A stretch of DNA of 60,429 nucleotides from Thermaurantimonas aggregans (GTDB lineage: Bacteria; Bacteroidota; Bacteroidia; Flavobacteriales; Schleiferiaceae), in the NCBI RefSeq assembly GCF_003851885.1, contig NZ_BHZE01000017.1, forward strand, positions 1 to 60,429, read 5' to 3'. The translations under genes were made by a program, and so were the position numbers. Below, piece after piece: positions 1 to 60,429 of this stretch. Position 1 is the first letter of the stretch; every line of letters starts with the position of its first letter. The notes beneath the pieces were generated by a model. That model did not search any database, was not told the origin of the DNA, and worked only from the letters and a program-made list of their open reading frames with translations.

Positions 1-126
1 TTCAAAAATCAATTTTTTGAAATATCACTACCAAAAACCTGCTTTAAGTCTAATTCATTTTTTGTAACATTAAATACCATTTAAAAACTGATAAAAAAAA
101 GCTGCCCTCTTTTAGGACAGCTTCTT
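1..126. repeat. Left arm of a 126-bp inverted repeat at the window ends
   Basis: Bases 1-126 are the exact reverse complement of 60303-60428 by direct reading. Identity stops at 126/127, where one end continues with ccat and the other with a run of T. The arm contains a rho-independent terminator (92-122) that suits the peptidase gene next to it. A perfect repeat that lies only at the two extreme ends, and is close to 127 nt (a common largest k-mer in de Bruijn assemblers), is more likely an assembly fold-back than a biological terminus. Confidence 0.9.
92..122 (-). terminator. Rho-independent terminator of the S46 peptidase gene
   Basis: On the minus strand AGCTGTCCT pairs with AGGGCAGCT (nine pairs, one G-U) around a short A-rich loop. 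A run of eight T follows. It lies about 28 nt after the peptidase stop codon, as expected for that gene. Confidence 0.85.
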
Positions 127-149
127 CCATTTTAATTTCTAAGAGTAAT

Positions 150-2303
150 TTATTTGCGAATTTCCATCTCTTCGAGTAAGTGGCCTGCATTGGCAAACTT
201 ATCGATGATGAAAAGCACGTATCGGATATCGACATTAATGGTGCGCTGGAGCTTTTCGTCGAAGATTACATCGCCTGCCATTGCTTCAATGTTTCCGTCG
301 AAGGCGCAGCCGATGAGTTCACCCTTTGCGTTGAGTACTGGTGAGCCAGAGTTACCGCCAGTAATGTCGTTATCTGTTAGAAAATTAACGGGCATAAATC
401 CAGCCTTATCGGCATATTGACCAAAATCGCGCGCATTGTAGAGATCAATGAGTCTCTTTGGTAAGTCAAATTCTTCGTCGCCAGGCTTGTATTTTGCGAT
501 TTTGCCCTTCAGGGTGGTGTAATAGTTACGAGCTGCGTCATTTCTCGGATCGCGGGGCAGAGCCCTCACAGTGCCGTAAGTGAGGCGCAGCGTGCTGTTT
601 GCATCTGGATAGAAGGCCTTATTCGGATTAGCACGGCGGAAGCCGTCAACCATTAGTCTGAAAGCACGGCGGTATTTGGCTTCGAGTTGTTTCTGCTCCG
701 GTGTTTCTTCGCGGTATTTTTCGAAGAGGGCAGATGAGATTTTGTAAATCGGATCTGCTTCAATCAGCGCTATATCGCCGAGTTCTATCACTGCCTTAAT
801 GCGTTCAGCTGATGAAAATACGCTTGCTTTCAGCGCGTTAGCTACATAAGGATGGAAGTTGTCGCCCGTGCGCTTGCGAAGTTCTTCGATGTAGGGAGCT
901 ATCGGATAGGGAGCGGACTTTGAGCTGTAGAGCGCCAGTTGTGCAGCTAGTACATCCTCTTCGAGCGGCATATACATGTCGGCGTATTGTTCATCGATTG
1001 TAGCGAAAATGCGCTCTTTGAGCATGTTGCGTCGTTCAGCATCAGCCTTCAGCAGTGCGTCGATGGAATTTTTGATGCGCACCGGGAAGATGGACAACGT
1101 CGCTGTTCGGAAAATGGTCATCAAGTAGTTGTCGTGGCGGGCTTTTAAGTTGGTAGCATCGTAATATGCCTGAATATCAGCCATCACACTGCCATAGAGC
1201 TCGCGGTTTTCAGGTTTATTAGCCCAGCGCTGAAAGATGCGCTCTTGCTTTTGGCGCGTAGCCACGGTACGGTGCTTAGTTAGGGCATCGATCATACCCT
1301 GGCGGTTTTTCCAATAGTTGGCCACTTGAGAGTATTTCGTTGCGTACATCAAGCGCACAGCATCGTCCTTGTCCATATATTTTTTCATTACATCCATACC
1401 GAGCTTTGATCCTTCAACCCAAGCCGGATATGCATATGAAACGTTTTGCTGAACACCGGCTGAAGGCAACCAGCGATTTGTACGGCCCGGATAGCCAAGA
1501 ATCATAGCAAAATCGCCTTCTTTAATTCCGGCCAAAGAAATTGGGAAAAAGTGCTTTGGCTTAAAGGGCACATTCGCTTTGCTGTAGGCTGCAGGTTGAT
1601 TGTCAGGCCCTGCATACACGCGAAAGAGTGAAAAATCACCTGTATGACGCGGCCATTCCCAGTTGTCGGTATCGCCACCAAACTTGCCAATGCTCTCTGG
1701 CGGTGTACCTACCAAGCGCACATCGGAATAGTCTTGATACACAAAGTAGTAATATTCATTGCCTTCGTAGAAGGAGCGCACCGAAACCACATATTTGCCC
1801 CCCTCACTGTTTTCGCGCTCGATTTTGGCAATCTCTTCGCGGATGATGCGGTCACGCTCCTCCTCGGTCATTGAGTTGTTTACCTTACTGAGGATGCGCT
1901 GTGTAACATCGTCCATGCGAATAAAGAAGCGCACGAAGAGCGACTTGGGCTTGAGCTCCTGATCGCGTGTCTTAGCCCAAAAGCCATCGCGCAAATAGTT
2001 GTTTTCAGGTGTTGAAAGTTCTGCTATAGCTCCGTATCCACAGTGATGATTGGTGAGCAGCAGTCCATCGCGCGAAATAAGTTCTGCCGTACATCCGCCA
2101 TTAAACTGGACTACTGCATCTTTTAAGCTCGAATTGTTGATCGAGTAAATCTCTTCGGCCGTAAGCTGAAGGCCGAGCTTTTGCATATCTCTGTAATTGA
2201 GTCGGGCGATGTGCATCAAAAACCACATTCCCTCATTGGCCCGAGCTACAGGAGGTATCAGTAGTACTAGGGCAAGGCATAAGCCTACTAATCGTTTTTT
2301 CAT
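150..2303 (-). CDS. S46 family dipeptidyl-peptidase, DPP7-type
   Basis: Secreted or periplasmic serine exopeptidase that removes dipeptides from the N-terminus of oligopeptides, a nutrient route in Bacteroidota that live on protein. A signal peptide covers residues 1-22 (hydrophobic core, cut after ARA). The chymotrypsin-like catalytic parts are visible: His87 in TNHHCGYG, the family block GGDTDNWEWPRHTGDF near residue 210 that holds the catalytic Asp region, and Ser652 in GGNSGSPV. In this family the residue 18 places after the Ser sets specificity: Arg in DPP11 (acidic P1), Gly in DPP7 (hydrophobic P1). Here it is Gly670 (AFDGNIE), so DPP7-like specificity is inferred. The 717 aa match the family length. 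It is monocistronic with its own terminator, and a near-consensus -7 box (TATTTTCG on the minus strand, 2334-2341) lies upstream. Confidence 0.94.
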   Translation of the reverse strand: MKKRLVGLCLALVLLIPPVARANEGMWFLMHIARLNYRDMQKLGLQLTAEEIYSINNSSLKDAVVQFNGGCTAELISRDGLLLTNHHCGYGAIAELSTPENNYLRDGFWAKTRDQELKPKSLFVRFFIRMDDVTQRILSKVNNSMTEEERDRIIREEIAKIERENSEGGKYVVSVRSFYEGNEYYYFVYQDYSDVRLVGTPPESIGKFGGDTDNWEWPRHTGDFSLFRVYAGPDNQPAAYSKANVPFKPKHFFPISLAGIKEGDFAMILGYPGRTNRWLPSAGVQQNVSYAYPAWVEGSKLGMDVMKKYMDKDDAVRLMYATKYSQVANYWKNRQGMIDALTKHRTVATRQKQERIFQRWANKPENRELYGSVMADIQAYYDATNLKARHDNYLMTIFRTATLSIFPVRIKNSIDALLKADAERRNMLKERIFATIDEQYADMYMPLEEDVLAAQLALYSSKSAPYPIAPYIEELRKRTGDNFHPYVANALKASVFSSAERIKAVIELGDIALIEADPIYKISSALFEKYREETPEQKQLEAKYRRAFRLMVDGFRRANPNKAFYPDANSTLRLTYGTVRALPRDPRNDAARNYYTTLKGKIAKYKPGDEEFDLPKRLIDLYNARDFGQYADKAGFMPVNFLTDNDITGGNSGSPVLNAKGELIGCAFDGNIEAMAGDVIFDEKLQRTINVDIRYVLFIIDKFANAGHLLEEMEIRK

Positions 2304-2451
2304 CAGATTAAGGAATTAGATTCATTTAAAAGGCGAAAATAATACGGGTACGAATGTATTTACACTCAATAGACGCAAACTCTATCGCGTGTATGTTAAA
2401 TGGACTTATTTAAAATTATCCTTTTAAATAAGGACCTTATTCTTTAAGAGG

Positions 2452-4371
2452 TTATTGAATTCTAAAAAGCGTAAAGGATGTAGGCGGTAAAACTAGCGTT
2501 TGCCTATTTTCACTTTCGCCAGACCATTCCACGAGATCTCCATATACGTATTTTAATTCTGCAAATTCAAAAAATTCTGCAGGAGTAAATGGCATGGGTT
2601 TATTGTTTACGTTTGATATAATGAGAAATGTGTTATAAGCATCTGACTTTGTATAAAAATAGATTCCATTGCGAGGCACATACTGCGTAAGCTTGCCTGT
2701 AGCCAGTGCCGGATGTTTTTTACGCAAGCGAATAAGGGTATTTATGAAGTTAAAAGCTTCGTTTTCATCAGGAGTTCTGCCCTTAGCAGTAAACTTGTTA
2801 ATTGTATCATCAGGCCATCCGCCGGGAAAATCCTGGCGGATTAAACCATGTCCATCGGTATGAGCCATCAAGATTTCGGTGCCGTAATAGATACACGGAA
2901 TGCCTCTTAAGGTCAGTAGCCATCCCAGAGCAATTTTGAGTTTTTGCAAATCCTTACCCAATACCCCGTAAATGCGCGCTACATCGTGGTTGTCGAGAAA
3001 GGTGACAAGCTTTTCAGGAGCTTTATACAAATAATCGGAAGCGAGAACGTAGTACAACTTGTTCACGCCCTCCGCCCATCCCGGCTGGCGATTGAGTGCC
3101 TCTTGAATGGCAAAATGGAGTTGAAAATCGGTTATACCGTCGAGATGCGTATTCGCTAGTCGGCGCTGCGGAAGGTCAGCATCAAAAAAGAGTTGAGGTG
3201 GCACGGTATGCTCCCAAATTTCAGCCACTATGTAAAGGTCGGGATAGTCTTTTTTTACTGCCTCGATCCAGCTCGACATAAAATCTTGATCGCAATAGGC
3301 ATAGGTATCAATGCGAATTCCATTCAGTTTAGCAATCTCAATCCAATACAGCGTATTTTGAATTAAATAACGCGCCAGTTGGGGATTTTTCTGATTTAGG
3401 TCGGGCATATGCGTATCAAACCACCCTTCCGTCATCACACTGTGGTCAAATTCTGAACGGTAAGGGTCCATCAAGGTGGTAGCTCGATAGTTCGTGCGCG
3501 TAAAATTTGGCCACCAATGGTACCAACTTGAGTCTGGAACATCGACAAATAAGTAATTTTTATCGCCAAAATGATTGAATACCATGTCTTTTATGAGTTT
3601 AATACCATTTTGTTGAAGGCTTGCACTTAGATTGATGTATTCCTCGAGTGTACCCATTCGAGGGTCTATTTTATATAAATCGGTGATCGCATACCCGTGA
3701 TAGCTTTCGTGTGGCTGATTGTTTTCTAATACAGGCGAAATCCACAAAGCTGAAACACCGATCTCTTTGAAGTAATCTATCTTAGAAGCAATGCCTGCTA
3801 TATCACCTCCATGCCTGTCGTACGGCTCATTTCGGTTAGTAGATGATTGATAAAAGCCCTTCAGATGATCATTCGCTGGATTCCCATTGGCAAATCGGTC
3901 GGGAGTTATCAGATATATGACATCTGATGAAGTTATGGTTTGAAAATTTTTATGCGTTTTTGGGCGAATCGGTATTGAAAGTATCTGAGATTTTTTATTT
4001 GCCTTGATTCGCAATTTAATTTCCTGATTTTCAGGAATTTCAGGAATTTCAAGTGTCACATACAAGTATTTAGAACTTTTCGCTGACAGAACACTTTTTA
4101 GCACGGCTGAACCAGATACAAGCTCAACCATTGCATTTGTAAGGTCCTTTCCTTTAACAAGAAATTCCACTGTATTCCAGCACATGCCACTCCACCACTG
4201 GGGTGGATCGATGCGCTCTATCAATTGTGAAGATTTTTTTTGAGCGACAAGTATCCCTGTATTGAATACACTGAAAATAAGGGGGATCAGAAAATATCTC
4301 GAAAATTTTACACTGAAATTACCTGCATTTAACAGTGGGTCGTTGAAACCTGATAAAAATCGTGTTTTCAT
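2452..4371 (-). CDS. GH13 alpha-amylase / cyclomaltodextrinase (SusA-like)
   Basis: Glycoside hydrolase family 13 enzyme that cleaves alpha-1,4-glucans, probably in the periplasm. After a long charged leader and a hydrophobic segment (about residues 27-44, ending in VAQ) comes an N-terminal beta-sandwich of the cyclomaltodextrinase-N type (about 50-135), then the TIM barrel. Conserved region I is DMVFNH, region II GIRIDTYAY with the nucleophile Asp, region III VAEIWE with the acid/base Glu, region IV FLDNHD. All catalytic residues are present, so the enzyme should be active. The 639 aa resemble neopullulanase/SusA rather than a short amylase. It is divergent from the secreted protein starting at 4435, with 63 bp between them, which suggests joint use of starch or glycogen. 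No SusCD pair is in the window. Confidence 0.92.
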   Translation of the reverse strand: MKTRFLSGFNDPLLNAGNFSVKFSRYFLIPLIFSVFNTGILVAQKKSSQLIERIDPPQWWSGMCWNTVEFLVKGKDLTNAMVELVSGSAVLKSVLSAKSSKYLYVTLEIPEIPENQEIKLRIKANKKSQILSIPIRPKTHKNFQTITSSDVIYLITPDRFANGNPANDHLKGFYQSSTNRNEPYDRHGGDIAGIASKIDYFKEIGVSALWISPVLENNQPHESYHGYAITDLYKIDPRMGTLEEYINLSASLQQNGIKLIKDMVFNHFGDKNYLFVDVPDSSWYHWWPNFTRTNYRATTLMDPYRSEFDHSVMTEGWFDTHMPDLNQKNPQLARYLIQNTLYWIEIAKLNGIRIDTYAYCDQDFMSSWIEAVKKDYPDLYIVAEIWEHTVPPQLFFDADLPQRRLANTHLDGITDFQLHFAIQEALNRQPGWAEGVNKLYYVLASDYLYKAPEKLVTFLDNHDVARIYGVLGKDLQKLKIALGWLLTLRGIPCIYYGTEILMAHTDGHGLIRQDFPGGWPDDTINKFTAKGRTPDENEAFNFINTLIRLRKKHPALATGKLTQYVPRNGIYFYTKSDAYNTFLIISNVNNKPMPFTPAEFFEFAELKYVYGDLVEWSGESENRQTLVLPPTSFTLFRIQ

Positions 4372-4386
4372 TTTTTAATTTTTGAG

Positions 4387-4394
4387 TACTTTCG
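4387..4394 (+). promoter_or_regulatory. Possible -7 promoter box for the gene at 4435
   Basis: TACTTTCG differs by one base from the Bacteroidota -7 consensus TAnnTTTG and lies 40 bp before the ATG. No clear -33 TTTG is seen at the right spacing, so this is tentative. Confidence 0.35.
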
Positions 4395-4434
4395 CGGTAA
4401 ATGTAAAAAGTACACTAACTAAAATTTGAAAGAG

Positions 4435-5757
4435 ATGAAAAAAATCTACTTATTTCTCAGCGCAATGCTTACTGGGGGTATGCTTATGGCGCAAACAACA
4501 TTTCCTGTCACCTTTCAGGTAGACATGGCCACTCAGACCGTCAGTGCAAATGGTGTGCGTATAGCCGGTAACTTTCAACAGGCTGCTGGATTTCCGAACA
4601 ATTGGGATCCGTCTGCTACACAACTGACCCAGGTAGGATCATCTACCGTGTATGCTATCACGGTCAATCTTCCTGCCGGTTCGTATGAATACAAGTTTAT
4701 AAATGGCAACGCCTGGGGAAGTGATGAAAGTGTGCCTGCAGCCTGCGCCGTAAATGGCAATAGAGGGGTAACTGTATCAGGACCGACTACCATACCAGTT
4801 GTTTGCTTTGGTATGTGTACTGCTTGTCCGGCCGGCCCACTTCCGAAATACAATGTCACCTTCCAGGTGGATCTTCAAAACTTTTGTGGATCTTTTGACT
4901 CAGTAACCATAGCAGGTACTTTGGCAAATTGGGGAGCTGGCGTAAAGATGAATTCTACTACTGCCAACCCTAATCTTTACACAGTTACTTTAGATGTTGA
5001 TAGTGGTTCACATGAATACAAGTTCCGCACACATTCAGGCGGAAATACCAACTGGGAGGGGCTTCCTAACCGTCAAATTGTAATTTCAGCCAATCAAACC
5101 GTACCGGTTGTATGCTTTAATCAGACAACTCCATGTACTCCTAAGCCAGCAGATGGTCCGGTTACTTTTCGCGTTGATTTGAGCAACGGCCCAGTACCAG
5201 CTGACACTGTGTTCTTGATTGGCGATTTCACTACGCCCGCTTGGCAAGCAGGACGCGTACCTCTGACACCGATCGGAAATGGCGTATATGAAGTAACTAT
5301 TCCTAATCTGTGTCCGGCTATTCTGTACTTTAAATTTGTTAACGGCGACGTAACAAACACTGCCAACGAAGAATCATTCCCCGACCCGAATGACAGAAAC
5401 TGCGTTGAGCCAAATGGATTAGGTGGCTTTAACCGTAAATATGTCCGCACTGGTAATAATGATGTTGCTCAGTACAAGTGGAATAGCTGTCAGACACTGA
5501 ACATTAGCGTGGATGAATTTAATGCTCAATCTTTTGCAATTTTCCCCAATCCATCAAGTGATTTAATGACTGTTCGTCTGGGCGAAAAATCATACACGCT
5601 GCGCCTTACTGATATCAGCGGTCGCTTGATCAACGAATGGAATAAAGCGACAGGCAACTTTAACATCTACAAAAACAACTTAGCTGCAGGCGTATACATG
5701 CTTCAAATCATTGACGCTTCCGGTAAGGTAACTACACAAAAGATTTCTTTCAGATAA
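4435..5757 (+). CDS. Secreted protein with three CBM-like beta-sandwich modules and a T9SS sorting domain
   Basis: Signal peptide MKKIYLFLSAMLTGGMLMAQ, then three copies of a module of roughly 110 residues. Each has the pattern VTFQVDL/M...V.IAG.F...W......L......Y...V......YEYKF.NG..W, which resembles starch-binding or CBM20/48-like folds (inferred from pattern only). The last 75 residues are a type A T9SS sorting domain (FAIFPNPSSD ... GVYMLQI), so the protein should cross the outer membrane and be released or anchored at the surface. I chose ATG 4435 over the TTG at 4426 because it starts directly at the MKK signal peptide. Divergence from the GH13 enzyme suggests a role in holding alpha-glucan. 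No catalytic domain is seen. Confidence 0.82.
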   Translation: MKKIYLFLSAMLTGGMLMAQTTFPVTFQVDMATQTVSANGVRIAGNFQQAAGFPNNWDPSATQLTQVGSSTVYAITVNLPAGSYEYKFINGNAWGSDESVPAACAVNGNRGVTVSGPTTIPVVCFGMCTACPAGPLPKYNVTFQVDLQNFCGSFDSVTIAGTLANWGAGVKMNSTTANPNLYTVTLDVDSGSHEYKFRTHSGGNTNWEGLPNRQIVISANQTVPVVCFNQTTPCTPKPADGPVTFRVDLSNGPVPADTVFLIGDFTTPAWQAGRVPLTPIGNGVYEVTIPNLCPAILYFKFVNGDVTNTANEESFPDPNDRNCVEPNGLGGFNRKYVRTGNNDVAQYKWNSCQTLNISVDEFNAQSFAIFPNPSSDLMTVRLGEKSYTLRLTDISGRLINEWNKATGNFNIYKNNLAAGVYMLQIIDASGKVTTQKISFR

Positions 5758-5780
5758 TATCTCAAATTCAAAAAAAGAAA

Positions 5781-5807
5781 AGCCGCCTCAATTGGGGTGG
5801 CTTTTTT
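5781..5807 (+). terminator. Rho-independent terminator
   Basis: AGCCGCC pairs with GGGTGGCT around a short loop and is followed by six T. It starts 23 nt after the stop of the sorting-domain protein. Confidence 0.85.
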
Positions 5808-6029
5808 CTTTGCTCTATTTCTTTGATCCTTATCGTTTGTCTTGTATTAAGATTTTATAGATAAAAAAAGATAATATCTAAAAACTTGACTCAAATTTAT
5901 CTTTATCTTCCTAAAGACACTTAAAAATCTTTTATTATCCCTGCTATCGTAGATACAATAAATTAAAGTAAGTCTATCCCAAAATATTTTTATTAATTAG
6001 GTTAATGGGTTAAAAATCAAAAAAATTAA

Positions 6030-6800
6030 TTATCCAAGCAAGGAATTGAGCAATGCAGCAATGCGAACACCAGCTTGCATCAGGCGCAGTTCGTAGAGAT
6101 CGCGCATTTTGTAGTGATATAGATATCCAAGCGATTTATCGCGATCGAATGCATAAATCTCATCTCTAGGTTGCATCGACTCATAGGCCCATACTCGCGG
6201 ATCGGTAGAAATCCACTGGTGAGCCTGATGCTGATACTTGCGATAGATGGCATCAGTGTACTCTGTGTATGAGAGTTGATAAGAGTCGATCATGTCGCTA
6301 TCCCATACCCGATGCAGGTTCGAATTTTGACCAAACCAGCGCACGCGTATATCGTTACCACCGCGATCGTCTCCTCTGCCAACATGTAGCGGCTGATGAA
6401 TATCACCTACTAGATGCACTAACATCATCAATGCATCACGACGAGCAGAGTCAGTCTGACTTCTGTCTTTAAGCACATTGCCAAGTCGATCGATGGCTTC
6501 GATTACATCGCCTTTTGGATTCTTCTCCGTCTGTTCATAGGTCTGACCATCAGGAATAGTCACCCAATGCCAATCGTGCGTATGATTGTATCTTGGATCA
6601 CTTTTTATTTCATCCATCCAAGTACTTACAATGGCGAGCGACTGGTCACCAATGAGTTTCCGGATGTTTTTACGCGCTTTGGGCGTTAAGTATTTTTCTG
6701 CGATTTCTCCCGTAATGCGATGGCCTGTTTGGCCCCATGAAAAAGCCTTTGACCATAAAAAAAACATGAAAATACTCAATAAAAAAACAGATTTTTTCAT
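6030..6800 (-). CDS. S1/P1-type zinc nuclease
   Basis: Secreted single-strand-specific nuclease or phosphodiesterase of the S1/P1 family, with a trinuclear zinc centre. The start was set at the ATG at 6800: it gives a clean signal peptide (MKKSVFLLSIFMFFLWSKAFS) ending just before Trp-Gly-Gln. In this family that N-terminal Trp is itself a zinc ligand, which supports the cleavage site. Later ligand motifs are visible: the HDWHW-type block, LVHLVGDIHQPLHVG, GGNDIRV and LHRVWDSDMI. Mature length is about 235 aa, slightly short but normal for bacterial members. Likely role is scavenging phosphate and nucleosides from RNA or DNA outside the cytoplasm. A consensus -7 box (TACTTTTG, 6823-6830 on the minus strand) lies upstream. 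Confidence 0.93.
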   Translation of the reverse strand: MKKSVFLLSIFMFFLWSKAFSWGQTGHRITGEIAEKYLTPKARKNIRKLIGDQSLAIVSTWMDEIKSDPRYNHTHDWHWVTIPDGQTYEQTEKNPKGDVIEAIDRLGNVLKDRSQTDSARRDALMMLVHLVGDIHQPLHVGRGDDRGGNDIRVRWFGQNSNLHRVWDSDMIDSYQLSYTEYTDAIYRKYQHQAHQWISTDPRVWAYESMQPRDEIYAFDRDKSLGYLYHYKMRDLYELRLMQAGVRIAALLNSLLG

Positions 6801-6822
6801 AAACAATTGTAGTGAAACAGCA

Positions 6823-6830
6823 CAAAAGTA
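6823..6830 (-). promoter_or_regulatory. -7 promoter box of the S1/P1 nuclease gene
   Basis: The minus strand reads TACTTTTG, an exact TAnnTTTG match, 22 bp before the chosen ATG. No convincing -33 element is seen. Its position downstream of the longer possible start supports the shorter reading frame. Confidence 0.5.
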
Positions 6831-6875
6831 CTTGTGTACAAGATTATGTGCAGTTTTATGCAAATTTTTATCGTC

Positions 6876-7577
6876 TTAAATGCGCGAAGCAAAAGCTATT
6901 GTAAAGATTGAAACAGACTTTATATTGGCTTTTTTCACCTCGTTGTAGCATCGCTCAAGAGTGGCACCGGTGGTAAAAATATCATCGACTAAGATACAAT
7001 GTTTGCCGGCTATTTCTTGTGGACGTTCGAGCATATAGGTTTCCTTTAGCGTTAGCCAGCGCAGCAATCTTCCTCTCTTTGTCAGTGTATCAGCATATTT
7101 TTTGCGCACTAATGCAGTTGAATTAATTTCAATTTTCAATACATCGGCCAAACCTTTCGCATATTCTTCTGCCTGATTATATCCGCGTTTTCTAAGTTTT
7201 TTGCGGTGCAGAGGTATCGGAATAATAACGGTATCAGTATCAGGTCGAAAATATGCTTCATCGCGTAGCAGTCTTGCATGTATTCGTCCCATATATCTGC
7301 CGATATCCGGATTGTTCTTGTACTTCAATTCATGCAAAATACTCTGAGCCACGGTATTTCTATAGAAATAAAGCAAGAAATGCGCATATCTGACCGGAAT
7401 TCTCCCTTGAAGTATTTCAGTAAGTTGATTCTGGCTGATTGAATAATTTTGATTAAATCCCGCCTCAGCCTCACACCGGAAGCAGTAATACCACTCAGCC
7501 TGAGAAAGTTCGGTACTGCAGTGTATACAACTATTTGGATAAATGAGATCCAAGAAGTCTGTCAAAAGCGAACGCAT
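6876..7577 (-). CDS. ComF-family phosphoribosyltransferase-like protein
   Basis: Cytoplasmic protein of the ComF/GntX family. An N-terminal zinc ribbon is visible as two CxxC pairs (CIHC at about residue 17 and CFRC at about 32), followed by a phosphoribosyltransferase domain with the PRPP-binding loop CILVDDIFTTGATL near residue 195. ComF proteins are linked to DNA uptake in naturally competent bacteria; the function in Bacteroidota is not established. 233 aa is the usual length. It follows porX on the same strand with 22 bp between them, so co-transcription is possible. Assignment of the family is firm, the role is not. Confidence 0.88.
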   Translation of the reverse strand: MRSLLTDFLDLIYPNSCIHCSTELSQAEWYYCFRCEAEAGFNQNYSISQNQLTEILQGRIPVRYAHFLLYFYRNTVAQSILHELKYKNNPDIGRYMGRIHARLLRDEAYFRPDTDTVIIPIPLHRKKLRKRGYNQAEEYAKGLADVLKIEINSTALVRKKYADTLTKRGRLLRWLTLKETYMLERPQEIAGKHCILVDDIFTTGATLERCYNEVKKANIKSVSIFTIAFASRI

Positions 7578-7599
7578 AAGACATCATGTAATAAACTAC

Positions 7600-9153
7600 T
7601 TACCTCGGCAGCAAGTAAGCTACGGGTATAAGCATTTCCTCGAGTGAAATACCTCCGTGCTGGTAGGTGTTGCGGTAATATCTCACGTAATGGTTGTAGT
7701 TATTTGGGTAAGCGAAAAAGTCATCTTTTCCTGCAAAAACATAGTGGGTATTTACTCCCATGCGAGGCAAGTGATAATCATCGGGGTTTTTAACTTCAAA
7801 AACTTCTTTCGGATTATACGACATATTGCGCCCGGCTTTGTAGCGAAGGTTTGTGGTTAATTCACGTTCACCGACGATTTTAATCGGGTTTTGAACATTG
7901 ATGGTGCCATGGTCGGTTGTGAGCAGTACAGGCAATTTACGATCAGCACAGAAGCGCAGAATTTCAAACAAAGGCGAATGGATAAACCAGGTTCGTGTGA
8001 GCGAGCGATAAGCTTTGTCGTTATCGGCAAGTTCCTTGATCACATCCATTTCAGTTTTGGCATGGCTGAGTATATCTACAAAGTTGTATACTACTACATT
8101 CAAGTCGTTATCAACCAGCGTTTTGAGGTTTTCTACAAATTTTCTAGCAAAAGTTAATTGCGATATTTTAGCATAGCTCCATTTGATATGCCCTAAACCA
8201 TAGCGCTTTAGGTTTTCTTCCAAGAAAAATTCTTCAAATTGATTTTTTGTTTCCTCCTCATCGTCGTCAAACCATTTGTCGGGATATCGGCGCTTGATCT
8301 CGGCCGGCATGAGTCCTGCAAACATTGCATTGCGCGCATATTGGGTAGCTGTTGGCAGAATGGAGCAAAAGATTTTTTCGCTCTCCACCACAAAGAGTTG
8401 CGCGAGTTCTGATTCGATCACCTTCCACTGATCGTATCGAAGGTTATCAATCACAATGGTAAATACTTTTTTACCTGCTTTTAAAAAGGGAAAGAGTTCT
8501 CTCGGAAACAGCTGTGGCGACAGCGTTGGAGCTGCCTCACTGCCTTTGAGCCAGGGTTGATAATTTTTTGATATGAATTTAAAAAACAATGAGTTAGCCT
8601 CTTTTTTTTGCGTCTCTAGCAAATCGCGATAAGTGCTGTTCTCCACATGGTCGAGGCTTAAATCCCAGCGAACTAAGTCTTTGTAAATCTTCACCCAATC
8701 TTCAATAGTAGCGGCCATACTCATATCGATGGCCAGTTGGCGAAACTCTGCTTGATAGTCTGTTGCAGTTTTTTCGTTAATGAGCTTTCTTTGTTCTGTA
8801 AGTTTTTTAATGGAAAGCAAAAGCTGATTAGGATTTACCGGCTTAATTAGATAATCAGCGATTTGTGATCCGATGGCCTCTTCCATAATGCGCTCTTCTT
8901 CGCTCTTGGTCACCATCACTACCGGTATGTTGCGATTGATTTTTTTGATTTGAACAAGTGTATCAAGCCCTGTCAAACCGGGCATATTCTCATCCAGAAA
9001 GACCAACTCATAATGATTCTCCTGAATCATATCGAGCGCATCGCGGCCATTGGTAGCCGTATCGATTCTATAACCTTTTTTTTCAAGAAAAATAATGTGT
9101 GGCTTTAACAGATCGATCTCGTCATCGGCCCAGAGAATGCGCGTACTCTCCAT
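7600..9153 (-). CDS. porX: PorX, T9SS response regulator with PglZ domain
   Basis: Regulator of the type IX secretion system. Residues 1-120 are a receiver domain: acidic pair Asp10/Asp11, phospho-acceptor Asp54 in VFLDENMPG, and Lys in VTKSEEE. A helical linker follows, then from about residue 215 a PglZ/alkaline-phosphatase-like domain (TIVIDNLRYDQW; PTATQYARN holding the likely Thr nucleophile; LTTDHGT; GVNTHYVFAG). In Porphyromonas and Flavobacterium PorX, this domain is a zinc phosphodiesterase acting on oligoadenylates, and phosphorylation by PorY promotes its activity. The 517 aa match known PorX. No porY is nearby. Its presence fits the T9SS cargo proteins in the same window. The gene is divergent from the HD protein with only 24 bp between the starts. 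Confidence 0.95.
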   Translation of the reverse strand: MESTRILWADDEIDLLKPHIIFLEKKGYRIDTATNGRDALDMIQENHYELVFLDENMPGLTGLDTLVQIKKINRNIPVVMVTKSEEERIMEEAIGSQIADYLIKPVNPNQLLLSIKKLTEQRKLINEKTATDYQAEFRQLAIDMSMAATIEDWVKIYKDLVRWDLSLDHVENSTYRDLLETQKKEANSLFFKFISKNYQPWLKGSEAAPTLSPQLFPRELFPFLKAGKKVFTIVIDNLRYDQWKVIESELAQLFVVESEKIFCSILPTATQYARNAMFAGLMPAEIKRRYPDKWFDDDEEETKNQFEEFFLEENLKRYGLGHIKWSYAKISQLTFARKFVENLKTLVDNDLNVVVYNFVDILSHAKTEMDVIKELADNDKAYRSLTRTWFIHSPLFEILRFCADRKLPVLLTTDHGTINVQNPIKIVGERELTTNLRYKAGRNMSYNPKEVFEVKNPDDYHLPRMGVNTHYVFAGKDDFFAYPNNYNHYVRYYRNTYQHGGISLEEMLIPVAYLLPR

Positions 9154-9196
9154 ACTTTTGTGCTTATTAAGAAATAAATGTCCAGAATCAAAAATA
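9153..9196. promoter_or_regulatory. Divergent promoter boxes for porX and the HD gene
   Basis: Plus strand TACTTTTG at 9153-9160 is a consensus -7 box 17 bp before the HD-protein ATG. Minus strand TATTTTTG at 9189-9196 is a consensus -7 box for porX, placed inside the first codons of the HD gene. The two promoters would therefore overlap each other's transcribed 5' ends. Convincing -33 elements were not found. Confidence 0.5.
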
Positions 9197-10452
9197 AAAC
9201 TAAGATCATTAACGACCCGATCTACGGTTTCATTATAATTGAAAGCCCCCTCATACTAAAAATAATTGATCATCCATATTTTCAGAGACTTAGGCGTATT
9301 AGTCAAACTGCCCTCACCTATCTGGTATATCCGGGTGCCACCCACACGCGATTTCACCACGCATTAGGTGCCATGCACCTCACTCAAAAAGCCATTGAAA
9401 TTTTGCGTCGAAAAGGCATAGAAATTACATGGACAGAGGAGGAAGCAACTCTAGCCGCTATTTTACTACACGATATTGGTCATGGCCCTTTTTCGCATAC
9501 ACTCGAACATTCGCTTCTGCCGGTACGCCACGAAGAGCTCTCACTATTCATTATGGAGAAGCTCAACATCGAATTTGAATACGCACTTTCTACGGCCATT
9601 CGCATTTTCAGAGACCAATATCCTAAGCGCTTTTTACATCAACTTGTCAGCGGTCAGCTCGATATGGATCGCCTTGACTATTTGCGACGCGACAGTTTTT
9701 ACACTGGAGTCCATGAAGGTATGGTCAACTCAGAGCGCCTTATCACTATGCTCCATGTGCACGAAAACGAGCTCGTGATCGAATCGAAAGGGATCTATAG
9801 TGTCGAAAAATTTTTAATTGCCCGCCGGTTAATGTATTGGCAAGTGTACTTGCACAAGACCGTACTTTCAGCTGAATTTCTCATGCAAAAAATCTTTGAA
9901 CGCGCCCGTCAGCGCTACCGTGGCGGATATAAAATTCAGGCTGGACGCTCGCTTGAGGCCTTATTGCGTAGAGATATTACTATCGAGACCCTTCGCAACG
10001 ACCCTGTTTGGCTCTCCATTTTTCTTTCGCTTGACGATACCGACATCTGGACATCCATCAAGCAATGGTATTACGATCCCGACCCTGTTCTCAGTAGTCT
10101 CTGTATCCGCTTGCTCGACCGAAACTTACTTAAAATCAAACTTACCGATAAAGAGATCAGCCATGACTACGTGTCAAAACTTCGCAGGATGGTAAGAACT
10201 GCTTTAGCCCTAAACAATGGAGAGGAGGAATACTTAGTTTTTGCCGGCAAAGTGGAGAATAAAGCTTACGATCAAAGCCAAAAATCCATTAAACTGCTAC
10301 TCAGCAGTGGAGAGTGTATCCCTATAGAAGAACATCCTGACTTCCTACGGATCGAAGCACTTACTGAGCTCAAGGAACGCAACTTTATATGCTACCCTGC
10401 TATAGAAGGCCTGCTCGACGGTAAAAGCCTTAATATTTCACCAACCATTTAA
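9178..10452 (+). CDS. HD-domain phosphohydrolase (dNTPase/SAMHD1-like)
   Basis: Cytoplasmic HD-superfamily protein related to dGTP triphosphohydrolases and SAMHD1-like enzymes. The metal-binding H...HD...D set is complete: RFHHALG (about residue 58), LLHDIGHGPFSHTLEH (about 97) and QLDMDRLDYLRRD (about 160). N-terminal ..NDPIYGFI.. and the FQRLRRISQ segment are typical of the YdhJ-like bacterial subgroup. Substrate is not determined; nucleotide hydrolysis is inferred from the family. 424 aa is the usual length. It is divergent from porX. A consensus -7 box lies 17 bp before the ATG, so the untranslated leader would be only about 10-15 nt. Confidence 0.88.
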   Translation: MSRIKNKTKIINDPIYGFIIIESPLILKIIDHPYFQRLRRISQTALTYLVYPGATHTRFHHALGAMHLTQKAIEILRRKGIEITWTEEEATLAAILLHDIGHGPFSHTLEHSLLPVRHEELSLFIMEKLNIEFEYALSTAIRIFRDQYPKRFLHQLVSGQLDMDRLDYLRRDSFYTGVHEGMVNSERLITMLHVHENELVIESKGIYSVEKFLIARRLMYWQVYLHKTVLSAEFLMQKIFERARQRYRGGYKIQAGRSLEALLRRDITIETLRNDPVWLSIFLSLDDTDIWTSIKQWYYDPDPVLSSLCIRLLDRNLLKIKLTDKEISHDYVSKLRRMVRTALALNNGEEEYLVFAGKVENKAYDQSQKSIKLLLSSGECIPIEEHPDFLRIEALTELKERNFICYPAIEGLLDGKSLNISPTI

Positions 10453-10644
10453 TTATCGTCGATGACATCTTCTTAGTTTACATGGTTGCGAACATTCTTG
10501 AAATTGTACGAAATATCGTAATTATATAAAAATATCCTTCTAATTAGTATTGCCAGGATTTCATTTTGATTATTTTTTACCACCATTCCATTCATGTAAT
10601 TACTTATATCTCTTTTAAGACTTAAGTCGAAAACTGAATAGTTA

Positions 10645-10680
10645 AAAAAAAAACTGCCCCCCGGATTGGGAGGCAGTTCT
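10645..10680 (-). terminator. Rho-independent terminator of the giant secreted protein
   Basis: AACTGCC pairs with GGCAGTT, extended by CCC/GGG with a small mismatch. On the minus strand a long T run follows. It lies 26 nt after the stop of the 2502-aa gene. The rest of 10453-10644 is AT-rich, with nothing recognised. Confidence 0.8.
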
Positions 10681-10702
10681 TATTTAAAAGTAAGCGGAGT
10701 TC

Positions 10703-13700
10703 TTATTTTCCGATCACCACCTTTCGGTTAATGATTCCGGCTGAGGAGTGTACGCGAAGTAAATATGTACCTGCAGCGACATCTTCGAGTTTAATGGTTT
10801 CTCTAAATGTTCCACCTGCGCTTCTCCACTCAGTGCGATAAATCACTTTACCTGTGAGATCGACTACTTCTATGGGCAGGGAGGCCACGTCATCGCTAAA
10901 GGTTACCTCAAACACACCTGTATTTGGGTTCGGATACACTTTGAGGAAAGACCCAAGCAAATGCTCAGCAGTTGAAACCTTGAATTCAAGTGTATCACAC
11001 ACGGTAGTGTCACCACATTCATTAAATGCCGAAAAGCAAACTCCATATTTTCCATTTTGTGGGAATGTAAATGTGGCATTTAGCGTGTTTGCAGTACCCA
11101 AACCGGCAAAATCCCAATGTACAGAATCAGCATTTGTGGCTACACCATTAAATGTCACGGTATAACTAGTGGGTATCTGTGTGAAAGTAAATGAAGCAGT
11201 CGGTTTTGGTGTAGGTGTAATGATCACAGGTGTACGCACTTGTGAACATGCAGAGGCTTGGTAGTACACCGTAGCAGTCCATGAATTGGCAGGTACAAAC
11301 TGGTAGAGGTCGTTGCAAGGACCTGTACCGCCATCTGGCCATGTTCTACCAACGTGCAGCTCTAAAGTAAGTGTATCAGAGTTAATAACTCCGTTGGCAA
11401 TATTAAGTGTGCGTGAGTAGGCCTGTGTTCCACCCTGATTCAGCGCTGGACCAACTACTACTGGTTCAGCAGCATTGTTGTTGACTACCCGAATTCTCGA
11501 AAGCTGCTCTGAAATCCAACCACCACCAGTAGCAGTGATGGAGTAAGAAACCCTGATAGAGTCAATCACTGCACCTGCAGGCACTGCTATTTTAAGGATT
11601 CCCGGACAAGAACTGAAAGATGTAGCTGAATTAATGAAAGTTCCAGCACTTTGAACAAGTGGCCCATGTGTGGCTGAGGCTGAGTCACCAACAATCTGAC
11701 GATATTGCAGATAATAATCATTCTTTGTTGAAATAGAAGGCACAAAGAAGGTATTACTTGTCGCAAGAGGTGTACCGCCAGTGGGCTGTCCATACCATTC
11801 GTACAACAGACCCGGACCTGGTTTTGCCTGAAGTGTGATAGTATCAATACCTGTACACACTGAGAATGGTAACACTACAGGGTTTCTTGGCTTTATAAAT
11901 ACCTGAAGATTTAACGAGTCATTGCTGGTCACCTGATCGTTGGGCAATGAGGTGAAGCTCAAAATGTTCAGGTTCAAACCTTGGAATCCATTAATTGTAC
12001 CCATGTTGATTGTATCTCGAGCACCTGCTGCTAAAGAAGGTACTGATGCTGTAAATGTCTGCGTCAAATCACCTGTTATTTGACAGGTTACAGGCACATT
12101 TGATATCGGGTTTGCTCCCTCATTTTTCACCACTACACGTACATTCATCACACTGTCACCACATTGACCGTTTCTTGGATTTACAAGTGCTTCAAGTCGG
12201 GCATCGAATGCAATAGGAGTACATACCTGTACCGGACCAACCCATTGGCTGTACTGGTTAGGACCGCAGCTGTCGCGCACATACATGTCGTAGCATACAT
12301 TCGATGAAAGACCAGTTACTGTGTATGGCTTTGTGGTGATGTTGGTGATCAAAGTTCCTTGAAGCGATCCTGGTGTAAAGCCTACAGGTCCCCATTCGAT
12401 CTGATGATTATTGTCGAAACTACCCCAGTTGAGTGTAGCAGAAGTCGGGGTGGCACTCACTAAAGTAAAATTGAACGGACCTGTACATGGCAGCGGTACA
12501 AATTCCACAGCACCTGGGTCAGGCGTTGAAGTACGTGATACACCATTGATATCTGTGGGTACTACTGTTAGAAGGTTTGCACCGATATTGTTGAACTGTG
12601 GTGAACCTGGAGTAAAGTCATTAGCTGCTGGATTCACATAGAAGGGCTGACCGAACTGACTGTTGGAGTCAGGGTTACCAGTTGAGGCTTGCCAGTTAGC
12701 AAACGTATTGATGTTTGAACCGTTGAATCCAAAGAATGCAGAAGTTGAATTCGTTTGTCTCCAATAAGCGTTGTGATTATAGGTAATGTTAGTAACTGTA
12801 TTAGATTGGTAAATGATATAGGATGTACCGGTTGTGGGTCTGCTGGTTGTAATGAGGTTATTTCTGATGTCGATGTTGCTCATTGTTCCCAGCAGGTAAA
12901 TTAGATACTCCCCACCAGTTCCAGTGGAGTTATGCTCTATTGATATAGAGTTGTGGTACACATTCCAGTTACTAGAACCTGATAGGTAGAAACAATAGTT
13001 AAAACCAGTGTTTTCCCAACCATACATCCAGTTGTTGGCAAAGAGATTTCGGTTATTCGGGTTACCGCTTGAGGTGAAGTTATAGAATCCGAAAGCAGAA
13101 CCAGTGATTGAAGTTGCCGAAGCATAAGGATTGCGGATTCTGTTGTTGGTAATCTTCGAGTTACGGATCTCATTGCTGATATAGATGCCGTAGAAGGTTG
13201 TAACTGTTTGACGATTCAAACGGTGAATATCATTTCCGTTGAATTCCAAACTATCCACACCCCTTGTGAAGAAACTGTAGATGTAGGCGTCTGCGAGCGT
13301 ATTGTTCAGTATTTTATTTCCTACAGTAAATGGGCCTGTGGTAGCAGTATTACCTCCTAAATAAATGTTTTGGTAACCTCCTGAAATAAAGTTTTTCTCA
13401 ATGGTAATGCGATCGCACACTTTACCAATTCCGGTAATGCTGCTTTCAGATATAGAAGCCAAAATACCGTTATAGTTGGTATTGGTGAAGTTCATCGGCA
13501 TTACAATAGAACAGTTTTTAACAGTAATGTTTTCTGCATTACCTGTGATGTAAACACCTGTAGCAAATTGCGATATCGTACCTGTTGAACTTATGTTTAG
13601 AGAATCCAGTACAAAGTTTCTCGTACCTTCAAAGGCAATGATCGCTCTTCGATCGGTATTATTAGAGTTGAAAGAGATGGATTCTCCATTACCTTTTAAT

Positions 13701-16700
13701 GTTACGGTATTTGCTACACTGGTGTTTGGTATAGTTCCAAAGTAAGCTTGCTCAACATATGGACCCGAACCTGGAACCACGTTTACAGTCACCGGTCCAC
13801 AAACACCCACTTGGCTCAGGGTATTAGCAAAATCGGTGAAGCTCGCAAAGTTGCTACCTGATGTAGCAGAAAATGCATTGATGGTATAAGTTCCAGAGAG
13901 GCTTCTGCGAATACCGCTTCGCGTGAGCGTATTGTTTGATGGATCGGTATCTACACCAGGTCCGCTTGCAGTAATGGTAGCTGTAACGTTCACGAGGGCG
14001 TTTGCTGGAACGTTGAAAGTACCAAGTGTAATATTTACACTTTGCGATGATGCCAGCACCCCGGTCCAGTTTACAGGTGTTTGCGGTGTATTATCTACAC
14101 TCCATGCAATAGTAAGAGAAGTGACAGTATCGAGACCAAGGTTAGCGATTTGTACTTGAGCTGTAGCAAAGGTATCACAAATGGCTCCGGTAGGCTGGGT
14201 GAATGAAACAATTGCGGGATCAGGGCCTGGTGGCGGGTTAAATTCTATAGCACCGGCATCTGGGAAGGCCCCGCGTGGTGTACCGAAGAAGTCTGTCGGT
14301 ACCCAGTTTTGAAGATTAAAGCCCATACCGTTAAAGAGCACATTTGTTGGCTGTACATTACCTGTCCATATGCTCACAAAGTTCGGATTGGCATAGCGGC
14401 CCTGCTGATCAAAGGCATTGTTAGCCAAAGCCTGCCAATCAGCAAACGTATTTACGTTAGAACCTCTCCAGCCAAAGAAGTAATTGGTACCTACTGAGTC
14501 ATGTATAAAATATGCATTGTGATTGATTAGCGGACGGCTGGTAGAAGAGTTAAGATACATAATGTACTTCTGACCTGTTCCAGCTCGCATCAGGTAGAAC
14601 AAGTTGTTCATGTATCTGATGGAGTCGTTTGCAGTAGCATGCCATACAAGTCGTGTAGCACTTGATGAAACAGCATTGGGCAGATAGATGGCTATGGTAT
14701 TGTGATATACCTTCCACCAGTTACATGAGCTGAGGAAGTAGATACCATAGATCAAACCATTGGTCTTGATGTCGCGTATGATGTTGTTGGCGATTAAATT
14801 CCATTGGCCCGCGTCAGAACCACCAGAGATGTAAATCGGATAAGCTGCTGACGTTGGGAAGGTAGTAGCTGCATTGAAGGCATTGTGAATTAAGTTTCCT
14901 ACAATGCGGCAGTTATTGTAGTAACCGGAGAAAAGTACACCATAAAAAGTGGTATGAGTAGTACGCGTGGGCTGTGAAAACTCATTCCTGACCACTTCTA
15001 AGCTATCATTTGGACCAGCATACACACCTGCCAAATAGTAATCCAAAAACTTATTGTTTTGAATTCTATTAAACTTAGATAAGCCTGCTGAAGTCGAAGA
15101 AACACCCATTACGGTGAGGCCATAATAACCACCAATGATGGTATTGTCTTCAATGAGATTATAGTTACCACAGTTACCAAAGGTAGTTGAGCTTGTGTTA
15201 GTACCTGAAATAACAATAGGTACGTTGTTAAATGTTGTATTCAACGGGCACTCGATGCGGCACTTGCGGATGATGTTGTGGTCAGCATTGCTGGTAAGGT
15301 GGAAGCCCCAGCTGTTTGAAGCGTTGGTAGCTCTTACGTTCAAACTATCGAAAGTAAAGAAGTCGGCACCATTCAAGCGAATGACGAAGTTGGATGCTGA
15401 GTTGGTAGCATCGAATCGGATGGTATCACCATTTCCATTTATTGTGATTCTGTTTGTTGCACTTGCACCAACTATGGGGTTAAACTGTACTTGCTCAATG
15501 TAAGGACCTGAGCCCGGAACTACATTCACGGTAACCGGTCCACAAACACCGTTAGTATGTAAAGCATTAGCTAAAGCATTAAAGGATTGGAAATTTGTAG
15601 CTGAGGCTGGTTGACCTGCATTAATGGTATATGTACCAAACAATCCATTTGTATTATAAGCCCTAGAGGTAGTATCGTTGGATGGATTAGCATCTATGCC
15701 CGGAGCTACACTGTCGACGTATGCTACCAGATTATATGTCTGACCTGGAGTGGCTGCAAAAGTTCCTAGTGAAATAGATTGATTTACAGCCGTAGCTAAG
15801 TTGCCGGTAAAATTAACAGGGCTTTGTAATACACCATTTACACTCCATTGAATTCGCGCAAAGGTCAGGTTGGTGAGACCGTAGTTGCTAAGATTAACGG
15901 AGGCTGCAATATTACCCGTACATCCAGAACCAGGCGACGGTGAAATAAAAGTAGTGAGCACGGCATCTACACCAGGCAGCGGGCTAAATTCATAAGCTCC
16001 AGGATCGGGTGGTACAGTGCGCGTTATATTTAAGATATCATTCGGTACAATAGCAGTTAAGTCAAAGCCTATGTTATTTATCGCCGGATTAATGGGCTTA
16101 AGATTTCCAGCCGATTCGTTTTCATAAATCGGATTGGCGTACTCACCATTTTGCTCAAATGCACCTGAAGCCACTGATTTCCAGTTGCTCCAAGTTTTAA
16201 CATTCGATCCACGAAATCCAACGAAGTTTACCGGATGGATGGTATCTATAAAATAGACATTATTATCAATAATGGGTGTATAAGTTGAACTCGAAAGGTA
16301 TATAATATGATTTTGACCACTTCCTGCTGTACCACGAATACATGTAAAGACATTGTTGCGGATACGCATGCTGTCAGGTGTAGTTGAAATCCACACCAAT
16401 CTATTCGCACTCGCTGAGTTAGCTGTTGGGTTATTAATCGAAATTGTATTGTGGAAGAAATCAAAATAACCAGTAGAACCAGTATGATACCAGGTATAAA
16501 TAACACCATTTGTGCGAATGTTATAAAAGATATTATTAGCAATAAGGTTTCGGTCAGCAGCATTGGTAGCACCAGCTGTAAACCATATTCCGTAAAAAGA
16601 ACTTGTAGTATTTTGCTGCTGCTCGAAAGGTGAGTGAAATCTGTTTCTAAGGATTTTATTTCTTCGGTTATTAGTACCCGAAATGTATAAGTAATAGCAA

Positions 16701-18211
16701 GTTGTCAGGGTATTACGTGTCAAACGATGCACATTGTTGCCCTCAAAAACCAAGTCATCCACGTTTTGACCCCATACTGAGTAGAGGTAAGAGTTTCGGA
16801 TCTCATTATTTATGAATTTATTTCCTGTATTAGGTGTGGTAGCAGATCCATTCAATGAAATGGTGTAATAACCACCCTGGATAATGTTATTGATAAATTC
16901 ATTATAGTTACCGTTATTTCCTTGACCAGTGGTTGAGGTTTTTGAGTTGGAAAAGACAATAGCACCTATATTGAAGGATGTGTTTTCCATATCGATATGA
17001 CCGATAACACAGCCAACGAATTTGTTAGAGTCAGCGCTGTTTCTAAACTCCAATGCATGGCCATTGCTGACTCCGAGAGATAGAATTTGAAGGTTATTGA
17101 ATTCAAAGTGCTTGGCGCCGTTTAGTTCAATTGTATGTCTGAGGGCACTGTTGACGGCGTCAAAACGAATGATGTTGTTGTTACCATTAATAACAATCTT
17201 ATTAGTGGGAGAAGTACCTGGCACATAAGGTAACACAATTTGCTCAGTGTAAGGTCCGGAGTTTGGAGCCACATTTACAGTTACTGGGCCAGTGACTGAA
17301 CCACAGGCAAGGGCATTGGCAAAAGCAGTAAATGATGTAAAATTATTTGGACCAGAACCTGAGGGGTTGATTGTATAAACACCGTTAAAATTGTTACCCG
17401 CAGCAATTACCTGACGTGTCGTAGAAGGCGTAGATGCACTACCACAGGTTACATTACATCTGAAAAAGGTGGTAGTAGAAACTGCTTGAGAATAGACTGG
17501 TGAAGTAGCACCTGTTATGTCGGTCCAGGGACCGGAAGCCGAAGGAGCTGACTGCCACTGATAGGTTTGACCAGCTCCAAAAGTGATGTTTGCCAATGAA
17601 AAGTTTACTGTAGTACCTGGACAAACGGAAGTGTCAGAGGCAATAGTGGTAGCTACTGGGGGAGGAGAAGTACAAGGAGCGGTAGGCAAAACGTTAATAA
17701 CGTAATCTTCTGTCTCACCAAAAGTTTGAGGATCGCAAGGGCTTGTTGGTACAGCAACATAATTACACCTCACGCGCAACCTTACGTTGCCAGGGGGAGT
17801 ACCTACAGGAATAGTAAAACTACCATTAAATGGTGTGGTAGCCCAAGTCACGGAGTTCCAGAGATCCTCGCCGGCATCCACGAAATCCCCATCATTGTTC
17901 CAGTCAGCCCAGATTCTAAAACCTTGAGACCAACTAGATCCTGATTGTACGGTGAAGTTTATCTGAGTTCCAGGAAGAGCTGTTACTACCTGGTTTGAAA
18001 AAAATTGATAACCATTAGGGGAACAACCACTATTGAGATTACTAATGTTAGTTACACCACCAGTGGTGGAGAAGTTCTCAATTTGGTCACCAGAAACGCA
18101 GCTATTGGTAGGGATACAATAGGTTTGTGCATAAGAAAATTGCACACCTGTAATTAGTCCCGTCAAGAAAAAGAGCTTAAGGAAAAGATTACGCGAGTAG
18201 ATTTTTGTCAT
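10703..18211 (-). CDS. Giant secreted beta-helix protein with T9SS sorting domain (2502 aa)
   Basis: Surface or secreted protein; specific function unknown. Order seen: signal peptide (1-29, ending SYAQ), GEVED-type domain (about 85-175; FRIWADWNNDGDF, FGETEDYVINV), Ig-like domain (about 185-270), then three large units starting near residues 277, 857 and 1439. Each unit opens with GxYTINx(S)...NFxSFxxxANxL and GPVTVNVxPxSGPYxEQ. It continues as a right-handed parallel beta-helix rich in NNxIxx and NRxxxNxF turns. The first two units close with a CARDB-like sandwich. Then come an Fn3-like module (about 1910-2000), CARDB (about 2005-2100), Ig-like and PKD domains, and a type A sorting domain (LKVYPNPNTG ... 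GTYLLRV). An adhesin or polysaccharide-binding role is likely for this architecture. A -7 box is at 18231-18238. Confidence 0.85.
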   Translation of the reverse strand: MTKIYSRNLFLKLFFLTGLITGVQFSYAQTYCIPTNSCVSGDQIENFSTTGGVTNISNLNSGCSPNGYQFFSNQVVTALPGTQINFTVQSGSSWSQGFRIWADWNNDGDFVDAGEDLWNSVTWATTPFNGSFTIPVGTPPGNVRLRVRCNYVAVPTSPCDPQTFGETEDYVINVLPTAPCTSPPPVATTIASDTSVCPGTTVNFSLANITFGAGQTYQWQSAPSASGPWTDITGATSPVYSQAVSTTTFFRCNVTCGSASTPSTTRQVIAAGNNFNGVYTINPSGSGPNNFTSFTAFANALACGSVTGPVTVNVAPNSGPYTEQIVLPYVPGTSPTNKIVINGNNNIIRFDAVNSALRHTIELNGAKHFEFNNLQILSLGVSNGHALEFRNSADSNKFVGCVIGHIDMENTSFNIGAIVFSNSKTSTTGQGNNGNYNEFINNIIQGGYYTISLNGSATTPNTGNKFINNEIRNSYLYSVWGQNVDDLVFEGNNVHRLTRNTLTTCYYLYISGTNNRRNKILRNRFHSPFEQQQNTTSSFYGIWFTAGATNAADRNLIANNIFYNIRTNGVIYTWYHTGSTGYFDFFHNTISINNPTANSASANRLVWISTTPDSMRIRNNVFTCIRGTAGSGQNHIIYLSSSTYTPIIDNNVYFIDTIHPVNFVGFRGSNVKTWSNWKSVASGAFEQNGEYANPIYENESAGNLKPINPAINNIGFDLTAIVPNDILNITRTVPPDPGAYEFSPLPGVDAVLTTFISPSPGSGCTGNIAASVNLSNYGLTNLTFARIQWSVNGVLQSPVNFTGNLATAVNQSISLGTFAATPGQTYNLVAYVDSVAPGIDANPSNDTTSRAYNTNGLFGTYTINAGQPASATNFQSFNALANALHTNGVCGPVTVNVVPGSGPYIEQVQFNPIVGASATNRITINGNGDTIRFDATNSASNFVIRLNGADFFTFDSLNVRATNASNSWGFHLTSNADHNIIRKCRIECPLNTTFNNVPIVISGTNTSSTTFGNCGNYNLIEDNTIIGGYYGLTVMGVSSTSAGLSKFNRIQNNKFLDYYLAGVYAGPNDSLEVVRNEFSQPTRTTHTTFYGVLFSGYYNNCRIVGNLIHNAFNAATTFPTSAAYPIYISGGSDAGQWNLIANNIIRDIKTNGLIYGIYFLSSCNWWKVYHNTIAIYLPNAVSSSATRLVWHATANDSIRYMNNLFYLMRAGTGQKYIMYLNSSTSRPLINHNAYFIHDSVGTNYFFGWRGSNVNTFADWQALANNAFDQQGRYANPNFVSIWTGNVQPTNVLFNGMGFNLQNWVPTDFFGTPRGAFPDAGAIEFNPPPGPDPAIVSFTQPTGAICDTFATAQVQIANLGLDTVTSLTIAWSVDNTPQTPVNWTGVLASSQSVNITLGTFNVPANALVNVTATITASGPGVDTDPSNNTLTRSGIRRSLSGTYTINAFSATSGSNFASFTDFANTLSQVGVCGPVTVNVVPGSGPYVEQAYFGTIPNTSVANTVTLKGNGESISFNSNNTDRRAIIAFEGTRNFVLDSLNISSTGTISQFATGVYITGNAENITVKNCSIVMPMNFTNTNYNGILASISESSITGIGKVCDRITIEKNFISGGYQNIYLGGNTATTGPFTVGNKILNNTLADAYIYSFFTRGVDSLEFNGNDIHRLNRQTVTTFYGIYISNEIRNSKITNNRIRNPYASATSITGSAFGFYNFTSSGNPNNRNLFANNWMYGWENTGFNYCFYLSGSSNWNVYHNSISIEHNSTGTGGEYLIYLLGTMSNIDIRNNLITTSRPTTGTSYIIYQSNTVTNITYNHNAYWRQTNSTSAFFGFNGSNINTFANWQASTGNPDSNSQFGQPFYVNPAANDFTPGSPQFNNIGANLLTVVPTDINGVSRTSTPDPGAVEFVPLPCTGPFNFTLVSATPTSATLNWGSFDNNHQIEWGPVGFTPGSLQGTLITNITTKPYTVTGLSSNVCYDMYVRDSCGPNQYSQWVGPVQVCTPIAFDARLEALVNPRNGQCGDSVMNVRVVVKNEGANPISNVPVTCQITGDLTQTFTASVPSLAAGARDTINMGTINGFQGLNLNILSFTSLPNDQVTSNDSLNLQVFIKPRNPVVLPFSVCTGIDTITLQAKPGPGLLYEWYGQPTGGTPLATSNTFFVPSISTKNDYYLQYRQIVGDSASATHGPLVQSAGTFINSATSFSSCPGILKIAVPAGAVIDSIRVSYSITATGGGWISEQLSRIRVVNNNAAEPVVVGPALNQGGTQAYSRTLNIANGVINSDTLTLELHVGRTWPDGGTGPCNDLYQFVPANSWTATVYYQASACSQVRTPVIITPTPKPTASFTFTQIPTSYTVTFNGVATNADSVHWDFAGLGTANTLNATFTFPQNGKYGVCFSAFNECGDTTVCDTLEFKVSTAEHLLGSFLKVYPNPNTGVFEVTFSDDVASLPIEVVDLTGKVIYRTEWRSAGGTFRETIKLEDVAAGTYLLRVHSSAGIINRKVVIGK

Positions 18212-18230
18212 ACCGATTGTGATTTTTACA

Positions 18231-18238
18231 CAAATGTA
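18231..18238 (-). promoter_or_regulatory. -7 promoter box of the giant secreted protein gene
   Basis: The minus strand reads TACATTTG, an exact TAnnTTTG match, 19 bp before the ATG. A -33 TTTG is not evident. Confidence 0.5.
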
Positions 18239-18296
18239 TGACTTCCGTTAAGATTGTAATAAATTTTTTTTGTGAATTTTTTATGCAAGCACAATG

Positions 18297-19094
18297 TTAA
18301 TAGACAAAGTATTCAAGTGGATTACCGCCAAGTGCCTCATATATAAAATTAAAAGTTGAAAGAATTTCAGGCTTTCCGTTCAACACAGCTACGTTGTGCT
18401 CAAAGTGAGCTGAGGGTTTTCCATCAGCTGTTACGATGCTCCACCCATCCTTGAGCTGGCGCACACGATGCGTTCCGAGGTTGATCATGGGTTCAATGGC
18501 AATGACGAGGCCATCTTCAATTTTTTTGCCTTTGCCGCGCTTGCCGTAGTTGGGCACCTGAGGTTCTTCGTGCAACTGGCGCCCCAGTCCATGCCCTACA
18601 AGCTCACGTACAACTCCATATCCGTGAGCCTCTGTGTGCGTTTGAATGGCATATCCAATATCACCGATTCGATTGCCTGCTTTGCACTGATCGATGCCGA
18701 GATATAGACTTTCAAGGGTGATTTTTAACAATTTTTTTACTTCAGGTGATACCTCACCCACCATAAAAGTGTAAGCGTGATCACCCATGTAGCCATTGAG
18801 CTTCACTCCGCAATCAATCGAAACAATATCACCTTCTTTTAGAGGCTTTGTACCTGGTATGCCATGTACTACTACCTCATTGATGGAAATACAGAGGGTA
18901 TTGGGGAAATTGTAAAGACCTAAAAATGCAGGCACCCCGCCGTGATCACGTATAAATTCTTCTGCTTTTTTATCGAGTTGCAGAGGTACAGCACCTGGTA
19001 CTACCTCTTTTGCAAGCATTCCCAACGTTTTACTTACAAGCAAAGCAGCTTGACGGATCAGCTCTATTTCTTCTGCTGATTTGAGATAAATCAT
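18297..19094 (-). CDS. map: Type I methionine aminopeptidase
   Basis: Removes the initiator Met from nascent proteins. The pita-bread fold metal ligands are all present: two Asp in SIDCGVKLNGYMGDHAYTF, His in LVGHGLGRQLHEEPQ, Glu in VIAIEPMIN and Glu in AHFEHNVAV. The protein lacks an N-terminal zinc-finger extension, so it is the short bacterial type Ia; 265 aa is typical. It is the last gene of a minus-strand run after gpmI and a HAD phosphatase (14-bp gap). Many bacteria carry map in the ribosomal-protein operon with secY, so this location is different, and a second map copy elsewhere cannot be excluded. Confidence 0.96.
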   Translation of the reverse strand: MIYLKSAEEIELIRQAALLVSKTLGMLAKEVVPGAVPLQLDKKAEEFIRDHGGVPAFLGLYNFPNTLCISINEVVVHGIPGTKPLKEGDIVSIDCGVKLNGYMGDHAYTFMVGEVSPEVKKLLKITLESLYLGIDQCKAGNRIGDIGYAIQTHTEAHGYGVVRELVGHGLGRQLHEEPQVPNYGKRGKGKKIEDGLVIAIEPMINLGTHRVRQLKDGWSIVTADGKPSAHFEHNVAVLNGKPEILSTFNFIYEALGGNPLEYFVY

Positions 19095-19108
19095 CCGATA
19101 ATTTTTCC

Positions 19109-19540
19109 TTATCTTTTAAATAATTTGCTGAGAAACGATCTTTTCGACCTGTTTTTTCTGAGAATTTCCTCTATGTCTTCAGACGGGCCGTAGAGTTGCT
19201 GATAGATAACTCCCCAGCCGGGAAATCCACCGAAATTTCTATCATCTATAAAGAGGTCAGCATGTATTTTCCGAGATGTTTCTCTTTCGTCAAATTTTTC
19301 CTCTGGATACGATTTGTTCACTGCATAAAACTCAACACCGTGCTTTCGGCAAAATTCTACAGCTTCTTCTAATCGGCTTCCAGTACGATACGTCCACAGA
19401 ATAAGCCGATGCCCGTCGGCCTGTAGTTTTTTAAGTGTTTCGAAAGCAAAAATCAATGGCTTACCTATCTCGGGATATTTATCCTCTACGATGGTGCCGT
19501 CGAAGTCGATGGCAATGATTTTAGAACTCTTTTTAATCAA
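19109..19540 (-). CDS. Small HAD-superfamily phosphatase (BT0820-like)
   Basis: Compact HAD hydrolase of 143 aa without a large cap domain. Motif I is IIAIDFDGTIVED (nucleophile Asp about residue 12 and Asp+2), motif II is LILWTYRTG, and the C-terminal acidic motif is ADLFIDDRNFGG. The substrate is unknown; such proteins in Bacteroides are annotated only as hydrolases. It lies between gpmI (5-bp gap) and map, so it is probably co-transcribed with them. The C-terminus is rich in Lys/Arg (RKNRSKRSFLSKLFKR), which may simply be a solvent-exposed tail. Confidence 0.85.
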   Translation of the reverse strand: MIKKSSKIIAIDFDGTIVEDKYPEIGKPLIFAFETLKKLQADGHRLILWTYRTGSRLEEAVEFCRKHGVEFYAVNKSYPEEKFDERETSRKIHADLFIDDRNFGGFPGWGVIYQQLYGPSEDIEEILRKNRSKRSFLSKLFKR

Positions 19541-19545
19541 TTTAC

Positions 19546-21078
19546 TCAGATTATTTCTTTAACCAAAACATCACCAGTCATTTCCTCAGGAATGGGTAGC
19601 CCCATTAAAGTTAAAATCGTGGGAGCAATATCGCCCAGCTTGCCATCTACGATTACATGGCGCTGCTTCGGTTCGCACAAAAAAACAGGTACCGGATTAG
19701 TGGTGTGAGCCGTATTTGGAGAGCCATCTTCATTGATCATGTATTCTGCATTGCCGTGATCAGCTAAGACGATACACGTGTAGCCGTTATCCAGTGCCTT
19801 TACTACGACTCTTCTCGTGCACTCATCTACGGCTTCACAGGCTTTTATGGCAGCTTCCATCACGCCAGTGTGGCCCACCATATCCGGATTGGCAAAGTTT
19901 AAGCAAATAAAATCGGTAGATTTGCTCTCGATTTCCGGCAAGATGGCCTCAGCTACTTCATAAGCGCTCATTTCCGGCTTTAGGTCGTAGGTGGCCACTT
20001 TTGGCGAAGGTATCAAAATGCGTCTTTCTCCCTTAAAGGGTTCTTCTCTTCCACCTGAGAAGAAAAAAGTTACATGAGGATATTTCTCCGTCTCGGCGAT
20101 GCGGATCTGACTTTTTCCGTGCTTTTCGAGCACTTCGCCGAGCGTCATTGTAAGATTGTCTTTTTCAAAAAGTACCTCTACACCTCGATAGGTGTCGTCG
20201 TAGCGCGTAAGAGTGATGTAACGAAGGGGTAGAGTATGCATGCCGTACTCAGGAAAATCCTTTTGGGTGAGCACGGTAGTAATCTGCCTGCCGCGATCGG
20301 TGCGGAAGTTGAAATTGATGACTAAATCGCCCGGCTGTATGCGAATGGCTTCAGCAGCTGATGGTGCCACGACGATTGGCTTCAGGAACTCGTCTGTAAC
20401 CTCTGCTTCATACTGTGCCTTAATGGCCTTGATGGGATCATCGGTATACTCACCTAGGCCATTTACCAGAGCATCGTAAGCTAGCTTTATTCTCTCCCAG
20501 CGCTTATCGCGATCCATAGCATAGTAGCGGCCTGTAATGCTTGCCAGCTTACCACCAGTTTTATGCAAGACTTCTAAAAGTCTCATTATGTAACCCACGC
20601 CCGACTTTGGGTCTGTATCTCGACCGTCAGTAAAGGCATGAACGGCTACATTTTTAACCCCAGCTTGCGAAGTTATTTCCAGAAGACCAATTAAATGATC
20701 GATATGTGAGTGTACACCACCATCGCTTACCAGACCGATGAAATGAAGCTTTTTATCCGGTTTACTTCTTAAATATTCAAATGCTTTGTTTAAGATGGGA
20801 TTTTTGGCTAACGAACCGTCTTCAATGGCCAGTGAAATTTTAACGAGGTCTTGATACACAATTCGCCCGGCTCCTAAATTCATGTGGCCCACTTCGCTGT
20901 TCCCCATTTGGCCATCTGGCAGTCCCACATCGAGCCCCGATGTACGAAGCGTAGCATGTGGAAAACGCTTGTATAAACTATCGATAAAAGGCGTGTGCGC
21001 CTTGTCGACAGCCGAAACTTCTGGATTCGAAGCTATACCCCAACCATCGAGGATGCACAGCAAAACTTTAGAACTCAT
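19546..21078 (-). CDS. gpmI: Cofactor-independent phosphoglycerate mutase
   Basis: Interconverts 3- and 2-phosphoglycerate in glycolysis and gluconeogenesis, using two Mn(II). Alkaline-phosphatase-like fold: metal Asp in CILDGWG, catalytic Ser in NSEVGHMNLGAG, HSHIDHLIGL and AFTDGRDTDP in the transferase half, LADHGNAEYM and HTTNPVPVFL near the C-terminus. About 510 aa is the usual size. I prefer the ATG at 21078 (MSSKVLL) to the one nine bases upstream, because a consensus -7 box (TATCTTTG, 21085-21092, minus strand) overlaps the upstream start. This would give a nearly leaderless mRNA. It heads an apparent operon with the HAD phosphatase and map. Confidence 0.97.
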   Translation of the reverse strand: MSSKVLLCILDGWGIASNPEVSAVDKAHTPFIDSLYKRFPHATLRTSGLDVGLPDGQMGNSEVGHMNLGAGRIVYQDLVKISLAIEDGSLAKNPILNKAFEYLRSKPDKKLHFIGLVSDGGVHSHIDHLIGLLEITSQAGVKNVAVHAFTDGRDTDPKSGVGYIMRLLEVLHKTGGKLASITGRYYAMDRDKRWERIKLAYDALVNGLGEYTDDPIKAIKAQYEAEVTDEFLKPIVVAPSAAEAIRIQPGDLVINFNFRTDRGRQITTVLTQKDFPEYGMHTLPLRYITLTRYDDTYRGVEVLFEKDNLTMTLGEVLEKHGKSQIRIAETEKYPHVTFFFSGGREEPFKGERRILIPSPKVATYDLKPEMSAYEVAEAILPEIESKSTDFICLNFANPDMVGHTGVMEAAIKACEAVDECTRRVVVKALDNGYTCIVLADHGNAEYMINEDGSPNTAHTTNPVPVFLCEPKQRHVIVDGKLGDIAPTILTLMGLPIPEEMTGDVLVKEII

Positions 21079-21084
21079 ATGGCG

Positions 21085-21092
21085 CAAAGATA
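21085..21092 (-). promoter_or_regulatory. -7 promoter box of gpmI
   Basis: The minus strand reads TATCTTTG, an exact match to TAnnTTTG, ending only 6 bp before the gpmI ATG at 21078. No TTTG is seen at -33. If used, transcription starts within a few bases of the start codon. Confidence 0.45.
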
Positions 21093-21134
21093 GATTTTGC
21101 TACCACTAAAAGAGGTGAAAAAAATCAGCTCCTT

Positions 21135-23912
21135 TTACCTTGGTGGCCCCATCATTGGGCTTTCTTCTCTGGGAGCGCGGTTACCGCGATAATTTCGAAA
21201 CTGGTATAAAAACGAAATTAAGTAAAAGCGATTTAGTACGAGCGATTGCGTATCTTCTACATAAAGCTCAGTAACGGTTCGATTGATGCTGGTGTTTTGA
21301 TTGAGCAAGTCGTACACCGACAATCGAAATTCCCCGGCTTTGTTTTTCAAAAACTTATATCCAATGTATCCATTTAAGCGAATAAAATTCGGATTAATCG
21401 CATCTGACAGGCCTATGTATCTTGTTTGAGTCACTTCTGCATTCAGCACTAGTCCCTTCCATGGCAGTATGGTAGCTGAGGCTGTATTCAGATTCAGCCA
21501 ATAGTTATTGTTGAGCTCAGGCTGAAGTTTGTTGTTCACAATAAAGTAGGTCAGATTGGTTCGAAGATTAAAATCTACACGTTCGCCGAGATTACTGCTT
21601 ATACCCAACCCACCGTTTGTAGAATAATTGTCTACCCGATTGTCAATACCATTAATTCTGGACGGGTTCTGCAGCCATCCCAAAGCACCATTCACATTTA
21701 AATTTATTCTGAGCTTTTGAATGGGCATATTAAAGGCACCAAAGAAATTGGCATTCGTGCGTGTATTTAAATTTTCAGGTACGATGACTTGTGTGCCTCT
21801 TTTAATTACTGTGCCATCAGGTAAAATGGAGTCTTGAAGAAGAATTTTTGAAATGTTGGCAATTGGATTGTTTGTCAATCCGTATGAAAGACTCATAAAA
21901 CCGCCCCTCCCGCTGAAGTTAAAGAATCCGTAAGCAATGCGAATGTTGTGCGTATACTCTTGACCGAGATTAGGGTTACCGGTAGTTAAAATCAATGGGT
22001 TGGAATTGTCAATTACATTTTGAAGCTGGCTAACTGAGGGTAGATTGTTTGACGTAGTGTAATTGATTCTGAAATTTTGTCGCGGTCCTACTCTGTATCT
22101 AAAAAAGATTGAGGGAAAAACATTGTAAAAAGGCTTATCCACTTGCCTAAAGTCGGGGAATAACTGCTCGCTGTAAAGCCTAGTATAAGCAAAATCAACA
22201 CCTGTGGTCAATGTAAATTTTTCATCCGTTGTGCGAAATTGGTGTTTTGCTCCTGCTCGCTGAGTGTGAATGAAGTTATCAAATTCATTGCTCAGCGCAG
22301 TGTCAGGCACATAAACGGTTTGCCCAAAGGCTGTAAGAGCAGCTGTGTACTGATTAGATCGAGTAATTCTGTATTCAGGAGCATAGTTGAATTCGATTGA
22401 GTGTAATTTACCTATAGGTTCGGTAAACGAAAAGCGGATATTGGTATTCAGAGCATCGTTTAGTCGGTCTTGCTTTTGGTCGCGGAAGGTGGTATCTACA
22501 TTTCCGATGTAAAAAATGTTTTCTGCTAAAAGCAGGTTTAGGGTAGTAGTATTAGATTGATTGTAGTTCAGGTCTGCTGAAAAGGTTCTTCCTGGCTTTA
22601 AGAAGCGCTTTCTAAAAATCAGCTGAGTCTGTACTGCCCAAGTTTCAGAGCTGTTGTTTAGCAGGTTGAAACCTTCGTTTAGATTCTGAGTTTTTCCGAT
22701 GGTAGTTTTTGTAGATGTTGTATCTAAACGATCCGAAATATTGTAGCTGACAGAAGGAACAAAAACGATCGAATGCAAAGTATCAAAATTATACTCAAAG
22801 CGTCCGTTGATGCGATGACTTTGGGTAGTAGTCTGAGCAATTCGATTTTCATCGGCAAACTGACTTGAGGTTTCGTTTAAAAATGTTTCTCGTACTCGTT
22901 TGGTTTCCAGATTATTTACATTATTTCGAAAGTTATACCCCGTAGTGAGTTTCCATTTTGTTCCCGCGTTTTGGTAGTTTATTCCAAATGTTGATAAGAT
23001 ATTGATTCCATCGGCAGGGGTCTCGGAGGGCATAAATTGTCTGAATCTTCTAAACTGAGAATTAGCAAGTGGATCTTCTTGACCTACATTCAGTTGATTT
23101 AAATTATTATGCTGTCCATTGATGCTGATGCGTTCTTTGTTCCGAAAGAAGTTGATGTTGCCTCCGAAGGCAAATCGGTCATTTGTACCTGATCCTGCTT
23201 CCAGCTTACCAAAATTTCCAAACCTTTTTTCTTTTTTAGTTACAATATTTAATACCCTTCTCTCCCGTCCATCGTCAAAACCTGAAAATCGAGCTTGCTC
23301 ACTGCGCTCTTCGTAAATCTGAATGCGATCAGCAATATCAGCCGGTAAATTTTGAACAATGCTAAGTGCGTCGTTTCCAAAAAATTCTTCTTTATCGACC
23401 AATACGCGGTCAATCACCTGACCTTGTGTTTTGATCTGTCCGTTTTCGATGGTAACCCCAGGCAATTTTTTGAGCAAATCAGCCACTGTGGCATCCGGAT
23501 TTACTTTAAAAGCATCTGCCGAATACTCGGTAGTATCACCTTTCACTTGAATAGGAATTACCTGGCCAATGACAATTACATCTTCAAGCAGACTTGTATC
23601 TGATTTTAATGCAATAATACCAAATACAGTGTCTTTGTTTAAAACAAATTCGGTCAGATAGGTTTGATATCCAATGAAAGATATTTGAATGCGGTATTCT
23701 ACACCTTTTTTTAGTGAAATTTCAAATTTTCCTTTAGCATCAGTCACTGCAGCACCCGCCAGCTTGGCATCTGACTTTTTTCTAGCGACCACATTTACAC
23801 CTGGTAAGGGTTGCTTGTCTGAAGAAGCTATTACTGTACCTCTTACTATTCCATTTTGTGCATGTAAAAGACCTGAAATGGCTAAGAGTATATATACAAG
23901 AATGTTTCTCAT
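21135..23912 (-). CDS. Outer-membrane beta-barrel protein with CarboxypepD_reg and plug-like domains
   Basis: TonB-receptor-like outer-membrane protein without a recognised ligand. Signal peptide MRNILVYILLAISGLLHA, then a CarboxypepD_reg-like beta-sandwich (about residues 20-105; VRGTVIASSDKQPLPGVNV, GFIxYxGYQTY-type end). Next is a plug-like region (VADLLKKLPGVTIENGQIKTQGQVIDRVLVDKEEFFG), then a long C-terminal half of amphipathic strands typical of the OMP_b-brl_3 family. The 925 aa fit that family. I moved the start from the TTG at 23930 to the ATG at 23912, directly before the signal peptide. No SusD partner is adjacent, so it is not an obvious polysaccharide-uptake pair. The C-terminus is a short Pro/Arg-rich tail. 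Confidence 0.85.
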   Translation of the reverse strand: MRNILVYILLAISGLLHAQNGIVRGTVIASSDKQPLPGVNVVARKKSDAKLAGAAVTDAKGKFEISLKKGVEYRIQISFIGYQTYLTEFVLNKDTVFGIIALKSDTSLLEDVIVIGQVIPIQVKGDTTEYSADAFKVNPDATVADLLKKLPGVTIENGQIKTQGQVIDRVLVDKEEFFGNDALSIVQNLPADIADRIQIYEERSEQARFSGFDDGRERRVLNIVTKKEKRFGNFGKLEAGSGTNDRFAFGGNINFFRNKERISINGQHNNLNQLNVGQEDPLANSQFRRFRQFMPSETPADGINILSTFGINYQNAGTKWKLTTGYNFRNNVNNLETKRVRETFLNETSSQFADENRIAQTTTQSHRINGRFEYNFDTLHSIVFVPSVSYNISDRLDTTSTKTTIGKTQNLNEGFNLLNNSSETWAVQTQLIFRKRFLKPGRTFSADLNYNQSNTTTLNLLLAENIFYIGNVDTTFRDQKQDRLNDALNTNIRFSFTEPIGKLHSIEFNYAPEYRITRSNQYTAALTAFGQTVYVPDTALSNEFDNFIHTQRAGAKHQFRTTDEKFTLTTGVDFAYTRLYSEQLFPDFRQVDKPFYNVFPSIFFRYRVGPRQNFRINYTTSNNLPSVSQLQNVIDNSNPLILTTGNPNLGQEYTHNIRIAYGFFNFSGRGGFMSLSYGLTNNPIANISKILLQDSILPDGTVIKRGTQVIVPENLNTRTNANFFGAFNMPIQKLRINLNVNGALGWLQNPSRINGIDNRVDNYSTNGGLGISSNLGERVDFNLRTNLTYFIVNNKLQPELNNNYWLNLNTASATILPWKGLVLNAEVTQTRYIGLSDAINPNFIRLNGYIGYKFLKNKAGEFRLSVYDLLNQNTSINRTVTELYVEDTQSLVLNRFYLISFLYQFRNYRGNRAPREESPMMGPPR

Positions 23913-24017
23913 GCGATTTAGGATGTGCAATGACGATGTTTAGACCTTAAACATTCGAAAATGTTTAAAATCTGCCCGAAAATAGATTGAATACTTAGAT
24001 GTTTTTTAAGAAAATAT

Positions 24018-24305
24018 TTACAGTGTTTGTACGGTAGAAACGCTGGCTATGCCGCCTGATCTGGAAATGAGCTGCTTAATCGCTGGCGAAATACCTTCTA
24101 CAACGGCTCCGTCGCAAACTACTATTACCAAAACATTTGTAAATGAATCGCTTAATCCCAAATTATCGCGATCACCTCTTTGACCATGACCTTTTACACC
24201 GTCAATTACGGTATAACCTTCGATTCCGGGGTGCTCCAGAATTTTTTTTAATCTCGGAAAGTCCGGTTTGGGTATTACTATTTCAAGCCTCGATCTCAAT
24301 GCCAT
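24018..24305 (-). CDS. PII-like regulator (SbtB-like)
   Basis: A 95-residue ferredoxin-like protein of the PII superfamily, overlapping the 3' end of the SbtA-like permease gene by 10 bp. The T-loop region is GYTVIDGVKGHGQRGDRDNLGLSDSFTNVLVIVV, close in style to SbtB proteins, which bind adenine nucleotides (cAMP, AMP, ADP, ATP) and gate the bicarbonate transporter SbtA. The C-terminal Cys pair of some cyanobacterial SbtB proteins is missing (the protein ends SVSTVQTL). Regulation of the upstream permease is inferred from the pairing and the overlap. It is not a canonical GlnB: the uridylylation Tyr motif is not seen. Confidence 0.85.
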   Translation of the reverse strand: MALRSRLEIVIPKPDFPRLKKILEHPGIEGYTVIDGVKGHGQRGDRDNLGLSDSFTNVLVIVVCDGAVVEGISPAIKQLISRSGGIASVSTVQTL

Positions 24306-25246
24306 AGAAGTTGAATAACAGAATGATACAAAGGTATTCCGATCAAAATATTCACGGGAAATGTAATACCAAGGGCTAGAGGCACATACAGTCCAGGATC
24401 GGCCTCAGGCACCGCCGTGCGAAAAGCCGCTGGCACAGCTATGTACGATGCACTGGCCCCGAGAACCGCCATCAGGAGTGCATCACCTGCGCTTGCCCCC
24501 ACTACATAAGCGAAACTGATAAAAAGTACTGCATGGATGAAAGGTGAAAACAAGCCAAATAAAATGACTTTTTTCCCAAGTTTGGAGAGAAAGCTCATCC
24601 TATGGCCTGCTACAATGCCGAGGTCTAACAAAAAGAAGCAAAGCATACCTTTAAAAATGTCTTGCGTGAAGGGCTTTATGCCTTGCATAAGATCATGGTC
24701 AGAAATTAGCCCGATTAAAAACGAGCCCAAAAGAATGAATACGGGGCCATGCGTAAGAGTTTCGAACACCAATTGGCGAAAACCCAGCTGTTGGTCAGGC
24801 TGATTTTTGCGTACGAAGAAAATTCCCTGAATTATAGCAGGAAATTCCATGAGGGCCAGCGCTGCTACCATATAACCGCCGAAATCAATGCCCTGTTGCT
24901 CTAAAAATGATACTGCTGTAATAAACGTAACTGCCGAAACCGAACCGTACGTGGCTGCCAAACCGGCAGCATTTTCAATACCTAAATTCTTTTTAAAAAA
25001 GTGAAAGACATACCATCCCGTAAACAGTGAGCCAGCCACACACACCAAAAGTATCGTTACAATACTCAGTGAAAAAGCGTTTTCATGTAGCTCATATCCA
25101 CCTTTTAGCCCAATACTCATCAAGAGATAGTATGAAATAAATTTGGTGATGGGCTGAAGCAACTGAAAGTCGCTCTTAACAAAATGCGCTAAAACTCCTA
25201 AAAAAAAGAAAAGTATTACGGGATTTAAAAATTGATCAATATTCAT
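24296..25246 (-). CDS. SbtA-like sodium-dependent bicarbonate transporter
   Basis: Inner-membrane transporter of the SbtA (DUF897) family, about ten hydrophobic segments in 316 aa arranged as two inverted halves. Family-like segments are visible: LMSIGLKGGYEL near residue 43, AATYGSVSAVTFITAVSFLE near residue 100, ALALMEFPAIIQG, and ASASYIAVPAAFRTAVPEADPG in the second half. In cyanobacteria SbtA imports HCO3- with Na+ for the carbon-concentrating mechanism. In heterotrophic Bacteroidota a role in supplying bicarbonate for carboxylases is inferred. It overlaps the SbtB-like gene, which argues for coupled translation and regulation. A hypothetical exported protein gene lies 9 bp upstream on the same strand. 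Confidence 0.9.
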   Translation of the reverse strand: MNIDQFLNPVILFFFLGVLAHFVKSDFQLLQPITKFISYYLLMSIGLKGGYELHENAFSLSIVTILLVCVAGSLFTGWYVFHFFKKNLGIENAAGLAATYGSVSAVTFITAVSFLEQQGIDFGGYMVAALALMEFPAIIQGIFFVRKNQPDQQLGFRQLVFETLTHGPVFILLGSFLIGLISDHDLMQGIKPFTQDIFKGMLCFFLLDLGIVAGHRMSFLSKLGKKVILFGLFSPFIHAVLFISFAYVVGASAGDALLMAVLGASASYIAVPAAFRTAVPEADPGLYVPLALGITFPVNILIGIPLYHSVIQLLWH

Positions 25247-25255
25247 GGTTATTCT

Positions 25256-25870
25256 TTAAAAAGAATTTAAAGACCAAATGACAGTACCTGTTCCACAATC
25301 AATTTCGAGAGCTTTCGATTGTGATTCTTCAAAAACTTTTAAAAGCGACTTTTTCACGGTGTTCCACTCTTCCTTTTCCCATTCATAACACGGCATATCC
25401 ATTATGAGTATGTATTCGCGGTTGAAAAGAATGTAATACTGTGCCTCAGGATCCGTAATTTTTGACTTGCGGTTGGGCTTAATAGAGCTGTTTCTGATAA
25501 ACTTTTTAAACCATACTTCAGCTGCCGACCGACATTCGTCTGGATCACTGTAGTAGTAAATAGTTAAGTAAATTCTACATCTTTTACCGGTTTCCGGGTT
25601 TTTATCTTTTCTAGTCAAAAGCATTTCAAAAGTGGAGACAGGGGCAGTTTCCCTAATCTTTCCGTGATCGCGTGAGGCTAGATTGTACAACTTACGATCG
25701 TATTTGTCAGCATTAGCCTGATAAAAAGCATTAGCCAGTTGTTTCAGTTCTTCCATCTGTGCATGGGCTTTTAACCCGATCGCCAATAGGAATAGCACAA
25801 TCCATTTTGCTTCCAGATTTTGGAATATTTTTCCAAATATTGAACTATTTTTAACTAATTTATAAAGCAT
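25256..25870 (-). CDS. Hypothetical exported protein
   Basis: Not recognised. I set the start at the ATG at 25870. From there a positively charged stretch leads into a hydrophobic segment (AKWIVLFLLAIGLKAHAQ) with a signal-peptidase-like end, so the protein is probably periplasmic or outer-surface. The mature part (about 165 aa) is charged and carries the pattern CRIYLTIYYYSDPDECRSAAEVWFKKF, then EAQYYILFNREYILIM and CYEWEKEEWNTVKKSLLKVF. Four Cys in the mature part could form disulfides. It sits 9 bp upstream of the SbtA-like gene on the same strand and may be part of that operon, but no functional link is visible. Confidence 0.6.
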   Translation of the reverse strand: MLYKLVKNSSIFGKIFQNLEAKWIVLFLLAIGLKAHAQMEELKQLANAFYQANADKYDRKLYNLASRDHGKIRETAPVSTFEMLLTRKDKNPETGKRCRIYLTIYYYSDPDECRSAAEVWFKKFIRNSSIKPNRKSKITDPEAQYYILFNREYILIMDMPCYEWEKEEWNTVKKSLLKVFEESQSKALEIDCGTGTVIWSLNSF

Positions 25871-25972
25871 AAAATATTGATATTCAATGTTTTTTTTTTG
25901 AAAATTGGCTTTGGCATGATGATTGGCCAAACTTACTTGGAGTAGAGTTTTCATAGTTTTGGCTTTTGCCTC

Positions 25973-26003
25973 AAAACCCCGACGAGATGTCGGGGTTTTT
26001 TTT
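25973..26003. terminator. Hairpin terminator after oligopeptidase B
   Basis: CCCCGAC (25977-25983) and GTCGGGG (25989-25995) form a 7-bp stem extended by A-T pairs. The plus strand has eight T, the minus strand four. It lies directly after the oligopeptidase stop codon on the minus strand and may work in both directions. Confidence 0.7.
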
Positions 26004-28121
26004 CTACAGCTCTTTTACAGCCAACTGGGCCATATCGAGTAGAAACACATATTTCATCGCAACTTCTTCCAGAAACGAATATCTGCCTGATGCTCCTCCA
26101 TGACCGGCGTCCATATTGGTGTAGAGTAGAAGCGGATTGTTATCTGTCTTAGTAGCTCTCAGCTTGGCTACATATTTAGCTGGTTCCCAATATTGAACCT
26201 GAGAATCGTGTAAGCCAGTAGTGACCAACATTGGTGGATAAACCTTCTTATCAATATTATCGTATGGCGAGTAGCTCTTCATGTAGTAATAGTACTCAGG
26301 GTCTTTCGGATTGCCCCATTCCTCAAATTCGCCTACGGTAAGTGGCAGCGATTCGTCGAGCATGGTAGTTACCACATCTACAAAGGGCACTTCAGAAACG
26401 ACGCCTGCCCACAACTCCGGACGCATATTAACTACAGCCCCCATCAGAAGACCTCCGGCAGAGCCTCCCCAGGCAAACAGCCTTTTTGGGTCAGCATATT
26501 TTTCAGCGATAAGATGCTCCGCACATGCTATGAAGTCAGTGAAGGTATTTTTCTTTTTCAAAAATTTTCCTTCTTCATACCATCTCCTCCCTTTTTCCTG
26601 ACCACCTCTGACGTGGGCAATGGCATAAACAAATCCACGGTCGAGCAAACTAATTCTCGACGTGCTGAAAGTAGCCTCAAGGCTATACCCGTAACTTCCA
26701 TATCCATAGAGCACACAGGGAGCCGTGCCATCGAGTTCGGTCGATTTCCGATAAACAATAGAAATAGGCACCTCTTCGCCATCGGCAGCCTTAGCATAGA
26801 TATATCGGCTCTCATACTGTTCGAAGTCGTAACCAGGTACTTCCTTTGTTTTAAGCACTCTGGTCTCTCCGGTTCTAAGATTGTATTCGCGCGTGGAGGG
26901 TGGTGTTACAAAGCTTTGATATTCGAAGCGCACCCACTCCGACTGCTGATTTTCGTTGATTCCCAAATTGAGAGCATAAGTAGGCTCGGGCATTGATACT
27001 TCATTGAGCTTGCGCCCGCTGTAGTCGTAGATGGATAGGTGAATCTGGCCGCCGTACTTCTCCTCCACTACTAAATGGCTTTTAAAAGGTATAAAGTCTT
27101 CGATGAGCACATCTGTGCGATGTGAAATCAAATCCTTCCAATTGGCTCGAGCTGTTCTATTGAGCAGTGTAGTCATCAGCTTAAAATTCTCTGCCTGGTC
27201 AGTGTTGGTCTTAATGATCCATCGATCGCCTACATCTGCCACAGCATAGCGAACGCCTGTTTCTCTGAGTTGAAAGATTTTAAAAGCATCGTAAGGCTGA
27301 TCAGCCGGCACATAGCGAATTTCAGAAGTAAGTGTGCTGCTGCTGCCAATTAAAATAAACCTTTTAGAAGCTGACGGATATACATAACAGCTGAATTTTT
27401 CATCTTTTTCGTGAAAGACCTCGTCAATGGCCTGCGTTTCCAGATTAAAACGCATCACTTTAAAGGAGCGCAATGCATCATCCTTTATGTTGAAAAAAAC
27501 GGTCTTATTGTCGGCTGCCCACACCGCTTGCCCTGTAGTGTTAGGTATAGACTGTGGCAGTACTTCCCCTGTTTTTAGGTTTTTAAAACGTATCACATAT
27601 TGTCTACGTCCGATCGTATCTTCTGAGTAGGCCAGCAGCTGATTGTCAAAGCTTACAGCCAACCCTCCGATGCTGTGAAACTTTTTGCCTTCTGCTAGTT
27701 TGTTTTGGTCGAGCATTATTTCCTCCTCTGCTTGAAGGTTTCCCCTTTTGCGGCAGTAGAGCGGATATTCTTTACCCGCTTCATAGCGATAGTAGTAGAA
27801 GTATCCATTGCTTTCGTAAGGCACTGAGCTATCGTCTTCTTTAATGCGCGACTTCAGCTCTTGTAATATTTTGTCTTTCAATGGCTTAAGCTCGCTGAAA
27901 ATAGCCTCGGTGTAAGCATTTTCGGCCTTCAGATATTCAATCACTTTCGGATTTTCGCGTTCATTGAGCCAATAATAGTAATCAATCCTTCTATCCCCGT
28001 GAATTTCAAGTATTTTAGGAATTTTTTCGGCTATCGGGGCTGTCATTATCGACTTTTCATTCTTCATTTCACAAGAAAAAACACAAAATAATAAAATTAC
28101 TATCAGCCCGTATTGCTTCAT
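26004..28121 (-). CDS. Oligopeptidase B-like S9 prolyl oligopeptidase lipoprotein
   Basis: Serine peptidase of family S9A that cuts short peptides, in this subfamily usually after basic residues. An N-terminal lipoprotein signal ends in VFSC (Cys17), so the enzyme is probably anchored in the outer membrane facing the periplasm. A seven-bladed propeller covers about residues 80-420. The alpha/beta-hydrolase domain follows with the nucleophile Ser in WGGSAGGLLMG, Asp in VTTGLHDSQVQYWEP and His in MDAGHGGASG. 705 aa fits oligopeptidase B. It is transcribed alone, with a hairpin terminator right after the stop. Cytoplasmic homologues lack the lipobox, so location differs from E. coli PtrB. Confidence 0.93.
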   Translation of the reverse strand: MKQYGLIVILLFCVFSCEMKNEKSIMTAPIAEKIPKILEIHGDRRIDYYYWLNERENPKVIEYLKAENAYTEAIFSELKPLKDKILQELKSRIKEDDSSVPYESNGYFYYYRYEAGKEYPLYCRKRGNLQAEEEIMLDQNKLAEGKKFHSIGGLAVSFDNQLLAYSEDTIGRRQYVIRFKNLKTGEVLPQSIPNTTGQAVWAADNKTVFFNIKDDALRSFKVMRFNLETQAIDEVFHEKDEKFSCYVYPSASKRFILIGSSSTLTSEIRYVPADQPYDAFKIFQLRETGVRYAVADVGDRWIIKTNTDQAENFKLMTTLLNRTARANWKDLISHRTDVLIEDFIPFKSHLVVEEKYGGQIHLSIYDYSGRKLNEVSMPEPTYALNLGINENQQSEWVRFEYQSFVTPPSTREYNLRTGETRVLKTKEVPGYDFEQYESRYIYAKAADGEEVPISIVYRKSTELDGTAPCVLYGYGSYGYSLEATFSTSRISLLDRGFVYAIAHVRGGQEKGRRWYEEGKFLKKKNTFTDFIACAEHLIAEKYADPKRLFAWGGSAGGLLMGAVVNMRPELWAGVVSEVPFVDVVTTMLDESLPLTVGEFEEWGNPKDPEYYYYMKSYSPYDNIDKKVYPPMLVTTGLHDSQVQYWEPAKYVAKLRATKTDNNPLLLYTNMDAGHGGASGRYSFLEEVAMKYVFLLDMAQLAVKEL

Positions 28122-28173
28122 AAACGTTATTTGCGGGCAAGATTACTTCAAAATTCCCGACCATTTACACACT

Positions 28174-29049
28174 ATGTTTTCTAAACCAAATACAGGCTCA
28201 CTGATGCCTGCGGGCGTATTCCGCGAAAAAGTTTTTTGGGTGACAGGTGGAGGCACAGGTCTTGGCAAGTCCATGACCCGATATTTCGCTCAACTTGGAG
28301 CTACAGTAGTTATTTCCAGTCGCCGGCAAGAGGTTCTTGATGCCACTGCCTTAGAAATAAATGAATTAGGATACGAAGGTAAGGTAGTACCCATTGCCTG
28401 CGACGTGCGCGAGTACGAACATGTAGAAGCACTTACTGATCAGATCGTCAACACGTATGGTGCGCTCCACGTGTTGGTAAACAATGCCGCCGGAAATTTC
28501 ATTTCGCCAACTGAAAGGCTCACTTCTAAAGCCTTTGACGTGGTAATCGACATCGTACTACGCGGTACAAAAAACACCACCCTTGCCGTTGGCAAAAAGT
28601 GGATTGATACCAAACAAGGAGGCGTAATGCTAAACATTACAACCACATACGCCTTTACCGGCAGTGGCTATGTAGTGCCCTCAGCCATCTCCAAGGCCGG
28701 TGTACTCGCCCTTACTCGCAGCCTTGCCGTAGAATGGGCCAAATACGGCATCCGTCAGGTGGCCATTGCCCCCGGACCTTTCCCTACCAAGGGAGCCTGG
28801 GAGCGACTCTTCCCCGGTGGCCTCGACCAGAAACTCAACGTCATCAACGAAATTCCCCTTCGCCGTGCCGGCGAACATCAAGAACTAGCCAATTTGGCAG
28901 CTTACCTCGTCAGCGACTACGCCTCGTATATCAATGGCGAAGTGGTCGTAATAGACGGTGGCGAGTGGCTCCAAGGTGCCGGCGAGATGAACTTCCTCGA
29001 CGTGATCACACCTGAAATGTGGGACGAACTGACCAAGTACCGCAAATAA
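28174..29049 (+). CDS. SDR oxidoreductase, 2,4-dienoyl-CoA reductase-like
   Basis: NAD(P)(H)-dependent short-chain dehydrogenase of 291 aa. Cofactor motif TGGGTGLGKSMTRYF (about residue 25) with VVISSRR after strand 2 (Arg favours NADPH), and NNAAGNF near residue 105. The usual YxxxK catalytic motif is replaced by SAISK near residue 172. Ser in place of Tyr before the Lys is what 2,4-dienoyl-CoA reductases (DECR) have, with another Tyr doing catalysis. PGPFPTKGAWERLFPG and the extended C-terminus also match that group. A role in beta-oxidation of unsaturated fatty acids is therefore inferred. It is divergent from oligopeptidase B (52 bp) and followed by a GC-rich hairpin element. Confidence 0.88.
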   Translation: MFSKPNTGSLMPAGVFREKVFWVTGGGTGLGKSMTRYFAQLGATVVISSRRQEVLDATALEINELGYEGKVVPIACDVREYEHVEALTDQIVNTYGALHVLVNNAAGNFISPTERLTSKAFDVVIDIVLRGTKNTTLAVGKKWIDTKQGGVMLNITTTYAFTGSGYVVPSAISKAGVLALTRSLAVEWAKYGIRQVAIAPGPFPTKGAWERLFPGGLDQKLNVINEIPLRRAGEHQELANLAAYLVSDYASYINGEVVVIDGGEWLQGAGEMNFLDVITPEMWDELTKYRK

Positions 29050-29087
29050 CCTCTCCAAGTATTTTTTAAAATTTTTTGTTTTTTTTT

Positions 29088-29217
29088 GGGCGTGCCCCAG
29101 ACAAGGCACCTGTGGTGCCTTTGTCTGGGTCGGTCCATTCCGGGCTCGCTGTTCGCTCGGTGCTTCGCTGCGCTCAGCCCTGCCGGCTTCGCCGTCACCC
29201 TCCATGCACCTCACGCG
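29088..29217 (+). repeat. GC-rich structured intergenic element
   Basis: A block of about 130 bp, much richer in G+C than its surroundings, preceded by a run of T. A near-perfect 15-bp hairpin is visible (29096-29110 with 29114-29129, one extra T). The outer ends GCGTG and CACGC can also pair, and GGGCT...AGCCC lies between. From memory, similar GGGCGTGCCC...CACGC blocks recur between genes in Bacteroidota, but I cannot verify copies here. It lies between the SDR gene and the GDPD gene and could act as a terminator or a REP-like repeat. Confidence 0.55.
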
Positions 29218-29302
29218 TTCAAGGTACTGCCAACGCACTTTTGTTTGTACATATTGCCACCTTTAGCACCATAATTGCACAATAAAAACTGCCCATTTTG
29301 CC

Positions 29303-30193
29303 ATGAAACAAACCCCTTCCATTATTCTGTTTTTTTATTTGTTGTTTATCCCCTTAGCGTGCAAGAATTCAGAAATGGAAATTCAAGGCCATCGCGGCTG
29401 CAGAGGCTATTGGCCTGAGAACTCAATTTATGGAATGCTCGAGGCAATAAAGCAAGGAGTGGATGTGCTGGAAATGGATGTGGTGGTATCCAAAGATCTG
29501 GTAATCTTACTTTCTCATGAACCTTACTTTCACCATGAAATCTGCCTCGACCCAAACGGTAATCGCATTTACGAAAGCACCCAAGAGGCCTATAACATTT
29601 ATGAATTTACTTACGAACAGATACGCAATACCCGTTGCGGCACTTTCGCCCATCCCCGATTCCCACTCCAGAAGCAGAAAAGTTATTACAAGCCCTCCCT
29701 TTCGGAAGTGATTGACACTGTGAAAAAGGTTACAGAACTTCTCGGTAAACAAATTGGCTTTAACATTGAAATAAAGGCACGAGATGAGTGGAACGGCATT
29801 TTTCACCCAGACTATCGCGCTTTTGCAGATCTAGTAGCCGGCATTATTTACCGACATGGCATTATCCAGCAGACTACCGTTCAAAGCTTTCACATTCCCA
29901 CCCTTCAGTACCTTCACCGAGCTCATCCCAGTTTGAAACTTGTGCTTTTGGTCGATGAAGACGAAGACTTGGCAGAGAAATATAAAGAATTAGGTTTTAC
30001 ACCTGAGGTGCTCAGCCCGCACTTCAGCCACGTTTCAATGCCATGGATAAAGTTTGCCCATTCAAGAGGCATGAAGCTAATCACCTGGACGGTAAACGAT
30101 GCTGAGACTGCGAGAAGGCTTGCAAATATGGGCGTACACGGCATCATTACCGATTATCCCGATAGCATTTTTAAGGCTGTAAAAATCAATTAA
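29303..30193 (+). CDS. Glycerophosphodiester phosphodiesterase lipoprotein
   Basis: GDPD-family enzyme (TIM barrel) that hydrolyses glycerophosphodiesters to glycerol-3-phosphate and an alcohol. A lipoprotein signal ends at PLAC (Cys20), so the site is periplasmic or outer-membrane. Catalytic signature is visible: IQGHRGCRGYWPENS (His-Arg and Glu), VLEMDVVVSKD (Glu/Asp metal ligands) and SHEPYFHHE (His). C-terminal KLITWTVNDAETARRL and GVHGIITDYPD are typical. 296 aa fits. The start ATG follows a GC-rich intergenic block; no promoter box was recognised. Confidence 0.93.
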   Translation: MKQTPSIILFFYLLFIPLACKNSEMEIQGHRGCRGYWPENSIYGMLEAIKQGVDVLEMDVVVSKDLVILLSHEPYFHHEICLDPNGNRIYESTQEAYNIYEFTYEQIRNTRCGTFAHPRFPLQKQKSYYKPSLSEVIDTVKKVTELLGKQIGFNIEIKARDEWNGIFHPDYRAFADLVAGIIYRHGIIQQTTVQSFHIPTLQYLHRAHPSLKLVLLVDEDEDLAEKYKELGFTPEVLSPHFSHVSMPWIKFAHSRGMKLITWTVNDAETARRLANMGVHGIITDYPDSIFKAVKIN

Positions 30194-30210
30194 ACTTTTC
30201 AGGCTACGTT

Positions 30211-30990
30211 TTACACGCTTTGATCCACGAGCTCAGCTATATCGAGTACTTTAACGGATTGCTCTTTTTCCTTGTGTTTTACGCCATCTGTAAGCATTGT
30301 ATTGCAAAACGGACAAGCAGCTGCGATCACTTCACTTCCTGTAGCCAAGGCTTCTTCAGCACGCTCGATGTTAATGTCTTTCGTGCCTTTTTCTGGCTCT
30401 TTAAACATCTGAGCCCCACCGGCTCCACAGCACAATCCCTTGGCTCGGCTACGCTTCATTTCAGCTAAATCAGCATCCAGTGCTTCGATGATTTCGCGCG
30501 GGGCTTCGTACTCGCTATTGGCTCTTCCAAGGTAACAAGGATCGTGATAGGTGATTTTCTTACCTTTAAAACTACCGCCTTGAATCTTGAGCTTATTGTT
30601 TTTCAGCAAGTCGTTGATTAGCTGTGTGTGATGCACGACTTCGTACTTTCCACCCAGCTCGGGATATTCGTTTTTCAAGGTATTAAAACAGTGTGGACAG
30701 GCTGTTACAATTTTTTTCACCTCATAGGCATTCATCACCTGAATGTTCTGCATGGCCATCATTTGAAAGAGAAATTCGTTTCCAGCCCTTTTAGCTGGGT
30801 CGCCCGTACAACTCTCCTCCGTACCCAAGATACCAAAGGTGATGCCTGCCTTTTGTAAGATAGAAGCCAGGCTTCGGGTTATGCGTTTTGCTCTGTCGTC
30901 AAAAGAACCTGCACAGCCTACCCAGAAGAGAATTTCGGGACTTTTTCCCTCGGCCATCCATTCGGCCATTGTTTTAATACCTTGATTCAT
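30211..30990 (-). CDS. (Fe-S)-binding oxidoreductase subunit with CCG domains (HdrB/GlpC-like)
   Basis: Cytoplasmic Fe-S protein with two cysteine-rich CCG domains, as in heterodisulfide reductase subunit B, LutA and GlpC. The N-terminal GCAGSFDDRAKR leads domain 1, which continues with EESCTGDPAKRAGNEFLFQ and ACPHCFNTLKNEY. Domain 2 has YHDPCYLGRANSEY, KGLCCGAGGAQMF and ACPFCNTMLTDG. Such domains bind non-cubane 4Fe-4S or disulfide substrates. It ends the minus-strand block whose first Fe-S gene (32040-33353) encodes the membrane partner; the two probably form one complex passing electrons between a membrane quinone or cytochrome and an unknown soluble partner. Confidence 0.87.
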   Translation of the reverse strand: MNQGIKTMAEWMAEGKSPEILFWVGCAGSFDDRAKRITRSLASILQKAGITFGILGTEESCTGDPAKRAGNEFLFQMMAMQNIQVMNAYEVKKIVTACPHCFNTLKNEYPELGGKYEVVHHTQLINDLLKNNKLKIQGGSFKGKKITYHDPCYLGRANSEYEAPREIIEALDADLAEMKRSRAKGLCCGAGGAQMFKEPEKGTKDINIERAEEALATGSEVIAAACPFCNTMLTDGVKHKEKEQSVKVLDIAELVDQSV

Positions 30991-30999
30991 GTAATTTCG

Positions 31000-31587
31000 T
31001 TAATCAATCCACTTGTATTGAAGATTATTACCGCATTTGAAGCCGATAAATTTACCACCATTCTGCAATGAATAGTAAATAAGGGGCTTTTCAGGTGACC
31101 GCATGGTCAATACAGAAGTGTATTCTTGACCAAGCAGTTTCAGCGATTCTATATATTGACAATTTTTTACACAAACCATTTCTTTTGGTAAGTTGTTGAA
31201 CATCATTTCATTTTCTTCCCCAAGATGAAATATTTTCATAGTCAATTCATCGTGTAGCCTCGATAGCGTGACAGAGTCATACTTTGCTTTTAGCTGAAAT
31301 TCTATCTGCAATTGCAAATCAGTAATCGTTAACAGGTGTGTAATTACCTGATAAACAGGAACCTGATTGCTTGAAGCTTCACCCGCAACAAAGAGGGTGT
31401 CAGCTGAATGACGTGCTACAAACGTATCTCCGGTCTGTGAGATACAGTGCTTTAAATCTTTGAAATCTTTAAAGACGTCATGAGAAGATTTGTGTACGGG
31501 GATGATGATTTCGGATTTGTTTTTACATCCGAACAAAAACAGAGAGAAAAATGTGAATAGTGTGAAACTGGTAAATCTTTTCATCAC
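31000..31587 (-). CDS. Hypothetical lipoprotein
   Basis: Not recognised. MMKRFTSFTLFTFFSLFLFGC is a clear lipoprotein signal (lipobox LFGC, Cys21), so the protein should sit in an outer or inner membrane leaflet facing the periplasm. The remaining 175 residues have no familiar motif; three Cys are seen in the mature part besides the lipidated one. It overlaps the upstream HAD gene by 4 bp (ATGA), so translation is probably coupled, and it precedes the CCG Fe-S gene by 9 bp. Position suggests co-expression with the redox module, not a proven part of it. Confidence 0.65.
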   Translation of the reverse strand: MMKRFTSFTLFTFFSLFLFGCKNKSEIIIPVHKSSHDVFKDFKDLKHCISQTGDTFVARHSADTLFVAGEASSNQVPVYQVITHLLTITDLQLQIEFQLKAKYDSVTLSRLHDELTMKIFHLGEENEMMFNNLPKEMVCVKNCQYIESLKLLGQEYTSVLTMRSPEKPLIYYSLQNGGKFIGFKCGNNLQYKWID

Positions 31588-32018
31588 TCTTCAAAAACCT
31601 CAATCGTCAGATTTCGTTCAACCAAGTCGGTAAATTTTCCTTTGTAACGGGTAGCGCGCACGATGTGGTTATCGATCCAGTGATAGTTGCCACCCCGTGG
31701 CTTTCCGAAGAGAATGCCATGGTATTTAAAACCATGCTTTTGCAGCCAGGCTTCAGTCACTTGCCGATGTTCCTCAGTACGAGAGGTAAAAAAAGTAATG
31801 ATGTGTCCTTGATCATACCATTGATTGCAGATTTTCAAGGCATCAGGATACACCTCTGCATCGATCATCCTCCAGGGCTCTTCGTTAGGAATATCTTCGC
31901 AAATGGTGCCATCGATGTCGATCAAAAAGTTTTTAACGCCAGGTGGCAATTGGGGGCTAATTCTCTTGCCGTTTTCTTCGGCTTCCTGAAGCGGGGGAGT
32001 AGTGTTAATGTGTGTCAT
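31584..32018 (-). CDS. Small HAD-superfamily phosphatase
   Basis: HAD hydrolase of 144 aa. Motif I is FLIDIDGTICED (about residue 33), motif II IITFFTSRTEEHR, and the C-terminal acidic region HWIDNHIVRATRYKGKF. Proteins like this in Bacteroidota are sometimes labelled phosphoheptose isomerase, which the sequence does not support: it has HAD motifs and no SIS domain. Substrate unknown. It differs clearly from the other small HAD protein at 19109-19540. It lies 21 bp after the membrane Fe-S protein gene and overlaps the lipoprotein gene by 4 bp, so all four are probably one transcript. Confidence 0.8.
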   Translation of the reverse strand: MTHINTTPPLQEAEENGKRISPQLPPGVKNFLIDIDGTICEDIPNEEPWRMIDAEVYPDALKICNQWYDQGHIITFFTSRTEEHRQVTEAWLQKHGFKYHGILFGKPRGGNYHWIDNHIVRATRYKGKFTDLVERNLTIEVFEE

Positions 32019-32039
32019 GGGTTTACAGAGTCAAGGAGA

Positions 32040-33353
32040 TTATTGATGAATCCAGTTGGCTCTGTCTGCTTGAGAAAACTGCCAGGGGGCTCCGTTGTTT
32101 TCTACATTGGTCATCATCATGTTCAGGCTTTGCGGGGCCTTTGATTCTTCCATCACCACATATTGCCTGAGCTGCATGATGATGTCCAGCGGATCGATGA
32201 GCACCGGACAGGCCTCTACGCAGGCATTACAACTGGTACAAGCCCAAATTTCTTCTCGAGTGATGTAATCGTCAAGCAGACTTTTGCCATCATCCACAAA
32301 CTTTCCGCCATTGGCATCCATTATTCTGCCAACTTCTTCGGCGCGGTCGCGCACATCCATCATGATTTTGCGAGGCGAAAGCTTTTTGCCGGTCTGATTG
32401 GCCGGGCATTCAGCAGTACATCTACCGCACTCTGTACACGTGTACGCATTCAGTAAATTGACCCAAGTAAGATCCATTACATCTTTTGCCCCAAACTTAT
32501 CGTTTTCAGCAGTTTGGCCATTTTCAGGTGCAGCATACGGATTGGCGTTGGGGTCGAGCATAAGCTCTACTTCCTTCTTCACGCGCTCATTGATGGGAAA
32601 CTTTCCTTTTGGTGTAAGCTTGGCATACCATGTATTCGGGAAAGAAAGAATGATGTGAAAGTGCTTCGAAAAGGGTAAGTAGTTTAAAAAGGCAAGTATA
32701 CCAAGGATGTGCGCCCACCATGCTACGCGCTCAGCCAGGTGAAGGCTCTCTTGTGACCAGCCTGAAAAAATAGGTGCCAACATTGAAGATATCAAGAAAG
32801 GACCCGCCGGGGCATTGTCCATATTTGCCTCAGCAGCTCCAATCATCAGCAGGGCTACCATCAGCACTATTTCGATGATCAAAATGTTATTGGCGTCTTT
32901 AAAGGGCCAACCTTTGAGTTCTGGTTTTTGAAAGCGATCGATTTTCATCACATTGCGCCTCCACAGAAAGACTATACATGCAATAATTACTGCCACAGCA
33001 AGCACCTCAAAAAAGTTAATGGCAAAGGTGTAAACTCCGCCTAAAGGCTTAGCAAACAGCCGATGTGTACCCAACAAACCGTCTAAGAGTATCTCGAGTA
33101 CCTCAATATTGATGAGCAGAAAGCCTACGTAGATGACAATGTGAAAAAAGCCCGCCACAGGATTGATGACCATTTTGCTCTGCCCCAGCGCTACACGCAT
33201 CATGGTACGCCAGCGTTTTTCGGGTTGATCTGTTCGGTCTATATCCCTGGCCATTAAAATATTGCGCCGAATTTTCTGAACATTTTTAGTGAAGAAATAA
33301 ATGGCTGTGACAAGGGCAGCTGCAAAGAGCACATTGCTGATACCGAAACTCAT
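32040..33353 (-). CDS. Membrane Fe-S protein with NarI-like helices and two 4Fe-4S clusters
   Basis: Inner-membrane redox protein related to heterodisulfide reductase C/E, DsrMK and GlpC-type modules. The N-terminal 270 residues contain about five or six hydrophobic helices of the NarI/cytochrome-b type (first helix near residue 6-22), which may bind heme and a quinone. Then come two ferredoxin clusters: CTECGRCTAECP (about 310) and CTSCNACVEACP (about 370). The protein lacks CCG domains itself; these are supplied by the gene at 30211-30990. Together they look like a two-part quinone:thiol or quinone:ferredoxin oxidoreductase. It follows the MCE protein gene by 34 bp, on the same strand. Confidence 0.86.
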   Translation of the reverse strand: MSFGISNVLFAAALVTAIYFFTKNVQKIRRNILMARDIDRTDQPEKRWRTMMRVALGQSKMVINPVAGFFHIVIYVGFLLINIEVLEILLDGLLGTHRLFAKPLGGVYTFAINFFEVLAVAVIIACIVFLWRRNVMKIDRFQKPELKGWPFKDANNILIIEIVLMVALLMIGAAEANMDNAPAGPFLISSMLAPIFSGWSQESLHLAERVAWWAHILGILAFLNYLPFSKHFHIILSFPNTWYAKLTPKGKFPINERVKKEVELMLDPNANPYAAPENGQTAENDKFGAKDVMDLTWVNLLNAYTCTECGRCTAECPANQTGKKLSPRKIMMDVRDRAEEVGRIMDANGGKFVDDGKSLLDDYITREEIWACTSCNACVEACPVLIDPLDIIMQLRQYVVMEESKAPQSLNMMMTNVENNGAPWQFSQADRANWIHQ

Positions 33354-33387
33354 AATCCTCTCAATTCCAAGTTAGTGAAAAAACAGT

Positions 33388-34353
33388 TTAAGGCTTTAAT
33401 GGTTTTTCATTTTTAAACTTTTCGCGCACCTCCTCATCAGAGTAGGGTTTAGACTTTTTACCGAATACTGACACATGAATGTACCTTCTTGGATTGTACT
33501 TCAGGTCAATAAGTAATTTGTTGAGCTGGTCAGTGGTAATGCGCAGATTATCATATAGGGTTGAGTCTTGTGTCAATTTTCCTAAATTTCCTTTACCAGC
33601 CTGTATTTCAGCAAGCAATTTGTTTAGTTCGTCGGTCGCCTGTTGCAAGCTTGCCACCAATCTCGCGGGATTCTCGGCTTTAAGCGAGTCGGTAATTGCA
33701 GCGGCATTGTTGAGCGTGCGATTAAGGGCAGAGTTATTCGCCGACAAGGTTTGGGTTAATTTTTCAAGGTTGCTAACAATAGTGCTGATGCGTTGGGTAT
33801 TTTGATCGATTACTTCATTGATTTTAGCGATGCTTCTGTTCAGATTGCGCACATTGTTTTCGTCGAGGATGTGATTAACCTTAGTTAATAGCGAATCGAT
33901 ATTGTGAGCTATGTTTTCAAAATTGTCTTTAAGCTGAACGAGCTCTTCCGCAAATCCGTTGTCAAGGGCTGACTGCAGCGTATCACCTTCTTTGAGAAGT
34001 TCCGGTGAGTCGCCCGGCTTTAGCACAATGGATTTACCGCTTAGCAAATCGGTTGTAGAGATCATCGCGATGGTATTCTTTGGCAGCTTAATTTTTTCGC
34101 GTAAGGAGAATTCTACAATAAGCTTGCTGCCTGTAGCATCGAGAAAGGAGATGCTTTCAACCTGACCAACGTTATATCCATTTAGGATTACAGCCTGAGC
34201 GCGTGCCAAACCGTTAACGTTGTCGTAAAGTGCGTAATAACTTGTCTTGGTTACGAAGATGTCGTTTCCTTTTAAAAAATTGATACCCCAGTAGAGGAAG
34301 GCTATGGTGATGAGTGCAATGGATCCGGCCTTAAATTCTCTTGAAAACTTCAA
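33388..34353 (-). CDS. MCE/MlaD-family lipid-transport protein
   Basis: Single-pass inner-membrane protein with a periplasmic MCE domain. One TM segment lies at about residues 10-25 (AGSIALITIAFLYWGINFL), the MCE domain at about 35-115 (YYALYDNVNGLARAQAVILNGYNVGQVESI). A long helical and coiled-coil region follows (about 135-270), rich in Asn, Leu and Lys. MCE proteins form hexameric rings that carry phospholipids between membranes; MlaE/MlaF partners are not in the window. 321 aa is normal for Bacteroidota members. It is 77 bp downstream of the amidase gene, in the same direction, an arrangement I associate with flavobacterial genomes. Confidence 0.9.
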   Translation of the reverse strand: MKFSREFKAGSIALITIAFLYWGINFLKGNDIFVTKTSYYALYDNVNGLARAQAVILNGYNVGQVESISFLDATGSKLIVEFSLREKIKLPKNTIAMISTTDLLSGKSIVLKPGDSPELLKEGDTLQSALDNGFAEELVQLKDNFENIAHNIDSLLTKVNHILDENNVRNLNRSIAKINEVIDQNTQRISTIVSNLEKLTQTLSANNSALNRTLNNAAAITDSLKAENPARLVASLQQATDELNKLLAEIQAGKGNLGKLTQDSTLYDNLRITTDQLNKLLIDLKYNPRRYIHVSVFGKKSKPYSDEEVREKFKNEKPLKP

Positions 34354-34429
34354 TTTTTAAAAATTTTGTGCAATATTACAAAGCAAAGCAGGACATCTTA
34401 TTTGAGTATGCGCTAAACTAAGGCTGGAG

Positions 34430-35692
34430 TTAATTGCCCTTTCTTAAATTTTCAGCATCGATTACAGAGATGCGCTGTGCTCCATTGTAGGGCGCCACAA
34501 AGGCATCTTTAAAACCTTTTTTACGCATTTTGTTTTGTACGGTTAGGGCCTCGTTCATGCTTCGGAAGCAGCAAATTTGATATTTGTACAAATTGCCTTC
34601 CTTTACTTCAATTACCGATTCCTCTAGTTGAAACAGCCTATCGTCTTTCGGCTTTTGAGTAGAAGAAGTCTCGATTTGAACTCTAAAGTGTACTCCATTG
34701 GCCAAATGGGCTTCCGAAGGATTTTTTGAGGATTCTGCATGGGGAGTTGCTGATGGATTTTCTGCAATCATCTCCCGGGTAGATGCAGTCATATTGTTTG
34801 ACTGGTTTTCCCCTCCAGGGATTGCCCTTTTTTGGGGTTCGATATTACCAGCTACATCGCCGGCAGGTGCCGGAGGCATAGATTTACGGCTACGAGCTTC
34901 GACGGTAGTTTTGTATTCCTTAACAGCGCGATAAATAGCCGAAGCCATGATCTCCTGCCCCTGGCGGGTGTTGAGAAAATCCTCTTCTGCTGGATTGGTT
35001 AAAAAACCTAATTCGATCAAAACGGCCGGCATACTGGTACGACTGGTCACATACAAGGGCTGCTGGCGCACTCCACGATCTTTGCGTTTTGCTCGTTCCC
35101 TGAACTGGTTCTGAACCATTTGACCAAATTCAATGCTTTGATTCAGATGGGCATTTTGGTATAAAGTAAGGGCAATATATGTTTCTGGCTTGGTAGGATC
35201 AAAGCCTTCGTAGCGCACTTTGTAGTCGTCTTCCAGAAAAATTACCGAATTTTCCTGAATGGCTACGCGCATATTCTCTTCGCTGTGATTCATCCCCATT
35301 ACGAATGTCGTTGCTCCAAAGGCTACAGGTGAGGTGTAGGCATCGCAGTGGATGCTGATAAAAAGATCGGCCTTGACACGATTGGCTATGTTGGTGCGCT
35401 CATACAGCGGTACAAACACATCGCGATCGCGGGTGTAAACAACTTTTACGCCCGGCAGATTTTCCTGGATGTATTTGCCAACTAAAAGTGCAACTTCGAG
35501 GGAAATGTCTTTTTCTTTTTTTTGTTTTCTTCCTGTTCCTTTGTTTCCAGTATCGTAGCCTCCGTGGCCGGCATCAATTACTACCGTGCGGATGGTTCCA
35601 TCGCTGGACAAATGAAATATTTCAAATCCAGGCAGAAAAATTTCCATACCGACTACTACTGCAATGAATTTGAAATATTTGTGAATTTTCAT
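34430..35692 (-). CDS. N-acetylmuramoyl-L-alanine amidase (Amidase_3) with SPOR-like C-terminus
   Basis: Zinc amidase that cuts the bond between MurNAc and the peptide stem, acting in the periplasm during cell separation or wall turnover. I use ATG 35692 (MKIHKYFKF), not the TTG at 35728. An N-terminal hydrophobic segment (about residues 8-24) is the signal or anchor. Catalytic domain: VVIDAGHGGYD (zinc His), EKDISLEVAL (zinc Glu), LFISIHCDA (zinc His) and VLIELGFLTN (catalytic Glu). A Ser/Pro/Asn-rich linker leads to a C-terminal domain of about 75 aa (FRVQIETSSTQKP ... KYQICCFRSMNEALTVQNKMRKKGF) that resembles SPOR domains binding denuded glycan strands. The start overlaps the 5' part of the LptD reading frame on the other strand. 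Confidence 0.92.
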   Translation of the reverse strand: MKIHKYFKFIAVVVGMEIFLPGFEIFHLSSDGTIRTVVIDAGHGGYDTGNKGTGRKQKKEKDISLEVALLVGKYIQENLPGVKVVYTRDRDVFVPLYERTNIANRVKADLFISIHCDAYTSPVAFGATTFVMGMNHSEENMRVAIQENSVIFLEDDYKVRYEGFDPTKPETYIALTLYQNAHLNQSIEFGQMVQNQFRERAKRKDRGVRQQPLYVTSRTSMPAVLIELGFLTNPAEEDFLNTRQGQEIMASAIYRAVKEYKTTVEARSRKSMPPAPAGDVAGNIEPQKRAIPGGENQSNNMTASTREMIAENPSATPHAESSKNPSEAHLANGVHFRVQIETSSTQKPKDDRLFQLEESVIEVKEGNLYKYQICCFRSMNEALTVQNKMRKKGFKDAFVAPYNGAQRISVIDAENLRKGN

Positions 35693-38440
35693 AAGCTTAA
35701 GAGCGCCAATCTTAACCAAGATTTTCAAAATTCGTTCCTAATACAAAATACTTTTGCCCGTTTTAATCACGAACTCTTTCCAAAATTAGTAGCTATTAAC
35801 TTACAGATTTCTGAAAATATACACAACTTTTCAACGCTGCTATGTGTGTTGTTCCTTCTGATGATGGGAACCACTGCACGTGGACAGTCAAATGATTCGC
35901 TGGTGGTGCCGGCGTCACTTGGTGGCTCAAAACGGGTAATCAAAACTTCAAAAACCTTGCTCGATGTGGTGAAATACACAGCCGATGACACCATATCGAT
36001 ATCAGCCACCGATAACTACGCCTTGCTGTACAACAACGCTCGGGTGGAATACGAAAACATCTCGCTTAAAGCCGGCAAAATCATCATCTACCTCAAAACC
36101 AACGAACTGGTAGCTATGGGAATACGCGACTCAGCAGGCCGAGTGATTCAAAAACCGGTATTTACCGAAGACGGCAAGTCGTATAACACCGATACAATTC
36201 GCTATAACTTCGACACCAAGCGGGCTAAAATCAAAAAAGTTATCACTCAAGAAGGCGAAGGGTTTCTGCACGGTGAGGAAGTGAAGATGATGGAAGACCA
36301 GGTGCTTTACATCCGAAGAGCATCCTTTACCACTTGCAGCCACGAGCATCCCCACTTCCGCATCGTAACGCAAAAAACGAAAGTGATCCCTGGCAAGCAA
36401 ATCGTTACAGGACCGGCTTTTCTCGAAATGCTCGACATTCCGACTCCAGTGATTGTGCCTTTTGGTTTTTTCCCGACCATTCAAAAGCAAAAATCTGGTT
36501 TTATACTGCCGGGCTACACCAACAACGCCGAGCGCGGATATGGCCTAACGAATCTCGGCTTTTACTGGGCAGCGAGTCCGTACTGGGACATGCAAATCTC
36601 TGCCGATATCTACACCATGGGCGGTTTTCAGCTGCGCACGGCCAACCGCTATGCCCGCCGTTATAAATTCAGCGGTAATGTAAACATGACCCTCAATCGA
36701 CTGATTGTAGGTAAGCCTATCTATGCTGAATTTGGCAAGTACATTAATCAAAGCGACTTTCAAATCACGTGGTCGCACGCTCAAGACCCCAAGGCTCGTC
36801 CTGATTTAAATTTTACAGCCAACCTCAACTTCGTAACCACCAATTTTTACCGCACTAGCACCTTCCAGCAAAACAACGTACTGAACAACAACATCGGTTC
36901 GTCCATCAATCTGGTAAAAACCTTTCCAGGCAGACCCATTTCGCTGAACATAGGTGTAAACCACCGACAAAACCTCCAAAACGGCCGTGTGGACTTAAAC
37001 TTGCCAGAACTGGCTCTCAACATCACACGGGTATTGCCCTTCAAAAAGAAAAATGCCACCAGACTGCCCCGCTGGTACGAGGAGATAGGCTTTAATTACT
37101 CGCTGAACTTCAGAAACTCTGTATCATTCATTTTGGATTCGATCGGAGCCAATCCTTTAGAACAACTTTTAAAAAGGTCCGTTAACGGCATCAGTCATCG
37201 GATACCTTTTTCAGGCAACTACCGCATTTTGAAGCATATTACAATGGTGCCCTCCTTTAGCTTCAACTCGAGGTGGTATTTCCAATCGTACTCTTATGCA
37301 TACAGCGACTCGCTCAAGCGCGCAGTGATAACGGATACGCTGAGAGGTTTTAGTATGCTCAACGACTTTTCGACTTCCGTACAGTTCAGCACCAAGCTGT
37401 ATGGAATTTTCAACTACAAGTACGGACCTCTAAAAGCCTTGCGGCATGTAATGACACCTCGACTTGGCCTGAGCTATACGCCCGACTTCGCTTCGCCCAG
37501 CTGGCGAGGATTTGCTGGTAATCCTTATCAACTCGTACAAGTGGACACCAGCGGAAAGCTCGGATTTCAAAACCGCTTTCAAGGGGCAGTTTTTGGCACG
37601 CCTGGCCTCGGTATGCAGGGATTAGTGAGCTTTGGGCTCGACAACATTTTAGACGCTAAATTCAAAAGCAAACGCGACTCGACAGGCGAAACCAAAGTAA
37701 TGCTGATCGAAGGTTTTTCAATCGACGGAAACTACAACATGGCAGCCCCCGACTACAAGTGGAGCATTGTAAATGTAACAGCGCGCACCTCTCTCTTCAA
37801 GGGCAAATTGAACATCAACTATACTACTTCTTTCGACCCTTATTCCCTTGATTCGCTCGGCAATCGCATTCCTGTGCTCGAAATCGATAAAACTGGCCGA
37901 CTTCTTCGCCAGCAGGCTACCACGCTAAACCTGGGCACGAGCATCAGCAGCTCCACCTTCGACCGTTGGTTTGGAAAATCGGCGGAAAGCAATAAGGACA
38001 ATTCCGCAGGCTCAGTGCCAAAGGACGACTTCAACCCGGCAGGTGTTACGGCTGGTGACATCAATTACTACAGTCCGGTGACCTATGTGGACTATATGGC
38101 TAAGTGGTCGCTATCAGTTAACTATGCTTTGGCCATTAGCCCCAATCCAGCTCTTGGACAAACGAACATTGTACAATCTATGATGTTTAGCGGCAACATC
38201 GAACTCACCCAAAATTGGAACATCAATTTCAACTCTGGCTACGACCTGGTGCGCAAGCAAATCGGTTTTACAAACATCAATATTACTCGAAATCTCCATT
38301 GCTGGAATTTATCTTTTAGTTGGGTTCCGGTTGGCTTTCAGAAATCCTATTTCATCACCATCAATGCAAAAGCAGGCATGCTGCGCGACTTGAAATTCGA
38401 CCGGCGAAGGGGTGTTGGCGACTTCCCGGCGGTATTATGA
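35612..38440 (+). CDS. LptD-like LPS assembly outer-membrane protein
   Basis: Large outer-membrane barrel of the Bacteroidota LptD (OstA-like) family. The N-terminal OstA/LptA-like jellyroll is visible around residues 105-230 of this frame (YNNARVEYENISLKAGKIIIYL, SYNTDTIRYNFDTKRAKIK, EVKMMEDQVLYIRRASFTTC). A long region of alternating amphipathic strands follows up to the C-terminus. The start is uncertain. The hydrophobic signal-like core (STLLCVLFLLMMG, coded at about 35834-35872) has no ATG shortly before it, and the first in-frame ATG gives a long leader overlapping the amidase gene. A non-ATG start near 35793-35821 (ATT or ATA codons) is possible. The protein inserts lipopolysaccharide into the outer leaflet. 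Confidence 0.82.
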   Translation: MKYFKSRQKNFHTDYYCNEFEIFVNFHKLKSANLNQDFQNSFLIQNTFARFNHELFPKLVAINLQISENIHNFSTLLCVLFLLMMGTTARGQSNDSLVVPASLGGSKRVIKTSKTLLDVVKYTADDTISISATDNYALLYNNARVEYENISLKAGKIIIYLKTNELVAMGIRDSAGRVIQKPVFTEDGKSYNTDTIRYNFDTKRAKIKKVITQEGEGFLHGEEVKMMEDQVLYIRRASFTTCSHEHPHFRIVTQKTKVIPGKQIVTGPAFLEMLDIPTPVIVPFGFFPTIQKQKSGFILPGYTNNAERGYGLTNLGFYWAASPYWDMQISADIYTMGGFQLRTANRYARRYKFSGNVNMTLNRLIVGKPIYAEFGKYINQSDFQITWSHAQDPKARPDLNFTANLNFVTTNFYRTSTFQQNNVLNNNIGSSINLVKTFPGRPISLNIGVNHRQNLQNGRVDLNLPELALNITRVLPFKKKNATRLPRWYEEIGFNYSLNFRNSVSFILDSIGANPLEQLLKRSVNGISHRIPFSGNYRILKHITMVPSFSFNSRWYFQSYSYAYSDSLKRAVITDTLRGFSMLNDFSTSVQFSTKLYGIFNYKYGPLKALRHVMTPRLGLSYTPDFASPSWRGFAGNPYQLVQVDTSGKLGFQNRFQGAVFGTPGLGMQGLVSFGLDNILDAKFKSKRDSTGETKVMLIEGFSIDGNYNMAAPDYKWSIVNVTARTSLFKGKLNINYTTSFDPYSLDSLGNRIPVLEIDKTGRLLRQQATTLNLGTSISSSTFDRWFGKSAESNKDNSAGSVPKDDFNPAGVTAGDINYYSPVTYVDYMAKWSLSVNYALAISPNPALGQTNIVQSMMFSGNIELTQNWNINFNSGYDLVRKQIGFTNINITRNLHCWNLSFSWVPVGFQKSYFITINAKAGMLRDLKFDRRRGVGDFPAVL

Positions 38441-38452
38441 AGATGCGAGCGT

Positions 38453-39223
38453 ATGGAAATTTTGGCTCTCAAGGAATTTTTAGATCAAAAAGCCCACTAC
38501 TACGAAAGCGAAATATTTATTCCCGACGATCCTGTTTCGGTACCACATCGCTTTCGGCTGAAAAACGACATTGAAATCGCCGGATTGCTCACAGCCACCA
38601 TCAGCTGGGGCAATCGAAAGTCCATCATCAAAAGTGCTAATTTTTTAATGCAATTGATGGACGACGCCCCGTATGACTTTGTGATGCATCATTCACCAAA
38701 AGAACTGAAAAGACTCTCTCGATTTGTGCATCGCACGTTTAATGCGGAAGATGCTCTATTTTTCGTTAAAGCACTGCACCAGTACTATCAGCGATTCGAC
38801 AGCCTTGAAGAGGCTTTTTTACCAAAAGAGGGCGAAAAGGACTTAATGGAGGCTATTGCTCGGTTTCGCCAGTTGATGCTGCAGCTGCAGCCCACTACTC
38901 GAAGTGGAAAGCACATAGCCGACCCCTCCACCGGCTCAGCTGCCAAACGCATTCACATGTACCTGCGATGGATGGTTCGCAGCGAAAAAGGAGGTGTGGA
39001 CTTCGGATTGTGGAGGAGCATCTCGCCGGCTCTTTTGAGCTGTCCGCTCGATGTACACACCGGAACTACCGCAAGAGCTCTGGGGCTCATTACACGCAAG
39101 CAAAACGATCGCAGGGCTGTGGAAGAGCTGGACAAGGTATTGAGAACTTTTGACCCCATCGACCCGGTGAAATACGACTTCGCCCTTTTTGGAATTGGAA
39201 TGGAAAAGAAAATAAAACTTTAA
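38453..39223 (+). CDS. TIGR02757 family protein (DUF2400)
   Basis: Cytoplasmic protein of unknown function in a family common in Bacteroidota and deltaproteobacterial lineages. Visible family-like segments: PDDPVSVPHRF, ATISWGNRKSIIKSANFLM, and near the C-terminus KRIHMYLRWMVRSEKGGVDFGLW, LSCPLDVHTGTTARALGL and LDKVLRTFDPIDPVKYDFALFGIG. The helical C-terminal half with conserved Asp/His is reminiscent of HhH-GPD DNA glycosylases, but this is only an impression. 256 aa is usual. The start lies 12 bp after the LptD stop, so co-transcription is likely. Confidence 0.88.
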   Translation: MEILALKEFLDQKAHYYESEIFIPDDPVSVPHRFRLKNDIEIAGLLTATISWGNRKSIIKSANFLMQLMDDAPYDFVMHHSPKELKRLSRFVHRTFNAEDALFFVKALHQYYQRFDSLEEAFLPKEGEKDLMEAIARFRQLMLQLQPTTRSGKHIADPSTGSAAKRIHMYLRWMVRSEKGGVDFGLWRSISPALLSCPLDVHTGTTARALGLITRKQNDRRAVEELDKVLRTFDPIDPVKYDFALFGIGMEKKIKL

Positions 39224-39232
39224 AGGTCGGTT

Positions 39233-39691
39233 TTAAATTCTCACGGCATCAGGCACTAAGAGGGTGTAATCACCACCGTTGCGAATAACATCTCTTACAA
39301 TGCTACTCGAGATGTACGAATGCCCTGAGGAGGTGAGTAAAAAAACTGTATCGAGCTCGGGCATTAACTTCCGGTTAGTTTGAGCAACTGCTTTTTCGAA
39401 CTCGAAATCGGCCGGATTGCGAAGGCCGCGAAGGATGAAGCGCGCGTTTACCTTCTTGCAATAGTTTACTGTAAGGCCTTCGTATGAATCGACGCTTATG
39501 TTGCTGCGCTTTTCAAACGTCTTGCGAATCCACTCCATGCGTTGCTCAAGCGAAAACATGTAGGTTTTGTTGGAATTGACCCCTACGGCTACAATGATGT
39601 GGTCGAAAAGCTCGGCTGCACGACAAATGACGTCGTAATGCCCCTTAGTGATGGGGTCAAACGACCCCGGAAAAACGGCTATGCGCTGCAT
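39233..39691 (-). CDS. coaD: Phosphopantetheine adenylyltransferase
   Basis: Transfers AMP from ATP to 4'-phosphopantetheine in coenzyme A synthesis. Nucleotidyl-transferase fold with the T/HxGH motif in GSFDPITKGHYDVI (His18), the substrate region ILRGLRNPADFEFE, and the ATP-binding YISSSIVRDVI near residue 127. 152 aa is the normal length. The first base of the gene overlaps the ddl stop codon by one base, so both are one transcript. It is convergent with the TIGR02757 gene, 9 bp between stops; no clear terminator between them. Confidence 0.97.
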   Translation of the reverse strand: MQRIAVFPGSFDPITKGHYDVICRAAELFDHIIVAVGVNSNKTYMFSLEQRMEWIRKTFEKRSNISVDSYEGLTVNYCKKVNARFILRGLRNPADFEFEKAVAQTNRKLMPELDTVFLLTSSGHSYISSSIVRDVIRNGGDYTLLVPDAVRI

Positions 39692-40674
39692 TAGGCTTGG
39701 CGTTTTAACGCGTTAAAAATACAGGCTGAAAATAGTTCAGGCAGCCCAATACCGAGATAAGCGGCTTGACGCGGTAAGATGGATTGCTCAGAAAGGCCGG
39801 GTACCGTGTTGATTTCGATTAAAACTGGATCTGATCTGTCGGGCACGATGAAGTCAATCCGACACAATCCGCTTAAATTCAGCAATTTGTACACTTCTTC
39901 TACAGTTCGCTTGATGTATTCTGCGGCTTCTGGACGTATGCGTGCCGGGGTGATTTCTTGCGACTTGCCACTGTACTTGGCGTTGTAATCAAAAAACTCA
40001 CCTGCCGGCACTATTTCGGTAATTTCTAATGCTCTGACTTCACCAAAAACGCTCGTTACACCACACGACACTTCAATGCCCTTCACCATCTGCTCGATGA
40101 GGATGAGCTTATCGATTTGGCGAGCAACTTCAATGGCTTTGGGCAAATCATCAGGAGTAGTCACTTTTGATACGCCTACACTGCTGCCGCTTTTTGCGGG
40201 TTTTACAAAAACGGGGAAACCAAGCTCCTCCCCTACTTTTTGAGGATCGACAGCTTCAGTTGTATAAATGCCTTTGGGTACCATGAAGCCCATTTTTGCC
40301 AAGTAAGCATTGCACTCGGCTTTGCTGAAAGTGAGGGCCATGGGCAAAACGCCACCGGTGGTATAGGGCACGCGAAGCATATCGAGCATACCTTGAACGA
40401 TGCCGTCTTCTCCAGGCGTGCCATGAATGGCAATAAAGGCTACATCGAAAGTGTACTCGGCATCCTCTGTACGAAACCCAAACGGGCTCAGCACAGCTGG
40501 AACTTCGCCTTGTAGGGTTTGGACGAATAATCCATCAGTGCGAACATCAACGAGGTATTTATCAAACGTATCTGAAGGCAAATGGTCGAAGACGACTTTT
40601 CCGCTTTTGAGGGAGATTTCGCGCTCGGCGCTATATCCGCCGTAGAGTACTGCTACACAAATTTTCTCTGACAT
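39691..40674 (-). CDS. ddl: D-alanine--D-alanine ligase
   Basis: ATP-grasp enzyme making D-Ala-D-Ala for peptidoglycan. N-terminal VAVLYGGYSAEREISLKSG (Glu that binds the first D-Ala), central FVKPAKSGSSVGVSKV (ATP-binding Lys and Ser loop), and C-terminal LCRIDFIVPDRSDPVLIEINTVPGLSEQSILP (metal-binding Asp/Glu/Asn). 327 aa fits. Upstream on the minus strand, TAGCTTTG at 40698-40705 is a consensus -7 box, giving a leader of roughly 20 nt. No resistance-type (D-Lac or D-Ser) specificity can be read from the motifs alone. Confidence 0.97.
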   Translation of the reverse strand: MSEKICVAVLYGGYSAEREISLKSGKVVFDHLPSDTFDKYLVDVRTDGLFVQTLQGEVPAVLSPFGFRTEDAEYTFDVAFIAIHGTPGEDGIVQGMLDMLRVPYTTGGVLPMALTFSKAECNAYLAKMGFMVPKGIYTTEAVDPQKVGEELGFPVFVKPAKSGSSVGVSKVTTPDDLPKAIEVARQIDKLILIEQMVKGIEVSCGVTSVFGEVRALEITEIVPAGEFFDYNAKYSGKSQEITPARIRPEAAEYIKRTVEEVYKLLNLSGLCRIDFIVPDRSDPVLIEINTVPGLSEQSILPRQAAYLGIGLPELFSACIFNALKRQA

Positions 40675-40697
40675 GCTGTTTGCTCAGTAAGTGGCAA

Positions 40698-40705
40698 CAA
40701 AGCTA
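40698..40705 (-). promoter_or_regulatory. -7 promoter box of ddl-coaD
   Basis: The minus strand reads TAGCTTTG, an exact TAnnTTTG match, 23 bp before the ddl ATG. A -33 element is not obvious. Confidence 0.5.
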
Positions 40706-41064
40706 TACAGCGGTCAGTGATGGTGCACTGTGGAGTGAAGGGTGTGCATGGCTGAGGCTTTAAAAAGATAAATACTCAAGGTAGTTTGAGGTCGGGCATT
40801 TGGTCTCCTTGAGAAAAATAAAGTGACTATAAGTGGCAAAAATCTGATTGACAACGGATTGGAAAGTTTCAACGGACGAAAATGAGGCTGGAGGAGCCAG
40901 TACGCGCGTGGAACTGCTGAAACGATTTGGACTGTTCCTTTTGAGAGGGATAAAAGCGAATATGAGCGAATAGCAACAGACAAAGTCAGCTATCGCTGTT
41001 GTGTCTGGGTAAACCCTCCCAAAAAAGAATAAAAAAGTATGGAATTTCCGCTAACTAGCGGGAA
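40706..41064. other. Intergenic stretch without a recognised gene
   Basis: About 360 bp between the ddl promoter region and the hbd terminator. An 89-codon minus-strand frame exists, but its composition (no known motif, biased toward Leu/Ser/Arg) does not look like a real gene. Two hairpin-like pieces are seen: CAACAGACA...TGTTGTGTCTG (about 40974-41010), and TTTCCGCTA with TAGCGGGAAA at about 41045-41065. It could be a decayed gene or a small RNA region; nothing firmer can be said. Confidence 0.4.
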
Positions 41065-41097
41065 ATAAAAAAAGCCGCCTCAACGGGAGACGGCTTT
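41065..41097 (-). terminator. Rho-independent terminator of the hydroxybutyryl-CoA dehydrogenase gene
   Basis: On the minus strand AAAGCCGTCTC pairs with GAGGCGGCTTT (11 bp, one G-U) around a 5-nt loop and is followed by seven T. It starts 20 nt after the stop codon. Confidence 0.88.
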
Positions 41098-41116
41098 GAG
41101 CAAGAAACAGAGTGTT

Positions 41117-42010
41117 TTATTTCTTGGCAAACATTCGACTGACCTTCGTGGCTTTTGGGCCTTCGGAGTAGTCGTAAAAGCCTTCACCACTCTTAACGCC
41201 CAGTTTGCCGGCAGTGACCATATTGATAAGCAGCGGACAGGGTGCGTACTTAGGATTGCCCAGTCCGTCGTGCAGCACTCTAAGGATAGCTAAGCACACG
41301 TCGAGGCCGATAAAGTCAGCCAACTGAAGTGGACCCATTGGATGAGCCATTCCAAGGCGCATAATAGAGTCGATTTCTTCAACGCCGGCTACTCCCTCGT
41401 GCAGCGCGATGATAGCTTCGTTGATCATCGGCATCAGGATGCGGTTTGATACGAAGCCGGGGTAGTCGTTACACGGCACAGGTATCTTGTCGAGGGCTTT
41501 GGAGAGTTCGGTGATTTTATCGGTAGTTTCGTCGGAGGTGCTGTAGCCGCGGATGATTTCGACCAGCTTCATGATAGGCACGGGATTCATAAAGTGCATG
41601 CCAATAACACGGTCAGGCCTTCGAGTGGCTGCAGCAATGCGTGTGATGGAAATTGAAGAAGTGTTAGAAGCTAAGATGGTGTGCTCTGGAGTACTGGCAC
41701 AGAGGTCGGCAAAGATGCGCAGTTTTAGATCCAGGTTTTCGGTAGCTGCCTCCACTACGAGGTCGGCATTGGCCACGCCGGCTTTTAAGTCGGTGAAAGG
41801 AGTTATGTTTTTGAGGGCTTGTTCTTTATCAGCTTCAGTGATGGTGCCTTTAGCTACCTGGCGATCGAGGTTTTTTGCGATGGTGGCGAGGCCTTTCTGA
41901 AGGCTGGCATCATTGATATCGATGAGCGATACGCTGTATCCCTTCTGTGCAAAGACGTGAGCAATGCCATTGCCCATAGTGCCTGCTCCTACTACTGCTA
42001 TGTTTTTCAT
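41117..42010 (-). CDS. 3-hydroxybutyryl-CoA dehydrogenase
   Basis: NAD(P)-dependent 3-hydroxyacyl-CoA dehydrogenase of the single-domain Hbd/PaaH type. Rossmann motif VVGAGTMGNGIAHVFAQKG at residues 5-23, catalytic His in IGMHFMNPVPIMKLVEII, and the C-terminal helical domain NDYPGFVSNRILMPMINEA with GMAHPMGPLQLADFIGLD. 297 aa is slightly longer than the clostridial enzyme (about 282). The reaction is acetoacetyl-CoA to (S)-3-hydroxybutyryl-CoA or the reverse in fatty-acid or amino-acid degradation. No thiolase or crotonase is adjacent. A near-consensus -7 box (TACTTTAG) lies upstream, and a strong terminator downstream makes it monocistronic. Confidence 0.94.
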   Translation of the reverse strand: MKNIAVVGAGTMGNGIAHVFAQKGYSVSLIDINDASLQKGLATIAKNLDRQVAKGTITEADKEQALKNITPFTDLKAGVANADLVVEAATENLDLKLRIFADLCASTPEHTILASNTSSISITRIAAATRRPDRVIGMHFMNPVPIMKLVEIIRGYSTSDETTDKITELSKALDKIPVPCNDYPGFVSNRILMPMINEAIIALHEGVAGVEEIDSIMRLGMAHPMGPLQLADFIGLDVCLAILRVLHDGLGNPKYAPCPLLINMVTAGKLGVKSGEGFYDYSEGPKATKVSRMFAKK

Positions 42011-42103
42011 TCCGTTGGCGATTGTTGGTTTTTAAGATATCGGGGCGCTAAAGTACTGTGCATTTGAGTGCTATGATAAATGAACTACAATGTCAAGTGC
42101 ACA

Positions 42104-42658
42104 TCAACGGATGCGGTCGGGATTGGAGCGTATAAAGGCCTCCCAAGAGTTACCGCCTCTGCTAGAGGGGAGGGTTTGTTGCTGATAAATGTGGGTAATA
42201 GCTACAGCGAGGGCATCAGTAGCATCGAGGGTGGCTGCAGTGGTTGGCAAGGTGTACTGAGCCGCTAACAGGGCTGCCACTTGCTCCTTAGTAGCGCTGC
42301 CACGGCCGGTGATGCTCTGTTTGATCTTTCGTGGAGAATACTCGGCTACCGATAATCCTCTGTACAGTGCTGCTGCGATGACTACGCCCTGTGCGCGACC
42401 CAGTTTGTGCATCGATTGCACGTTTTCACCGTAAAAGGGTGCCTCTATGGCCAATTCAGTAGGTGTGTAGCTGTCGATAATGTCGAGGATTTTTTCGAAA
42501 ATGATTTTTAACCGCTGTAAGGCATCAGCTTCAGAGCGCAACCGCACGATATCGCAACTTGTAACAGTGATTTTGCTACCCAACTGTTCGGCTATGGCGT
42601 AGCCAAGCACCTGCGTACCGGGATCAACTCCTAATATTATTTTTTTTTTAAGTTCCAT
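42104..42658 (-). CDS. ruvC: Holliday junction resolvase RuvC
   Basis: Dimeric endonuclease that resolves Holliday junctions with RuvAB in recombination repair. RNase-H-like fold with acidic catalytic residues: Asp12 in ILGVDPGTQVLGYA, Glu in LAIEAPFYGENVQSMHKLGRAQ, and Asp in LDATDALAVAITH. The basic substrate region SPRKIKQSITGRGSATKEQV is typical. 184 aa is normal. It is divergent from the glycosyltransferase gene with 33 bp between starts. No ruvA or ruvB is in the window. Confidence 0.96.
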   Translation of the reverse strand: MELKKKIILGVDPGTQVLGYAIAEQLGSKITVTSCDIVRLRSEADALQRLKIIFEKILDIIDSYTPTELAIEAPFYGENVQSMHKLGRAQGVVIAAALYRGLSVAEYSPRKIKQSITGRGSATKEQVAALLAAQYTLPTTAATLDATDALAVAITHIYQQQTLPSSRGGNSWEAFIRSNPDRIR

Positions 42659-42691
42659 TTAATTTTTTTTGTGAATTACTACTTTTAGCTC

Positions 42692-43783
42692 GTGGAATGG
42701 GTCATACTTTCCATCACAAGTATTTCATTTGGTTGGTATCTGTACCTCTTTTATAATGGTAGTAACTACCTAAAAAACAGAGATATAGATAGCCAACATT
42801 TCTTTATAAACAGCACAAAGGTAACCATCGTCATTCCATTTCGCGATGCCACGGAAGAATTGCTCCTGTGGCTCAATGCCTTTGAAAAAGTGAAGTATGC
42901 TGAAAATGCCGAGATACTACTCATTAACGACGGCTCTGTAAACAGCCTTTTAAAGCTGCGCAAGCGAATACCCCTTTACCCCAATGTGCGCCTAATAGAC
43001 CGCAGCCATCAAGGCAAGAAAAAAGCAATTGAGGTAGGTGTAAACCTTGCTTCACACGACATCATTATCTGTACGGATGCCGATACAGTGCCTCAACAAA
43101 ACTGGATAGCCGGCATTTTGGCCTGCTTCACCTCAGATCAAGTGCAAATGGTCTGCGGTAGGGTGATTCCTTCCGGAGGATATTGGCTGGCTCAAATCGA
43201 CTTTTTAGCGCTAATGGCAGCCAGTGAAGTGCTGATTAAAAAGAAGCTACCAGTAATGTGCTCGGGCAGCCATATGGCATTTCGCAAGTCAGCTTTTAAA
43301 GCTGTAGAAGGTTACACAGGTTATTTGCACTTTAAATCAGGCGACGATGTCATTTTGCTCCACAAGATCAAAAATCACTTCGGCAGCCAAAGCATAGGAT
43401 TTAACGACTTTACACAAGCAAGTGTGCAAACACCTATGCCCGATACGGTTGGTCGGTTTTTGAGTCAGCGACAGCGCTGGGGTGGCAAGGCGGTTTTTTA
43501 TCGCGATGGTTTATCGATTAGCCTCGCCGTGGTAGTTTTGATATGCGCCCTGATGACCTATGGCAGCTTTCCAGTGTTTTGGCACAATGCATGGGCATTG
43601 GGCATTTCAGTAATTCTGATTGCTGCTAAGATTCTGACCGATGTTGTACTGATTAAGTCGTATGCCAACGAAATGAGCGTTCCAGTCAAAAGCACTCAAC
43701 TCGCTCTGGCTGTATTGCTCTATCCGGCGTATATTGCGATAGTATTTATGCGGATTCTAGTGAATCCGAATCCGAGATGGTAA
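42692..43783 (+). CDS. Membrane-bound GT2-family glycosyltransferase
   Basis: Inverting sugar transferase of the GT-A fold. A hydrophobic N-terminal segment (about residues 1-22) anchors it, and three hydrophobic segments fill the last 100 residues (about 265-285, 290-315, 335-355). Catalytic parts: VTIVIPFRDATEELLLWL, the metal site CTDADTVPQ (DxD), GDDVILLHK, and SQRQRWGGKAV (QxxRW motif, typical of processive or polyprenyl-linked enzymes). The start is GTG at 42692; no ATG precedes the first hydrophobic segment. Substrate unknown, likely a cell-surface glycan. The histidine kinase gene follows 16 bp later, so they may be co-expressed. Confidence 0.88.
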   Translation: MEWVILSITSISFGWYLYLFYNGSNYLKNRDIDSQHFFINSTKVTIVIPFRDATEELLLWLNAFEKVKYAENAEILLINDGSVNSLLKLRKRIPLYPNVRLIDRSHQGKKKAIEVGVNLASHDIIICTDADTVPQQNWIAGILACFTSDQVQMVCGRVIPSGGYWLAQIDFLALMAASEVLIKKKLPVMCSGSHMAFRKSAFKAVEGYTGYLHFKSGDDVILLHKIKNHFGSQSIGFNDFTQASVQTPMPDTVGRFLSQRQRWGGKAVFYRDGLSISLAVVVLICALMTYGSFPVFWHNAWALGISVILIAAKILTDVVLIKSYANEMSVPVKSTQLALAVLLYPAYIAIVFMRILVNPNPRW

Positions 43784-43799
43784 TAAATTCGACGATCTC

Positions 43800-44969
43800 T
43801 TGAAACGCATTTTAGCTTCCCGCCCTTCTTATACACATTTCTACGCCCGTAAAAACTTCTGGAAAGTCCTCTTGCTCGCATTTATGCTACTGATTGGAGG
43901 GGCAACTCTGTACTACACCGAAAATTTGGCCGGCGCCCTGCGCGAAGAAGAGCGCAAGAAGGTAGAACTCTGGGCTGAAGCCATCAACGTAGCTGCCTAT
44001 GCCGAACCCGGCGAAGACCTCAATCTGGCCAATAAAATCATGGTGACAAACACCACCATACCCATTATACTAGCCGATCAAAACGACAGCATCATAAGCT
44101 ACAACAATCTGTCAGAACACCAGTTGCGCCACCTGCCCGAAACGCTGCAAAAGATGAAACTCAAGGGCAATCGCATCGCCATCGATCTGGGCGATGGACT
44201 GGTGAATGTGCTCTACTACGACGAATCGAAACTGCTCACCCAACTGCGCATTTACCCGCGTATATTGCTCGGCGTCATCGGCTCTTTCATGTTGCTGGCC
44301 TATGTGGCCTTCAGCAGCGCCCGCAAGGCCGAACAAGACCGCGTATGGACCGGCTTAGCCAAAGAAACTGCCCACCAAATCGGCACACCGCTCAGCTCAC
44401 TGCTTGGCTGGCTCGAGATACTCAAAATGGGTGAACTCGACCCACAGATGGTCGAGGAGATGCAAAAAGACCTCGACCGCCTACAGAAAATCACCGGCCG
44501 ATTCTCTAAAATCGGCAGTCAACCCACCCTCGAAGAAGGCGACCTCCGCACCGTAATCGAAAGCAGTACCCTATACCTCAAAGCCCGCATCCCACGCCGG
44601 GTGCACATTCTGCTACAGTTGCCCGACGAACCCGTGGTGCTTCGCTTTAATCCTCTGCTTATGGAGTGGGTTCTCGAAAACCTCATCCGCAATGCCCTCG
44701 ACGCCATCGAAGGCGAAGGCACCATCACCATTACCCTGAGTAAAAACGACAAACGCGTAGAACTCGCTGTAGCCGACACCGGCCGAGGCATACCGCGCCA
44801 TCTGCACAAAACCATCTTTCGCCCCGGCTACACCACCAAAAACCGCGGCTGGGGTCTCGGCCTTTCCCTCGCCCGCCGAATCATCACTGACTACCACGAC
44901 GGCAAAATCTTCGTCGCTCAATCCGAGCCGGGCAAAGGAGCTATGTTCAAAGTGGTGCTGCCGGTTTAA
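43800..44969 (+). CDS. Membrane sensor histidine kinase
   Basis: Two-component sensor kinase of 389 aa. TM1 at about residues 22-40, a periplasmic sensor part of about 110 residues, TM2 at about 153-173, then a short linker without a recognisable HAMP domain. H-box AKETAHQIGTPLSSLLGW with phospho-acceptor His192, N-box LENLIRNALDAI, G1 DTGRGIP, F/G2 region TTKNRGWGLGLSLARRI. The start is TTG (43800), because no ATG precedes TM1. No response regulator is adjacent, so the partner is unknown. It is noticeably richer in G+C than cas9, which begins 60 bp later. Confidence 0.92.
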   Translation: MKRILASRPSYTHFYARKNFWKVLLLAFMLLIGGATLYYTENLAGALREEERKKVELWAEAINVAAYAEPGEDLNLANKIMVTNTTIPIILADQNDSIISYNNLSEHQLRHLPETLQKMKLKGNRIAIDLGDGLVNVLYYDESKLLTQLRIYPRILLGVIGSFMLLAYVAFSSARKAEQDRVWTGLAKETAHQIGTPLSSLLGWLEILKMGELDPQMVEEMQKDLDRLQKITGRFSKIGSQPTLEEGDLRTVIESSTLYLKARIPRRVHILLQLPDEPVVLRFNPLLMEWVLENLIRNALDAIEGEGTITITLSKNDKRVELAVADTGRGIPRHLHKTIFRPGYTTKNRGWGLGLSLARRIITDYHDGKIFVAQSEPGKGAMFKVVLPV

Positions 44970-45006
44970 TCATTTTTAAAGACATTTCATTATTTTAAAA
45001 TAATTT

Positions 45007-45014
45007 TAATTTTG
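45007..45014 (+). promoter_or_regulatory. -7 promoter box of cas9
   Basis: TAATTTTG matches TAnnTTTG exactly and ends 15 bp before the cas9 ATG. The upstream sequence is AT-rich without a clear TTTG at -33. A leader of about 10 nt would result. Confidence 0.5.
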
Positions 45015-45029
45015 TGAAAATATCAACTT

Positions 45030-48000
45030 ATGAGCTGTAAAAAAATTTTAGGTCTTGATTTAGGTGTAAGTTCCATTGGATGGGCTTTAATAAAAGAAGA
45101 AAACGAGAAGCCAAATGAAATCATTGGAATGGGAGTTAGAATTATTCCGCTAGACAAAGATGAAAGTGATGAATTTTCATCCGGTAATAAAATTACCAAA
45201 AATCAAAATCGAACATCAAAACGTACAGCTCGTAAAGGTTATTACCGCTACGTTTTAAGAAGAACGGCATTAACAGCTGAATTAAAAAAGCACAACATGT
45301 TTGATGAACAGCTTTTTAAAATATCTCAACTTGAATTATGGGAGTTAAGAGCCAAAGCTGTTACAGAAAAAATTAGTTTAAAAGAATTAGGACGTGTATT
45401 ATATCACCTCAACCAAAAACGTGGTTATAAATCTTCGCGCAGCGAAGAAAATGCAGATAAAAAAGATACTGATTATGTAGCAGAAGTTAAGAACAGATAT
45501 CAATTATTAAAAGAGGAAGGAAAAACCATTGGGCAAAAGTTTTTTGAAGAACTTTCAAAAAACAAACATTACCGAACAAAGCAGCAAGTATTTCCCCGTG
45601 AAGCATACATAGAAGAATTTGATGCCATTATGCAAAAACAAAAGGAATTTTATACTGATGTTTTAACTGATGCATTGATCAATCATTTGAGAGATGATAT
45701 CATATATTTTCAGCGAAAACTTAAATCACAAAAAGGATTAGTAAGTATTTGCGAATTTGAAGGATTTCATGTAAAAAATAAAGATGGTAAAGAAATATTT
45801 ACAGGACCAAAGGTAGCACATCGAAGTAATCCATTATTCCAGGTTGAAAAAATATGGGAAACAATAAATAACATTTCTATTAAAGATAAAAGAAACAATG
45901 AATTTCCGATTAGCTTAGAACAAAAACAAAAAATCTTTGAATATCTTGACAACCACGAAAAGCTTAGCCAAACAGAACTTTTTAAAATACTTGAAATAAA
46001 AGATAAAAGCGGATGGTTTGGCAATAAAATGTTAAGTAAAGGTTTGCAAGGTAATCTCACTAAAATTGCCATAAAAAATGCTTTAAACAATGATGAATTA
46101 GCTAAAAAGTGGCTAACTTTTAATTTAAACATTCAACCAACCGGAAGCAAAACATATCAATATAATCCCAATACCGGAGAAGTAATTAAAGAAATAGAAG
46201 CAAAAATAGTTTCCGAAAAATGCATTAATGAGCCCCTTTATCAATTGTGGCACACCATTTATTCCATATCCGATATTGAAGAATGTAAAAATGCACTAAT
46301 TAAAAAATTTGGTTTTGATAATGCGACTGCCGAACGCCTTGCTAAAATAGATTTTACAAAACAATCCTATGGCAATAAATCGCTTAAAGCCATACGTAAA
46401 ATTTTACCTTATTTAATGGATGGTTTTAAATATAGCGATGCTGCATCTATTGCAGGTTATAATCATTCCAACTCACTTACCAAAGACCAAGTTCTAGCTC
46501 GTCAATTATTGGATAAAATTCCATTGCTTCAAAAAAATTCGCTACGCCAACCGGTGGTTGAAAAAATACTCAACCAAATGATTCATATTGTAAACGATAT
46601 AATTGACGAAAAACGCGGTTGGGTAACAAAAGAAGAAAGAGAAAAAGGACTGTTTGAAATTAGAATAGAACTTGCACGCGAATTAAAACAAAGCAAAGAA
46701 GAACGAAACGAAACCTTTAAAAACATTAATAAAATAGAAAGAGAAAACAAAGAAATTGAAAAACGCTTGCAAGAATTAGGACTAAGAGCCACACGAAAAA
46801 ACATCATCAAGTATCGCTTATTTAACGAAATAAATGGAGAGGATAAAAAAGTAAATGCCATGTGCATTTATACCGGTAAAACATTCTCATTGACTGATGC
46901 TTTAAAGGGTAATGAAATAGATGTAGAGCATATCATTCCAAAATCATTACTTTTTGACGACTCGCAAAGCAACAAAACACTCACCTTTCGATGGATAAAC
47001 CAGGAAAAAGGCGACCGCACAGCTTATGATTACATGGCCTCAAAAGGCGAAGCGGCATTAAATGAATACATCGAACGAGTGAACAAACTTTTTAAGGATG
47101 GTATTATTAAAAAAGCAAAGCATGATAAACTATTAATGCCGGGCGATAAAATACCCAAAGATTTTATTGAACGCCAATTACGTGAATCGCAATACATAGC
47201 CCGTAAATCAAGGGAGATTTTGACACAAGTTGCCAAAAATGTATGGAGCACATCAGGTAGCGTAACCGAATATATGCGCAGATTATGGGGATGGGACGAT
47301 GTATTGATGAATTTGCAAATGCAACGGGTTAAAGAAATTATTCCCGACCCTTTAGCAGAAGGCATTACAGAAATTGTAGAATGGGAAACCCACGATGGGC
47401 AAAAACATCAAAAAGAAGTAATTAAAGATTGGACGAAACGCGATGACCATCGCCACCATGCCATTGATGCCCTAACGATAGCTTGTACAAAACAAGGTTA
47501 TATTCAGCGTATAAATACATTAAGCGCCAAAGCTACACGCGATGAATTATATAAAGCAGTGAGCGAACGAAAAGAAGAATTTCGAGAATCCTTATCATTG
47601 TTAGACAAATATTTTATCAGTCAACGGCCATTTACTACAAAAGAGGTTGAAAACAAAGCCGCAGAAATTATTGTATCATTTAAACCCGGAAAAAAAGTAG
47701 CCACCTGGGGCAAACGATTTATCAAGAAAAACGGCAAACGAATCAAAGTACAAGACCATATACTTGTACCACGTGGCCCCTTAAGCGAAGAAAGTGTGTA
47801 TGGAAAAATTAAAACCATTGAAAAAAACAAACCGGTAAAATACCTCTTTGAAAATCCTCATCTCATCTTTAAACCTTACATAAAAGAATTAGTTGAAAAG
47901 CGATTAGCAGAACACGAAGGCGATACCAAAAAGGCATTGGGCTCACTAAAAAAAGATCCTATCTATCTAGACGAAAACAAAACGATACCCTTGCAATATG

Positions 48001-48812
48001 GCACTTGCTATAAAGAGGAGTATGTATTGAAATATCCTTTAGGATATGGTCAAGGTTATCTATTTAGCGGGAAAGAAGATGATAAGAAAGCATTAAAAGT
48101 TATAGAATCAATAGTTGATAAAAAAGTAAAACAAATTGTCAAAGAAAGAATATTCCCAAATAATAAATTTGTTCCAATAAAAGATTCTTTAAATAATTTA
48201 GAAAAGAATCCAATTTATTACGATATTCTAAAGAAGATACCAATAAAAACTGTAAGATGTTTTACCGGCCTATCAGCGGTTGAACCGGTTAAATATAATA
48301 ATGATGGCCAACCTATTGCCTTTGTAAAACCCGGCAATAACCACCATATTGCCATTTACGAAGATGAGCATGGCAATAAAATACCCCACTTGTGCACCTT
48401 TTGGCATGCGGTAGAAAGAAAAAAATACGGAATTCCGGTAATAATTGAAAATCCAAAAGAAGTATGGGATAAAATTTTAAACGATAAAGAAAAATATCCG
48501 CAAAGCTTTCTGGAAAAATTGCCGGGAGATAAATGGAAAATTCATCAATATTTTCAAACCAATGAAATTTTCTTTATACCTAATGCAGAGAAAAATTTGA
48601 AGTATAGCGATTGTCTTTACAGATTGCAAAAAATGAGTATTATAGGTAATCAAATTAACTTATGGTTTAGACAAATTTTTGAAACACAAATTAAAGACGA
48701 TAAATTATCTAGTAAATCCCTGCGATTCTACAACGTTCAAAGCATCGGTGCTTTGGAAAAATTAAAATTGCAAAAAATAAGGGTAGATAGACTTGGATGT
48801 ATAATAAAATAA
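45030..48812 (+). CDS. cas9: Cas9 RNA-guided endonuclease, type II-C
   Basis: Cleaves DNA matched by crRNA:tracrRNA. RuvC-I KILGLDLGVSSIGWA (Asp10), Arg-rich bridge helix QNRTSKRTARKGYYRYVLRR (59-78), helical recognition lobe (about 90-500), RuvC-II LFEIRIELAREL (Glu547), HNH EIDVEHIIPKSL (His634) with SQSNKTL (Asn648), RuvC-III RDDHRHHAIDAL (His810, Asp813), then a C-terminal PAM-interacting region of about 400 residues. All catalytic residues are intact. 1260 aa is longer than the roughly 1050-1100 aa of Neisseria-type II-C Cas9 and shorter than many flavobacterial ones. No csn2 or cas4 is present. The gene is much AT-richer than the preceding kinase gene, which suggests acquisition by transfer. 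It ends tail-to-tail with the tracrRNA gene. Confidence 0.97.
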   Translation: MSCKKILGLDLGVSSIGWALIKEENEKPNEIIGMGVRIIPLDKDESDEFSSGNKITKNQNRTSKRTARKGYYRYVLRRTALTAELKKHNMFDEQLFKISQLELWELRAKAVTEKISLKELGRVLYHLNQKRGYKSSRSEENADKKDTDYVAEVKNRYQLLKEEGKTIGQKFFEELSKNKHYRTKQQVFPREAYIEEFDAIMQKQKEFYTDVLTDALINHLRDDIIYFQRKLKSQKGLVSICEFEGFHVKNKDGKEIFTGPKVAHRSNPLFQVEKIWETINNISIKDKRNNEFPISLEQKQKIFEYLDNHEKLSQTELFKILEIKDKSGWFGNKMLSKGLQGNLTKIAIKNALNNDELAKKWLTFNLNIQPTGSKTYQYNPNTGEVIKEIEAKIVSEKCINEPLYQLWHTIYSISDIEECKNALIKKFGFDNATAERLAKIDFTKQSYGNKSLKAIRKILPYLMDGFKYSDAASIAGYNHSNSLTKDQVLARQLLDKIPLLQKNSLRQPVVEKILNQMIHIVNDIIDEKRGWVTKEEREKGLFEIRIELARELKQSKEERNETFKNINKIERENKEIEKRLQELGLRATRKNIIKYRLFNEINGEDKKVNAMCIYTGKTFSLTDALKGNEIDVEHIIPKSLLFDDSQSNKTLTFRWINQEKGDRTAYDYMASKGEAALNEYIERVNKLFKDGIIKKAKHDKLLMPGDKIPKDFIERQLRESQYIARKSREILTQVAKNVWSTSGSVTEYMRRLWGWDDVLMNLQMQRVKEIIPDPLAEGITEIVEWETHDGQKHQKEVIKDWTKRDDHRHHAIDALTIACTKQGYIQRINTLSAKATRDELYKAVSERKEEFRESLSLLDKYFISQRPFTTKEVENKAAEIIVSFKPGKKVATWGKRFIKKNGKRIKVQDHILVPRGPLSEESVYGKIKTIEKNKPVKYLFENPHLIFKPYIKELVEKRLAEHEGDTKKALGSLKKDPIYLDENKTIPLQYGTCYKEEYVLKYPLGYGQGYLFSGKEDDKKALKVIESIVDKKVKQIVKERIFPNNKFVPIKDSLNNLEKNPIYYDILKKIPIKTVRCFTGLSAVEPVKYNNDGQPIAFVKPGNNHHIAIYEDEHGNKIPHLCTFWHAVERKKYGIPVIIENPKEVWDKILNDKEKYPQSFLEKLPGDKWKIHQYFQTNEIFFIPNAEKNLKYSDCLYRLQKMSIIGNQINLWFRQIFETQIKDDKLSSKSLRFYNVQSIGALEKLKLQKIRVDRLGCIIK

Positions 48813-48882
48813 AAAAGGGTGAGTTACCCCACCCTGTCTGTTTACACAACGGTCATTTAAGACCTTATTGTGATTTGCTTCT
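48810..48882 (-). ncRNA. tracrRNA of the type II-C locus
   Basis: On the minus strand the RNA would begin near GAAGAAGCAAATCACAAT. AAGCAAATCACAA is exactly complementary to the start of the CRISPR repeat (repeat positions 2-14), and the next U can pair with G1. The nexus-like hairpin GGTC-TTAAAT-GACC follows, then GTTGTG, a linker and the terminator stem AGGGTG/CACCCT, then six U. This order (anti-repeat, AATAAGG nexus, terminator) matches tracrRNAs of Bacteroidota II-C systems. Predicted length about 73 nt. The U-run overlaps the cas9 stop codon (48810-48812). The exact 5' end is inferred from the promoter. Confidence 0.85.
48811..48837 (-). terminator. tracrRNA terminator
   Basis: AGGGTG and CACCCT form the stem with loop GGGTAACT on the minus strand, followed by TTTTTT that overlaps the cas9 stop codon on the other strand. 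Confidence 0.82.
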
Positions 48883-48885
48883 TCG

Positions 48886-48915
48886 CAAAGGTACAATTTT
48901 TTTTAAATCGACAAA
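48886..48915 (-). promoter_or_regulatory. tracrRNA promoter (TTTG-N18-TACCTTTG)
   Basis: On the minus strand TTTG (48912-48915) is followed after 18 nt by TACCTTTG (48886-48893). This is the full Bacteroidota -33/-7 pattern. It places the transcription start at about 48880-48882, directly before the anti-repeat. Confidence 0.78.
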
Positions 48916-48975
48916 GGCGCATGGGAGAAATATTCACCCATACTCCTATGTTGAAAAATGTAATTTCATAGTACT

Positions 48976-49021
48976 ACTGCGATTTGCTTTCAATTTTTAA
49001 TATTTTTAGGTTTTTGACATC
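48976..49021 (+). repeat. Degenerate CRISPR repeat next to the phage segment
   Basis: Aligned without gaps to the 46-bp repeat of the array, it differs at six positions: 1 (G to A), 2 (T to C), 5 (T to C), 33 (G to A), 37 (C to T) and 46 (T to C). All six are transitions. Degeneration is typical of the leader-distal last repeat. Positions 2 and 33 fall in the promoter-like TTG and TATTTTTG elements that intact repeats carry, so this copy has lost both. Confidence 0.9.
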
Positions 49022-49771
49022 CTCAACCGCCTGGCCCCCACCATACTGTTTAAAAAAATTATGATGCTGCTGTGGGCCGAATTTGGCGAGCGCTTCGGCA
49101 TGCCCCTGGCCAAGGCCCGCACCAATACACGCGACCTTAACGCCGTCATCAAGCTCGAAAACTTCCTCCGCCAGATGGCCTCTAAAAGCTACGCCATCAT
49201 CGACAATGCCGAAGACCTCGAATTTATAGAAAGCGTAAAGAGCGACAGCTACAATGTGTTCGACAAGATGATCGAGCGATGCAACAGCGAAATGAGCAAA
49301 GCCATCCGCCTGCAAACCCTCACCGGCGATGCCGGCAACCGCGGAGCCCGATCCCTGGGCGAGGTGCACCTGCTGGCCGATGAAGACGTGGCCGAATACA
49401 ACCGCGACTACATCAGCGACCTGATCAACGAAACCCTGCTGCCCCAACTGGCGCAGCACGGCTTCGCCACCGAAGGGCGATACTTTCAATACGTCATCGC
49501 CAAGCAGGTGAGCGATGAGCAACACCGGCAGGATGTATGGCTCGACCAACACTTTGAAATAGACCCAGAGTTCTGGGCCGAGCGCTATGGCGTGCCCATC
49601 AGAGGGCGCAGGCAGCAGCCGGGGGCGCTGCCCGCCAATGATGTGCCGGATGCCAACGACCGCCAAATGATGGGCGCGGCTTCCATCCTGAAGCTACATG
49701 CCGACCTGCACCAATTATACCACCAACCCCACCACCACTGCACCGATGGCCAAGGATGCACTCACCGATAA
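49022..49771 (+). pseudogene. Mu gp29-like (DUF935) portal protein, 3' fragment
   Basis: Open frame of about 250 codons that continues upstream of its first ATG (49061) to the repeat border: ILNRLAPTILFKKIMMLLW... The family-typical block LNRLAPTILFK..LLWAEFGERFGMP, then the region EDLEFIESVKSDSYNVFDKMIERCNSEMSKAI (split here by nothing), LTGDAGNRGAR and HFEIDPEFWAERYGVPI are those of the C-terminal half of phage portal proteins. These form the dodecameric portal at a capsid vertex. The N-terminal half (roughly 200-250 residues) is missing because the sequence switches to CRISPR repeat. GC content is far above that of cas9. Confidence 0.8.
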
Positions 49772-51050
49772 ACAATGGAATGCGCTGGTGGAGCGTTTGG
49801 CGCACCGGTTGTGGCAAAAGCGCCACAAAGGGCTTATTGACCCGGCCACCACCCGCGCCCACGCCCAAAAGCTCATGGAAGCCGTGCAGCAAGGGCTGGG
49901 CTATGGCTATGCCGATGACCTCAGCCCCAGGCAGGCGCAAACCCTCACCGAGTTGCAACGCAACGTGTACCATTTCAGTGGCGCCAAAAACTGGCACCAA
50001 CTGCGCGAAATGAGCGCCCTGCTTACCGGTGAGGGCAAAGCCCGGTCGTTTAACGAGTTTTTATAAGGCGTAAAAGAAATTGATGCCACCTACAATCAAA
50101 ACTACCTGCGTGCCGAATACAACCACGCCATCGCCAGCGCGCAGATGACCGCCAAGTGGCAACAGATGGAAGCCAATGCCCATGCCCTGCCCTATCTGGA
50201 ATACGTGGCCGTGATGGACGGGCGCACCCGCGAAGAGCACCGCAAGCTGCACCACATCGTGCGCCACATCAGCGACCCCTTCTGGCGCACCTGGTACCCG
50301 CCCAACGGCTGGAACTGCCGCTGCAGCGTGCTGCAGTTGGACGAAGACGAAGCCGCAGGCCGACACACCCAACCACTACCCACAGAAATGCCCCCCATAC
50401 AGCCCATGTTTCGCACCAACGTGGGCATCAACCCCATGGTGTATAGCCACAAGCACCCCTATTTTGCCACCATTCCTGCTACGGTGTTGGCAAAAATTCT
50501 GGAGGCTTCGGGCGAGTTGCAAAAGTTCAACCCGGAAAGGCTGGGTGTTTTGCTGCTTGACAGATCTAAGCAGTTTACCCCGCTCGATGTTCCCGGAAGG
50601 CGAGGTAAAGTGCTGTTGCACAAACTTGTCAATACCCATGCGAGCGACTATGAAGATGTGTTAGCCGAGGCAATGTTTAAAGCATCACAAGGCAATACCG
50701 TGGAGTTATTACCTGAACTAAATACAGAAGAAGTGGAAATTTTTTACAAAAAGGTTTTCCCTAACAGCAATCATCATGGCAAGCACCCTGACTACCGACT
50801 AAACTTTACTGACTATGCTGATTTAAAATGGCCCACAGGAAAAGGTAAAAACACTTTTAAGAACAACATTGGCAGCGCAGCTAAACAATGCGAACACGCT
50901 ATTATTAAGTTGCGCCAAGTTCAAAGTTGGAAGCAACTAAAATCTGCCTGCCGCTTAAAAATGGAAAAAGATTACAAACACCTGCAATCCGTTGAAATAA
51001 TTAACGGGCAATTGCGGAGAGTTTATACAAGAAAAAAGCTGGGCTTGTAA
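49698..51050 (+). pseudogene. Mu gpF-like head-morphogenesis protein with nuclease-like C-terminus, one in-frame TAA
   Basis: One frame runs through 49698-51050, interrupted only by TAA at 50064-50066. Before it: KDALTDKQWNALVERLAHRLWQK to ARSFNEFL. After it: GVKEIDATYNQNYLRAEYNHAI, then the gpF core AMDGRTREEH-like VMDGRTREEHRKLH, PFWRTWYPPNGWNCRCSVLQ (Cys pair conserved in the family). The C-terminal part of about 180 residues (FNPERLGVLLL ... NHHGKHPDYRLNF ... YTRKKLGL) resembles BECR-fold (barnase/EndoU/colicin E5-D/RelE) toxin domains that decorate such phage proteins. It is clearly AT-richer than the N-terminal part, a mosaic joint near 50500. AAA to TAA is the simplest origin of the stop. 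It overlaps the portal frame; a later start at 49746 (MAKDALT) is possible. Confidence 0.78.
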
Positions 51051-51062
51051 AAACCCAGCTTC
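51035..51062 (-). terminator. Hairpin over the end of the phage head gene
   Basis: AAGCTGGG and CCCAGCTT flank the TAA of the head gene with a 10-nt loop. The minus strand ends in a run of T, so it would terminate minus-strand transcripts better than plus-strand ones. Confidence 0.5.
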
Positions 51063-51143
51063 AACATGGTGCCAAGCCTTAGGCTCGACTCCACGTTGCA
51101 AATATACGAACAAATTTTTTAAAAGTTCAAAACCCCAAAAAAT

Positions 51144-51194
51144 ATGCCCATTAAACACAGCGGGCTACCGCCCGAAAAATGGATAGCCGAAGCG
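51144..51194 (+). pseudogene. 5' end of a third phage reading frame cut by the CRISPR repeat
   Basis: ATG 51144 opens MPIKHSGLPPEKWIAEA, 17 codons with the style of the phage segment. It then runs into the repeat and hits TGA at 51234. Not recognised. It shows that the phage sequence continues coding up to the repeat border. Confidence 0.45.
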
Positions 51195-51542
51195 GTTGTG
51201 ATTTGCTTTCAATTTTTAATATTTTTGGGTCTTTGACATTACTATATCAAGTAAGTATTTTTTTTTTGCGTTGTGATTTGCTTTCAATTTTTAATATTTT
51301 TGGGTCTTTGACATTGTTCTTACATAACCTTTTCGTTTTTCATATGTTGTGATTTGCTTTCAATTTTTAATATTTTTGGGTCTTTGACATTACACCCGCC
51401 GGTACCATTTTATTTAACTATGTTGTGATTTGCTTTCAATTTTTAATATTTTTGGGTCTTTGACATTAACCTATTACGGATATTAAAATTACTTTTGTTG
51501 TGATTTGCTTTCAATTTTTAATATTTTTGGGTCTTTGACATT
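51195..51542 (+). CRISPR. CRISPR array, five identical 46-bp repeats, four spacers
   Basis: Repeats at 51195-51240, 51270-51315, 51346-51391, 51422-51467 and 51497-51542, all identical (start GTTGTGATTTGC, end CTTTGACATT). Spacers of 29, 30, 30 and 29 nt: 51241-51269, 51316-51345, 51392-51421, 51468-51496. The 5' part of the repeat pairs with the tracrRNA, so crRNAs run on the plus strand. Each repeat contains TTG (positions 2-4), 21 nt, then TATTTTTG (26-33), a Bacteroidota-type promoter firing into the following spacer. With the degenerate copy at 48976, the array is interrupted by phage DNA. Identical repeats next to cas2 and a degenerate one at the far end put the leader on the cas2 side. 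Confidence 0.97.
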
Positions 51543-51655
51543 AGAACTCTATTTATAAAACTGATTATCAAAGACATGCGCTAAAAATAGGATTCAAAAT
51601 CCGTCGCCATTTTGGCTTCGGATTTTGAATTTAACTAAAAAAATACCCTTCTAGA
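51543..51655. promoter_or_regulatory. Leader region between the array and cas2, with an inverted repeat
   Basis: 113 bp, AT-rich. It holds a perfect 12-bp inverted repeat: ATTCAAAATCCG (51592-51603) and CGGATTTTGAAT (51619-51630), loop 15 nt. On the minus strand a T-rich stretch follows, so it may terminate the cas1-cas2 transcript. As the segment next to the newest repeat it is also the likely leader read by Cas1-Cas2 during spacer insertion. Confidence 0.6.
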
Positions 51656-52003
51656 TTAAAACAGTTCTAATTGGAGTTGTACCACCCTTTGCCCTGGATT
51701 TTTCTCTGCTTTTTTCTGGCCGAGTAAAAATTCCATCATTCCAAATTGCTTATCTGTAATTTCAAAAAGAATAATGTTTCCTTTTTCGGGCAAGATGTTT
51801 TTAACACGCTTCTTGTGTACCTCCAGGTTTTCGCGACTGGCACAATGCCTGGCATAGATGGAGTATTGAATCATCATAAAGCCATCCTTGAGCAGTTCTT
51901 TGCGGAAGAGGGAATATGCCTTTCGATCGGCTTTGGTATTGGTGGGCAAATCAAAATATACAAACAGCCACATGACTCGATAGGCATTTAGTCGGGTATT
52001 CAT
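51656..52003 (-). CDS. cas2: Cas2
   Basis: Spacer-acquisition subunit that bridges Cas1 dimers. I set the start at ATG 52003 (MNTRLNAYRVMWLFVYFDLPT); the longer frame to 52090 reads into the cas1 coding region. The 115 aa show the ferredoxin-like pattern: WLFVYFDLPTNTKADRKAY (Asp18), GFMMIQYSIYARHCAS, VKNILPEKGNIILFEITDKQF, which is the type II Cas2 form. cas1 ends 4 bp upstream, so the two genes are one transcript. Both run opposite to cas9, unlike the usual cas9-cas1-cas2 operon. Confidence 0.95.
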   Translation of the reverse strand: MNTRLNAYRVMWLFVYFDLPTNTKADRKAYSLFRKELLKDGFMMIQYSIYARHCASRENLEVHKKRVKNILPEKGNIILFEITDKQFGMMEFLLGQKKAEKNPGQRVVQLQLELF

Positions 52004-52007
52004 CTGA

Positions 52008-52910
52008 TTACAACATTTCAGGATAGAGCATCTTGCGCGACTCTCCGCCAAAGCATGCAACCAAAGAAGCGGATGTGCGCTGTGTGGCAATCATCAGGGG
52101 GCTTTTCTGCCCGTCAATAAGGGTGTCGAGGGTGGGGATCACCAGCAATTCTTTTTTCAGAGCTGTGGTGAGCTGTTCAGGAATTTCGCGTAGTTGGGAG
52201 ACAATGTTTAGCACGACCTGATCCACAAAAGGCCTGTAAGGTTCCATGACATCGTCGGCCAGACAAAAGGGATTGTATTTGTTGCGATGGTAGATGCCTA
52301 CCATCAGCAGGCAGCCGCTGGCGCTCAGGCTTCGGGCGACTACTGCGCGCAATATGGCGTATCCGTAGTTGAGCAGGTTATTAGGCGGTGGGCCATTTCG
52401 ATGGCGGTTGGCTTTGGTCTTTAGGTACTCAAAATACTTCTCCCAGTAGTAGGAAGCTGCTTTGGCCTCTACATTTCCTTTATCACCACTGGTCACTTCA
52501 GAGGCCCATCGATGCATAGGTGTGCTATCGATACCGATCGATGTGAGGAGGGCAGCCTGGTTGCGTATTTTTGAAACTACCGTCTGTTTCCACAAATTTT
52601 TCTTCAGTGGTTCGGAGGCTTCAAGCTGGTAGCGCACTTTTTCAGTAAAGGTGTTGTTCTGAGCTAAGGGCATCAACAGACCGGAGGGCATATGTTTCTC
52701 GTCGCAACAGAGGATGCAAGCATTGTTGTCAATTAAGGAGGCAATGACTGACTGAGTGACAGTGATTTGTTGGTTTTCGAGTATTACAAAACCAATGTCT
52801 TCAACAGGTACCTGATGCGTGGTACCTTGATTTTTTAAATCAATGATAAGCTGCCTATTTGAGATGTGGAGGTAGGCTGGTTGCGTGAAAAAGAGTGTTT
52901 TTTTAATCAT
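52008..52910 (-). CDS. cas1: Cas1 integrase, type II
   Basis: Metal-dependent integrase that inserts new spacers. 300 aa with an N-terminal beta domain (about 1-85) and a helical catalytic domain. Metal ligands Glu148 (GNVEAKAASYYW), His208 (VGIYHRNKYNPF) and the acidic group Asp219/Asp220/Glu223 (LADDVMEPYRP) are visible; the pattern is that of type II (Neisseria/NMENI) Cas1. It leads the cas1-cas2 pair on the minus strand, on the far side of the array from cas9. A perfect palindrome lies just upstream of its ATG (52921-52943). No csn2 or cas4 accompanies it, as expected for II-C. Confidence 0.96.
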   Translation of the reverse strand: MIKKTLFFTQPAYLHISNRQLIIDLKNQGTTHQVPVEDIGFVILENQQITVTQSVIASLIDNNACILCCDEKHMPSGLLMPLAQNNTFTEKVRYQLEASEPLKKNLWKQTVVSKIRNQAALLTSIGIDSTPMHRWASEVTSGDKGNVEAKAASYYWEKYFEYLKTKANRHRNGPPPNNLLNYGYAILRAVVARSLSASGCLLMVGIYHRNKYNPFCLADDVMEPYRPFVDQVVLNIVSQLREIPEQLTTALKKELLVIPTLDTLIDGQKSPLMIATQRTSASLVACFGGESRKMLYPEML

Positions 52911-52920
52911 GGCAAAAAAG

Positions 52921-52943
52921 TTATGAACAATATATGTTCATAA
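52921..52943. promoter_or_regulatory. Palindromic operator-like site upstream of cas1
   Basis: TTATGAACA-ATATA-TGTTCATAA: perfect 9-bp arms around a 5-bp centre, 11-33 bp before the cas1 ATG. It would overlap the promoter or leader of cas1-cas2 and looks like a site for a dimeric repressor. No regulator gene is adjacent. Confidence 0.5.
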
Positions 52944-53024
52944 ACTGAGCCATAATTGTTAATAAACATTGAACGACATTAAAATTGTTTGTGAAAACCG
53001 ACTTTTTTGCAGTAACATAAAAAA

Positions 53025-53055
53025 AACCCCGCCCAAAAACAGGGCAGGGGTTTTT
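53025..53055 (-). terminator. Terminator of the LruC-domain gene
   Basis: CCCC-CCC and GGG-GGGG form an interrupted GC stem around an A-rich loop, flanked by A and T runs on both sides. It lies about 20 nt after the stop on the minus strand. Confidence 0.78.
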
Positions 53056-53072
53056 AAAAAGGGTTATGACAG

Positions 53073-55481
53073 TTAGTATATATTGGCCGGATTTCGGAAG
53101 CCGGTCTGGTTTTGGAACCAGTTGGGAAACTGTACTCCTCCGCTTTGTGCCCAAGGCACAAATTTCAAATGAGCGTCGATGATTTGTGCCTTCTCAATGG
53201 GATAGTCGAAACGCTCAACGATATTAATCGCCCAGGGTAGGTTGTTTTCAGTCACATAATATCGACCGTTTGATGGTATGGAGTTGTCATGACCGGTACC
53301 GAGCAATGCCTGGTTGGCCAGTGCTGTGGGGGCCATATTTGGCAGATGCACTTCGCGTCCACGGGTGAGGTTTACGAAGATAAAGGGATTGAAGTTTGCG
53401 ATGTTTAGGTCGTTGTAGGTGTAGACTCCTATGGGGAAGGTGATCAGAATTCGGGTGGTATCCGGCTGCACATAGGGAGCGTTTGGAGTGGTGTTTACAC
53501 CTATTCCTTGTCCGGGATGGGTCATGAGCTTATAGGTGTTGTCATATACGATGATGGTGGGCTTGTTTTGACCGGCTTCAAATCCATTGGACATTAGAGT
53601 GATGATGCCTTCGTGCAGCTTGCTGCCTGTGGCAGTTAGTTGGCTTACATTCAGTGCATTGGTATTAAACTGAAAGCCAAAACCATTGGAAAACCCTGCC
53701 CCAAATGCTCTGAGGACGAAAGTGGCTTCTACCTGAGTGACTTTGTTGTAGGCATCAGTGGTGATTTTGAAGCGGTAATCGATTACGGCATCGTTGAAGT
53801 CATAGTCACCCTTGAACGGCCAGAGATCTTCGAAGGCCAAGGTACCAAATCCAGCAGCCGGGTAAAAATTGTCAACCAACACATTGGCGATAAATGGCAA
53901 GGCTACTGAACCGGCAGTAGAGCTTTCAAAGCCGGCATTATCTAAGGCGCGGAAGGTAATGGTCACAGTCACAATACCATCTACAGGATCTACTTCTATG
54001 GGTTGTGTAGGTAATCCGTTAACCACAGGTACCGATACTCCGTTGGTGGGGAAGGTAGAGGCTGTGTACGTTGTGTTATTGATTTTTATAGCTGTGGCAT
54101 TGGAGGGGAAGGAAGTGATTCGGATTGAGGTTACATTGCCGTCAGGATCGCTTGTCTGGAAATTATTTGGATTTACGGTCACAAAAACGCTTCCTCCGGG
54201 ATTAGGCACTGCAGGTGCAGTAAAGGAACCGGTTGAAGGCAATTGCTGAATGCCGAAATTGGCGTTTTGTGTCAGGGAATTGGCAGTGATGGTAACAGCC
54301 AGCACACCATTAACTGTACCGTCGTTTCCGGTGCCGGTACCCAGATATTCTCCCGTATGCACCCAGCCTGCGGGCAGTGTAATGGCCCCCATCGGGCTGT
54401 TTACGGCAGTCTGGGTGGTACTGATGCGCACGGTGTAAGAGCCGGCTGGGTAATCAAAGAACGCATAAGATCCCGTAGTGAGATCCACGGGCTTTACGGC
54501 TACTACAATTCCACTGCTGTTTACTAGGTGAGCGTAAAGTTGTATGTTAGAAGGTTTTGCTATGGGTGTACCGTTTACAGTATTATCTGTCAAACCATTG
54601 ATATCGTGGAATACCTTGCCTGATACACCTGGAATGGTTGGGTTTACGGGGTTATTGGCAAAGGTATTGTCTGAGAGACCAAAGAATTTCACATCAGCCT
54701 GATCCACACCGTTGAAGATACGAAGTCCATAGATGGGCTGAGAAGTACCAAACAATGTAATGGGCACCACGGTAAATGCCATTGCTTGATCAGGCACGTA
54801 GGGCATCGAATAGCCGGAGTTCCAGTCATAGCGCTCATATGCACCGCCCGAGCCGCAGCCAAAGCAAAGGGTATTACCGATTACATTGCCATTGATATCA
54901 AGTGCGCGAAGGCTAAAAGCTGAGTTCCCCCACCGCTCGGCTACAAGCATGTAGTCATCATTCGTATAGGCGTAGCCGAATACGATGTCAAAATCAGGAG
55001 TGGTACAGATGGGTGGCTGGGTATTACAAGGCAAATTTGTAGGGCTATCGTACCAAACCTTGCTGCGTATGTCGCCATCAAGTTGATAATTTTTTAGTGC
55101 AGTGCGAAATACATTGTTGGTAATGTTGTTATTGGCCAGAATATTTTGCCCTTTGTTCCAAACTCCTACGCCAGTAGTGGCATTGGTCAGATTCAGATTG
55201 CGGATCTGCACACCCTCGAAATTAAAGAAGGTCAATTGTATTGGTGTATTGTTAGAAGGTGATTTCTTTGCGTTCACTTCCACCAAATACACAGGGGTAT
55301 TGCCTTGTACGGCGCCCGTAGCTTCAGTATTCTGAGTTATAATGGATGTATTGATTTTGTACTTAACTGACTGAATGGGACAGTAGTTATTGGTATTGTT
55401 TTTAGGATTTATGTTGATGGTAGTCTGTGCACTAACCATAAGTGAAGTCAATGCCATTGACAGGGAGAAGATCTTTTTCAT
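53073..55481 (-). CDS. Secreted LruC-domain protein
   Basis: Extracellular or outer-membrane protein of 802 aa, function unknown. Signal peptide MKKIFSLSMALTSLMVSAQ. Residues 20-270 have no clear match. A SdrD/Cna-like B domain is suggested at about 270-390 (VSGKVFHDINGLTDNTVNGTP ... AGSYTVRIST). A beta-sandwich follows, then the LruC domain from about 560 to the end: AFEDLWPFKGDYDFNDAVIDYRF, VEATFVLRAFGAGFSNGFGFQ, GREVHLPNMAPT, LPWAINI. The DxDFND motif in the LruC domain looks like a calcium site. No T9SS sorting domain is seen at the C-terminus. It is followed by its own terminator and preceded by a small lipoprotein gene 12 bp upstream. Confidence 0.87.
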   Translation of the reverse strand: MKKIFSLSMALTSLMVSAQTTININPKNNTNNYCPIQSVKYKINTSIITQNTEATGAVQGNTPVYLVEVNAKKSPSNNTPIQLTFFNFEGVQIRNLNLTNATTGVGVWNKGQNILANNNITNNVFRTALKNYQLDGDIRSKVWYDSPTNLPCNTQPPICTTPDFDIVFGYAYTNDDYMLVAERWGNSAFSLRALDINGNVIGNTLCFGCGSGGAYERYDWNSGYSMPYVPDQAMAFTVVPITLFGTSQPIYGLRIFNGVDQADVKFFGLSDNTFANNPVNPTIPGVSGKVFHDINGLTDNTVNGTPIAKPSNIQLYAHLVNSSGIVVAVKPVDLTTGSYAFFDYPAGSYTVRISTTQTAVNSPMGAITLPAGWVHTGEYLGTGTGNDGTVNGVLAVTITANSLTQNANFGIQQLPSTGSFTAPAVPNPGGSVFVTVNPNNFQTSDPDGNVTSIRITSFPSNATAIKINNTTYTASTFPTNGVSVPVVNGLPTQPIEVDPVDGIVTVTITFRALDNAGFESSTAGSVALPFIANVLVDNFYPAAGFGTLAFEDLWPFKGDYDFNDAVIDYRFKITTDAYNKVTQVEATFVLRAFGAGFSNGFGFQFNTNALNVSQLTATGSKLHEGIITLMSNGFEAGQNKPTIIVYDNTYKLMTHPGQGIGVNTTPNAPYVQPDTTRILITFPIGVYTYNDLNIANFNPFIFVNLTRGREVHLPNMAPTALANQALLGTGHDNSIPSNGRYYVTENNLPWAINIVERFDYPIEKAQIIDAHLKFVPWAQSGGVQFPNWFQNQTGFRNPANIY

Positions 55482-55493
55482 TTGGGGGTAAGA

Positions 55494-55853
55494 TTAAAAG
55501 TTGATTTTTTGGATTGGATTTTTTAAATCAGCTTTTTTGGTTACACCGTTGAGGGTAACCTCTACTTCCTTCATAAAGGCGGGTATTCCAAGGTCTACTT
55601 TATACGTTTCACCGGGTACGACAACCGCTCTGTGCAGGATTGTCTGCTCATGGCTGATTTCGACGATACCGACCTGATTTCCGGAGATTTCAAATTTAAA
55701 ATCTCCATGAGTCTTCCAACTAAAATTGTCCGGCGCTTTCAAGTCGTTTATATCAGTGATCTGGGTCGGCGAAATCAAATCATCTTTTTTTTCCTTTTTA
55801 CAAGCGATGGTCATCACACAAGCAGCAACAACCATCAGTATTAATTTTTTCAT
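55494..55853 (-). CDS. Small lipoprotein next to the LruC-domain protein
   Basis: 119-residue lipoprotein (start at ATG 55853, MKKLILMVVAACVMTIAC with lipobox TIAC). After an acidic/Lys-rich spacer comes a single predicted beta-rich unit: FSWKTHGDFKFEISGNQVGIVEISHEQ, VVPGETYKVDLGIP, EVEVTLNGVTKKADL. Not a family I can name. Its gene is 12 bp before the LruC-domain gene on the same strand, so joint expression is likely, perhaps as the outer-membrane anchor for it (inference). Confidence 0.75.
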   Translation of the reverse strand: MKKLILMVVAACVMTIACKKEKKDDLISPTQITDINDLKAPDNFSWKTHGDFKFEISGNQVGIVEISHEQTILHRAVVVPGETYKVDLGIPAFMKEVEVTLNGVTKKADLKNPIQKINF

Positions 55854-56162
55854 TTCAAGGGGTTGTTTGTAATCTTTTGAAATGTGTACAAAACATTTGT
55901 GCCAACACAACAGCTTTTACTTTAAACATTGATTACCAACTTTTTAACACTTGTATACACAATCATTTTTCTTCCCATTTCGGGAAAAAATTTCTAAATC
56001 AAAATAATTTTATTACATCAATTTCTTTCGTAATGGTTTTTTTTAATTACAGTTTTAATTCTAATCAGGTGTGATTTTCACGATGTAATAAGTGATTAGA
56101 AAAGGTACCTTTTTAGAGCATGACTGTATGCATCGACTTCTACTTTGATTTGAGGTACACTT
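55854..56162. other. Intergenic stretch without a recognised gene
   Basis: About 310 bp between divergent genes, very AT-rich. No terminator, RNA gene or exact TAnnTTTG box was recognised. It must hold the promoters of the lipoprotein/LruC pair and of the flippase/dut pair. Confidence 0.5.
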
Positions 56163-57695
56163 TTGTTTTTCAAACACACCTTTTCGAAATGCACTACTGG
56201 TTCATTACTTTGGCCGGAGAATAAAGTCAGCTCAGATAAATTGTATTCCATTCGCACCTTAGCCGGTCAAACGGCCATTTATGGCCTGTCGTCGATCATC
56301 GGTCGCTTTGCTTATTTCTTGCTCACGCCATTGCACACAGCCGTACTGCAGCGAGCTGAGATGGGCATTAATACGGATATCTACTCTTGGATAGCGGTTT
56401 TTACCGTTGTTCTCACTTTAGGTATGGAAACGACTTATTTTCGGTTTTCCACCAAAGAGGGTTTGGACGAACAGGCAGTATTTCGCCAGACTTTTTGGTT
56501 TATGGCTGGGGCTGTTGGCGCTTTTGTGACGATTGTTTTGCTTTTGCAGAGTTCTATTTTGCGAGCTATGCGGTATGAGTCGCACCCTGAGTACTTGTGG
56601 CTCTTACTACTTATACTCTCGGGCGAGGTGCTGGCTACTTTACCTTATGCGCGTCTTCGTCAGCACAATAGGGCACTGCAGTTTGCTCTGATCAGACTTA
56701 CTAATATTTTTGTAAACATCGGTTTAAACCTGTACTTTTTCCTCTTAACGCCTTTTTTAGCCGAAAGAGGAGTTCACTTACCTGCACCGAGCAATCCGGT
56801 CTTATCTATATTTATTGCCAATGGGGCTGCAGTCGTACTTCAGCTTTTGCTGCTTATTCCGGTATTGAGGCCAATTTTTGCTTTTGAAAAAAAGGGAATT
56901 GATCTTAAAAAGATGCTTATCTATGGACTTCCTGTCATGTTGGCAGGCCTACCAGGTATTGTAAATGAAGTTTTTGATCGTCAGTTGCTTAAATATCTAT
57001 TGCCTGTAGAAACTTCTTTGGAACAAATGGGTGTGTATGCTGCCGTATTTCGCCTTTCGGTATTTATATCGCTGTTTATCCAGGCATTTCGATATGCTGC
57101 TGAACCTTTTTTCTTTAAAAATGCTGAAAACAAAAAAGCTCCTGAACTCTATGCACGAGTAATGGAGCTCTTTGTGTTGGTATCTGCAGGGGCAGTAGTG
57201 CTGCTGAGTGCCTTTTTACCAGTGGTGAAGTATTTCATTCACAGCAAGTTTTGGGACGGGCTGTACATCTTACCGCTACTTTTTGTGGCGCAAATGCTTC
57301 TCGGAGTAATTTTTAACCTGAACATTTGGTATAAAGTAACGGAAAAGACGTACTATGGAATTACCATTAGCCTATCGGGGGCCTTTGTGAATCTTTTGGT
57401 GAATGCTACTTTAATTCCTGTTTTAGGCATTATGGGGGCTGCTCTGGCCCTGCTGCTCTCGCATATAGTGATGGTGGTAGTTTCGTACCGGCTTAGTCGA
57501 AAACACTTCCCCATTCCTTACAGAGTTAATGCTATTTTGACACTGATCGTTACAGCTACCGCAGCTTCTTTTCTCTTGTTTCAGATAAATCATCTCATCG
57601 GAAAAGGCGTTGTATTTCTTCTTGCCTTTGTGCTCTTTTACCAAACTGAGAGAACGGAAATTCAAACCCTTATTAAATCTCTTTCAAAAAAATGA
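56163..57695 (+). CDS. Oligosaccharide flippase family membrane protein
   Basis: Polytopic inner-membrane protein of the MOP (Wzx/MurJ-like) superfamily, with about 12-14 hydrophobic segments over 510 aa. Family-like parts: [21 protein letters not shown] near the start, [29 protein letters not shown], and [23 protein letters not shown] in the second half. It probably flips a lipid-linked glycan across the membrane. The true start may be TTG at 56241 ([10 protein letters not shown]), because the first 26 residues look unlike a membrane protein start. Its last codons overlap dut by 4 bp (ATGA), so translation is coupled. No glycosyltransferase cluster is adjacent. Confidence 0.9.
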
Positions 57696-58132
57696 ACGTC
57701 GTAAAAGTCTCTATCATCAACGATAGCACGAATGCATTGCCTGAATATCAGACCATTCACTCGGCCGGCATGGATCTGAGAGCCAATCTTTCAGAGAGCA
57801 TCACCCTATTGCCCGGCGAGCGTCGATTGATACCCACTGGCCTCAAAATAGCCCTCCCCCACGGTTATGAAGCTCAGGTAAGGCCTCGTAGCGGCTTGGC
57901 ACTGAAATACGGCATCACATGTCTGAACAGTCCAGGAACCATCGATGCTGACTATCGGGGCGAAATTGGAGTACTTCTCATAAATTTAGGACAAGAACCC
58001 TTTGAAATAAAACCTGGTGACCGCATCGCTCAACTGGTGGTAGCTCCCTACAGCCGTGTAGAATGGGCACAAGTGCTTGAACTGCCCACATCTGAAAGGG
58101 GTGAAGGCGGATTTGGCTCTACCGGCAAATAA
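57692..58132 (+). CDS. dut: dUTP diphosphatase
   Basis: Trimeric dUTPase that removes dUTP and supplies dUMP for thymidylate synthesis. All five motifs are present: 1 [10 protein letters not shown], 2 [13 protein letters not shown], 3 [14 protein letters not shown], 4 RIAQLVVAP, 5 [11 protein letters not shown]. 146 aa is normal. It is translationally coupled to the flippase gene and convergent with the LolC/E-like gene, with only two bases between the stop codons. Confidence 0.97.
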
Positions 58133-58134
58133 TT

Positions 58135-59382
58135 TTATTCGAACTTCAATACTTTTGCCGCCGGTATGGCTGAGATATATCTGGCTGGTAAGAGCAAGAT
58201 TAAGAGACAAACAGCAAGTGTGCCGACATTCACTGACAATATCCAAACCGGTTCAAAGTGCACAGGAACGCTGTCGACAAAATAAGCCGTCTGATCCAGC
58301 TTAATGATTTTCCATTCTCGCTGCATCCACGCGTATCCGAGTGCTACCACATTGCCGATGAAAAGACCTCTGGTGAGAACGACGAAAGCTTTGTAAAGAA
58401 ATATTTTGGTAATCAAAGCATTTTCGGCACCTAACGCCTTCAAAAGGCCAATCATTCGGGTGCGCTCTACGATCAATATCATAAGCGCACTGCTTAGATT
58501 AATGGCTGATACCACAACCATTACGATGATGATGATCAGGATGTTGATGTCAAACAAATCCATCCACTGAAACAGCTGCCTGAAGGCCATTTGCGCTGAA
58601 ACAGCCTGCAAATCAAAGGGCAAGACTGCTGATAGCTCTGCAGCGACTTCCTCAGGCTTGCTACCCTCCTTAATAAACACTTCAAGAGCGCCCACCTCAT
58701 CGGTTTCCCATCGATTAACAGAACGTATCACATCGATATCGACCCAGGCAAATTGTTTATCAACGTCTTCAACTCCCGATTCGTAAATGCCGGAGATATA
58801 GAGATAGCGCAAGAGCGGAGGTTTTGGCGCTTCGCGAATGAAGTGCACAGCTAACCGATCGCCCACTTTTACATCGAGCACTCGTGCGTGATGCGCCGAT
58901 ATCACCATGCTGTCGCTTTCACTGCCCTTGCGTTTTTGGAAAAATTTTCCGGCTGTGAGGTAAGAACCTAACCGATTGGCGTCGAAATGTTCGTCCAATC
59001 CTTTGAGTACACATCCGTCGAAGTAATTCGATGACTTCAGAATAGCCGTGCGATAGGCAGAGCTCTGAACGTGACGCACAGAAGGATGAGCCTTAATAGC
59101 GGAAAGCAATGCCTCATTCAGCACAATGCTCTCTGACTCAAGTAAGTCGGCATCGTCCACATACTTTTTAACCTGTATATGACCCCTGAAAGAGTAAATT
59201 TTGTTTTTAATCTCGTGCTGTAGGCCAGTACCGGTAACAATGGCAATAATCATTACCACACAACTCACCGCGACTGCGAAAGTAACTACCGCTATTACCG
59301 GTCCTGAAAAGCTGCGCCCGCTGCTGTCAGCATGGCGCAGCCTTCGACCTATCCAGAGCGGAAAAATCCAATTTCTAATCAC
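58135..59382 (-). CDS. LolC/LolE-like ABC transporter permease
   Basis: Inner-membrane permease of the type VII ABC (MacB/LolCDE) class, thought to release lipoproteins for transport to the outer membrane. TM1 at about residues 30-55 (GPVIAVVTFAVAVSCVVMIIAIV), a periplasmic MacB-PCD domain of about 210 residues (GTGLQHEIKNKIYSFRGHI ... VEDVDKQFAWVDIDVI), then three C-terminal TM segments in the FtsX fold (ILIIIIVMVVVSAINLSSALM, GLFIGNVVALGYAWM, ILSVNVGTLAVCLLILLLP). 415 aa fits LolC/E. No ATPase (LolD) is adjacent, as is common in Bacteroidota. It is followed by tpiA upstream on the same strand (12-bp gap). Confidence 0.9.
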   Translation of the reverse strand: MIRNWIFPLWIGRRLRHADSSGRSFSGPVIAVVTFAVAVSCVVMIIAIVTGTGLQHEIKNKIYSFRGHIQVKKYVDDADLLESESIVLNEALLSAIKAHPSVRHVQSSAYRTAILKSSNYFDGCVLKGLDEHFDANRLGSYLTAGKFFQKRKGSESDSMVISAHHARVLDVKVGDRLAVHFIREAPKPPLLRYLYISGIYESGVEDVDKQFAWVDIDVIRSVNRWETDEVGALEVFIKEGSKPEEVAAELSAVLPFDLQAVSAQMAFRQLFQWMDLFDINILIIIIVMVVVSAINLSSALMILIVERTRMIGLLKALGAENALITKIFLYKAFVVLTRGLFIGNVVALGYAWMQREWKIIKLDQTAYFVDSVPVHFEPVWILSVNVGTLAVCLLILLLPARYISAIPAAKVLKFE

Positions 59383-59394
59383 CCGTTGTTTTAC

Positions 59395-60156
59395 TTAGCT
59401 GGCTGCTTTGATGATGGAAAGAAATTCCTCAGGCTTTAGTGAAGCCCCACCTACTAAAGCTCCGTCGATATGAGGCATAGCAAGTAAGCTGGCAGCATTT
59501 GCTGCATTTACACTGCCACCGTACAATATTTGCATTTGCACACCGAGGTCATCGCCAAATCGCTTGCCTATTACGTCGCGGATGAAGGCATGCATTTCGT
59601 CGGCCTGTTCAGGTGTAGCAGTTTTACCTGTGCCTATAGCCCATACAGGTTCGTAGGCTATAGTGATTTTGGGCAATTTTTCTTCGGAAAGTTTATAGAG
59701 CACCGATGTAATTTGCTCTTCAACCACTTCGAAGTGATGGCCGCTTTCGCGGTCTTCAAGCGATTCACCTACGCAGTAGATAGGATAAATTTCGTGTTTT
59801 AAAACGACTTTGATCTTCTCTAGAGCGCTATCGTTGGTCTCGCCATAGTACTGTCGGCGCTCGCTATGTGCTATAATCACTTTTTTGACTCCCAACTCTT
59901 TAAGCATAAACACTGAAACTTCGCCCGTGTAGGCGCCATTGAGTTTGTCACTTACATTTTGTGCCGCCAAACAAATAGAGGTTCCTTTTAATTTCTTTTG
60001 AAAGTCAGATAAGTGCGTAAAGGGAGGAGCCACTGCCACTTGTGCTTTTGGGGTCATCTGCGAGAGCCCGACAAGTAAGGAATCTAGTGTTTTCAAACCC
60101 TCCGATACAGTTGTATTCATTTTCCAGTTGCCGGCGATGAGTTTGGGTCTTTTCAT
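59395..60156 (-). CDS. tpiA: Triosephosphate isomerase
   Basis: Interconverts dihydroxyacetone phosphate and glyceraldehyde-3-phosphate. TIM barrel with LIAGNWKMN (Asn and Lys13), VIIAHSERR (catalytic His), AYEPVWAIGTGKTATPEQ (catalytic Glu and loop 6) and ILYGGSVNAANA, GALVGGASL (phosphate loop). I set the start at ATG 60156 (MKRPKLIAGN), which gives the normal 253 aa; the longer frame to 60243 adds a non-conserved leader. The gene precedes the LolC/E-like gene on the same strand and may share its transcript. Confidence 0.98.
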   Translation of the reverse strand: MKRPKLIAGNWKMNTTVSEGLKTLDSLLVGLSQMTPKAQVAVAPPFTHLSDFQKKLKGTSICLAAQNVSDKLNGAYTGEVSVFMLKELGVKKVIIAHSERRQYYGETNDSALEKIKVVLKHEIYPIYCVGESLEDRESGHHFEVVEEQITSVLYKLSEEKLPKITIAYEPVWAIGTGKTATPEQADEMHAFIRDVIGKRFGDDLGVQMQILYGGSVNAANAASLLAMPHIDGALVGGASLKPEEFLSIIKAAS

Positions 60157-60302
60157 TATTGAAAAAATTTTCATGCAAGTATGGAAAAAATTCCCATATA
60201 CACCAAGGTAATATTGCGCATATGCGTGCGTGTTTGTAAACATTTTTTACTTGGCAGGAAGCGAAACTGCTTTCATGACCTTAATAACAGGTGCTAAAAA
60301 AA

Positions 60303-60428
60303 AAGAAGCTGTCCTAAAAGAGGGCAGCTTTTTTTTATCAGTTTTTAAATGGTATTTAATGTTACAAAAAATGAATTAGACTTAAAGCAGGTTTTTGGTA
60401 GTGATATTTCAAAAAATTGATTTTTGAA
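60303..60428. repeat. Right arm of the inverted repeat at the window ends
   Basis: Exact reverse complement of 1-126. It contains a second copy of the peptidase terminator (60307-60336, pointing right), but no gene in the window runs into it, because tpiA is transcribed away from here. This lack of function supports an assembly cause. Confidence 0.9.
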
Positions 60429-60429
60429 G

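Follow-up and report, generated by a model that had tools for sequence, protein, structure and literature searches.

Organization of the CRISPR-Cas locus

The window, by which we mean the whole stretch of 60,429 nucleotides analysed here, is one whole contig of Thermaurantimonas aggregans (genome of 2.67 Mb in 57 contigs), and a type II CRISPR locus spans approximately 45.0–52.9 kb of it. The locus encodes Cas9, Cas1 and Cas2 together with a tracrRNA with an antirepeat and a terminator, and neither csn2 nor cas4 was found among the neighbouring genes (PADLOC, run on nine proteins, matched cas9, cas1 and cas2 only and none of the six neighbours), as is typical of type II-C. The features are listed below in window coordinates, with the putative promoter elements named -33 and -7.

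45030..48812, plus strand: cas9 (1260 aa)
48804..48885, minus strand: tracrRNA with antirepeat, stem-loops and terminator (start predicted)
48886..48914, minus strand: putative tracrRNA promoter, TTG at 48914-48912, 18 nt, TACCTTTG at 48893-48886
48976..49021, plus strand: degenerate terminal repeat, 40/46 identical, -7 reads TATTTTTA (G to A)
51195..51240, plus strand: repeat 1, -33 TTG at 51196-51198, -7 TATTTTTG at 51220-51227
51270..51315, plus strand: repeat 2, -7 at 51295-51302
51346..51391, plus strand: repeat 3, -7 at 51371-51378
51422..51467, plus strand: repeat 4, -7 at 51447-51454
51497..51542, plus strand: repeat 5, leader-proximal, -7 at 51522-51529
51543..51655, no strand assigned: putative leader between the array and cas2, placed on this side by the polarity of the surveyed arrays
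51656..52000, minus strand: cas2
52008..52910, minus strand: cas1 (type II profile)

Three ORFs lie between cas9 and the array, two of them phage-like and one without a Pfam match. The region 49016-51194 is a remnant of a Mu-type phage (the C-terminal part of a portal protein, and a MuF protein with a CdiA_C toxin domain); its portal match is the only one in the genome and starts on the border of the degenerate repeat, which ends at 49021. The 2173 bp between this repeat and the first intact one (from 51195) resemble an oversized spacer. In a relative of the same genus (L061) the distance from tracrRNA to array is only about 0.6 kb, and upstream of this closest relative's array (positions 600-830) two pieces about 107 nt apart share a partial CRISPR repeat and other sequence.

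Two further structures were noticed close to the array. The putative leader contains an 18-nt inverted repeat with a 3-nt loop (51592-51630), possibly a terminator common to the array and cas1-cas2. On the minus strand at 51028-51130 lies a putative small RNA heading away from the array (TTG at 51130, TATATTTG at 51106-51099), with two strong hairpins, a U tract and a fold z-score of -7.5, present in a single genomic copy and without an Rfam match. Rfam gave no match anywhere within the window, so neither this RNA nor the tracrRNA belongs to a listed family there.

Promoter-like elements in the repeats and upstream of tracrRNA and cas9

The five repeats within 51195-51542 are identical, 46 nt long and separated by four spacers of 29, 30, 30 and 29 nt. 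As the initial annotation had pointed out, each intact repeat carries TTG at positions 2–4 and TATTTTTG at positions 26–33 with 21 nt between them (exact in five of five), and 13 repeat bases follow the latter. This arrangement conforms to the sigma-ABfr promoter pattern TAnnTTTG with TTG 17–23 nt upstream, that range being the one given in the initial annotation and generally held for these promoters. The element lies outside the part of the repeat that pairs with the tracrRNA (position 1 to about 17–22, judged by eye). The degenerate copy (48976-49021), on the 5' side of the array, has three changes within its first five bases, which belong to the pairing part, and the genome holds no further copy of the repeat when searched with its first 34 bases at up to three mismatches. 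Among 20,000 shuffles of the window repeat with GTTG kept, the full pattern arose in 3.1%; its occurrence in one repeat is weak evidence of anything beyond chance. As one T-rich repeat in one array proves little, relatives were surveyed.

The tracrRNA antirepeat forms 13 consecutive pairs with the repeat (48880-48868, minus strand) and begins 5 nt past the G of the -7 element in front of it, and the fold of 48800-48887 has a z-score of -4.1. An antirepeat-like match at 48976-48999 was rejected as a tracrRNA since it belongs to the whole degenerate repeat. An element of the same kind, TAATTTTG, precedes cas9 (45007-45014, 15 nt upstream of the ATG), and the promoter element was found in 5 of the window's 28 gene-upstream stretches, cas9's included, against 1 of 28 on the antisense strand. 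These counts support use of the element across the genome by the primary sigma factor only indirectly.

Conservation of TAnnTTTG in related repeats

Cas9 (TIGR01865) was searched for in 395 phylum, 60 relative, 395 class and 395 order genomes, draws that partly overlap, and the surroundings of cas9 were taken as 74 stretches from the phylum and relative searches and 60 from the class search. A profile of 14 Cas9 sequences provided 80 named loci, the best 80 of at least 566. In the first set, 99 of 135 loci yielded an array, with one locus dropped (L135, which has a Neisseria-like repeat) and one restored (L063); of the 80 loci in the named set, 48 satisfied the 5'-end score, and removal by eye of L229 and L267, whose repeats are not of type II, left 46. 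This gave 145 usable repeats, 135 of them distinct, comprising 99 long repeats of 44–48 nt and 36 shorter ones. The two sets share some contigs; counts below refer to distinct repeats (135 of 145), and those for polarity to arrays. The control consisted of 17 distinct repeats found in the class close to type I Cas1 genes; one of them (L296) may not be CRISPR. The repeat of L135, whose contig belongs to a genome assigned to the same class as the window, ends in TACAATC and is either a transfer or a contamination. The Cas9 proteins of two records titled Leptospiraceae (L197) and Fibrobacter (L224), 64% and 48% identical to the window Cas9, represent either transfer or mis-binning.

The expectation that TAnnTTTG recurs at the same place in related II-C repeats was borne out for many of the long ones: the exact element occurred 3' of position 16 in 49 of 99, compared to 1.01 expected from its rate in 3348 spacers, and antisense in none of the 99. 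The full pattern TTG-N17-23-TAnnTTTG, in sense to the guides, was found in 47/99 long and 2/36 short repeats, and at least five of the six fixed bases in 92 of the 99 long repeats, with 84 of these 92 starting at positions 22–28, equivalent to 17–23 nt from TTG. The TTG at 2–4 is itself nearly universal (98/99 long, 31/36 short) and therefore says little. When the 61 long repeats of the first set were grouped into 31 clusters at 80% identity, 11 clusters had the exact element (shuffling over 300 rounds: mean 0.62, maximum 3) and 28 had at least five of the six bases, against 8.5 by shuffling; for the short clusters of that set the corresponding values were 2/17 against 0.29 and 9/17 against 3.1. 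Many arrays of the named set carry TATCTTTG or TACCTTTG at 23–24. Examples among strains with 46–48-nt repeats are Alkaliflexus imshenetskii (L211), which has TACCTTTG, and Perlabentimonas gracilis (L205), which has TATCTTTG. None of the 17 type I control repeats contained TAnnTTTG on either strand.

Conservation is nevertheless incomplete. The exact element is absent from 50 of 99 long repeats, most of which deviate by one base (TTAG, TTTA, TTCG, GATC, TTTC), and from 31 of 36 short ones (exact in 5/36); the exact or not-exact state changes 25 times on a tree of 128 Cas9 sequences. A nine-member cluster of 36-nt repeats like that of L085, which we take to be the Flavobacterium kind of repeat, differs from the window's array in lacking TAnnTTTG. 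Among patterns of the form XXnnXXXX, TAnnTTTG is the commonest in the region (28 of 66 clusters), but over all shapes with six of eight positions fixed, TAnCTTnG is commoner (32 of 66), and the bare consensus therefore accounts for only part of the conservation. The nn bases, moreover, are TC in 35 of 49 repeats as opposed to TA in 28 of 63 tracrRNA promoters, and on both counts the conservation may partly reflect ancestry or another function.

The ten columns past the motif carry 0.02–0.22 bits in a motif-anchored profile of 52 clusters, an anchoring that favours the motif columns by construction, which indicates that this part of the repeat drifts freely; in a motif-free MAFFT profile of the 66 long-repeat clusters the element is blurred, since it lies a few bases further along in some repeats than in others. 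In 11 close pairs of repeats (at least 85% alike outside the motif), none of 66 fixed bases had changed, compared to 3 of 22 nn bases and 30 of 239 others (p 0.0007); p was 0.0045 at an identity of 0.80, 0.33 at 0.75 (22 pairs) and 0.64 for all 31 pairs, the thresholds having been chosen after the 31-pair result was seen. Significance is lost in the looser pairs because one-base shifts spoil an ungapped comparison. Within arrays, 1751 internal copies from 78 arrays held 43 substitutions, of which a single column, that of the first n in nn, accounted for 16. Truncated terminal repeats kept the -7 element in 18 of 29 cases, about as random breakpoints would give. An apparent protection of the -7 in 31 terminal repeats (4/186 substitutions against 167/403 in bases 5–17) was not counted as evidence, since the 60% identity threshold for accepting copies introduces a bias and truncation from outside is near chance.

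Upstream of the tracrRNAs, TAnnTTTG occurred in 63 of 118 stretches of 68 nt (some of the 118 pattern matches being false, as judged by eye for L077, L135 and L171), compared to 3.8% of random stretches, and 27 of the 63 elements end 5–8 nt ahead of the 19-nt segment that ends the antirepeat. Lineage variants (TTCG, TTTA) did not match between tracrRNA and repeat -7 elements when compared by eye, uncounted. The conservation in the repeats, along with the same element in front of the window's tracrRNA and cas9, supports the initial annotation in its proposal of a repeat promoter built from Bacteroidota elements.

Array polarity and flanking regions

Of 136 arrays with at least four copies, 100 had both ends visible; the 5' terminal repeat was the more degenerate one in 48 of these and the 3' repeat in none, with 52 equal (arrays not deduplicated). 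The greater degeneracy of the 5' repeat marks the 5' end as the old one and places the leader at the 3' end in guide orientation, as in arrays with repeat-borne promoters, and guide-sense RNA must consequently run towards the leader. In the 5' flank (200 nt), TAnnTTTG was found in sense in 12/91 and antisense in 16/91 cases, and in the leader on the inward strand in 5/126 and on the outward strand in 9/126, with 9% for random stretches in both comparisons. Sense promoters within 300 nt of 5' flank were found for 9/61 arrays whose repeats lack the motif and for 6/30 whose repeats have it. In the window, there is no sense TAnnTTTG in the 5' flank (50900-51194, phage remnant), and the element is absent from both strands of the putative leader (51543-51655). 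Neither flank stands out for promoters. A leader promoter, which has no part in the scheme of the initial annotation, could not produce guide-sense RNA from a leader at the 3' end, and the inward strand of the leader is poor in the element.

Proposed transcription of the guides

Based on the above, each repeat probably represents, and we say so with good confidence, one promoter of the sigma-ABfr type that would produce one guide per spacer, an interpretation in essence already given in the initial annotation and supported by the survey. RNA polymerase with a sigma-ABfr-type primary sigma factor would bind each repeat, with the TTG at 2–4 as -33 and TAnnTTTG (here at 26–33) as -7. RNA would start about 4–8 nt past the G of the -7, inside the last bases of the repeat, as the element is named for its -7 place and the window's antirepeat starts 5 nt past the G. 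The predicted transcript consists of the 29–30-nt spacer and the next repeat, the 5' part of which would pair with the tracrRNA and be loaded into Cas9. Every spacer would thus have its own start, with transcription heading towards the leader and the promoter of the last repeat firing into it. That the polymerase uses these elements, where it starts and that the repeat promoter is the main source of guides we infer from the sequences.

The tracrRNA-pairing part of the first repeat would be useless for a guide. This fits a study of extraneous crRNAs in which the mutations of the extra repeat are reported to lie mostly in its first 15 nt and a need for it to retain its promoter is suggested (PMC12080349). 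The degenerate copy in the window resembles this pattern in the three changes at its start, but also has one in the -7.

Repeat length

Several 35–36-nt repeats are nested in the long-repeat Cas9 clade. In three pairs of a short repeat and a long relative (L148/L068, L270/L141 and L114/L097), the 35–36-nt repeat aligns with a gap of 8–11 nt between the -7 and the repeat end, and the -33/-7 spacing is kept within 0–3 nt. L109/L108 gives a poorer alignment, TTTG is gone from L266, and the alignments of L199 and L100 are less clear. This gap next to a retained spacing suggests that long repeats owe their additional bases to an initiation segment, roughly one turn of DNA in length. A wider proposal for the 44–48-nt repeats of Bacteroidota II-C systems, which we regard as possible but would not favour as a whole, treats them as promoter cassettes and combines four elements: the first 30–33 nt would hold the -33 and -7 of the phylum's primary sigma factor; the extra 8–11 nt past the -7 would let the guide start within the repeat and carry the whole spacer; the step from 36 to 46–47 nt would present the two ends of the repeat to the integrase on the same face; and the shrunken repeats (L148, L270, L114) would have lost just the extra segment, with a -33/-7 spacing that changed by no more than a few bases.

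Alternative explanations

The array could instead be read through from its 5' (old) flank into one long precursor that is cut by RNase III with the tracrRNA, in which case TAnnTTTG would be weak or unused. The deviation of half of the long repeats from the exact element and its absence from most 36-nt repeats speak for such read-through, but sense promoters show no clear enrichment in the 5' flank (12/91 against 9% in random stretches, with more on the antisense strand), they are not more frequent where the repeats lack the motif, and the 5' flank of the window is a phage remnant devoid of a sense element; we therefore consider read-through unlikely. Alternatively, the stretch may be kept for another role, such as Cas1-Cas2 integration or binding of Cas9 or tracrRNA, its likeness to a promoter being accidental. 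Conserved parts of repeats do serve integration, and the partial conservation of nn (TC) is not needed by a bare -7. The element nevertheless takes no part in the antirepeat pairing, and the ten columns after it reach 0.22 bits at most; it shares its fixed bases with the promoter of the phylum, and these also occur upstream of tracrRNAs; and some 35–36-nt relatives keep the distance from the element to TTG while that to the 3' end shrinks. An accidental likeness thus appears quite improbable.

Most CRISPR types are transcribed from a leader promoter; the introduction of PMC5704556 assumes as much for Bacteroides fragilis, and PMC5006608 proposes it for R. anatipestifer. With the leader at the 3' end in guide orientation, however, a transcript from it would be antisense, and the inward leader strand is poor in TAnnTTTG; on polarity and flank scans, this explanation was rejected and retains virtually no credibility. 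A promoter in each repeat is the reading that we prefer.

Comparison with known systems and implications

The logic of crRNA transcription that the initial annotation had likened to that of Neisseria and Campylobacter II-C systems agrees with what was found here, namely a promoter sequence in five of five repeats and a leader at the 3' end. In Neisseria and Campylobacter, a repeat promoter of the common sigma-70 type sits towards the 3' end of the repeat, and RNA starts in the spacer. The repeats of the window differ in having TTG-N21-TAnnTTTG, the -7 of which is followed by another 13 repeat bases, for which reason the start should here fall inside the repeat. What is shared with these systems, for which a promoter in each repeat and tracrRNA-dependent guides are described in PMC8616872 and PMC12080349, is one start per spacer, transcription towards the leader and tracrRNA dependence of the guides, all of which are predicted here. 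As repeat-borne II-C promoters are already known, the repeat promoter would be a phylum-specific variant of a known principle.

Within the same phylum, a repeat-encoded promoter has been proposed for the II-C arrays of Flavobacterium columnare and F. psychrophilum from TTG alone, which precedes the spacer by 33 or 35 bp (PMC8092290, PMC10309648), and RNA-seq of F. columnare indicated transcription towards the leader, based on eight reads. PMC10309648, which takes up the TTG-only proposal of PMC8092290 for the repeats, gives TAnnTTTG for the cas9 gene. The window's array thus resembles those of both species in phylum and in the proposed kind of promoter, and differs in that only TTG is named there, as far as the accessible text of these papers extends. 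The sigma-ABfr promoters of Bacteroides thetaiotaomicron and B. fragilis have TAnnTTTG at -7 and TTTG at about -33 and were described at genes and small RNAs, with no CRISPR reported in the available part for the species of that study (PMC7366714); the elements seen here are alike in sequence and place but reside in CRISPR repeats. In the openly licensed literature, we found no paper naming TAnnTTTG inside II-C repeats. Published views on these Bacteroidota systems, in the portions available, disagree between a leader promoter, no repeat promoter and TTG only.

If correct, a promoter in each repeat would settle how guides are made in many Cas9 systems of gut and environmental Bacteroidota, and would allow the guide strand and the 5' end of the guide to be predicted from a sequence rule. 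It would also suggest why the II-C repeats of Bacteroidota are so long, and an array would probably fall silent on transfer to a host whose sigma factor differs.
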